Part shown: positions 1 to 36,125 of the stretch, piece after piece
Layout of the letters: the number at the start of each line of letters is the position of its first letter
Position numbering within the stretch: the stretch's first letter is position 1
NCBI GenBank assembly: GCA_018822845.1
Contig: JAHJJD010000107.1
Location: 1-36,125, forward strand
From: Gammaproteobacteria bacterium
GTDB lineage: Bacteria > Pseudomonadota > Gammaproteobacteria > Thiotrichales > Thiotrichaceae
Length of the DNA stretch: 36,125 nucleotides
Direction: 5' to 3'
Translations under genes and position numbers: made by a program
Notes under the pieces: generated by a model
The model's input: only the letters and a program-made list of their open reading frames with translations
Database searches by the model: none
What the model was told of the DNA's origin: nothing

Positions 1-132
1 CAACTGCGCAAATACACCAAGCATCCACGCGGGCAGAAAAAACCGATGCCCGCGAAGACGAATGACCCGACAAAACCCCATATCTCAACCGCAAGGCTGC
101 TCAGCCAGCGGAAGGGCAAGAACTCACCTTGA
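1..132 (+). pseudogene. C-terminal remnant of a transposase
   Basis: The frame open from the window edge to a TGA at 130-132 encodes a very basic tail rich in K, R and P, containing the stretch HISTARLL. This resembles, from memory, the C-terminal tails of IS4-like transposases. No upstream part is visible because the window starts here, so it could be the end of an intact gene. The next reading frame begins directly after it without a start codon, which suggests the element inserted into that gene. The family assignment is uncertain. Confidence 0.4.
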
Positions 133-141
133 AAGGCATAG

Positions 142-1140
142 ATAGATGCACTTGAGAAAATCATTGATCTCCAGGAGAAAATTGATTCATCAGACTATAA
201 TGAGATTATTTTTAACTACAAGAAAATAATCTCCATAATTCAACAAACCGCAGGTAACCATACTGAAAAACTTGAATTATACTCTTCCAAAGCAAGAGAT
301 TTAATTGAGCGGCAATATTTTGGCGATGAGCAATTAGAAGAACGCTCATACAAGTTAGCTGAATTATACGATGAACTTGGCCTCAAATCTGAAGCTTATT
401 ACCACTATTATTTACTAACTGAAGTCTTACGTAATCGTGGAAATGCATTGTCTGAGAGATTTTCCTTAGCAAACCAGAAAATAAAAAATATTCTATTAAA
501 TACCAATTCTGGCTTAACTACAGCCAAGCTGCATGAAATGAACGAAAAAGCTCAAGAAGAAGTCAATAAAGTTATTAATTCCGCTGGAGGAATTGAACAA
601 TGGAATGCTTATCATGAAGTTAAAGAAATCAGAGGATTGGTTTCAAAAATTGAAAATCTTATACAGGCCGACCCTAAATCGTCCATATTACACAGCGTTG
701 TAGAGCAAGGATTTAAAAATCAGTCGAACAACATTGAAACATTAGAAACAGCAATGGATTCTTTGAAAGAGTCATTTTCAACAAGATTAAATGACTTGGA
801 AAGCTTTTTAGCTACAAACAAAGCAAACTATAGCAGTGAAACGACAGGGATAATAAAACTCATAAAAGAAGACTTCTCAGGAAAAATCAATAGCATGGAA
901 GAAAAGCTAACTTCAGGATTAAACAATAACAATCAGGCTGATTTCATTATAAGCCTCAAAAATGAGTTTGAATTATTTAGCAAAACAGTAGAAGAAAGAC
1001 TATCAGAACTACCTGACTCCAAGAGAGAAAAAAACATTCAATCTACGCATAAGAAAGTGCTTTTCCCATGGGTAGTAGCGGGACTCTCGATAATAGTCAC
1101 ATTGGTATTTGCAATTCTCTATTTTAACGAAAAGAGTTAA
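142..1140 (+). pseudogene. 5'-truncated coiled-coil protein with C-terminal membrane anchor
   Basis: An open frame runs from just after a TAG at 139-141 to the TAA at 1138-1140 and reads like protein throughout, but has no ATG or GTG near its beginning. The first reasonable start is a TTG at 448, which would give 230 aa and discard about 100 codons of protein-like sequence. The product is rich in K, E, N, S and I, has long heptad-like helical stretches, and ends with one hydrophobic segment (about residues 207-226 counted from 448) followed by a short charged tail. It would be a tail-anchored coiled-coil protein. The AT-rich composition differs from the nif genes. The transposase tail directly upstream probably removed the true 5' end. 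Function is unknown; expression from the TTG cannot be excluded. Confidence 0.5.
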
Positions 1141-1160
1141 AATATGTCCTTTTAATTTAG

Positions 1161-1376
1161 GATATTAACAAACGATGGATACCGAATGAGGATGACGACC
1201 TACATGGCATGATTGTCCATATCCGTTTGATCGACGGCACAATCTGAATTCAGTATGACGGCACGGAAGAAGGTGTTGCTACCGAATTGCTGAAAGCGGG
1301 TGTGCCGAAAGAACATATCGTGCTGGGATTTCGGCATCCCAGCGAACGAAAATATAGTGGGCTGGCAATAAAGTGA
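1161..1376 (+). pseudogene. xisI: xisI remnant with in-frame stop
   Basis: The frame 1161-1376 encodes the C-terminal two thirds of an XisI-like protein. Its end, with IQYDGTEEGVA, GVPKEHIVLGFRHP and SERKYSGLAIK, matches the family's usual C-terminus. A TGA at 1245-1247 falls where the family normally has Trp (…IWIQ…), so TGG to TGA is the likely change. A TAG directly before 1161 and the absence of an N-terminus show it is a fragment. XisI was named as an excision-controlling factor of the cyanobacterial fdxN element and is usually paired with XisH; no xisH is seen here. Confidence 0.7.
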
Positions 1377-1413
1377 GTAGTCAAGTCTTGTTGTGGATGT
1401 CGCTTAATAAAGT

Positions 1414-2529
1414 TTACGCATGATTGGAGAAATCTGAAAGTGAGAAGTTGGCATCGTCTTTTCCAAAGAAGTCATTAGAAACTTTTCTTCTGATTTTTTC
1501 ATATTTTATTGTACGTTGATCCGAGTCATCCTCCTGATTTATTTGCATATCTAAAAAGTCTTCTTTTGAAAGAAGAGCAACATAGACATATTGCTTTACT
1601 TTATGATCTTTTATGTTATAAGCAAGGTTCTTCAATATATTATCTTGAAGTATTCCTTGTTCAATAGAGTTGCGCTCTTCTACTATTCTTGCTATTTTGC
1701 AAGTCGTTTTCATATTTTTAAAAGTTCTTCTTAATTTATTTAGGTTTGATGCAGAGTATTTGACATCATGCCACCCTATTAGAATAACGGACAAGGAAGA
1801 TAAAAATGCAAGCACAGATAAAAAAGCCAAGATGATAATGTTTGACTTATCTGTATTTCCGTATAAGAAAAACAACACTGTAAGCGGATATACATAAACA
1901 ACCATAATTGACAAGATTTTAACCGCCCCATCAAGTAGTAAAAGTTTTCCTTTACTACTAATACTTTGCATATGGGCTTCATGCAGGAATTGATGTTTCC
2001 CAAGTTGCAGTTGAGTTAGAGGGGCTGTTTTAGTAAGTCCAGATGAAACAAATATATCAATAATGTCAGAGCTATTAATAAGCGCATCACTCTGATTTTT
2101 ATCTTTAAAATCCAAGCCAATATTGTCAATTAATTTAGCCGCTAATTTTACACTTCTAATGGCATGACTATGAGTTATAGAGAATAGCATCATAAGCAAT
2201 GACGTTAAAATCATTGAGAGAAGTAAAAATTGCTTCTTACTCGCTTTACCAATAAAAGGAATATCTAGTTTATCCTCGTTTTCTTTTGTGGCAGTTATTT
2301 CTATTTTGCTGGGGAGATGTGTATCAACGTTAACCAAATCAAAAGTTTTCTGATTTCTCTCAAGAAATCGATATGTCGTAACTTCTTGATCTGGATTATC
2401 AATAAGCCCTAACATTGCAACAGTAACAACCAGCAATAATGCTAATAAGTAACGGTTACTAACTGCGAAATTTCTTGAAACTGCCTGAGTCAGTTTATCT
2501 AGTGAGTCAACTTTCTCAAAAAGCTTCAT
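1414..2529 (-). CDS. Unknown multi-pass membrane protein
   Basis: I do not recognise a family. With the start at 2529 the product is 371 aa. That start is preferred because GGAG lies 8 nt upstream (2538-2541); an ATG at 2562 would add 11 residues but has no ribosome site. Four hydrophobic segments are visible at about residues 27-43, 100-119, 202-223 and 230-253. The region between the first two (about 55 residues) and the roughly 80 residues between the second and third are polar, and the last 110 residues are a charged, probably cytoplasmic tail. AT-rich codon use contrasts with nifB next door, suggesting acquisition. It is transcribed away from nifB. Confidence 0.6.
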   Translation of the reverse strand: MKLFEKVDSLDKLTQAVSRNFAVSNRYLLALLLVVTVAMLGLIDNPDQEVTTYRFLERNQKTFDLVNVDTHLPSKIEITATKENEDKLDIPFIGKASKKQFLLLSMILTSLLMMLFSITHSHAIRSVKLAAKLIDNIGLDFKDKNQSDALINSSDIIDIFVSSGLTKTAPLTQLQLGKHQFLHEAHMQSISSKGKLLLLDGAVKILSIMVVYVYPLTVLFFLYGNTDKSNIIILAFLSVLAFLSSLSVILIGWHDVKYSASNLNKLRRTFKNMKTTCKIARIVEERNSIEQGILQDNILKNLAYNIKDHKVKQYVYVALLSKEDFLDMQINQEDDSDQRTIKYEKIRRKVSNDFFGKDDANFSLSDFSNHA

Positions 2530-2623
2530 ATTCAGAACTCCGAAAGACATAATTTCATGCATAAAACGAGTTGTAATAATAAGTGACAGTGCAAAACTTA
2601 TCCATACTCATGATGTGAGAGTC

Positions 2624-2639
2624 TGTCATCTTCCCTACA
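2624..2639. promoter_or_regulatory. NifA upstream activator site, distal (nifB)
   Basis: TGT at 2624-2626, ten bases, then ACA at 2637-2639: the exact NifA-binding consensus TGT-N10-ACA. Its centre is about 110 bp upstream of the -24 GG of the nifB promoter. Confidence 0.65.
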
Positions 2640-2671
2640 TCACATTCCCGACATTCCCCCTCAAACCCCTT

Positions 2672-2687
2672 TGTCGCACACCCAACA
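2672..2687. promoter_or_regulatory. NifA upstream activator site, proximal (nifB)
   Basis: A second exact TGT-N10-ACA (TGT 2672-2674, ACA 2685-2687). Its centre is about 62 bp upstream of the -24 GG. The same 61-62 bp spacing recurs before nifQ and iscA. Confidence 0.7.
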
Positions 2688-2739
2688 ACAAAACGCCAAC
2701 CAACTGTAAATAAAAGAAAAATTACATGATAGCGTCACT

Positions 2740-2755
2740 TGGCACGCAAATTGAA
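2740..2755 (+). promoter_or_regulatory. sigma54 (-24/-12) promoter of the nifB operon
   Basis: TGGCAC at 2740-2745, five bases, then TTGAA at 2751-2755. Spacing is correct for sigma54. The -12 element is TTGA instead of the preferred TTGC, so the promoter may be weaker than those of nifH and iscA. Transcription should start near 2767, about 40 nt before nifB. Confidence 0.75.
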
Positions 2756-2805
2756 CTACCCATGCAAACACCCTCACGAAACCCATTTCGTCACGGAGAA
2801 TACGC

Positions 2806-4314
2806 ATGGAACTGACTGTTTTAGGGCAAAGCCAAACCACCGCTCCCGCTGCCGGGGGCTGCGCCTCCAGCGGTTGCGGGAGCAACGACGACCAACTGAA
2901 CCACCTGCCGGAACACATCCGCGCCAAGGTGCATAACCACCCGTGCTACTCCGAAGAGGCACACCACCATTACGCCCGGATGCACGTTGCAGTAGCCCCG
3001 GCCTGCAACATCCAGTGCCACTATTGCAACCGCAAATACGACTGTTCCAACGAATCGCGCCCCGGCGTAGTTTCCGAACTGCTTACCCCCGATCAGGCGG
3101 TGAAAAAGGTCATGACCGTGGCGGCGAACATCCCGCAAATGACCGTACTGGGCATCGCAGGCCCTGGCGACCCGCTCGCCAACCCGGAACGCACCTTCGA
3201 CACCTTCCGCCAACTGACCGAAAAAGCGCCGGACATCAAACTGTGCGTCTCCACCAACGGTCTGGCACTGCCGGAACTGGTCGACGAACTGTGCAAACAC
3301 AATATCGACCACGTAACCATGACCATCAACTGTGTTGACCCCGACATCGGCGCACAGATTTACCCGTGGATTTTCTGGAAAAACCGCCGCGTCTACGGTC
3401 GCAAGGGTGCAGAAATCCTCATCAAGCAGCAGCAAAAAGGGCTGCAAATGCTGGTCGATCGCGGCATTTTGGTCAAGGTCAACTCGGTGATGATCCCCGG
3501 TGTCAACGACAAGCATCTGGAAGAAGTCAGCAAGGCGGTCAAGGCCAAAGGCGCATTCCTGCACAACGTCATGCCGCTGATTGCCGAAGCCGAACACGGC
3601 ACGTTCTACGGCGTGATGGGGCAACGCGGCCCGACCCACGACGAATTGCAGGAACTGCAAGATGCCTGTTCCGGCGACATGAACATGATGCGCCATTGCC
3701 GCCAATGCCGCGCCGATGCGGTCGGGATGCTGGGTGAAGACCGTGGCGATGAGTTCACCATGGACAAGATCGAAGCCGTGGATGTCGACTACGCCGCAGC
3801 GATGGTCAAACGCGCCGAAGTCCACGCTGCCATCGAAGCCACCCTCGCTGCCAAACAGCAGAAGAAAAATGAAACCTTCATCTCGCTGTCCAGCTTAAGC
3901 ATTCCGAAAAAGGAATCCCGCCCAGTCCTGATGGCAATCGCCACTTCCGGCGGCGGCATTATCAACCAGCACTTCGGTCATGCGCGTGAATTCCTGATCT
4001 ACGAAGCCAATGCCCACGACGTGCGCTTCATCAGCCACCGCAAAACCGACCTGTATTGCAGCGGCGATGACACCTGCGGCGACGGCGAAAGCGTCCTGCA
4101 AAAAACCATCAACGCCCTGAAAGGTTGCGAAGTGGTGCTGTGTTCCAAGATCGGCTACGAGCCGTGGGGAATGCTGGAAGAAGCCGGAATCATGCCCAAC
4201 GGTGAACACGCGCTGGAAGCCATCGAAGACGCGGTTGCCGCCGTCTACAAGGAAATGGGCGAAAAAGGCTTGCTCGACAAGAAACCGGAAACCAAGCAAC
4301 GCGCTACCGCGTAA
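2806..4314 (+). CDS. nifB: NifB, nitrogenase cofactor core synthase
   Basis: Radical-SAM enzyme of 502 aa that fuses two [4Fe-4S] clusters and inserts a carbide to make NifB-co, the core of FeMo-co. The radical-SAM cysteines are C67, C71 and C74 in the CNIQCHYC motif, followed by NRKYDC. Further conserved cysteines lie at 19, 24 and 47 and in the RHCRQCRADAVG segment near residue 300. The C-terminal part from about residue 372 is a NifX/NafY-like cofactor-carrier domain (ATSGGG…QHFGHA). The length is typical of fused NifB proteins. The start is supported by GGAG upstream and by the sigma54 promoter with two NifA sites. It is the first gene of an operon with fdxN only 11 bp downstream. Confidence 0.98.
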   Translation: MELTVLGQSQTTAPAAGGCASSGCGSNDDQLNHLPEHIRAKVHNHPCYSEEAHHHYARMHVAVAPACNIQCHYCNRKYDCSNESRPGVVSELLTPDQAVKKVMTVAANIPQMTVLGIAGPGDPLANPERTFDTFRQLTEKAPDIKLCVSTNGLALPELVDELCKHNIDHVTMTINCVDPDIGAQIYPWIFWKNRRVYGRKGAEILIKQQQKGLQMLVDRGILVKVNSVMIPGVNDKHLEEVSKAVKAKGAFLHNVMPLIAEAEHGTFYGVMGQRGPTHDELQELQDACSGDMNMMRHCRQCRADAVGMLGEDRGDEFTMDKIEAVDVDYAAAMVKRAEVHAAIEATLAAKQQKKNETFISLSSLSIPKKESRPVLMAIATSGGGIINQHFGHAREFLIYEANAHDVRFISHRKTDLYCSGDDTCGDGESVLQKTINALKGCEVVLCSKIGYEPWGMLEEAGIMPNGEHALEAIEDAVAAVYKEMGEKGLLDKKPETKQRATA

Positions 4315-4325
4315 GGAGCTGCATC

Positions 4326-4604
4326 ATGGCATTACAAATCGTTGACGGCTGTGTGAACTGCTGGGCGTGCGAACCGCTCTGCCCCAGCCAAGCCATTTAC
4401 GCCGCGCTCCCGCATTTCCTGATCGACGCCAAGAAATGCACCGAATGCGACGGCGACTACGCCGACAAGCAATGCGCCAGCATCTGCCCGATTGAGGAAG
4501 CCATCGTGGACAGTCAGGGTGCAGCCCTGAATCCGCCGGGTTCATTGACCGGGATTCCGCCGGAACGGTGGGAACAGGTGCGGGCGGAGATTCAAGCAAG
4601 ATAA
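4326..4604 (+). CDS. fdxN: FdxN-type 2[4Fe-4S] ferredoxin
   Basis: A 92-aa ferredoxin following nifB, as in many diazotrophs. The first cluster motif is C9-x2-C12-x2-C15-x3-C19-P. The second is C38-x2-C41-x8-C50-x3-C54-P, whose eight-residue insertion is characteristic of the nif-associated 2[4Fe-4S] ferredoxins. It probably donates electrons for NifB-co formation, known for FdxN in Azotobacter. TAAGGAG precedes the ATG. A long inverted repeat begins at its stop codon and may separate its expression from the genes downstream. Confidence 0.93.
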   Translation: MALQIVDGCVNCWACEPLCPSQAIYAALPHFLIDAKKCTECDGDYADKQCASICPIEEAIVDSQGAALNPPGSLTGIPPERWEQVRAEIQAR

Positions 4605-4703
4605 GAAACCCCTCCCCAACCCTCCCCTTATCAGGGAAGGGAGTAAGAGTTCGGAGTGATCTCTTGTTCCTCCCCTGATAAGGGGAGGTTAGGAGGGGTT
4701 TCT
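4604..4703. repeat. Long inverted repeat (hairpin) after fdxN
   Basis: The left arm (about 4604-4637) and right arm (about 4669-4703) are nearly perfect reverse complements over some 33 bases, built on CCCCTTATCAGGG and its complement, with a loop of about 30 bases. It looks like a dispersed palindromic element. In the nifB operon transcript it would form a strong hairpin and could act as an attenuator or mRNA stabiliser. Confidence 0.8.
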
Positions 4704-4725
4704 CCCCCAACACGAGGACACAGCC

Positions 4726-4881
4726 ATGCAATCACGTTTACTAAAATTCTTGCAGACCTTCCGCCGTCACGGACAGATCGACCCGGCACTCAAACGCGCC
4801 TACCCGAACCTGCCCAACTGCCTGCTCAAACGCCATTCCGCCCTACTGAGCCTAGGTCTGGAAGGCAACCGTCATGGCTGA
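4726..4881 (+). CDS. Small basic protein (51 aa) coupled to the flavodiiron gene
   Basis: ATG at 4726 after GAGGA at 4714-4718, ending at a TGA (4879-4881) that overlaps the ATG of the flavodiiron gene by 8 nt, an arrangement typical of translational coupling. The product is basic (many R, K and H), has one Cys (residue 32) and motifs RRHGQIDPALK and YPNLPNCLLKR; no membrane segment or known domain is evident. It fills an otherwise empty gap in the operon with a good ribosome site, so I think it is real. Function unknown; it might be a small partner of the flavodiiron protein or only a leader that controls its translation. Confidence 0.6.
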   Translation: MQSRLLKFLQTFRRHGQIDPALKRAYPNLPNCLLKRHSALLSLGLEGNRHG

Positions 4882-6163
4882 CACCCCGCTCAACGTTTCG
4901 ACATGGAAAGAAGCGGTCGAGTTCGCCCCCGGTGTCCACTGGATCGGCGCACTCGACCCGACCTTGCGCACCTTCGACATCATCCTGCGTACTGCCAACG
5001 GCACGACCTACAACTCTTATCTGGTGCGCGGCAGTGAAGGCGTTGCCATTATCGACACGGTGAAAGAAGGCTTTGAGGACGAATTTTTCCACCGTTTGGA
5101 ATCAGTAGCGCGTTACGACGAAATCAAGGTCATCGTCCTCAACCACCTTGAACCCGACCACAGCGGCGCGTTGCCCGAACTGATGCGTCGCGCCCCGCAA
5201 GCACGGCTGTACATTTCCACCCGCGCCACCACCATGCTCAAAGCGTTATTGCGCCCCAACCGCGAAGAGCCATTTGAATACACCACCGTCACCACCAATG
5301 ACCGGGTAAGCCTCGGCGACCGGCATTTGCGCTTCCTGCACACGCCGTTTCTGCACTGGCCGGATACGCAATGCACTTATCTGGAAGAGCAACAGGTGCT
5401 GTTTTCTGGCGATGTATTCGGCTGCCATTACTGCGATTCGCGCCTGTTTAACGACCGGGTGGGCGATTTCCGCTTTTCGTTCGATTACTACTACGCGCAC
5501 ATTATGCGCCCGTTCAAGCAGTGGGTGATGGAAGCACTCGCCTTGATCGAACCGTTGAAGATGAAAATCGTCGCCCCCACGCACGGCCCCATTTTGCGCG
5601 AACGCCCACGCCGTTACGTGGCGCATTACCGCGAGCTTTCCACCTCCAGCCTCAGCCGTGAACTGGGTGACACCGACAAGTCGCTAATCATTTTTTACAT
5701 GAGTTCCTACGGTAATACGGCACGCATGGCAGAAGCGATTTACAGCGGCGCAGATACCGTCGAAGGCGTGCGCGTCTCGCTGTACGACCTCGAAGGTGGC
5801 GAAATTGACCCCTTCGTCGATCTGATTGAGGAAGCCGATGCGCTGCTGTTTGGTTCCCCCACCATCAACGGCGATGCGGTCAAGCCAGTGTGGGATCTGC
5901 TGTCGTCGCTGGCGGTGGTGAATCTCAAGGGCAAAATTGGCGCAGCGTTCGGCTCGTATGGCTGGAGCGGCGAAGCCGTGCGCATGGTCGAAGACCGGAT
6001 GCGCGGGCTGAAAATGCGGGTTCCGCGTGAAGGCATCCGCGTCAAACTGATTCCAACACAAGAAGAATTGGATGAATGCACAGGGTTTGGTAGAGAAATA
6101 GCCAACATTCTGGTCGGCAAGGAAGTGCAGCGCGGGGTCATTGAATTCAGTGACCTCACCTGA
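4874..6163 (+). CDS. Flavodiiron protein (A-type flavoprotein, FprA family)
   Basis: A 429-aa protein with an N-terminal metallo-beta-lactamase-like diiron domain and a C-terminal flavodoxin domain (from about residue 268, FMN loop near SSYGNTA at 278-283). Diiron ligand candidates are H91, E93, D95 and H96 (HLEPDH), H161, D180 and H237. Flavodiiron proteins reduce O2 to water and/or NO to N2O in the cytoplasm. Placement between FdxN and two [2Fe-2S] ferredoxins in a nif-type operon suggests O2 removal near nitrogenase, with one of those ferredoxins as a possible electron donor. Its start overlaps the small ORF upstream. Confidence 0.95.
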   Translation: MADTPLNVSTWKEAVEFAPGVHWIGALDPTLRTFDIILRTANGTTYNSYLVRGSEGVAIIDTVKEGFEDEFFHRLESVARYDEIKVIVLNHLEPDHSGALPELMRRAPQARLYISTRATTMLKALLRPNREEPFEYTTVTTNDRVSLGDRHLRFLHTPFLHWPDTQCTYLEEQQVLFSGDVFGCHYCDSRLFNDRVGDFRFSFDYYYAHIMRPFKQWVMEALALIEPLKMKIVAPTHGPILRERPRRYVAHYRELSTSSLSRELGDTDKSLIIFYMSSYGNTARMAEAIYSGADTVEGVRVSLYDLEGGEIDPFVDLIEEADALLFGSPTINGDAVKPVWDLLSSLAVVNLKGKIGAAFGSYGWSGEAVRMVEDRMRGLKMRVPREGIRVKLIPTQEELDECTGFGREIANILVGKEVQRGVIEFSDLT

Positions 6164-6194
6164 CAACTGCGCCGCCAGACAATTTTTTAACTAA

Positions 6195-6497
<303 letters not shown>

Positions 6498-6512
6498 TTC
6501 AAGGAGAACAAC

Positions 6513-6860
6513 ATGGCATTAATTACTTTTTCCAGCCCCGAATACAAGGACAAAACCGTGTACGCGGTGGCAGGCAGTTTCACCGAAACCGTGCTGAAAA
6601 TTGCCAAAACCAACAAGATTCCGATCCAGTTTTCCTGTGGCGATGGCGAATGCGGCACTTGCGTGGTCAAGGTCACGCAACTGGGCGACAAAGCGCCAAT
6701 GGGCTATCACCTGGAAGAGAAGGAAAAGACTGTGCTGCTCGAACTGGGCAAAGTCACCAAGGATGAACTGGAAGACATGATCGTTAATGATTTGCCGAGC
6801 AAATGGCGGCTGGCTTGCCAGTTCATCCCGCGTGATGAGGATGTTCTGGTCGAGTATTGA
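6513..6860 (+). CDS. FeSII (Shethna protein II)-like [2Fe-2S] ferredoxin
   Basis: A 115-aa ferredoxin with ligands C42, C47, C50 and C102. Beyond the cluster motifs it shares, from memory, the layout of Azotobacter FeSII: FSSP near the N-terminus, CGDGECGTCVVKV, a KEKTVLLELGK helix, an acidic insertion ending in DLP before WRLACQ, and a DEDVLVEY end. FeSII binds oxidised nitrogenase and holds it in an O2-tolerant inactive complex. The insertion between residues about 67 and 95, where FeSII contacts nitrogenase, is present here. AAGGAGA precedes the ATG. It is the last gene of the nifB operon. A general electron-transfer role is the alternative. Confidence 0.82.
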   Translation: MALITFSSPEYKDKTVYAVAGSFTETVLKIAKTNKIPIQFSCGDGECGTCVVKVTQLGDKAPMGYHLEEKEKTVLLELGKVTKDELEDMIVNDLPSKWRLACQFIPRDEDVLVEY

Positions 6861-6891
6861 ACGGCTTTTGGATGACGTTTGGTGAAGAGCG

Positions 6892-6986
6892 AAGAGGGCG
6901 ACCGCCGGTCGCCCCTACGCCCGTTCGTTACGTTCAATTCCGGCAATTACCCATTCCCCGTAGGGGCGACCGGCGGTCGCCCTTTC
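6892..6986. repeat. Inverted pair of REP-like elements, GACCGCCGGTC core
   Basis: Two hairpin units in opposite orientation: 6892-6918 (ending CTAC) and 6960-6985 (beginning GTAG). Each has the palindrome GGGCGACCGCCGGTCGCCC. They lie between the FeSII-like gene and the convergent RAYT gene and could terminate or stabilise both transcripts. Confidence 0.85.
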
Positions 6987-7008
6987 TTCCGTCAACGGGA
7001 ATCACATC

Positions 7009-7563
7009 TCACTTTTCATACAACGAATCCTCTTTCCACCTGGCCGGATTATTGATGATGTATGCGTTTAACTCGCTCATGGATCGTTCATCACGGATGA
7101 TGTGTTCCCAATAATTGCGCTGCCATACCGGCATTTCCAGGTTTTCACGCAATCTGTTGATTCGTTTGGTAACACTGGATTTGAATCCTGCGACTAATGC
7201 GCTGATTGAGGCAGATTCGGGGCCTTTGGGAATGGCAGGAGCGTTGGGGATGGGCGACCGCCGGTCGCCCCTACGGGTGATGAGGACGATGGCGTGGAAA
7301 TGGTTGGGCATAACCACAAACTCGCCCAATTCGACCTCCTTGCGGATTTGGGAGGATTTTTGCCATTCTGCCTGAACGATTTCACCCAACACATTCAGAT
7401 GCATGACGCCATCGTGGATTTCTCCGAATAGGCATTCCTGGTGTTGGGTACACAAGGTAAGGAAATAGGCTCCTTGTTGGGAATAATCATAACCTTGCAG
7501 GCGGATGGAACGTCGATGATGGATATAGGGGTCGTAGCGTAACATGGATTTATTTTTATTCAT
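7009..7563 (-). CDS. REP-associated tyrosine transposase (RAYT, Y1/HUH)
   Basis: A 184-aa single-strand transposase of the Y1 HUH family. The HUH motif is H88-F-H90 within MPNHFHAIVLI and the catalytic tyrosine is Y151 in WQRNYWEHII; the C-terminal AYIINNPARW is also typical. It is flanked by inverted REP pairs (6892-6986 and 7635-7715), the usual home of a RAYT. A REP unit lies inside the gene (7249-7275) and is translated as RRGDRRSP at residues 97-104, just after the HUH motif, without breaking the frame. RAYTs recognise a GTAG tetranucleotide next to a hairpin, and such GTAG edges are seen on the window's repeats. Weak ribosome site; an ATG at 7545 is an alternative start. Confidence 0.9.
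   Translation of the reverse strand: MNKNKSMLRYDPYIHHRRSIRLQGYDYSQQGAYFLTLCTQHQECLFGEIHDGVMHLNVLGEIVQAEWQKSSQIRKEVELGEFVVMPNHFHAIVLITRRGDRRSPIPNAPAIPKGPESASISALVAGFKSSVTKRINRLRENLEMPVWQRNYWEHIIRDERSMSELNAYIINNPARWKEDSLYEK
7249..7275. repeat. REP unit inside the RAYT coding sequence
   Basis: GGGCGACCGCCGGTCGCCCCTAC within the RAYT gene, same core as the flanking units, ending in CTAC. Its length keeps the reading frame open. Confidence 0.85.
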
Positions 7564-7634
7564 GGCTTTTCGCCCATTCTAAACCTAACCTCCCCCAAAA
7601 TTCACAAACAGGCGACCGGCTGGATTTCCCCTCC

Positions 7635-7715
7635 GTAGGGGCGACCGGCGGTCGCCCTCTTTGGGTTGCGACCATCATATTGTTACTAGGGAGGGCGACC
7701 GCCGGTCGCCCCTAC
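7635..7715. repeat. Inverted pair of REP-like elements upstream of nifQ
   Basis: Units at 7635-7660 (GTAG edge first) and 7690-7715 (CTAC edge last) with the GACCGSCGGTC core. A partial copy of the core (GGCGACCGGC) lies near 7611. The right unit ends 2 bp before a NifA site. Confidence 0.85.
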
Positions 7716-7717
7716 AT

Positions 7718-7733
7718 TGTCGGGTTTTCGACA
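7718..7733. promoter_or_regulatory. NifA upstream activator site (nifQ)
   Basis: Exact TGT-N10-ACA: TGT at 7718-7720 and ACA at 7731-7733, itself nearly palindromic (TGTCGGG…CGACA). Its centre is about 62 bp from the -24 GG. Confidence 0.75.
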
Positions 7734-7785
7734 GGATTGGTTTTCGTTATTGCGAATTTCAATCGGTTAGGCGGTTTCGTTAGGC

Positions 7786-7801
7786 TGGCTTGTTTATTGC
7801 A
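7786..7801 (+). promoter_or_regulatory. sigma54 promoter of nifQ-draG-rrf2
   Basis: TGGC at 7786-7789, seven bases, TTGCA at 7797-7801: correct -24/-12 elements and spacing. Transcription should start near 7813, 25 nt before nifQ. Confidence 0.75.
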
Positions 7802-7837
7802 TTAAATTGCAAAGAACAGAATTGACAGGATATACCC

Positions 7838-8407
7838 ATGACCGCCATGCCCGACACCACATCGCTCTTGCAAACCCACTACCAGCACCTGATGCAACAC
7901 CGCCGGGGCGATTCCAACGAAGACCTGCTGGCAAAAATGTACGCCTCCTGGTTGTGCGGGCACGGCGCGATGCCGCTGAATCTGGGTCTGCCGCTGGACA
8001 TCTTCCGCACCATGATGGCCTACCATTTCCCCACATTGCCGCACATTTCCCGCCCGGTACAGATACGCCCGCTGGATACCGAACGCCTGCCGGAACTGGA
8101 CGACTTACGCGCCCTGCTGCACCAAAGCCACAGCCATACCAGCCCCGATGCAGGCTGGATGGTAGAAATCCTCTGCGCGGGTTGCATGGGCAACGACCAC
8201 CTGTGGCAAGACCTCGGATTGTGGTCGCGCAAAGACCTTTCCACCCTTATGTACGATAATTTCCAGCCATTGGCGCAAAGGAACAGCAAGGACATGAAGT
8301 GGAAAAAATTCCTCTACAAGCAGATGTGCGAAGGCGAAGGCATTTACGTATGCCGCTCGCCCTCCTGTGAAGTCTGTGTGGATTACGCCGCATGTTTCGG
8401 GGAATAG
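7838..8407 (+). CDS. nifQ: NifQ, molybdenum donor for FeMo-co synthesis
   Basis: A 189-aa protein that carries a Mo-Fe-S cluster and passes molybdenum to the NifEN/NifH cofactor assembly complex. The diagnostic C-terminal motif C172-x4-C177-x2-C180-x5-C186 is intact. Family stretches HLWQDLGLWSR, RNSKDMKWKKFLYKQ and the C-terminal ACFG are clear. The ATG at 7838 follows AGGA; an ATG at 7847 is possible. It overlaps draG by 16 nt and is first in its sigma54 operon, so Mo supply would follow NifA activity. Confidence 0.95.
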   Translation: MTAMPDTTSLLQTHYQHLMQHRRGDSNEDLLAKMYASWLCGHGAMPLNLGLPLDIFRTMMAYHFPTLPHISRPVQIRPLDTERLPELDDLRALLHQSHSHTSPDAGWMVEILCAGCMGNDHLWQDLGLWSRKDLSTLMYDNFQPLAQRNSKDMKWKKFLYKQMCEGEGIYVCRSPSCEVCVDYAACFGE

Positions 8408-9273
8408 CCGCCTACCTTGGCCTTGCGGTCGGTGACGCGCTGGGTGCAACCGTGGAATTCATGACCCCGGCTGAAATCCGCCACGAATACGGCGTGCACC
8501 AGCAGATGATCGGCGGCGGCTGGCTGAAACTGAAAGCTGGCGACATCACCGACGACACCGAAATGAGCCTCGCCCTCGGCGACGCCATCCTCAGTGCAGG
8601 CAAGGTGGAACCGGTCAGTATTGCGGAAGCCTTCAGCGACTGGATGCGCAGCAAGCCCAAGGACATCGGCAACACCGTGCGGCGTGGCATTGTGCAATTC
8701 CGCCGCACTGGCCAGACCGAAATGCCGGAAAGCGAACACGATGCAGGCAACGGTGCCTGTATGCGCAGCCTGCCGCTAGCACTGGTCACCCTGCACCAAC
8801 CGTGGACGCAGGCACAAGCCGCTTCCCGCCTGCAAGCCCATATTACCCACCACAACCCGCTGTCGGACGCAGGCACGGAATGCATCATGCAGATGGTGCA
8901 AGCCGCCATCCTCGGCGAACCGCGCACCGAACTGGAATGGCTGGCGCACGACCTGATCCAGCGTTACCCGCCGTTCGAATACCGCAAAACCCGCCGCGAC
9001 AACCCCAGCGGCTACATCGTCGACACCCTGCAAGCCGTGTTCCAGGCGCTGTTTGCCACCGATTCGTTTGAAACCGCACTGGTGGAAGTGGTCAACCGGG
9101 GCGGCGACGCCGACACCACTGGCGCAATCCTCGGCATGGTCGCAGGCGCACATTACGGGCTGGAAAGCATTCCCGAACGCTGGCTGCAACGGCTGAACCC
9201 CGCCATCCGCAGCCGTTGCACCGAGCAGGCGCGCGCACTCTATCAACTAGCAAACCAAGGACACTCCCCATGA
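8392..9273 (+). CDS. draG: DraG, dinitrogenase reductase ADP-ribosylglycohydrolase
   Basis: A 293-aa binuclear-manganese hydrolase that removes ADP-ribose from the modified arginine of NifH and so reactivates nitrogenase. Metal-site motifs are ITDDTEMS (D54, D55, E57) and GGDADTTG (D239, D241), with DAGNGA near residue 117. Length and N-terminal GLAVGDALGATVEFM agree with classical DraG, so I prefer this over a generic ADP-ribosylglycohydrolase. It overlaps nifQ and its TGA overlaps the ATG of the Rrf2 gene, so the three are probably co-translated. Its partner draT is 22 kb away, next to nifH. Confidence 0.95.
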   Translation: MFRGIAAYLGLAVGDALGATVEFMTPAEIRHEYGVHQQMIGGGWLKLKAGDITDDTEMSLALGDAILSAGKVEPVSIAEAFSDWMRSKPKDIGNTVRRGIVQFRRTGQTEMPESEHDAGNGACMRSLPLALVTLHQPWTQAQAASRLQAHITHHNPLSDAGTECIMQMVQAAILGEPRTELEWLAHDLIQRYPPFEYRKTRRDNPSGYIVDTLQAVFQALFATDSFETALVEVVNRGGDADTTGAILGMVAGAHYGLESIPERWLQRLNPAIRSRCTEQARALYQLANQGHSP

Positions 9274-9800
9274 GACTATCCCGCAAAGACGAGCATTCCA
9301 TCGTTGCCATGTTGTCGTTGGCGACCCACGACCGCTACTCCGATCCGGTCAGCCTCACCGGGCTGTCGGAGACGCTGGGCATTTCCACCTCCTACCTCGA
9401 ATACCTGTTCAGCGGCCTGCGCAAGCATGGGCTGGTGGAAGGCTTGCGTGGCGTTGGCGGCGGCTACCGGCTGGCACGGCCTGCCGCGCAGATCAGCATT
9501 GCTGACATCCTGTTCGCCACCCATGCACTGACCGATGAAGTCGAAGTAGAACTGCCGGAATCCGCCGACCTGTCGTCACAGGAAGCCGCGCATGGCTGGC
9601 AGGAACTGAACCGCCGCATCCGCGACTTCCTGGCCGACATGACGCTGGCGGATTTCGTCCAAACCAAATCCGAACGCGCGGGCAAGCAGAACGGCAACTC
9701 GGTCAGCAGCTACATTGCCAGCATGTTTCCCGCCCATTCCGGCCAGGCTATTGCCGAGAAAGGGCGACCGCCGGTCGCCCCTACGCGGGGTTATCTGTAG
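9270..9800 (+). CDS. Rrf2-family regulator lacking cysteines
   Basis: A 176-aa winged-helix protein: MRLSRKDEHSIVAMLSLA, then the helix-turn-helix region with ISTSYLEYLFSGLRKHGLVEGLRGVGGGYRLAR, then a dimerisation helix, as in IscR, NsrR and RirA. Unlike those it has no cysteine anywhere, so it cannot hold a Cys-ligated Fe-S cluster. Start at 9270 because its ATGA overlaps the draG stop; an upstream alternative at 9216 lies inside draG. The last residues (GRPPVAPTRGYL) come from a REP pair, and the TAG stop is the GTAG of the second REP unit, so the C-terminus was probably altered by that insertion. Targets unknown; iscA-nifUS just downstream is an obvious candidate. Confidence 0.85.
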   Translation: MRLSRKDEHSIVAMLSLATHDRYSDPVSLTGLSETLGISTSYLEYLFSGLRKHGLVEGLRGVGGGYRLARPAAQISIADILFATHALTDEVEVELPESADLSSQEAAHGWQELNRRIRDFLADMTLADFVQTKSERAGKQNGNSVSSYIASMFPAHSGQAIAEKGRPPVAPTRGYL

Positions 9801-9820
9801 GGGCGACCGGTGGTCGCCCT
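9758..9820. repeat. Inverted REP pair over the 3' end of the Rrf2 gene
   Basis: Units at about 9758-9784 (…CCCCTAC) and 9797-9820 (GTAGGGGCG…). The first has the perfect GACCGCCGGTC core; the second has one mismatch (GACCGGTGGTC). The pair supplies the last codons and the stop of the Rrf2 gene. Confidence 0.85.
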
Positions 9821-9845
9821 CCCCACGCCACACCGCTCCATCCAA

Positions 9846-9861
9846 TGTCCGTTTAACGACA
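9846..9861. promoter_or_regulatory. NifA upstream activator site, distal (iscA-nifUS)
   Basis: Exact TGT-N10-ACA (TGT 9846-9848, ACA 9859-9861), centre about 95 bp from the -24 GG. Confidence 0.65.
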
Positions 9862-9879
9862 AGCCACCCAATTCTCTCC

Positions 9880-9895
9880 TGTTCAAAACCCTACA
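9880..9895. promoter_or_regulatory. NifA upstream activator site, proximal (iscA-nifUS)
   Basis: Exact TGT-N10-ACA (TGT 9880-9882, ACA 9893-9895), centre about 61 bp from the -24 GG and 34 bp from the distal site. Confidence 0.7.
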
Positions 9896-9946
9896 ATTTC
9901 GCCAGTCGACAAAAATAAACCTTTAAAAATCAATAATAAAAACGAT

Positions 9947-9962
9947 TGGCACAGGGTTTGCA
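9947..9962 (+). promoter_or_regulatory. sigma54 promoter of iscA-nifU-nifS
   Basis: TGGCAC-AGGGT-TTGCA, a full match to the -24/-12 consensus. Transcription should start near 9974, 27 nt before iscA. Confidence 0.85.
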
Positions 9963-10000
9963 AATCTCCCTGCAAACACATTCAACGGGAGATAACGAGC

Positions 10001-10324
10001 ATGATCATACTGACCGACAACGCCCAGAAAGCCCTCGGGCGCTTCATCCAGGGTTCCGAAACCCCGATTGCCGGGCTGCGTATTGGCGTCTCCGGCGGCG
10101 GCTGTTCTGGCCTGCAATATTCCATGAATCTGGTCGAAGCCAAGAGCGACGGCGATCTGGAAGTCGCATTCCCGGCACTGACCGTATTCATCGACCCGGA
10201 AAGCGCGCCGAAACTGACCGGCTTAACCGTGGATTTCATCGATGGTATCGACGGCAGCGGTTTCAAGTTTGAAAACCCCAACGCCACCAATAGCTGCGGT
10301 TGCGGCAAATCATTCGCTGCCTGA
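10001..10324 (+). CDS. iscA: IscA(nif)/HesB-type Fe-S carrier
   Basis: A 107-aa A-type Fe-S carrier. The three ligand cysteines are C35 (GGCSG), C99 and C101 (SCGCG). Such proteins accept clusters made on NifU and pass them to apo-nitrogenase components. GGGAG precedes the ATG. First gene of the iscA-nifU-nifS-nifZ-like operon under a strong sigma54 promoter; the nif version is often called IscA-nif or HesB. Confidence 0.95.
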   Translation: MIILTDNAQKALGRFIQGSETPIAGLRIGVSGGGCSGLQYSMNLVEAKSDGDLEVAFPALTVFIDPESAPKLTGLTVDFIDGIDGSGFKFENPNATNSCGCGKSFAA

Positions 10325-10357
10325 TTCACGACGCCACGCCAACAGGAGACCCAAGCC

Positions 10358-11245
10358 ATGTGGGATTATTCAGAAAAGGTACAAGACCATTTTTTCAACC
10401 CGCGTAACGCTGGTGCAGTCGCACAAGCCAATGCCACTGGCGATGTGGGTTCACTCAGTTGCGGCGACGCGCTGCGCCTGACCCTCAAGGTCAACCCGGA
10501 AACCGACATTATCGAAGACGCTGGCTTCCAGACTTTTGGTTGCGGTTCTGCGGTCGCCTCCAGTTCCGCGCTGACCGAAATGATCAAGGGCATGAAAGTG
10601 GATGATGCCTTGAAAATTTCCAATCAGGACATCGCCGACTACCTTGACGGGCTGCCACCCGAAAAGATGCACTGCTCGGTCATGGGTCGCGAAGCCCTGC
10701 AAGCCGCCGTCGCCAACTACCGTGGCGAGGAATGGGTTGACGACCACGAAGAAGGCGCACTGATCTGCAAATGCTTCGCCGTCGACGCGGTACTGATCGA
10801 AGAAACCATCCGCGCCAACAACCTCAGCACCGTTGAGGAAGTCACCAATTACACCAAGGCTGGCGGCGGCTGTTCCGCGTGTTTTGAAGGCATCGAGGAA
10901 ATCCTCAACATGGTGCTGGAAGAACGCGCCGAACTGGAAGCTGCCGCACCACCTCCGCCACCCGAACCCGTCAAGCCTGCCAAAGCCCCGTTGACCAACC
11001 TGCAACGGATGCGCCGCATCGAACACACGCTGGAAGCGATCCGCCCACAACTGCAAGCCGACCGAGGCGACATCGAACTGGTGGAAGTCGATTTCGACAA
11101 GAAAATCGCCTTCGTTAACCTGAGTGGCGCGTGTTCCGGTTGCCAGATGGCAGCAGCTACTTTGGGCGGCGTGCAACAGCGCGTCATGGAAGATTTGGGT
11201 GAATTCATCCGCGTATTGCCTGCGACTGAAATGGGCAAGTTTTAA
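10358..11245 (+). CDS. nifU: NifU, Fe-S cluster scaffold
   Basis: A 295-aa three-domain scaffold. The N-terminal IscU-like domain has C35, C62 and C106. The central ferredoxin-like domain has C137, C139, C172 and C175, holding a permanent [2Fe-2S] cluster. A linker rich in alanine and proline (about 195-210) leads to the C-terminal Nfu domain with C259 and C262 (CSGCQ). All nine functional cysteines are present, and the first seven sit at the same numbers as in Azotobacter NifU. It takes sulfur from NifS and donates [4Fe-4S] clusters to NifH and other nif proteins. AGGAG precedes the ATG. Confidence 0.98.
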
Positions 11246-11292
11246 GAACCCCTCACCCCCTAGCCCCCTCTCCCTCAAGGGGCGAGGGGGAA
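11246..11292. repeat. Palindromic repeat between nifU and nifS
   Basis: A segment built on CCCCTCTCCCTCAAGGGGCGAGGGG forms an imperfect hairpin. The same sequence family occurs after nifK (36016-36119), so it is dispersed. In the transcript it could tune nifS relative to nifU. Confidence 0.7.
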
Positions 11293-11308
11293 CAAGAAGG
11301 AGTATGTT

Positions 11309-12526
11309 ATGAGTGAAGGTATCTATCTCGACAATAACGCCACCACGATGGTGTCGCCGGAAGTCGTGCAAGCCATGCTGCCGTATTTCACCGAGCAGTT
11401 CGGCAACCCGTCTTCCATCCACCAGTTTGGCAACAAGGTCGGGCTGGCAATCAAGGCGGCCCGCAAGCAAGTGCAAAAGCTGCTGGGTGCGGAACACGAT
11501 TCCGAGATCATTTTCACCTCGTGCGGCACGGAATCCGATTCCACCGCGATCCTCTCTGCCCTCAAAGCGCAGCCGGAACGCAAAGAAATCATCACCACGG
11601 TGGTAGAGCATCCTGCCATCCTGACCCTGTGCGAAAATCTGGAAAAAGACGGCTACACCGTGCATTACCTCAAGGTGGACGGCAAAGGGCGGTTGGATTT
11701 GGATGAATACGCCAAGCTGCTCACCGACAACGTGGCGATTGTGTCGGCGATGTGGGCGAACAACGAAAGCGGCACCTATTTCCCCGTGGTGGAAATGGCT
11801 GAAATGGCGAACGCGGCTGGCATCATGTTCCACACTGATGCGGTGCAAGCCGTCGGCAAGATTCCGATGAGTTTGAAAGACACCAAGATCGACATGCTGT
11901 CGGTGTCGGGGCATAAATTGCACGCGCCCAAAGGCATTGGTGTGCTGTATTTGCGCCGGGGCACACGTTTCCGTCCGCTGCTGCGCGGTGGGCATCAGGA
12001 ACGTGGGCGGCGTGCCGGGACGGAAAATGCGGCTTCCATCGTTGCGCTCGGTAAGGCGGCGGAAATGGCGCTGGAGCACATGGAGCACGAAAACATTTGC
12101 GTGCGTGCCATGCGTGACCGTCTGAAAGAAGGCTTGCTGGCTGCCATCCCCAACTGTTTTGTGACCGGCGACCCGGACAATTGTTTGCCAAATACGCTCA
12201 ATATCGCGTTTGAATACATCGAAGGCGAAGCGATTTTGCTGATGCTCAACAAGCAAGGCATCGCGGCTTCGAGCGGTTCGGCGTGTACCTCTGGCTCACT
12301 CGAACCGTCGCACGTGATGCGGGCAATGGGCATTCCTTATACGGCTGCACACGGCACAATCCGCTTCTCGCTGTCGCGCTATAACAATATGCCCGAAATG
12401 GAACAAGTCATCGCCGCTGTTCCGCCGATTATTGCGCAACTGCGCAAGCTGTCACCGTATTGGGATGCTGCCAATAATGTGCCCGTGGAAGAACCGGAAA
12501 AGGCATTTGCTCCGGCTTATGCCTGA
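11309..12526 (+). CDS. nifS: NifS cysteine desulfurase
   Basis: A 405-aa pyridoxal-phosphate enzyme that converts cysteine to alanine and a persulfide for cluster assembly on NifU. Visible features: N-terminal YLDNNATT, H101 that stacks on the cofactor, D177 (HTDAVQ), K203 in SGHKLHAPKG as the Schiff-base lysine, and catalytic C326 in SSGSACTSG. It is a group I desulfurase of usual length. AAGGAG precedes the ATG. An inverted REP pair follows the stop codon, before the NifZ-like gene. Confidence 0.98.
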   Translation: MSEGIYLDNNATTMVSPEVVQAMLPYFTEQFGNPSSIHQFGNKVGLAIKAARKQVQKLLGAEHDSEIIFTSCGTESDSTAILSALKAQPERKEIITTVVEHPAILTLCENLEKDGYTVHYLKVDGKGRLDLDEYAKLLTDNVAIVSAMWANNESGTYFPVVEMAEMANAAGIMFHTDAVQAVGKIPMSLKDTKIDMLSVSGHKLHAPKGIGVLYLRRGTRFRPLLRGGHQERGRRAGTENAASIVALGKAAEMALEHMEHENICVRAMRDRLKEGLLAAIPNCFVTGDPDNCLPNTLNIAFEYIEGEAILLMLNKQGIAASSGSACTSGSLEPSHVMRAMGIPYTAAHGTIRFSLSRYNNMPEMEQVIAAVPPIIAQLRKLSPYWDAANNVPVEEPEKAFAPAYA

Positions 12527-12533
12527 CACACCT

Positions 12534-12600
12534 AAGAGGGCGTATGCAATACGCCCCTACAAGAACCCCCCGTAGGGGCGTATTGCATACGCCCTCTTTC
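12534..12600. repeat. Inverted REP-like pair, GGGCGTATGCAATACGCCC core
   Basis: Unit one ends CCCCTAC (12560) and unit two begins GTAGGGG (12572); together they form a large palindrome. The outer GTAGGGGCG…CGCCCTCTT frame equals that of the GACCGGCGGTC family, but the hairpin tip is different. Confidence 0.85.
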
Positions 12601-12623
12601 TCTTCCTGTATTCGGAGGTTTTC

Positions 12624-12878
12624 ATGGATATTTCTCAAATTCAACCCGGTGACATGGTGTTTGCTGCTACCGACTTGTTCAGTGACGGCGAAATTCCGGG
12701 CTACGCCGAAGGTGCGCTGGTCGTCAAAGCGGGTACTCGCGGCGTGCTGATCAATACCGGGCATTATGAGGAATACCCGGATGACGAGTTTTATCTGGTG
12801 CAGTTTGAGGATGAGAGCGGGACGTTGGGGTTGTCGCTGGGGTGTTGGGCGGAGGAGTTGATGACTGAACAGGTATAA
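12624..12878 (+). CDS. nifZ: NifZ-like protein
   Basis: An 84-aa acidic protein with the features of the NifZ domain: PGDMVFA, the segment DGEIPGYAEGALVVKAGTRG, then YLVQFED and a C-terminal AEELM. NifZ assists conversion of cluster pairs into the second P-cluster of NifDK. Length is typical of the core domain. GGAGG precedes the ATG. It ends the nif gene run; the convergent DUF262 gene ends 62 bp away. A SH3-like domain of unrelated function is the alternative. Confidence 0.78.
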   Translation: MDISQIQPGDMVFAATDLFSDGEIPGYAEGALVVKAGTRGVLINTGHYEEYPDDEFYLVQFEDESGTLGLSLGCWAEELMTEQV

Positions 12879-12939
12879 GCAACTACTGCCAGTATGCAAT
12901 GATTGCCTATGCCATATGATCAGATATTTAGCTAAGGGA

Positions 12940-14763
12940 TTAATCGTAGCAAGTTTTCAACAACCCAATCATTTTTTCCCGATGAGATTTTATGTTCTCT
13001 AACCCAACCTCTGTATTATCCCAGACATTATATTCCATCATTAATTTTTGCTTTAGGCTGCTTGGTTTATGTCCCTTCTTCTCTGTAGGCAAGCGATTAC
13101 TTAATCTCGAATTTTCACTACCACTAACCAAACATAAATTACCAAAATTATCACAACCTCCATTAAGATCATTATCGCTAATTTTTTTAGAACTCATGCC
13201 CTCTGACTCAAAAGGATTCTGAGGATAATGATGTTCAATAGAGTTTTTGTATGAAAAGTGAAAATCGTTATGATTGTTTCGGTCTTCATTCCAAATCAAA
13301 TAATCAAGCAAATTAAAAACAAATCTGTTAACACTAGTTCCTTCATCAAGAGATGAATTTAACTCTCCAAATGACTTAAAGTAACTTTTTATTTTTTCAA
13401 GCCTAATTTTTTGCAGAAAATTACAATAATCATAAGAGTCAATTTCTTTTTTCTCACAAAGCCATGCCAATGTTTCCTTTAGCCAGCTTTTATAGTTGTG
13501 TGAATAAAAAGATACCTCAAGCATAGAAATAGCCATAATTATTTCTTTATTGATTTTGTCATCAGAAAAAGTATTTTTTAAATTAAACTTGAGATTTTTT
13601 CCTTGATCCTGATCAATAAAAACCCGTTCCAATCTCCATTCTTTTTCAGAGCTTCGTTTAACAAGGTATTTATCAAATAAATTTCTGCATTTAAGCAGTG
13701 TCTCAGCAAATAATTTTACAATGCATTCATTCCATTGAATTTTTTCAAAATTCTCTATTAGCTTTTTATCATCAAGCGCAATAGTTTTATCTCCCAAGGT
13801 AATTAACTTTCTTTCCTCGACAAAAATTGACAATACATGCAATAGAAAGTTAGGAAAATCAATAATGGATTTCACAGAACCATCTTGGAGTTTCTGAGAT
13901 AATTTATTATCATATTTTAGCGGTTTTCTGAGTATATCCCTAAGCTCCTCACTGTCTTCAGAATTTTCTATGCCACTTTTAAAAAAATCAAGATAACAAT
14001 CAAATGAAATTTCATTATTAAATATCTGACTTGATTGAGATGCCGAAAATTTTTTCTGAACGTAGCAATTCATATTGGCACAGGAATCCCATATTTTTGC
14101 GAAAACTTTTCGCTCATTTTCTTTTTCTTTAGGGATATAGCTCATAATTTTAGCTTTTAATATCTCATGCTTTTCTAGCTGTTCTCCTCTATTATTCATA
14201 ATTTCAAAATATGCGCTAACATCTGTATTATTTGGTACTTTCACTCTTAATAAATAGACACTTTCTCGGAAATATGCAAAAAAAGCATTCAATTTCCCTT
14301 GTTCTACGTCTAACTCTTTTAGTTTAATTTTTATATTATGGTAAGCAGAAATCATTGAATACTCAGCGTTTCTTTGATCCGAAACTACCCCATTGCCATA
14401 TAGATCCTGTAACGTTTCTGTAGAGACATTTCTAGCTTCAAATCCCAATGATACTTTCATCGAATCATTAACTGATTCATATATACTAGAGAAGTCATTT
14501 TTTAACACCGCGAGTAATATGCAGAGTGTCGTATAGCGTTGTTGACCATCAATAATATCATACTTATTAAGACCTTTATCAAAAACAACCAAACTACCAA
14601 TATAGTAATGCTTGGTTTCATTTCTACGAGCATCATTTATATCATCAATTAGTTGATTGATTTCCCTATAACCCCAAGCATATTCACGCTGATAAATTGG
14701 TATCACATATTGATCAGAATAATTAAATAATTTTTTTATTGATAATGAAGCAACATCACTCAT
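12940..14763 (-). CDS. DUF262-DUF1524 protein (GmrSD-like nuclease), large subunit
   Basis: A 607-aa protein. The N-terminal DUF262 (ParB-like, NTP-using) domain has YQREYAWG near residue 25 and DGQQR at 72-76. The C-terminal DUF1524 is an HNH-type nuclease domain with EHHYPQ at about 510-515, NFGNLCLVS near 540 and SNRLPTEKK near 555. This domain pair occurs in GmrS-GmrD fusions and SspE, which cut phage DNA with modified bases or sense modified host DNA. Start at 14763 because it overlaps the partner's stop by 8 nt; the longer frame to 14826 lies inside the partner gene. AT-rich codon use marks it as recently acquired. Confidence 0.85.
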   Translation of the reverse strand: MSDVASLSIKKLFNYSDQYVIPIYQREYAWGYREINQLIDDINDARRNETKHYYIGSLVVFDKGLNKYDIIDGQQRYTTLCILLAVLKNDFSSIYESVNDSMKVSLGFEARNVSTETLQDLYGNGVVSDQRNAEYSMISAYHNIKIKLKELDVEQGKLNAFFAYFRESVYLLRVKVPNNTDVSAYFEIMNNRGEQLEKHEILKAKIMSYIPKEKENERKVFAKIWDSCANMNCYVQKKFSASQSSQIFNNEISFDCYLDFFKSGIENSEDSEELRDILRKPLKYDNKLSQKLQDGSVKSIIDFPNFLLHVLSIFVEERKLITLGDKTIALDDKKLIENFEKIQWNECIVKLFAETLLKCRNLFDKYLVKRSSEKEWRLERVFIDQDQGKNLKFNLKNTFSDDKINKEIIMAISMLEVSFYSHNYKSWLKETLAWLCEKKEIDSYDYCNFLQKIRLEKIKSYFKSFGELNSSLDEGTSVNRFVFNLLDYLIWNEDRNNHNDFHFSYKNSIEHHYPQNPFESEGMSSKKISDNDLNGGCDNFGNLCLVSGSENSRLSNRLPTEKKGHKPSSLKQKLMMEYNVWDNTEVGLENIKSHREKMIGLLKTCYD

Positions 14764-16138
14764 CACAATCTCCATTTGAAAGGTCATCAATAAGTTTTTT
14801 AATTTCTTCAAGGTAATTCGCACCATCGGAATTAGTCACTGGTGGCAAATAAACATTGATAACATCTAAAGGTGTTAGGGCATTTTCGATTATGTAAAAT
14901 AAATTATCGGCATTTGGTGGTTTCGATAAATTATCAATTGTTTGGATAGAAATTCGTCCATGCCTCAATCTAATAGAATAGCTCCATATGAAACAAACCC
15001 TAACCGCAGTGGAAAAATGGTTTTTATTTGAATCTCCAAATTTATCATAATAAAAAAGCAATGTATTTTCAAATAACATCCTCACGAGTAAATCTCCAGT
15101 TCTCATTCTAGCCCTAGGATTATAACTTTCAATCACTCCAAAAACTTTCTTTGCACATGAATTCTTATGCTCTCTCAAATGTGTCAATTTTTGAATATAC
15201 ATCTCTATATATTCAAAAAACAACTTTCCATTAATTAATATCTGATTTAATTGAAAAGGATATTGGCTTTTTCCATAGTCTAATGAGTTTGCGGAAATAA
15301 GTCCCATTGTTTTAAATAGGGATTCAATTAACGTTTGTTGACTCAAGTAAGGATAAAATGTTTCTTTTGAAGAAAAGCCAACGCCTTTGAAGAGATCAAT
15401 ATTATCTTTCGAGAAATTAGCACCAGATGAATTATGCATTAGCCATGACCGAATACGGAAAAGGTGATTGCTAAAAATTTCGTGCAATGGGTTATCTTTT
15501 ATTACTTTAATTCTATCATCACCTTTATTGTCAATTCTTTTTTTCCATCTTTCATTGCATTCAAACTTTTCACTTTCTGAGTTATAACGCATCTCTCCAA
15601 GATGAAAAGCCTTAAGTAGATCATATGCTTCTAATGGTTTTCCTCGGGCATTTTGCGAATCAAAAAACTGAAATGCTTCCGATAAATCATCAATAACAAT
15701 ATAAGCCATTTCGCAGTTTTCTGAAATAAATTTCTTTAAATCCCTATTACCGCCATTGGTTTTAAGCTCTCTCATTACACAGTGGTAGTTATTGCTTATA
15801 TGTTTTTTGCTAATTTCCTGATCAAATTTATGTGAGAGAAGTGATATTTCTAGTTCCCCCAAGTAATATAAGATTATACTCAAAGTAACAAGACGTTGTT
15901 GCCCATCAACGATATCCCATTTATCTTTATCTTTATCTTTATCTTTATGAATAACCACACTACCAATTCTGTATTTACCTATTCCTTGGTTCTTTATAAT
16001 GTCGTTAATCAATTGTTTAACGTGTTTCTCAGACCATTTATAGGGTCTTTGATATTCAGGAAGAGTTAAAGGACGATGTGGATCATTAAGAATTTCCTTA
16101 ATATTTTTTATTTTTGTTTCAGCAACTACAATAGCCAT
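14756..16138 (-). CDS. DUF262 protein, small partner
   Basis: A 460-aa protein with an N-terminal DUF262 domain: LPEYQRPYKWSE near residue 27 and DGQQRLVTL at 78-86, with FFDSQNARGKPLEAYDLLKA near residue 158. No DUF1524 or HNH motif is visible in the rest, which is helical and unassigned. It precedes and overlaps the DUF262-DUF1524 gene, so the two likely act together, perhaps one as NTP-driven sensor or regulator of the other. A (KD)4 run at residues 65-72 from a hexanucleotide repeat lies just before DGQQR. AT-rich, with no clear ribosome site. Confidence 0.8.
   Translation of the reverse strand: MAIVVAETKIKNIKEILNDPHRPLTLPEYQRPYKWSEKHVKQLINDIIKNQGIGKYRIGSVVIHKDKDKDKDKWDIVDGQQRLVTLSIILYYLGELEISLLSHKFDQEISKKHISNNYHCVMRELKTNGGNRDLKKFISENCEMAYIVIDDLSEAFQFFDSQNARGKPLEAYDLLKAFHLGEMRYNSESEKFECNERWKKRIDNKGDDRIKVIKDNPLHEIFSNHLFRIRSWLMHNSSGANFSKDNIDLFKGVGFSSKETFYPYLSQQTLIESLFKTMGLISANSLDYGKSQYPFQLNQILINGKLFFEYIEMYIQKLTHLREHKNSCAKKVFGVIESYNPRARMRTGDLLVRMLFENTLLFYYDKFGDSNKNHFSTAVRVCFIWSYSIRLRHGRISIQTIDNLSKPPNADNLFYIIENALTPLDVINVYLPPVTNSDGANYLEEIKKLIDDLSNGDCDE
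15921..15944. repeat. Hexanucleotide tandem repeat, four units of TTATCT
   Basis: Four exact TTATCT copies inside the small DUF262 gene (read as Lys-Asp pairs on the minus strand). Unit length is a multiple of three, so slippage changes length without frameshift. Confidence 0.85.
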
Positions 16139-16376
16139 AATTACCTTGCCCTAGCCTGCCCATAAAGGCCAATAATTATACACAAATAAATTGCGATGCC
16201 AATCATCTCACCACATGTATTTCATCATCTCAATCATTGCAAAGAATTCACTAATGAAGAAAATTTTATTTGGCACGACATTGGCAATGTAAACGGGGAG
16301 CTGACCTAGGACTCTCTGTCGAGTAAGGGAGGATGAGCTGAGGTCACACAAACTAATTGAAATGCTAACTTTCCTA
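16139..16376. other. Intergenic region without a recognisable gene
   Basis: About 240 bp, AT-rich like the DUF262 genes on the left. I see no credible ORF, repeat or promoter match. It presumably holds the promoter of the DUF262 pair. Confidence 0.5.
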
Positions 16377-16937
16377 CTATAGCAAGAACCCATAAAGCTC
16401 ATTCACATCCATATCCAACCCAACCGATTCCAGCGTGAATTTCTGCCCTTCGGTGTAAATCTCTTTGCCCCATTCGCTGCGGCGACGGTAAATCTCGACG
16501 TATGGGACTTCCTGCGAACACAGCACGTATTCTTGCAACGCCGGAATCAGGCGATAAGCCGCCAGTTTTTCGGTGCGGTCTTTGCGGGCGGTGGCATCCG
16601 ACAGGACTTCCACGATCAGGCACGGGGAGGTGTTGTAGTAAGTCGCAGTTTCTTCTTCGCAAGTGACTTGCACATCAGGGTAGTAATAGCGGGTGTCGCC
16701 GATGGTTTCGATCCCCACCTTCATGTCGGACTGGAAAACTTCGCAACCGCTACCTTTCAAATGCAGGGACAGCGCAAGGAAAAAATTGCCAGCAACCCGA
16801 TTATGCCCACGGCTCGCGCCCGCCATTGCATAGATTTCTCCGTTGACGTATTCGTACTTTTCCCCATCGGCACGGTCATTTTCGCCGAGCAGGTATTCTT
16901 CCGGGGAAATATAGGCAGATTTTGGCACTGCGCCCAT
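16377..16937 (-). CDS. Uma2-family (DUF820) putative PD-(D/E)XK nuclease
   Basis: A 186-aa protein with the Uma2 layout: SPEEYL near the N-terminus, KYEYVNGEIYAMAGAS at about residues 27-42, a central PDV (in YYYPDVQV) and IVEVLSD about 20 residues on, which make up the PD-(D/E)XK-like core, then KLAAYRLIPALQEYVL. Start at 16937 chosen because CAGGAG lies 8 nt upstream; the frame is open further upstream to 17219 but that part overlaps the divergent ABC-F gene. Uma2 proteins are abundant in cyanobacteria and filamentous bacteria; their biological role is unclear. Confidence 0.85.
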   Translation of the reverse strand: MGAVPKSAYISPEEYLLGENDRADGEKYEYVNGEIYAMAGASRGHNRVAGNFFLALSLHLKGSGCEVFQSDMKVGIETIGDTRYYYPDVQVTCEEETATYYNTSPCLIVEVLSDATARKDRTEKLAAYRLIPALQEYVLCSQEVPYVEIYRRRSEWGKEIYTEGQKFTLESVGLDMDVNELYGFLL

Positions 16938-17037
16938 GTAAGCGTCTCCTGAGTTTGGTTTCATGCCTTGCTTGCTTTTCCAAGAATAGCATGAAACATT
17001 CAGGCTATCCTTATGCCACATTGCCACGCCAACCCTT

Positions 17038-18609
17038 ATGACACATGTAGTCTGCCAGTTTTCCCAGTTAACCCAACAGTTTGATACCAAGACGGTATTT
17101 GCGGGGCTTTCCTCAACCCTGACCGACGGATTGACTGGATTGGTCGGACGCAACGGGCAAGGCAAATCAGTCTTGCTTGCTCTACTCGCGCAAGATTTCC
17201 CACCCACCAGCGGCAGCATCCGCTGGCTTGTGCCGTTTTATTGGGTGCGGCAACTGCAACGCCTGCAAGGTTTGAATCTGGCGGATGCCCTCGGCGTTGG
17301 CGCGTTGTATGACAGTTTCGAGCGCATCCAGTCCGGTGAAGCCAGCGCGGAAGATTTTGCACAGGTCGAAGACCGTTAGCATCTGCCCGCCTCGTGGGAA
17401 CAGGAACTGCATGAAGCGGGTCTGGATTTGCCCCTGTCCACGCCCGTCCAACATCTGAGCGGCGGCGAACAAACCCGATTAGCACTGTGCCGTGCATTCC
17501 TGCAACCTGACCACTACCTGCTGCTGGATGAACCCAGCAACCATCTGGATACCGCAGGTCGCCGGTGGCTATTGGCAAAGCTAACCCAACACCCGGCAGG
17601 CGCATTGGTCGCCACCCACGACCGCGAGCTGCTGCAACAAGTGGAACGGATTCTGGAACTGGATCAGCACGGCTTGAACGAATACGGTGGCAATTACGCC
17701 ATCTACCACACCATCCGTGATGCCCAAGTTGCCGCCACCGAACAGCAACTGGCGACACTCAAACGCAACCGCCAGCAACAAAAACTCGAACAACAAGCTG
17801 CGTTGGAAAAATCCGCCCATCGCCGTAAACAGGGTGAACGCCAACGCCATTCCGGTTCACAAAGCAAACTGCTGATGGACGCGCAACAGGATCGCTCAGA
17901 AAACACGCTATCCAAACTCAAGCAACAACACCAGCAACGTGCTGAACAGTTGGCATCTGAATTGAGCACTACCCAAACCCGGCTGGAAACCATCAAACCG
18001 CAAACCTTGCGCTTCTCCCCTGCCTCAACGCAAAGCAGCTTGTGCCTGCACCTGTCCGAACTGGTATTGCCTTACGTACACAACGCGCCGCTGACACTCA
18101 CGCTACATCAGGGCGAACGCTGGCATATTCAGGGTAACAACGGTTCTGGCAAATCCACCCTGCTGCGCGTGATTGCCGGTCTGGAACAGCCCATTTCAGG
18201 TGTTTGCGAAGTACATGGACGTTGTGTGTATCTCGATCAGCATTTCAGCCTGCTGCATGAGCACGAATCCGCGCTAACCAACCTGCAACGCCTGCACCCT
18301 GACAGCAGTGAAACGAGCCTGCGTACCGAACTGGCGGGCTTACGGATGCGCGGCGACAAAGCATTGCAACCCTTGCAGGAACTGAGCGGCGGCGAACGCC
18401 TGAAAGTCGCCCTGCTAGCGGTGCTTATCGGGGAAAATGCCCCAGCCTTGCTGTTGCTGGACGAACCCGACAACCATCTGGATCTGGATTCGCGCCTCTT
18501 GCTGGAACAAACGCTGACAGATTACCCCGGTGCATTGCTGGTGGTGTCGCACGATCCGGCGTTTATTGCCGCCCTGAATATCTCGGCAAGCCTCACATTA
18601 ACCGCTTGA
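17038..18609 (+). pseudogene. ABC-F ATPase gene interrupted by one stop codon
   Basis: Two halves in the same frame encode a complete ABC-F type protein of about 523 codons with two ATPase domains. Domain one has Walker A GRNGQGKS, signature LSGGEQTRLALCRAFL and Walker B LLLDEPSNHLD; domain two has GNNGSGKST, LSGGERLKVALL and LLLLDEPDNHLDL; a charged linker rich in Q and K joins them. A TAG at 17377-17379 lies where Trp would fit (VEDR-stop-HLPASWEQ), so one base change explains it. The second half has its own ATG at 17428. ABC-F proteins act on ribosomes. No membrane segment. Could be a recent pseudogene, a suppressed stop or an assembly error. Confidence 0.82.
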
Positions 18610-21142
18610 CCTTGCGCGTCGCCATCGCCTGCAACGGATCATCCGGCCACGGGTGTTTGGGGTAACGCCCCTTCATATCCTTTTTCACCTCATGGTAAGA
18701 CGTGCGCCAGAACCCCGCCAAATCCTGCGTAATCTGCAACGGCCTGCCCGCAGGAGACAGCAGATGCACCAGCAGCGCCACCCTGCCATTGGCAATGGTC
18801 GGGGTTTGTTGGCAACCAAACATTTCCTGCAACTTCACCGCAAGTACCGGCGGCGATTGGCTGTAGTCGATGGCGATGTCATGACCGGAAGGCACTTCCA
18901 GACGTTTGGGGGCAAGCTGTTCGAGGCGTTGCTGCATGTCCCACGGCAATATACCGCTGAGAATAGTGGTCAAATCCAGCTTTTTGAAATCCGCCAACAC
19001 ATTCACCGCATCCAGATACGGGGCAAGCCAGTCTTCCAGCGTTGCCAGCAAGTTGGCGCGGCTGACATCAGGCCAAGGCTGTTCGGGTTCTACGCTGCGT
19101 AACAGGTTCACCCGTGCGCACCATTGTTCCTGTTCCACTTGCCAAGGCAATACATCCAGCCCTTGCTTGCGGATGAAACCGATCAGGGCGGCACTTTTGG
19201 CTTCACCCGGCACCGCTTGCAAAGCTTTGCGCTGTAGTACCAATGCGCCGATTTTTTGCTGTGCTTCGGCGATGAAACGCCCCGCTTTATTGTCCCATTC
19301 CACCACGGTTTGCTCGCGCACCTGATCAGCTAATGCACTCGCAAACAGCTTGTCATCCAGCGCGGCGGCGGAGCGGATGGTGTCGCTGCTTTTGCCCGCC
19401 ATGCTGCTGACTTCCGCAATCGCCAGCCATGTCTGATTGCCGAGTGCGTGTTTGTCGGGCAGGTCGGCACTGCGTCCGTTGGCGAGTTGGTAGCCGCCGG
19501 AATGCCGCCGCCTAGCAATACGATCCGGGTAAGCGCAGGCAAGTAAATAACCGTGAATCTGTGTCGCGGGCAGCAAAAAACTCACACCACTTTCCGGCAG
19601 TTTCTGGCTGCGGATTTGTTCCACGAACTGGTTTGCCAGTTGGCGGGTACGCTGTAACCAGCCCTGTTGGGGGTACGGGCATTTGGCCTTTCCTGCCAGT
19701 ATTTCCAGCGGGTGGCTAATGTCAGGATTATCCTGGCTGAACAGATTACGCTCAGACAGCAGGCTGGCAAGGTTGGCGGCGGCATTCAGATGTCCGGCTT
19801 GTGCGCCACAAATCAGCAGGTGGGCAAGGCGCGGATGCACCGGCAGATTGCACATCACTTGCCCGTGGGCGGTCAGCACCGTGGCTTTGCCCTTGCGTTG
19901 AATCGCGCCGAGCGTTTCCAGCAAATCCAGTGCTTGTTGCCAAAGACCAGCGGGCGGCACATCCAGCCAGCGCAGTTCCGTCGGGTCATCCACACCCCAT
20001 TGCAGCAGTTGCAGGGCGAGTGGGGCGAGATCGGCGCGTAAGATTTCTGGCGTATTGTGGGCAGCAAGTTGCTCTTGCTGACTTTCCGTCCAAAGCCGGT
20101 AGCACATGCCGGGGGCAAGCCGCCCTGCCCGTCCGGCACGTTGGGTGCTGGAGGCGCGGGAAATACGGGTGGTGTGTAAGCCTGTCATGCCGGTTCCGGG
20201 GTCGAAACGGGCTTCGCGCACCAGACCAGAATCGACCACCACGTCCACGCCTTCGATGGTCAGGCTGGTTTCAGCGATATTGGTTGCCAGCACCACTTTG
20301 CGTTCGTCCGGGTTGGCAAGCGGGGCAATGGCTTGTTGCTGTTCGTCCAGCGTGAGGTTGCCGTACATCGGGCGCAAATGCACGCCACGGATGCGGCGTT
20401 CCACCAGCCATTCGCCGAGGGCTTCGGTGGTGCGGTGAATTTCCCCCTGACCTGGCAGGAAGGCGAGGATGCTGCTGTCGGGGTTGTCACTCAAGGCTTG
20501 GCGCAAGGTGGCAACCATACGTTCGACAATGCGCTCATTGGGCTTGGCCGCTTGCCCGTAGCGAATGTCGACCGGAAAGGTGCTGCCTTCACTACGCACC
20601 ACGGGTGCATCATCCAGCAGACTGGCGATGGCAACGCTATCCAAAGTGGCGGACATGACCAGCAGTTTCAGCGGATTACTGTCATCACGGAACAGTTCGC
20701 GCCCTTTGAGACACAGACTGAGCGCAAGGTCAGAATCGAGATTGCGCTCGTGAAATTCATCAAAAATGACCAAACCAACGCCTTCCAGCGACGGGTCTTG
20801 CTGTAATTGCCGGGTGAGGATGCCTTCGGTAATGACTTCAATGCGGGTCTGGCGGCTGGTTCTGTTGTCGAGACGCATCCGGTAGCCGACGGTCTGGCCT
20901 GCGCTTTCATTCAGCAGGCTTGCCATGCGGTGCGCGGCATTTTTGGCAGCAATGCGGCGCGGTTCCAGCATGAGGATTTTGTTACCGGCAAGCCACGGCT
21001 CATCCAGCAAGGCCAAGGGGACGCGGGTGGTTTTACCCGCACCGGGTGGGGCTTCCAGCACGACTTCGTGGCGTTCGTTCAGCGCCTGTCTGAGGTCGTC
21101 GATTACAGCTTCAATGGGCAGGTTGGTGGGTAGCGTTATCAT
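18593..21142 (-). CDS. hrpB: HrpB, ATP-dependent DEAH-box helicase
   Basis: An 849-aa DExH helicase of the HrpB family: Walker A PPGAGKTTRVPLALL (residues 34-48), DEFHER for Walker B, SATLD motif III, NIAETSLTIEGV and QRAGRAGRLAPG in the second RecA domain, and the HrpB-specific C-terminal region ending in a conserved RYPKHPWPDDP segment. Length is standard. It is convergent with the ABC-F gene and overlaps its end by 17 nt. A chromosomal housekeeping gene, so the region around it is probably ancestral backbone. Confidence 0.96.
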   Translation of the reverse strand: MITLPTNLPIEAVIDDLRQALNERHEVVLEAPPGAGKTTRVPLALLDEPWLAGNKILMLEPRRIAAKNAAHRMASLLNESAGQTVGYRMRLDNRTSRQTRIEVITEGILTRQLQQDPSLEGVGLVIFDEFHERNLDSDLALSLCLKGRELFRDDSNPLKLLVMSATLDSVAIASLLDDAPVVRSEGSTFPVDIRYGQAAKPNERIVERMVATLRQALSDNPDSSILAFLPGQGEIHRTTEALGEWLVERRIRGVHLRPMYGNLTLDEQQQAIAPLANPDERKVVLATNIAETSLTIEGVDVVVDSGLVREARFDPGTGMTGLHTTRISRASSTQRAGRAGRLAPGMCYRLWTESQQEQLAAHNTPEILRADLAPLALQLLQWGVDDPTELRWLDVPPAGLWQQALDLLETLGAIQRKGKATVLTAHGQVMCNLPVHPRLAHLLICGAQAGHLNAAANLASLLSERNLFSQDNPDISHPLEILAGKAKCPYPQQGWLQRTRQLANQFVEQIRSQKLPESGVSFLLPATQIHGYLLACAYPDRIARRRHSGGYQLANGRSADLPDKHALGNQTWLAIAEVSSMAGKSSDTIRSAAALDDKLFASALADQVREQTVVEWDNKAGRFIAEAQQKIGALVLQRKALQAVPGEAKSAALIGFIRKQGLDVLPWQVEQEQWCARVNLLRSVEPEQPWPDVSRANLLATLEDWLAPYLDAVNVLADFKKLDLTTILSGILPWDMQQRLEQLAPKRLEVPSGHDIAIDYSQSPPVLAVKLQEMFGCQQTPTIANGRVALLVHLLSPAGRPLQITQDLAGFWRTSYHEVKKDMKGRYPKHPWPDDPLQAMATRKVKRLM

Positions 21143-21334
21143 GACCGCACATCTTAGCCTGTTTGTACGTCAAGCCAAACCGCAATTCCCGCACTAACCT
21201 TTCAAATCCACCACGCCAGCAATAACAACTTCATGCAACGCTCATAACCCCGTATGCTGCACCGCATATAATCAGGCGTTTCCCCCTGAATATGACCAAC
21301 AATGATTTTTGACCCCACCAATACGGAGAAAACA

Positions 21335-22117
21335 ATGGGTAGTATCCATTTCATCGGCGGCGAGAAAGGCGGCGTAGGCAAATCCCTCACCACACGCCTG
21401 CTGGCGCAATACTTCATCGATCGGGGTGTCAGCTTTGCCGGTTTTGATTCTGACCAGTCGCACGGCACGTTTTCACGCTTTTACGCCGAATTCACCGCAC
21501 TGCTGGACGTGGAAAAATTCGACAGTCTGGACGCGATCCTCGAAACGGCGGAAACCTACCCGGAAACGCAAATCCTGGTCGACCTTGCCGCCCAGACCGG
21601 CAAACACCTGAACCAGTGGATTGAGGAAAGCGATGTGTTTGGCATTTTCGCCGAACTGAACCGCACGGCTTACCTGTGGCATGTGATGGATGACGGTGCG
21701 GATTCCATGTTCCTGCTGGAAAAACTGCTGGCACAGCAACCGGCAGGCGTGCAGATCGTTGTCGTGCAGAACCTGGGGCGCAGCGAAGACTTCAGCCATT
21801 TCGAACAATCCGCCACTTACCGCAAGGCGCAGGAACAGGGCGTCCGTTTCGTCACCCTGAAAAAGCTGCAACCCAACCTGATGCAGAAAGTCGATTTCAG
21901 CAACCTGAGTTTCTGGGCCGCCGCCAACAACCGCGACCTGATGAGTATTGCCGAACGCAAGCGCGTCGCCGTGTGGCTGGATAACACCTATGCGCAATTC
22001 GACCCGTTTCTGTCACAGGGGTTACCCCGGCTGGCAGCAACACCAGCAGCCCCCTTTGAAGAAGCGCCTGGCGCAAACCTTATCCAGTTTGCGCAAACAC
22101 ATGAAAACTACGCTTAA
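21335..22117 (+). CDS. ParA/MinD-like P-loop ATPase
   Basis: A 260-aa protein with the deviant Walker A EKGGVGKS (residues 8-15), a second acidic motif in GFDSDQSHG (about 34-42) and LVDLAAQTGKHL as Walker B-like segment. Start at 21335 after GGAG. Similar proteins are often labelled mobilisation or nitrogenase-reductase-like ATPases, but no relaxase or plasmid gene is near. The gene is convergent with, and overlaps by 4 nt, the Cys4 small gene of the SIR2-like operon, so the three may form one conserved neighbourhood. I see no sigma54 promoter in its 190-bp upstream region. Function unknown. Confidence 0.75.
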   Translation: MGSIHFIGGEKGGVGKSLTTRLLAQYFIDRGVSFAGFDSDQSHGTFSRFYAEFTALLDVEKFDSLDAILETAETYPETQILVDLAAQTGKHLNQWIEESDVFGIFAELNRTAYLWHVMDDGADSMFLLEKLLAQQPAGVQIVVVQNLGRSEDFSHFEQSATYRKAQEQGVRFVTLKKLQPNLMQKVDFSNLSFWAAANNRDLMSIAERKRVAVWLDNTYAQFDPFLSQGLPRLAATPAAPFEEAPGANLIQFAQTHENYA

Positions 22118-22341
22118 GCGCTATTTTCCCGCCGGTATTTGACCTTCTTCACCAGTTTGCGGGCGATGTAGTCCGCAAACTGTTCCACATTGGCGTAATC
22201 CTGCTCAATCACGAAATCGCTGAGTTCATTCATCAGGTAGACCGTGCGCGCCACCTCGCTGAGCTTGCGGCCACAGGTCAGGCAACGTTCACCGTCGTCA
22301 CGGCAAGCGTCCTTGCCCTTGCAAGCAACAAATTCGCGCAT
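22114..22341 (-). CDS. Small Cys4 protein, DUF1289-like
   Basis: A 75-aa protein with four cysteines C7, C13, C20 and C23 (CKGKDAC … CLTCGRKLSEVART). The pattern recalls the DUF1289 zinc/Fe-S knuckle (C…C…CxxCGR-x-L-x-E). The rest is a charged helix (VEQFADYIARKLVKKVKYRR). It starts 2 bp after the SIR2-like stop, clearly the same operon, and so would share its sigma54/NifA-type promoter. It probably binds a metal or small cluster. Function unknown. Confidence 0.75.
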   Translation of the reverse strand: MREFVACKGKDACRDDGERCLTCGRKLSEVARTVYLMNELSDFVIEQDYANVEQFADYIARKLVKKVKYRRENSA

Positions 22342-22343
22342 GG

Positions 22344-23204
22344 TCAGGCCGCCTCGGCAGGGGAAAAACCGGCAGCCGCCAGCAGGTCGGGCACATCCGC
22401 TTCGATGATTTCGATGCCCTGACGCCCGCAGTAGCGTTTTTCCTTGTCGGTCGGTTGCGAAATCAGCGCCCAGCCTTTGGGTTCGTCAGCGGCGTAGGTA
22501 ATATCCGCCATCACCATGCGGTCAGTATCGCGCTGGAAACGCAGCCCAATGAACAGATACTGCTTTTCCTTACGGTATTCCTTAAGGAAATCAGGAATCG
22601 CAAACCCGCCCATCAGCTCGGTGATGTAGTCCACGTAATCGGCGTCGGAAGCGATGTAATTGGCATCCGGGCGCGGGCTGCCCATCGGCTTGAACAAGAT
22701 AGGCAGTGCGGGATTGACCTCTTCCTGGGTAATTTCGCGATAGCCGCCGCTACCCACGTATTCATTCAACACGAAACGGTAATTGGTGCCCGCAATCCGC
22801 GCCGTTCCCCGGATCAACGTATGCGGTTGGTCGGCGTAGGTATCCTGCAACTGGGTGTCACGGTTGGTATCGATCACGTAATGCGGCTCAATACTGGCCA
22901 GCCAGTCGTGCAGCGGGGCGCGAGTCCACTGGCGCTTGCCATAGGTTTCTTCCAGGAAATTGTGGACGGCCTTGCGCCCGCGTTTCAGCTCCACATTCAT
23001 CGCCGCGCGCGGGAATTCCCACATCAGGCGCTGCGCCATCGGTTTGCCGCCATTCATCGCCAGAATCAGGCTGTCGCTATCGGCAGGAATCGGCTGACCG
23101 TGGATTTTATCGACTGAACCCTGCAACGCACCTGCGCCGAGATAGGGGACGATCTTGCCGCTGGTAACCCCGGCAAGCAGGGATTTGAGTGTCATCTCCG
23201 ACAT
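22344..23204 (-). CDS. SIR2-like protein in a nif-type operon
   Basis: A 286-aa protein with the layout of SIR2_2-type domains: N-terminal VPYLGAGAL (residues 19-27, the NAD-binding GAG), YVIDTNRD (109-116, matching the TTNYD element, N114), LFKPMGSPRP (170-179, matching the K-x-HG-S element) and YLFIGLRFQRDTDRM (216-230). The catalytic His expected in the third motif is Met174, so NAD hydrolysis is doubtful. ATG at 23204 follows GAGGA. It heads a two-gene operon with the Cys4 protein and has a -24/-12 promoter and a NifA site upstream. Role unknown; binding of NAD or ADP-ribose is an inference. Confidence 0.78.
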   Translation of the reverse strand: MSEMTLKSLLAGVTSGKIVPYLGAGALQGSVDKIHGQPIPADSDSLILAMNGGKPMAQRLMWEFPRAAMNVELKRGRKAVHNFLEETYGKRQWTRAPLHDWLASIEPHYVIDTNRDTQLQDTYADQPHTLIRGTARIAGTNYRFVLNEYVGSGGYREITQEEVNPALPILFKPMGSPRPDANYIASDADYVDYITELMGGFAIPDFLKEYRKEKQYLFIGLRFQRDTDRMVMADITYAADEPKGWALISQPTDKEKRYCGRQGIEIIEADVPDLLAAAGFSPAEAA

Positions 23205-23244
23205 GGCTGTTCCTCAATGGTATTGCAATACATGAAGAGTGTTC

Positions 23245-23260
23245 TGCAATTTTGAGGCCA
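23245..23260 (-). promoter_or_regulatory. sigma54 promoter of the SIR2-like operon
   Basis: On the minus strand TGGC (23260-23257), seven bases, TTGCA (23249-23245): TGGCCTCAAAATTGCA. The elements and spacing match sigma54 consensus; the AC after TGGC is CT. Transcription would start near 23233, about 29 nt before the ATG, as for the other nif promoters here. Confidence 0.7.
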
Positions 23261-23301
23261 TATATTTTTATACTTGAATATCAATCACATAATAATGGCA
23301 T

Positions 23302-23317
23302 TGTGATATTACCGACA
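23302..23317. promoter_or_regulatory. NifA upstream activator site (SIR2-like operon)
   Basis: Exact TGT-N10-ACA (TGT 23302-23304, ACA 23315-23317). Its centre is about 51 bp upstream of the -24 element on the minus strand. A GTAG repeat begins 2 bp beyond it. Confidence 0.65.
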
Positions 23318-23319
23318 AC

Positions 23320-23352
23320 GTAGGGTGGGTGGAGCGTAGCGATACCCACCAT
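23320..23352. repeat. GTAGGGTGGGT…ACCCACC hairpin repeat
   Basis: GTAG, then GGTGGGT paired with ACCCACC around a short loop (GGAGCGTAGCGAT). A near-identical copy lies between nifH and nifD (32735-32769). Confidence 0.85.
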
Positions 23353-23876
23353 CAAACTGGTGGAAAACGTAGCCGGGAAAATGCCCGCCCAGCCTGAACG
23401 GCCTTGCGCTCAACCTCTGCGGCTGATGCCAACCAGCCTTTTTGTTCGAGAAACAACAGGAAAGCACGTGTGCTGATTTTGTGGCAACCCTCCGGCAGCA
23501 AGAAGCTGGCGCGGGCAATCTTGTGGTCTTCAAACAGGAAAATGCCCGTTGGCGGCTTCGCCAGCAAGGCAAAGTCCGTCATCACTTCCTGTATCGCCAA
23601 CTCGCCCAGATTGGCTTTGCGGGGTATCTCACCGGTTGCCAGGGCTTGTGTGTAGCGCTGGTAAACGCGGGTTTCCCGTACCGGCAACTGCTGTTGCGCC
23701 AGCCATGCAGCAATTTTCTGGCTGGTAGGCGTCTGGTTACGGGTAACTTCATGCAGCACCATATCCACCATTTGTACTGTCCAGCCGGGTAACAGCAGCA
23801 CATCCAGCGCATCCGCATAGGCCAGTGTGATCAACGGCCCGGCATCCGCCAGCAGGATAACCGGGTTATCCACCAT
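23352..23876 (-). CDS. PIN-like toxin
   Basis: A 174-aa protein starting LLADAGPLITLAYADALDVL, the DAGPLI form of the PIN-domain first acidic motif; later acidic residues in NLGELAIQEV and LFEDHKIAR would complete the metal site. PIN toxins are Mg-dependent ribonucleases. Start at 23876 is preferred (CGGAG upstream); it overlaps the antitoxin stop by 11 nt, the normal arrangement of toxin-antitoxin pairs. Its stop region touches the GTAGGGTGGGT repeat. Confidence 0.8.
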   Translation of the reverse strand: MVDNPVILLADAGPLITLAYADALDVLLLPGWTVQMVDMVLHEVTRNQTPTSQKIAAWLAQQQLPVRETRVYQRYTQALATGEIPRKANLGELAIQEVMTDFALLAKPPTGIFLFEDHKIARASFLLPEGCHKISTRAFLLFLEQKGWLASAAEVERKAVQAGRAFSRLRFPPV

Positions 23877-24231
23877 GGGCGGCTCCGGGCGGCAGAGCAT
23901 TCAGGACATCAACCATCTTTTGGGTCACGCTATCCGGCAGGCGCGGCATCGGCAAGTGCGCCTGCGCCATCAGCAGGAACAGGTCTTCGCTGCTGTCGAT
24001 ACCCAATGCAGTCATTGCGGTCAGGTCGTCGATCCTGCCCAGCGAGAAATCCAGCAGCGTGCGGAAATTCTGGTTGCTGGCAGTTTCGGCAGCCTCGAAG
24101 GTTTCCACCAGATAACGCAATTCGGCATTGAACAAGGCATTGACGGAAGTATCGGATTTCGCCGCAATCACCTTGGCGCGGCGCAACAGGTCGCGGTCAA
24201 CCGAACCTGTGAAATTGACGGTGGCAGACAT
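23866..24231 (-). CDS. Antitoxin partner of the PIN-like toxin
   Basis: A 121-aa protein whose N-terminus (TVNFTGSVDRDLLRRAKVIAAKSDTSVNALFNAELR) looks like a ribbon-helix-helix DNA-binding domain, followed by a helical toxin-binding part. It precedes and overlaps the toxin gene. Such antitoxins usually repress their own promoter. Family name beyond that is not clear. Confidence 0.78.
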   Translation of the reverse strand: MSATVNFTGSVDRDLLRRAKVIAAKSDTSVNALFNAELRYLVETFEAAETASNQNFRTLLDFSLGRIDDLTAMTALGIDSSEDLFLLMAQAHLPMPRLPDSVTQKMVDVLNALPPGAAHGG

Positions 24232-24302
24232 GGCAAAGCTCCGTTAGAGGAAACACATGGATAAGTGTAACACAGGATTATGTGTTGATTCCTATTACTG
24301 GA

Positions 24303-24371
24303 TCAGCAGGTTTTCTGGTAGGGCAAGGCATCGCCGATGAAGCGTTGCCATTCGGCGAGGTGGGAACTCAT
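24303..24371 (-). pseudogene. Remnant of a STAND-WD40 gene C-terminus
   Basis: A 22-codon frame reading LAEWQRFIGDALPYQKTC, nearly the same at DNA level as 26106-26165, the end of the large caspase-STAND-WD40 gene. Its ATG overlaps the stop of the PIN toxin gene upstream. It is a scrap of a former paralogue. Confidence 0.8.
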
Positions 24372-24892
24372 GTTCGATGGAAGGCTTGGACCTGTTCAGT
24401 TACCTCCTGCAACAGGGAGGCGCGAATGTGCAAGGTAGATTGAATGGGAATGCTCCTGAGAATAGCCAATACCTCATCAGCTGTTTTCTGCTGGTGCTGG
24501 ATGGCGCGTAGCAATATGCCGAGTGTGCCACGGACTTGAATTCCGGCTGAGGCAGCGGCAAGGCGGGCAGCGGTATCGTCCGTCAACAACAAGTCAGCCT
24601 GACATTCTTGGGCGATATTGATTGCCTGAATCTCACCTGCGTGAAGCGAGAACAGGCGGGTAGTGGCTTCCAGATCGGGGGGCAATACACGGGTTGGTGT
24701 TACCCGCTTTGCCCACGTTTGGCTGGCATCAATGGCTTGCGGACGGTGATACAGGACTTCCTCCCACACCGTATCGGGTATCAGGACTACAGCAAAGCTA
24801 CTCAGCAAATCGAGACAAGCCAGTTCGTCCAGATGGATTAGTGGCCCGGCATCACAAACAACCAGTCGGATGGTTGTATCAGTGCTTGCCAT
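24368..24892 (-). CDS. PIN-domain toxin
   Basis: A 174-aa protein with LVVCDAGPLIHLDEL (first acidic motif), HAGEIQAINIA (second) and DLLLTDDTAARLAA (third), a complete PIN metal site of a ribonuclease toxin. Start at 24892, after GGGGA, overlaps the antitoxin stop by 14 nt; an ATG at 24910 is possible. A different PIN subfamily from the toxin at 23352-23876. Confidence 0.85.
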   Translation of the reverse strand: MASTDTTIRLVVCDAGPLIHLDELACLDLLSSFAVVLIPDTVWEEVLYHRPQAIDASQTWAKRVTPTRVLPPDLEATTRLFSLHAGEIQAINIAQECQADLLLTDDTAARLAAASAGIQVRGTLGILLRAIQHQQKTADEVLAILRSIPIQSTLHIRASLLQEVTEQVQAFHRT

Positions 24893-25076
24893 ACAATCCC
24901 CATTGGACATCTTCACGGATGAATTTTTCGGCAAGTTCTTCCGAATGGGATTCCAGATAACGGCGTAAAGCGTCAGCCAGCAAGTCATCAAGGTTGCTGA
25001 CCCAGCCCGCCTGCACCAGTTGCTGGGCTTTCATCAGCAGATTTTCAGGCAGGTTTGCTTGGATTGGCATATTCAT
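24879..25076 (-). CDS. Antitoxin partner of the second PIN toxin
   Basis: A 65-aa protein: PIQANLPENLLMKAQQLVQAGWVSNLDDLLADALRRYLES resembles a short ribbon-helix-helix antitoxin (CopG/UPF0175-like). ATG at 25076 follows AGGA. Its end (REDVQWGLYGKH) overlaps the toxin gene. Confidence 0.78.
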   Translation of the reverse strand: MNMPIQANLPENLLMKAQQLVQAGWVSNLDDLLADALRRYLESHSEELAEKFIREDVQWGLYGKH

Positions 25077-25131
25077 TTGATTATTCCTGTATGTGGCATG
25101 GAGCAATTCTAGCATGGAAAGCGTGGTGTCC

Positions 25132-25257
25132 TCATCCTCCCGCATACGGCTCTACCCCCCAGTGGGGTTTGTCGGGACGAGCAAAAACCGTGAAGCCATA
25201 CCAGTTCGGATGTTTCCGGTAGGGTAATATTCCGCAATTTGCTACAATGTACTCATC
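25132..25257 (-). pseudogene. C-terminal gene fragment ending in VEPYAGG
   Basis: A frame of about 41 codons with PYRKHPNWYGFTVFARPDKP and a VEPYAGG end. The last residues and stop are shared with the big STAND-WD40 gene (EGWVEPYAGG). No start codon and no 5' part: a remnant of a gene with a related 3' end. Confidence 0.65.
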
Positions 25258-25276
25258 ATATCAAAGGAACGCATCC

Positions 25277-25462
25277 ATGCTGACACAGGCTAAAAAACTC
25301 GCCCGTTTCCGGCAAATTCGCCGCCGTAACTACCGCGCCAGCTTGCGCTTGGAAGGGTTTGCGCCATCAAGCCAAACGCATTTGGACGAACAAGCACCCT
25401 TGCTTTCCCCGCAAGATATTGAAAGCCGCATTGCCCAAATCAAGGCAAGGTATGTCGGATAA
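25277..25462 (+). CDS. YhfG-like Fic antitoxin
   Basis: A 61-aa basic protein: LTQAKKLARFRQIRRRNYRASLRLEGF, then a C-terminal ALESRIAQ-like helix (DIESRIAQIKARYVG). SLRLEG fits the (S/T)xxxE(G/N) inhibitory motif by which class I antitoxins block Fic AMP-transferases. ATG at 25277 after AAAGGAA. It overlaps fic by 11 nt. Confidence 0.82.
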   Translation: MLTQAKKLARFRQIRRRNYRASLRLEGFAPSSQTHLDEQAPLLSPQDIESRIAQIKARYVG

Positions 25463-26042
25463 ATACGGTGTCAGCCAAGACCCGGATTGTTACCCGAACA
25501 GTTTGGTGCTGGTCAACAAGCTCAATATCCGTGATGCGCAGGAGTTGGAGGCTGTTGAAGCTGAGTTGACCCAGCTTCGCAGCGAATCCTTTGAGCCGGA
25601 TTTTGCCGCGTTTGATTTAGGTGCGTTGGCGGCGATTCATCGGCATCTATTTCAGGACATTTACCCGTGGGCGGGGCAACTCCGCACGGTGGACATCAGC
25701 AAAGGCACTACCCGTTTCTGTTCTACCCAATACATCCAGAAAGAGGCTGACCGCTTGCTTGCCCGTTTGCAATCTGAGCAATGGCTGGAGGGACTGGCGT
25801 TGCCTGAGTTTGTTACCAAGATTGCGGATTATTATTGCGAACTGAATGTGATTCATCCGTTCAGGGAAGGCAACGGGCGTACCCAACGTTTGTTTTTCGA
25901 GGCGATTGCCCTCAATGCGGGGTATGAGGTGGATTGGTCACAAGTGAACCGGGATGAATGGCTGGATGCCAACATCCGGGGGTATTTCGCTGATCTTGCG
26001 CCATTGCAGGCAATCTTTGCGCGGATTGTCAGCAGTTTGTAG
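25452..26042 (+). CDS. fic: Fic-domain AMP-transferase (toxin)
   Basis: A 196-aa protein with the full Fic motif HPFREGNGRTQR and upstream IYPWAGQLRTVDIS, the flap region. Fic proteins transfer AMP from ATP to target proteins. No inhibitory motif occurs in this protein, in keeping with a separate antitoxin. Start at 25452 lies within the end of the antitoxin gene, next to AAGG. It is convergent with the STAND-WD40 gene, 7 bp away. Confidence 0.92.
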   Translation: MSDKYGVSQDPDCYPNSLVLVNKLNIRDAQELEAVEAELTQLRSESFEPDFAAFDLGALAAIHRHLFQDIYPWAGQLRTVDISKGTTRFCSTQYIQKEADRLLARLQSEQWLEGLALPEFVTKIADYYCELNVIHPFREGNGRTQRLFFEAIALNAGYEVDWSQVNRDEWLDANIRGYFADLAPLQAIFARIVSSL

Positions 26043-26049
26043 AACCGCC

Positions 26050-29000
26050 TCACCCTCCCGCATATGGCTCTACCCAGCCTTCTTCGCCGGGGGCTGGCAA
26101 ATCCGGGCAGGTCTTTTCGTATGGCAAGGCATCACCGATGAAGCGTTGCCATTCGGCGAGGCTGAAATTGCGGTTGACGATGGAGCAGGCTTTTTTTGCC
26201 CAGCTTTCGGGGTCAGCGTCCCAAAGACGCAAGATGCCCTCATCCCCACCGATGGCCACATATCCGCCATCTGGGCTGAATGCTACTGCCTGAATTGGTT
26301 CTTTATAGCCCTGCCAAAGCGTTCCAATAACCTGTCTACTGGCTGTATTCCACAAACGCACGGAATTAAAGCTACGGCTAACAACAAACCGACCATCAGG
26401 GCTGAAAGCTATATCATCGATTTCAAACCCGTGCCCACGCCATGGTTGGCCAATAGTTTTACCGGTGGAAATATCCCATAATCGTAAAGTCTCATCAGTG
26501 CTGCCGCTGATAACATAGCGACCATCTGGACTAAAAGCTGCTGCCATCACAGGAGCTTCATGCCCACGCCATGGCTGACCAATAGTCTTACCAGTAGATG
26601 TATCCCATAACTGTAAGGTTTCATCATCACTACCGCTGATTACGTAACGATCATCTGGACTAAAAGCTACCCCTCGAACGGTCTTTTCATGTTCGCACCA
26701 CAATTTCCCAACAGGTTGGGTATTTATTGCTACATTCCAAAGACGCAAACAATTACCTGCGGCGCTAATTAAACTGTGCCCATCGTGACTGAAGGCGAGC
26801 GCATTAATTTGTTTATATTCGTGCCATGGCTCACCCTCACTTTGCCCGCTTGCTACATTCCATTGGCGTAAGGTTTTGTCCCAACTACCACTAACTACGT
26901 ACTTACTATCCGGGCTGAATGCTATTGTCGATATAGTGAACCTATGCCCCTGCCATGGTTGGTCAGCAGGTTTTTTATTCGCAATGTTCCATAATAATAA
27001 TTCACTGAATCCACTTGTAACTATGTATTTCCCATCAGGGCTAAATGCCAAAGCAGATATGCCAGACTCCAGCTTTGGCGACCATGATTCAGTAATTGAT
27101 TGTCCACTCGCAATATTCCACAGCCGTAATGTCTTATCTACGCCAGTACTGGCTATATATTTACCATCTGGACTAAACTTAACATCTCTAATATTACCCT
27201 CATGTCCTTGCCATGGAGTACTGATAGTTTGACCTGTGGCAATATCCCATAAAAGAAATGTTGTGTTATTATCTGCGCTACTGACCACATATTTCCCATC
27301 AGGGCTAAAGCTGATCGAAGTCACTCCTCCTTCAGCTATATGACCTTTCCACGGTTCTCCAACAATCTTCCTCGTGGCAACGTCCCACAGTCGCAACGTA
27401 TTTTCCATAATGTTATCGCCACTAACTATATATTTACCGTCTGGGCTGAATGCGATTGCAAATGCGAAGAATTCATTTCCTGTCCATGGGCTACCGATGG
27501 TCTTCCCAGTTCTAACATCCCAAAGACGCAGAGCCTTGTCCCAACTGCTACTAATCACGTACTTACCATCAGGGCTAAATGCTAACGCAGTAACCCTCCC
27601 TCCTTCCTCCTTATCGTTACTAACCACTTGCCATGGTTCACCAATAGTTTTGCCTGACTCAACATCCCAAAGGCGTAAAGTTTTATCCCATCCCCCGCTA
27701 ATCACATATTTCCCATCGGGACTAAAGGCTAATCCATTAATGTTACCCTCATGTCCTCGCCATGCTTCACCGACTAAACTTGGAACACCTGTCGTAACAT
27801 CCCATAGATATAAGGCTCCCTCACTATCACAAGTAATTACATGCCTACCAGTTGGACTGAATGTCACATTGTTAAAAATATGCTTATAGCTATTATTCGA
27901 TCTACCAATAAGCTGACCATTATCAGTACTCCATAACCGCAATGAGTCATCAGCGCTTATAATAAACTTTCCATCAGGACTGAAATCCAACTCTGCTACT
28001 GATCCAAGATAAATCACTCGCTGTAAATGTGTTTCTTGCAAAGTATCCCATAGTAAACCCTGTGTGAACGATTGCTGGGTATTTAAGCGAAATGATTGAA
28101 TGACCAATAATAAGCCCTGCGTGACATACCCATTAGCCAGTGATGGTGAACTTGTTGCCAATTTGGCTTGATTAGATAATTTAGCGACTAATGCGGTATA
28201 AGCTTGTTGTTTAGCTTCCTGCCACTGCCAAATAGTTGCTGCAATGCCAACCAATAGCACCATAACGAAAGCAAATGATGAGCCTATCCACAATTGCTTA
28301 CGCCGTTTTTCCTCAGTTTGACTAGCAGCTATAAAAGCTCTTTCGTTTTGCCCAATAAGTAAAGAACTTGGATTTCTGCCAATGATTTGCTGGGCTTCCG
28401 CCAGCCGTTTTTCCCTTAACAAGCTACCACTTACGTTGTTTTTCCAAGCGGTGATGCTGTCTTCCAAACGCAACCGCCAACTTTTGATTTCGCGGTTGCT
28501 TTCCAGCCAGCCACGTAGCCGCTGCCAGTCGCGGATCAGAGCTTCATGCGCTACGGTGATGGTGGCTTGCCCGTAGTCGTCGTGGTCTTGGGTCAGTAGG
28601 CGTTCGTGCGTGACCAGTTGCGCCAGCAGCGCATCAAGGGCTGCGGTGTATTGCGGTTGGCGGTTGTGGAGTTCTTGCAGGGTGACGGTGTGGCGCGTGT
28701 CGTCCTGCCCGTCGCCGACTTGGGTGAGTTCCACCATCAGCCATTCCATCAGGCGTTGCTGTTGGGGTTCGAGTTGCTGGTAAAAGGCATCGGCTTTTTC
28801 GTTCAGCACGCCGCGCAAACCGCCGCCGTGTTGCCCGCCCAATTGCCGGTACATCGCCAGTGTCAGTTCGCGGCTGCGTTCCTGCCGTGCGGATTGCCAA
28901 AGTTTTTCCAGCACGTATTGCAGCAGCGGCAAGCTGCCCTTGGCGTGTAGGGTCTGGTCAACCAGTTCGTCTTCCAGTGCCTGTTCGCAGCGCATCCCCA

Positions 29001-30336
29001 CCAGTGCCAGCGGACGGGTGATGGCTTCGCGCAATTCGCCCGCCGTCGGCGCAACCAGCAGCAGCGTGTGGTGTTGCAGGCGTTGCCCCAGCCCGGAGTA
29101 TGCCTGTTCGGTGCAATGCCCCAGAAAATCCGCCCGCAAGGTCAGCACCAGATGCAGCGGATTGTCGCTGTCCAAGGCTTCCAGCAGGCAGGCGAAAAAC
29201 GCCGCCCGCGCCACATCATCGTGGCATTCGGTGAACACTTCCTCAAACTGGTCAATCACCAGCAGCAGCCGTTTACCCGCAGTGACCAGCCGCAATACCT
29301 CACGCTGCAAATCCGCACCACTCGCCAGCGTACCGACCTGCGCATCAGGAAAACCGCGCACCAGCGTATCCCGCAAGTTCTGCAACGGCTGGGCAGTCGG
29401 GCGCATCACCAACACCTGCCAATCGCTTTCCGGCAATTTCGGCAACAACCCCGCCAGCACCAGCGACGACTTGCCACTGCCCGAAGCCCCCAGCAGCGCT
29501 ACAAAGCGGCTGGCACTGAGCTTGTCGAGCAATTGCTGGATCATGCCGTCACGCCCGAAGAAGAATGGGCTGTCGTCCTTGGTGAAGGTCAACAAACCTT
29601 TGTACGGCGGGTAATCCGGCGGATACGCTGACGTGACCGTTGTCTCGCCGTGAAACTGGGTCAGGGTAAACGCCGTGTTGCCCCGTGCCAGACAGACGAC
29701 CTGTTGTGGCAAGTTTTTACCTTTGGCGGCAATCGTCTGGATGAAATCCATCACCCTGATTTCTGGAGGGTTGCCATTCAGTGGTGTCAACGCCTCACAC
29801 AGCAGGTTGGTCAGCAGACTGTTGCCATCAGCGGCAAGGGCTTCCCCATCCGCATGGGATGCCGCCACCACGCAAAACCCTTTGTCGGTCAAATCGGAAA
29901 ATTCCAGCATTTCCCCGCTGTGGCAGCAGTCCAGCCAAATGCAAATATTCTTGACCGCGCTGTGCTTCGCCAGTTTGGCGATATGGGAAATGGCAACCGC
30001 CAACGGCTTGTCACTGGCGGACAAATACGCCACTTGCCCGTCGGGATTAATCCCATGCCCGGAAAAGTAGAACACCGCCAGTTCCACCTCATCCGCCAAC
30101 TGCGGGTTCAATACCTCATGCAGCTTGGCACGTAATTCTTGCGCCGTTACCCAACCTGAACGGTCTACCTCACCCTGTGCCAGTGGTAACGGATAAAGTT
30201 CATCAAAACCACCGTATTCCGCCAACACCTCATAAACCCGCTGTGCATCATTGACAGGCGCGGCAAGGCTATCCAATCCGGTACGGGTTTTGTCATACTG
30301 GCTGACACCAACAATCAGGGCGATACGGCGCGACAT
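26050..30336 (-). CDS. Caspase-nSTAND-WD40 conflict protein
   Basis: A 1428-aa protein. Residues 1-220: caspase-like C14 peptidase, with RRIALIVGVSQYD, catalytic H94 (FSGHG) and C138 (DCCHSG). Residues about 245-610: nSTAND1-type NTPase, beginning PPYKGLLTFTKDDSPFFFGRD, Walker A GASGSGKSS (283-291), Walker B LLLVIDQFEE (357-366), and VAHEALIRDW near 600. One membrane segment at about 682-704. Then 14 WD40 repeats (about 790-1390), enough for two seven-bladed propellers. This is the receptor-switch-effector layout of bacterial NLR-like conflict proteins: WD40 senses, STAND oligomerises, the protease acts. Start at 30336 is chosen since the frame's earlier start overlaps the divergent gene. The WD40 half is markedly more AT-rich. 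Confidence 0.93.
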   Translation of the reverse strand: MSRRIALIVGVSQYDKTRTGLDSLAAPVNDAQRVYEVLAEYGGFDELYPLPLAQGEVDRSGWVTAQELRAKLHEVLNPQLADEVELAVFYFSGHGINPDGQVAYLSASDKPLAVAISHIAKLAKHSAVKNICIWLDCCHSGEMLEFSDLTDKGFCVVAASHADGEALAADGNSLLTNLLCEALTPLNGNPPEIRVMDFIQTIAAKGKNLPQQVVCLARGNTAFTLTQFHGETTVTSAYPPDYPPYKGLLTFTKDDSPFFFGRDGMIQQLLDKLSASRFVALLGASGSGKSSLVLAGLLPKLPESDWQVLVMRPTAQPLQNLRDTLVRGFPDAQVGTLASGADLQREVLRLVTAGKRLLLVIDQFEEVFTECHDDVARAAFFACLLEALDSDNPLHLVLTLRADFLGHCTEQAYSGLGQRLQHHTLLLVAPTAGELREAITRPLALVGMRCEQALEDELVDQTLHAKGSLPLLQYVLEKLWQSARQERSRELTLAMYRQLGGQHGGGLRGVLNEKADAFYQQLEPQQQRLMEWLMVELTQVGDGQDDTRHTVTLQELHNRQPQYTAALDALLAQLVTHERLLTQDHDDYGQATITVAHEALIRDWQRLRGWLESNREIKSWRLRLEDSITAWKNNVSGSLLREKRLAEAQQIIGRNPSSLLIGQNERAFIAASQTEEKRRKQLWIGSSFAFVMVLLVGIAATIWQWQEAKQQAYTALVAKLSNQAKLATSSPSLANGYVTQGLLLVIQSFRLNTQQSFTQGLLWDTLQETHLQRVIYLGSVAELDFSPDGKFIISADDSLRLWSTDNGQLIGRSNNSYKHIFNNVTFSPTGRHVITCDSEGALYLWDVTTGVPSLVGEAWRGHEGNINGLAFSPDGKYVISGGWDKTLRLWDVESGKTIGEPWQVVSNDKEEGGRVTALAFSPDGKYVISSSWDKALRLWDVRTGKTIGSPWTGNEFFAFAIAFSPDGKYIVSGDNIMENTLRLWDVATRKIVGEPWKGHIAEGGVTSISFSPDGKYVVSSADNNTTFLLWDIATGQTISTPWQGHEGNIRDVKFSPDGKYIASTGVDKTLRLWNIASGQSITESWSPKLESGISALAFSPDGKYIVTSGFSELLLWNIANKKPADQPWQGHRFTISTIAFSPDSKYVVSGSWDKTLRQWNVASGQSEGEPWHEYKQINALAFSHDGHSLISAAGNCLRLWNVAINTQPVGKLWCEHEKTVRGVAFSPDDRYVISGSDDETLQLWDTSTGKTIGQPWRGHEAPVMAAAFSPDGRYVISGSTDETLRLWDISTGKTIGQPWRGHGFEIDDIAFSPDGRFVVSRSFNSVRLWNTASRQVIGTLWQGYKEPIQAVAFSPDGGYVAIGGDEGILRLWDADPESWAKKACSIVNRNFSLAEWQRFIGDALPYEKTCPDLPAPGEEGWVEPYAGG

Positions 30337-30407
30337 AAGCGGGTTCTCTGTAGCAGCAAACGCCCCTATGATAGTATGAAAACTCCACACGACAAAAGGT
30401 AAAACGC

Positions 30408-30800
30408 ATGGCAACGCTGAAAGCAATGGAACTGGAAAACGGGCAATGGGTATACGTGCAGGTCAATGAAAACATCACCTTTGCCGATACTCCGTCAGAC
30501 ACACAGCCCGTCACACGCGGCGGCGGTTTTGAACGCAAAGGCGACACCACCAGAGGTTTGGCAACCCAAGCCCACAAAGCCGTGGACAAACTCGGCGACG
30601 TGATCCGCGCCATGTCCGACACTGCCGCCAAAGCCCTGCAAGATTCCGCCTTCGGCAATGTAGACAAGGTAACGCTGGAGTTTGGCATCACACTCGGCGG
30701 GGAGGCTGGCATTCCCTTCATCACCAGCGGCAAAGCCGAAGGTTCAGTCAATGTGAAAGTGGAATTTGCCCCCAAGGAAAAGAAAGAAACGTCCGACTAA
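30408..30800 (+). CDS. Trypco1-type (CU044_2847 family) protein
   Basis: A 130-aa protein. Its C-terminal half, VDKVTLEFGITLGGEAGIPFITSGKAEGSVNVKVEF in pieces, is the trypsin-co-occurring domain 1 signature, in which KVTLEFG, GGEAGIP and a final beta strand are constant. The N-terminal half starts as a beta strand (MELENGQWVYVQV). Such proteins occur beside trypsin, caspase and STAND conflict genes. Here it is divergent from the caspase-STAND-WD40 gene, 71 bp away; TATGAT near 30366 could be its -10 box. AAAGG precedes the ATG. A polar C-terminal tail ends in KEKKETSD. Confidence 0.8.
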   Translation: MATLKAMELENGQWVYVQVNENITFADTPSDTQPVTRGGGFERKGDTTRGLATQAHKAVDKLGDVIRAMSDTAAKALQDSAFGNVDKVTLEFGITLGGEAGIPFITSGKAEGSVNVKVEFAPKEKKETSD

Positions 30801-30808
30801 TCCCGGAT

Positions 30809-30877
30809 GTAGGGGCGAATGGCATTCGCCCTCTTTTCCGCCCACCGATGAAGAGGGCGAATGCCATTCGCCCCTAC
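30809..30877. repeat. Inverted REP-like pair, GGGCGAATGGCATTCGCCC core
   Basis: Units 30809-30834 (GTAGGGG first) and 30851-30877 (CCCCTAC last). The outer frame GTAGGGGCG…CGCCCTCTT is that of the other REP families; the tip is a third sequence. It separates the Trypco1 and convergent draT genes. Confidence 0.85.
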
Positions 30878-30889
30878 GAAAGAATCAGC

Positions 30890-31714
30890 TCAGGAGGTAA
30901 TGTTCACCTCATACACCCCACCAACCACCAAAAACTCCCCCTCCCCCCGCAACAACTTCGGCAGCAAATCGTAATACCCCATCACCTTCACCACCGGCAC
31001 CCGTGCCTCAATCACATAATCCCCAAACTCATCCGCCCGCTCACGGTTGTTGGTAAAGGAACTGACATTGTTCATCAGCACCACCGCCCGCTTGCCATCG
31101 CGCTGCAACACCCGGTACTCATCCAGCGCATTCACCCCCCGGTACAGCGTGATGTGGCTTTGTAGTGAATGTGACAAACCCAGTTCGTACTGACAATACG
31201 TATAAACAAGGTCGAGCTGGCTTTCCAGCGCATTGGTGCCATACAGCCCCTTACAACGGTCGAACTGGAAATTCCCCTGATGGTATTGCACCGTCAGGCC
31301 AAAGCGCGATTCCACCCAGCCCTTCAGCACCGCGCCCTCGCGCCCGTTGGAATCAAACGCCCAGCCGCGCAGCACCCGCAAGTAATTGGCGTTGGCGCGT
31401 TTATTCCCGCTAGCGGGCATCAGACCGGCCTCTTCCAGCGCTTCCAGACAGAAATGTACCGTCATGTAATCCATGAAACGTTGCCCACGCGACAACGCAT
31501 CCGGCAAGCCTTGCAGGTGGGTAAACAGGGATTTGTGCAGGGTTTCCACCCCATCCAGCACTAATGGCACGGGATGTTGCTGGAAACTCAGGCTGCCAAG
31601 CAGGCGGGCGGGCAGGTTACAACGGTTGAAGGGCAGGAAAGCACTGTCCTTACCCATACAAATTGTATCGGTATTGTCGGGAACGCGACCTGTACCAACA
31701 CCCGGATTTTTCAT
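30890..31714 (-). CDS. draT: DraT, dinitrogenase reductase ADP-ribosyltransferase
   Basis: Transfers ADP-ribose from NAD to the conserved Arg of NifH (Arg101 here) under ammonium or energy stress, switching nitrogenase off. Family stretches are NRCNLPARLLGSLSFQQHPVP, LRVLRGWAFDSNGREGAVL, VESRFGL, YRGVNALDEY and GEGEFLVVGG. Start at 31714 gives 274 aa, close to the known DraT length; an ATG at 31657 would give 255 aa, and neither has a good ribosome site. The open frame further upstream to 31813 runs through the nifH promoter and is not believed. It is divergent from nifH, with a NifA site inside its 5' end. Confidence 0.93.
   Translation of the reverse strand: MKNPGVGTGRVPDNTDTICMGKDSAFLPFNRCNLPARLLGSLSFQQHPVPLVLDGVETLHKSLFTHLQGLPDALSRGQRFMDYMTVHFCLEALEEAGLMPASGNKRANANYLRVLRGWAFDSNGREGAVLKGWVESRFGLTVQYHQGNFQFDRCKGLYGTNALESQLDLVYTYCQYELGLSHSLQSHITLYRGVNALDEYRVLQRDGKRAVVLMNNVSSFTNNRERADEFGDYVIEARVPVVKVMGYYDLLPKLLRGEGEFLVVGGVYEVNITS
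31645..31660. promoter_or_regulatory. NifA upstream activator site (nifH)
   Basis: Exact TGT-N10-ACA (TGT 31645-31647, ACA 31658-31660), centre about 118 bp from the nifH -24 GG. It lies within the first codons of draT. Confidence 0.6.
31675..31690. promoter_or_regulatory. Possible second NifA site (one mismatch)
   Basis: TGT-N10-ACC, one base off consensus, centre about 88 bp from the -24 GG and 30 bp from the exact site. Paired sites also occur before nifB and iscA. Confidence 0.4.
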
Positions 31715-31747
31715 GGAAGAAACAGTTTTTCGCTTTATAAACAATGA

Positions 31748-32719
<972 letters not shown>

Positions 32720-32734
32720 GCAAAGACCGGGTAT

Positions 32735-32769
32735 GTAGGGTGGGTGGAGCGCAAGCGATACCCACCATC
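32735..32769. repeat. GTAGGGTGGGT…ACCCACC hairpin between nifH and nifD
   Basis: Second copy of the repeat seen at 23320-23352 with a slightly different loop (GCGCAAGCGAT). It lies 15 bp after the nifH stop and would protect the nifH 3' end of the transcript. Confidence 0.85.
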
Positions 32770-32795
32770 TTCCCCCAACACTTCCCCTCACCCGT

Positions 32796-32809
32796 CCACA
32801 GATTAGTGG
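32796..32809 (+). promoter_or_regulatory. Small hairpin upstream of nifD, CCAC-AGATTA-GTGG
   Basis: Stem CCAC (32796-32799) with GTGG (32806-32809) around loop AGATTA, 21 nt before the nifD start codon. A matching hairpin with changed stem precedes nifK. Confidence 0.5.
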
Positions 32810-32830
32810 CGGTGAATCAGGAGATACGAC

Positions 32831-34309
32831 ATGACGAACCTGACCAAAGAAGAAACTCAAGCCCTCATCTCCGAGGTGCTGGAAGTTTATCCCGAAAAAG
32901 CCAAGAAAGACCGCGCCAAACACCTGGCTGTCAATGACCAGAGCATCGAACAGTCCAAAAAGTGCATCACTTCCAACCGTAAATCCTTGCCTGGCGTCAT
33001 GACCGTGCGTGGTTGCGCTTATGCAGGTTCCAAAGGCGTGGTCTGGGGTCCGATCAAGGACATGATCCACATTTCCCACGGCCCGGTCGGTTGCGGACAA
33101 TATTCCCGCGCTGGTCGCCGTAACTATTATGTTGGCACTACAGGCATCAACACCTTCGGCACGATGAACTTCACGTCCGACTTCCAGGAAAAAGACATCG
33201 TATTCGGTGGTGACAAGAAACTGGCCAAGCTGATTACTGAAATCGAAGGTCTGTTCCCGCTGGCCAAAGGCATTTCCGTGCAATCCGAATGCCCGATCGG
33301 CCTGATCGGTGACGACATCGAAGCGGTTTCCAAGAAAGCATCCAAGGAAATCAACAAGCCGGTTGTGCCGGTACGTTGCGAAGGTTTCCGGGGTGTTTCC
33401 CAGTCCCTCGGCCACCACATTGCCAATGACGCGATCCGTGACTGGGTTCTGGACAAGCGCGATGGCGACAACAGCTTTGTTACCACCCCGTATGACGTTT
33501 CCATCATCGGCGACTACAACATCGGTGGTGACGCCTGGTCTTCCCGCACTTTGCTGGAAGAAATGGGTCTGCGCGTGGTTTCCCAATGGTCTGGTGACGG
33601 CACCCTGGCTGAAATGGAACTGACCCCGAAAGTGAAGCTGAACCTGCTGCACTGCTACCGTTCCATGAACTACATCTCCCGCCACATGGAAGAGAAATAC
33701 GGTATTCCTTGGGTTGAATACAACTTCTTTGGCCCGACCAAGATCGCCGAAAGCTTACGCAAAATCGCTGGCTACTTCGACGACAGCATCAAGGAAGGGG
33801 CAGAGCGCGTGATTGAGCGTTACAAAGCCCAATACGATGCAGTCATTGCCAAATACCGTCCACGTCTGGAAGGCAAGCGCGTCATGCTGTACGTCGGTGG
33901 CTTGCGCCCACGTCACGTCATCGGCGCATACGAAGACCTCGGCATGGAAGTGGTTGGTACTGGTTACGAGTTCGCCCACAACGACGATTACGACCGTACT
34001 ATCAAAGACATGGGCAACGCCACCCTGATCTATGACGACGTGACTGGCTACGAATTTGAAGAATTCGTCAAGAAGATCAAGCCAGACCTGATCGGCTCCG
34101 GGATCAAGGAAAAGTACATCTTCCAGAAAATGGGTATCCCATTCCGCCAGATGCACTCCTGGGATTATTCCGGCCCATACCACGGCTATGACGGCTTTGC
34201 CATCTTCGCCCGTGATATGGACATGACGCTGAACAACCCTTGCTGGGGCAAGATGAAAGCGCCGTGGATCAAGGACGAAGCTGCACCAGCGGTAGCTGCT
34301 GCTGCTTAA
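32831..34309 (+). CDS. nifD: NifD, MoFe protein alpha subunit
   Basis: A 492-aa alpha subunit of dinitrogenase. P-cluster cysteines lie in [16 protein letters not shown] and [11 protein letters not shown]; FeMo-co ligands are the Cys of HCYRSMNYI and the His of [27 protein letters not shown] holds the conserved active-site His. It forms an alpha2beta2 tetramer with NifK, where N2 is reduced. AGGAGA precedes the ATG. The C-terminal tail is alanine-rich. Confidence 0.99.
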
Positions 34310-34312
34310 ACC

Positions 34313-34384
34313 AAAGAGGGCGTATGCAATACGCCCCTACGGTAGAACGTCCCCTGTAGGGGCGTATTGAATACGCCCCTCTTC
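34313..34384. repeat. Inverted REP-like pair, GGGCGTATTGCATACGCCC family, between nifD and nifK
   Basis: Same family as 12534-12600: a unit ending CCCCTAC (34340) and one beginning GTAGGGG (34357), the second with a GAATAC variant. It lies in the nifD-nifK gap. Confidence 0.85.
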
Positions 34385-34410
34385 CAGATTGTAAATTTAC
34401 TACCCGTTGT

Positions 34411-34424
34411 CCGCAGATTAGCGG
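34411..34424 (+). promoter_or_regulatory. Small hairpin upstream of nifK, CCGC-AGATTA-GCGG
   Basis: Stem CCGC (34411-34414) with GCGG (34421-34424), loop AGATTA, 18 nt before the nifK start. It covaries with the one before nifD. Confidence 0.5.
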
Positions 34425-34442
34425 CGCGGGAGGAGAAATGAC

Positions 34443-36014
34443 ATGAGCCAAGCTGTTGATAACATCGTTCCCAGCTACCCCTTGTTCCGCAATGACGAAT
34501 ACAAGGCCAACCTGAAAAACAAGCAGGACAACTACGAAGAGCGTCACCCGGCGGACAAGATTCAGGAAACCTTTCTGTGGTCCACGAGCGAAGAATACAA
34601 GCAACTGAACTTCGCCCGTGAAGCGCTGACCATCAACCCGGCGAAAGCCTGCCAGCCATTGGGTGCTGTGCTGTGCGCACTCGGATTTGAGAAAACCCTG
34701 CCGTATGTGCATGGTTCACAAGGTTGTGTGGCGTACTTCCGCAGTTACTTCAACCGCCATTTCAAGGAGCCAATCTCTTGCGTATCCGACTCCATGACGG
34801 AAGACGCAGCGGTTTTCGGTGGCCAGAAAAACATGTTCGACGGTCTGGAAAACGCCAAGGCGATTTACAAGCCGGAAATGATCGCGGTTTCCACTACCTG
34901 TATGGCGGAAGTTATCGGTGACGACCTGAATGCCTTCATCGGCAACGCCAAGAAGGAAGGCCACATCGAGCAGGATTTCCCGACCCCGTTCGCGCATACC
35001 CCCAGTTTCGTCGGTTCGCACACCACTGGCTGGGACAATATGTTTGAAGGCATCCTGCGCTACTTCACCCTCAACCACATGGAAGACAAGGAAATCGGCA
35101 GTAACGGCAAGCTCAACATCGTGCCGGGCTTCGAGACTTACCTCGGCAACTTCCGCGTGATCAAGCGCATGATGGCGGAAATGGGCGTGGACGCTACCCT
35201 GCTGTCCGACCCGACCGAAGTGCTGGATACGCCTGCTGACGGCAAGTTCCGCATGTACTCCGGCGGCACCACCATGGACGAGGTGAAAGACGCGCCGAAT
35301 GCGTATGACACCCTGTTCCTGCAAAACTGGCAGTCGGTCAAGAGCGAAAAGTTCGTCAAAGGCACCTGGAAGCACAACGCGGCCAAGCTCAACATCCCGA
35401 TGGGTCTGGACTGGACTGACGAGTTCCTGATGAAAGTCTCCGAAATCACTGGCCAGCCAATCCCTGACAGCCTGTTGACTGAACGTGGCCGTCTGGTCGA
35501 CATGCTGACTGACTCACACGCCTGGCTGCATGGCAAGAAATTCGGCGTCTATGGCGATGCGGATTTCGTGCTGGGCATGGTCAAGTTCCTGCTGGAAGTG
35601 GGTGCTGAGCCTACCCAGATCCTGTGCAACCACGCCAACAAGCGCTGGAAAAAGGAAGTGGAAAAAATGCTGGCGGATTCCCCTTACGGTGCCAACAGCG
35701 AAGTGCATATCGGCAAGGACTTGTGGCATTTCCGTTCACTGATGTTCACCAACAAGCCGGACTTCATGATCGGCAACAGCTACGGCAAGTTCATCCAGCG
35801 TGACACGCTGCATAAAGGCAAGGAGTTCGAGGTGCCGCTGATCCGCATCGGCTTCCCGATCTTCGACCGCCACCATATGCACCGTGACACCACACTGGGT
35901 TATGAGGGTGCAATGTACATGCTGCGCACCCTGACCAACGCAGTGCTGGAAAAGCTGGACGAGGATACTCGCGGCATGGGGACAACGGATTACAACTACG
36001 ATTTGATTCGTTAA
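34443..36014 (+). CDS. nifK: NifK, MoFe protein beta subunit
   Basis: A 523-aa beta subunit. P-cluster ligands lie in KACQPLGA, GSQGCVAYFR and STTCMAEVIGDD; the Ser next to the cluster and the C-terminal DYNYDLIR end are typical. It pairs with NifD and binds the P-cluster at the interface. GGGAGGAG precedes the ATG at 34443. The gene is complete within the window and a large palindromic repeat follows its stop. Confidence 0.99.
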   Translation: MSQAVDNIVPSYPLFRNDEYKANLKNKQDNYEERHPADKIQETFLWSTSEEYKQLNFAREALTINPAKACQPLGAVLCALGFEKTLPYVHGSQGCVAYFRSYFNRHFKEPISCVSDSMTEDAAVFGGQKNMFDGLENAKAIYKPEMIAVSTTCMAEVIGDDLNAFIGNAKKEGHIEQDFPTPFAHTPSFVGSHTTGWDNMFEGILRYFTLNHMEDKEIGSNGKLNIVPGFETYLGNFRVIKRMMAEMGVDATLLSDPTEVLDTPADGKFRMYSGGTTMDEVKDAPNAYDTLFLQNWQSVKSEKFVKGTWKHNAAKLNIPMGLDWTDEFLMKVSEITGQPIPDSLLTERGRLVDMLTDSHAWLHGKKFGVYGDADFVLGMVKFLLEVGAEPTQILCNHANKRWKKEVEKMLADSPYGANSEVHIGKDLWHFRSLMFTNKPDFMIGNSYGKFIQRDTLHKGKEFEVPLIRIGFPIFDRHHMHRDTTLGYEGAMYMLRTLTNAVLEKLDEDTRGMGTTDYNYDLIR

Positions 36015-36015
36015 G

Positions 36016-36119
36016 AACCCCTCACCCCCCGGCCCCCTCTCCCTCAAGGGGAGAGGGGGAGAAAGAAACCTCTCTCTTAGCCCCTCTCCCCTTGAGGGAG
36101 AGGGGTTGGGGTGAGGGGT
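36016..36119. repeat. Long inverted repeat after nifK
   Basis: Arms at about 36016-36060 and 36078-36119 are reverse complements built on CCCTCTCCCTCAAGGGGAGAGGG. The left arm belongs to the same dispersed family as 11246-11292. It could end or protect the nifHDK transcript. Confidence 0.8.
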
Positions 36120-36125
36120 ACAAAC

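Follow-up and report, generated by a model that had tools for sequence, protein, structure and literature searches.

A two-gene operon within a cluster of nitrogen fixation genes bears its own promoter elements for NifA and sigma54, and encodes a protein with a predicted SIR2 fold followed by a small protein with four conserved cysteines (the Cys4 protein). The operon lies on the minus strand of a 36,125-nucleotide stretch of gammaproteobacterial DNA (Thiotrichaceae, contig JAHJJD010000107.1), referred to as a whole as the window. We put a probability of about 0.6 on the reading that this operon is a nif accessory unit activated by NifA and sigma54, whose first product, a non-catalytic SIR2-fold protein of the PnfA family, keeps nitrogenase active post-transcriptionally during respiration. 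The first gene is called the pseudo-sirtuin gene below.

The initial annotation of this DNA gave the operon its own sigma54 promoter and NifA site, and both were recovered as exact matches, TGT-N10-ACA and TGGC-N7-TTGCA, standing in tandem ahead of the first gene (Table 1). The 51 bp it stated between them is in line with our measurement: counted from the middle of the NifA site, the -24 element is some 50 bp away, and the gap edge to edge is 41 bp. The window contains four exact TGGC-N7-TTGCW sites, where shuffled versions average 1.28 and reach four in 3 of 100 cases, and 15 exact TGT-N10-ACA sites, where shuffles average 8.3 and never exceed 14. The three remaining exact -24/-12 sites lie ahead of nifQ (7838), an iscA-type gene (10001) and nifH (31838), the last of which places the pseudo-sirtuin gene in linkage with nif genes. 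The copy at nifB, which the annotation also listed, has one mismatch. With 1.28 matches expected per shuffled window, a lone exact -24/-12 match is weak evidence, and because such a match is not rare, conservation across relatives was tested.

Table 1. Positions of the operon, its promoter elements and draT in the window.
Feature	Position	Strand	Basis
NifA upstream activator site TGT-N10-ACA, TGTCGGTAATATCACA	23302..23317	-	Motif scan; also in same-genus loci L003, L004, L006 and L010
Sigma54 -24/-12 element, exact TGGC-N7-TTGCA, TGGCCTCAAAATTGCA	23245..23260	-	Motif scan; same-genus loci L003, L004, L006 and L010 identical or one base off
Putative PnfA-type pseudo-sirtuin of 286 aa with a predicted SIR2_2 fold and Met at the catalytic His position	22344..23204	-	Pfam, predicted model, alignment
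Cys4 protein, 75 aa, predicted Cys-rich start and two-helix hairpin, some relatives distantly DUF1289-like	22114..22341	-	Alignment, model, Pfam
Interval of some 7.6 kb from the NifA site to the stop codon of draT	23318..30889	.	3 bases long in T. caldifontis
draT, often found upstream of the gene in relatives, set apart here	30890..31813	-	Pfam DRAT 3e-90; adjoins the gene in T. caldifontis (L020)

The NifA-sigma54 promoter elements are conserved well beyond chance. Within the genus, 11 upstream regions of 400 bp were examined and five have both elements; the other six contain neither a NifA site nor a -24/-12 element within those 400 bp, and in these the gene follows nifA directly in four cases and another ORF in two. 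Beyond the genus, we took the best 80 of 558 loci, a choice by which the sample leans to the window protein's own subfamily, and set aside two (L031 and L099) with less than 300 bp of upstream sequence each. A -24/-12 core with at most one mismatch is found in 66 of the resulting 78 loci and a NifA site within 300 bp upstream in 60. The initial annotation had proposed looking for the two sites together in other diazotrophs, and the tandem is present in 46 of the 78, against a mean of 0.1 and a maximum of 2 of 78 over 200 first-order Markov randomisations; within-gene and random-window controls each gave 1 of 78. Start codons in the wider loci were picked by rule, so that some promoter distances there will be off.

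The gene is also closely tied to nitrogen fixation in its distribution. We counted nifD by the TIGR01282 cut-off, adding one genome (G274) in which nifD is split over contigs. Twelve of 57 close relatives carry the pseudo-sirtuin gene, and the 11 with nifD above the cut-off are all among these 12; in the twelfth carrier (G006) the gene copy is broken and the nifD search gives no more than a nifE-like match. A sample of 369 genomes of the class holds 29 carriers and 31 genomes with nifD (32 with G274), 27 genomes having both (Fisher p ~1e-33). Two class carriers have no nifD: G113, a genome of 81% completeness, and G198, which encodes a canonical outgroup SIR2. Five of the 32 nifD genomes (G092, G103, G211, G228 and G355) lack the gene. 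The phylum sample, of 398 genomes, has 17 carriers, 41 genomes with nifD and 15 with both; the two carriers without nifD (G458 and G636) show nifE-like matches below the cut-off, and 26 of the 41 nifD genomes are without the gene. In 20 of the 27 class genomes with both, gene and nifD share a contig and are always within 45 kb of each other, and in the other seven they are on separate draft contigs. Since carriers nearly all have nifD, yet many nifD genomes lack the gene, it is near nif-specific but not universal in diazotrophs. The adverse outcome foreseen in the annotation was a family of mainly non-diazotrophic homologues with no sigma54 promoter; instead, 27 of 29 and 15 of 17 carriers have nifD, and the promoter is conserved.

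Genes of this kind have been described before. pnfA (PST1325) of Pseudomonas stutzeri A1501 was named in 2010, in a report whose excerpted text places it next to nifH and divergent from it, with a -24/-12 element and TGT-N10-ACA in front (PMC2820453). As given there, its transcript rises 9.68-fold under N2 fixation and drops to 0.15 after ammonium shock, and NifA-sigma54 dependence was concluded from qRT-PCR in nifA and rpoN mutants. In the same excerpt, nitrogenase activity at 0.5% oxygen was 23% in a non-polar pnfA mutant, whose nifH transcript was unchanged. This mutant lost nitrate-supported anaerobic fixation and retained growth on nitrogen-free semisolid medium; under anaerobic conditions with no nitrate it equalled the wild type, both having low activity (PMC2820453). 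Close relatives of PnfA were reported there only in diazotrophs, Dechloromonas included, with D. aromatica RCB 54% to PnfA. A pnfA homologue is also reported in Azotobacter vinelandii. The excerpted literature further contains Mesorhizobium loti msi351, called 'prokaryotic sirtuin-like' and placed in a NifA operon in 2013 (PMC3538637); Rhodobacter capsulatus Rcc03262, a SIR2 family protein not found in a nifA1-A2 mutant (PMC6925177); a SIR2 gene behind nifT in Rhodovulum (PMC9412634); Zymomonas mobilis ZMO1821, which is up under N2 fixation (PMC8600466, PMC8594446); and a 2024 paper that labels PST_1325 a 'SIR2 family protein' (PMC11332353). The system is therefore not undescribed, as had been supposed: pnfA has had a name, NifA/RpoN dependence and a phenotype since 2010, and msi351, Rcc03262 and ZMO1821 have followed.

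Under the reading that we prefer, the pseudo-sirtuin would be made whenever nitrogenase is made, and would act after transcription to sustain nitrogenase during respiration at low oxygen or on nitrate. It most likely binds or senses, be it a nucleotide or redox state or a protein partner, and would not be an enzyme, as the alignment described below suggests; a role in oxygen or redox response may likewise be proposed. The Cys4 protein would be a lineage-specific partner, with a hemerythrin behind the gene in other lineages and both in some. In favour of this reading are the conserved promoter, the co-occurrence with nifD, the predicted fold with its altered active site, the phenotype of the P. 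stutzeri mutant and the hemerythrin-type ORFs downstream. Several observations count against parts of this reading. The excerpted M. loti study found the symbiosis of a msi351::lacZ mutant fully effective (PMC3538637), and the role is therefore either not general or not limiting in M. loti. Loci of Chromatiaceae are among the best 80 of 558, and because these anaerobic phototrophs carry the gene, a purely respiratory role fits badly. Both facts count against simple oxygen protection. The absence of the gene from 26 of 41 phylum and 5 of 32 class nifD genomes, and of both promoter elements from 6 of 11 genus members, also weighs against the preferred reading.

The main rival, in our estimate somewhat unlikely, is that the protein is an assembly or stability factor of nitrogenase comparable to NifT, NifW or NifZ, its SIR2 fold providing a docking surface for NifH or NifDK without any redox function. 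Such a role would suit the position of the gene, which comes directly after nifT in all six annotated rhizobial records viewed and has nifH as its divergent neighbour in 22 of the best 80 of 558 loci, and it would suit the excerpted P. stutzeri phenotype, in which activity falls and the nifH transcript does not (PMC2820453). However, a defect in maturation would be expected anaerobically without nitrate as well, where the A1501 mutant matched the wild type at an activity low in both, and this mutant grew on nitrogen-free semisolid medium. The presence of NifT says little, because it is found in 73 of the 80 genomes in which it was counted together with DraT.

The 286-residue protein matches SIR2_2 in Pfam (E = 7e-8); NCBIfam and PADLOC assigned it no family, PADLOC giving no match at E<=1. 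A model predicted from 48 sequences has a SIR2 fold at a mean pLDDT of 93.6, and the top 50 solved matches listed by Foldseek are to the SIR2 domains of DSR2, KomC/HAM-SIR2 and AVAST5 (E ~1e-9 to 1e-7, TM ~0.6, identity 13-17%). By sequence, the protein alone found no match in the PDB at E<=1, and the family profile found weak ones (KomC, 0.005; ThsA, 0.02). Sirtuin catalysis depends on an asparagine and a histidine as catalytic residues. We assigned these from H146 of KomC and H171 of DSR2, whose mutants are named in the entry titles, together with general sirtuin knowledge, and took the canonical SIR2_2 protein of G198, a genome in which no nifD was found, as reference for the active-site columns. 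Other Thiothrix SIR2_2 proteins were dropped as canonical references, the sought motifs not being found in them. An hhalign profile alignment, which spans almost the whole length, gave the same column pairing (probability 99.2).

The family alignment comprises 128 rows, near copies included: 80 loci (the best 80 of 558), 41 from further genomes, six rhizobial plasmid copies and the window. Excluded from it were L102 (the window again), L127 (G048), L128-L129 (the canonical protein), the fragments L145-L149 and the other genus copies L002-L013. The Ser of the NAD-loop motif GAGAS is replaced in 127 of the 128 members and kept in one; the first Thr of TTNYD is kept in two, with Asp in its place in 121. 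The catalytic Asn is kept in 104 and is Trp in 24, and the catalytic His of KMHG is kept in 14. Three members have both Asn and His, and the window protein, which has the Asn and a Met in place of His, does not have the catalytic pair. Given a high-confidence SIR2 model and an Asn/His pair in just 3 of 128 members, the fold has been kept and the pair lost. We infer from this alignment that the 286-residue protein is probably a pseudo-sirtuin, devoid of catalysis. What the initial annotation held at its core, a SIR2-like accessory gene under NifA and sigma54, is upheld by Pfam and the fold, by the conserved promoter and by the near nif-restricted distribution; the tie to NAD or ADP-ribose that it offered is weakened by the loss of the catalytic residues.

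The same columns bear on the suggestion, made in 2021 for ZMO1821, of a deacetylase role (PMC8600466, excerpted text). An active NAD-dependent lysine deacetylase working on nitrogenase or NifA would agree with the predicted SIR2 fold and with the acetylation of both nitrogenase and NifA in Z. mobilis (PMC8600466), but we regard it as quite improbable with the Asn/His pair in 3 of 128 members, Met for His in the window protein and the NAD-loop Ser almost always replaced. The sequence evidence from the 128 aligned members argues against the published deacetylase suggestion for a nif-linked SIR2 protein.

A tree of 64 rows divides the family into two subfamilies (rough branch supports 100/98 and 99/96). 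It was taken as unrooted and its supports as rough, because the canonical G198 row has a branch length of 7.28 and the bootstrap had not settled. The window's subfamily, which includes the best 80 of 558 loci (gamma, beta and zeta), keeps the Asn and has mostly exchanged the His for Met or Leu. The second subfamily has Trp for Asn, and its 24 rows are the six rhizobial plasmid copies, nine from the window's class and nine from other classes; with the Trp type also in nine rows of the window's own class, the split is not strictly taxonomic. Plasmid matches numbered 72 records at 1e-5 and 74 at 1e-3, and 70 of the 72 belong to Rhizobium, Sinorhizobium, Mesorhizobium or Bradyrhizobium. Identity to the window protein is 63% for the relative in Dechloromonas sp. 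H13 (L092) and 26% for the SIR2 protein of R. etli p42d. A match in Nonomuraea is present, without annotation.

For the second protein of the operon, none of Pfam, NCBIfam and PADLOC has a match at E<=1. Its four cysteines are invariant in the 12 aligned members, and one copy outside that set (L079) departs from them. The model (pLDDT 92.7) predicts a cysteine-rich start and then a two-helix hairpin; the PDB offers no structure that matches it meaningfully (best E 6.3). At E<=5, weak matches to DUF1289 of Pfam are seen in eight of the 12 members (best 2e-5) but not in the window copy. Of an 80-genome list, 17 encode a Cys4 protein, namely 16 nifD genomes and G113, and it is absent from all 21 nif-less genomes of the list. 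In 13 of these 17 genomes no more than 130 bp separate the Cys4 gene and the pseudo-sirtuin gene, and in G197 the distance is 538 bp; the Cys4 gene lies elsewhere in G746 and G113, and G092 has it without a pseudo-sirtuin. In loci with at least 300 nt downstream, 78 from the best 80 of 558, a Cys4 ORF follows the gene in 13, and sequence clustering puts a hemerythrin-type ORF within 450 nt downstream in 20, of which 11 were tested against Pfam and all 11 scored above the cut-off. Five loci (L024, L040, L045, L046 and L079) have both, the hemerythrin ORF of L040 being just 61 aa. A 185-aa protein behind the gene in Rhodocyclaceae had no Pfam match at E<=0.1 in the one member searched. One published nif cluster, of gamma origin, is drawn with a hemerythrin (PMC11208148), and among the literature matches listed none, in the text available, treats the lost active site or a hemerythrin beside the gene.

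In T. caldifontis, the stop codon of draT is 3 bases ahead of the NifA site. The corresponding interval in the window includes genes for a WD40/nSTAND1 protein and a Fic protein and a weakly antitoxin-like ORF, and because the NifA site is intact with draT so far off, the promoter is an old feature of the gene and not one made by the window's arrangement. The annotation's call to survey the gene near nif was taken up with a limited set of reference markers (nif, dra, fix, fdx and fprA): 62 of the best 80 of 558 loci have one or more of them close by, and 22 of 80 have the adjacent, divergent nifH with no draT between. In 56 of the 62 a marker goes beyond nifU/nifS/iscA, fdx, fix and fprA, and the other six have only nifU/nifS/iscA, fdxN or fprA; no marker of that set was seen in 18 of the 80, several of them on short contigs.

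Across these best 80 of 558 loci, 13 have a same-strand draT whose start is no more than 1.7 kb upstream, 21 have draG no more than 6 kb downstream on the other strand, and seven have both. Together with the arrangement in T. caldifontis, this neighbourhood would speak for a partner of the DraT/DraG ADP-ribosylation switch. The genomes say otherwise: when DraT was counted in the 80-genome list without same-genus G001, G002, G009, G010 and G013, the 75 nifD genomes split into 21 with gene and DraT, 23 with the gene alone, 26 with DraT alone and five with neither. Dependence on DraT was rejected, DraT being missing from 23 of the 44 nifD genomes that carry the gene. DraT and DraG were, moreover, not found in P. 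stutzeri A1501 according to the excerpted report, and the pnfA mutant still has its phenotype there (PMC2820453). Control through DraT/DraG, as the annotation envisaged it, thus keeps a real draT neighbourhood but loses to the distribution and to A1501, and we consider it very unlikely. Both KomC and DSR2 have an anti-phage role. A stray anti-phage SIR2 effector of the DSR, KomC or Thoeris type, caught among nif genes by chance, is scarcely credible: KomC and DSR2 are the closest solved folds among the matches listed and defence-like genes lie nearby, but PADLOC gave no match at E<=1, the catalytic residues are lost, the distribution in our samples is near nif-restricted and the NifA promoter is conserved.

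Nitrogenase switch-off has been reported in A1501, a strain in which DraT and DraG were not found (PMC2820453). A DraT-independent mechanism may therefore operate there, and the gene is a candidate for it. Speculatively, the pseudo-sirtuin might itself be such a switch, reading nucleotide or redox state and setting nitrogenase activity directly, with a zinc-type Cys4 or a hemerythrin partner bringing information on metal or oxygen; we think this doubtful. New in this analysis are the degenerate active site, the distribution, the nif-restricted Cys4 partner and the recurrent hemerythrin neighbours. In the class sample, 27 of the 32 genomes with nifD have this one gene, usually with its own NifA promoter elements as judged from the best 80 of 558 loci. 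It may matter for the transfer of nitrogen fixation to new hosts, the A1501 nif island including PST1325 having been expressed in E. coli (PMC6053447, excerpted text).

Compared with known systems, the window protein shares its fold with the SIR2 NADases KomC and DSR2, which in contrast to its Met have the catalytic His (H146 and H171). It resembles msi351 of M. loti R7A and the SIR2 gene of R. etli p42d in that all are SIR2-like genes in a nif setting, the latter two within a nif operon, which for msi351 is described as NifA-regulated; the R. etli protein, of the second subfamily, differs in its Trp for the catalytic Asn and in a gene that follows nifT. Rcc03262, compared by description, is likewise a SIR2 family protein, not found in the nifA1-A2 double mutant and with a locus number next to nifT. 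The PnfA authors compared their protein with UspA and ETF, and no SIR2 fold is reported in the excerpt of their paper (PMC2820453). Matched by its partial description, PnfA (31.7 kDa reported) and the window protein are alike in size, in the same two promoter elements, in nif linkage and in diazotroph-restricted relatives. They differ in that the window copy has a Cys4 gene behind it and draT 7.6 kb away, whereas A1501 is reported without DraT/DraG. From position, promoter, size, annotation and the pattern of relatives, the window gene very probably belongs to the PnfA family and is a likely orthologue of pnfA.

The NifA site upstream of the pseudo-sirtuin gene and draT are separated by about 7.6 kb in the window, with the same two flanks lying 3 bases apart in Thiothrix caldifontis. 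Among the genes of this interval (listed in the table with other features of the window), the nSTAND1/WD40 protein begins with an N-terminal portion that appeared caspase-like by eye. A palindromic repeat adjoins the NifA site, and a similar copy of it occupies the equivalent position at a second locus of the genus, L004.

Features of the window near the pseudo-sirtuin gene and elsewhere in the nif region
Feature	Positions	Location	Remarks
Genes with GmrSD restriction N-terminal domains	12940-16138	within nif region	2 genes, overlapping
ParA/TraL-like ATPase	21302-22117	convergent with Cys4 gene	weak matches
Stretch separating NifA site from draT	23318-30889		
Palindromic repeat GTAGGGTGGGTGG...ACCCACC	23320-23351	immediately upstream of NifA site	
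Weakly antitoxin-like ORF	23866-24231	between NifA site and draT	E 0.03, below cut-off
Fic gene	25359-26042	between NifA site and draT	
nSTAND1/WD40 protein	26050-30426	between NifA site and draT	1458 aa

On the other side, the ends of the ParA/TraL-like ATPase and Cys4 genes overlap by a few bases in the window, and the two genes are also adjacent at four further loci of the genus (L002, L003, L006 and L010). In G006, a genome of the same genus with no nifD over the TIGR01282 cut-off, the pseudo-sirtuin gene is broken and sits behind nifA (L011, L013), a combination resembling either a degenerating nif set or an error of sequencing. Genomes of the genus also encode additional SIR2_2 proteins (L150-L156 and L160). 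Their open frames range from 221 to 834 aa, the majority being close to 500, and a search of them for the usual Asn and His motifs found none.

Behind the pseudo-sirtuin gene, Rhodocyclaceae and relatives (L066, L078, L081, L090, L092, L098) encode a protein of 185-201 aa, the one member searched having no Pfam match, and in a Beggiatoa relative (L067) an ORF recognised by eye as ammonium transporter-like follows directly. At Methylococcaceae-type loci (L060, L070, L076, L089, L095) the position is held by a DUF364/DUF4213-type ORF, and a match to these families (putative heavy-metal chelation) was obtained for the ORFs tested, those of L087 and L095.
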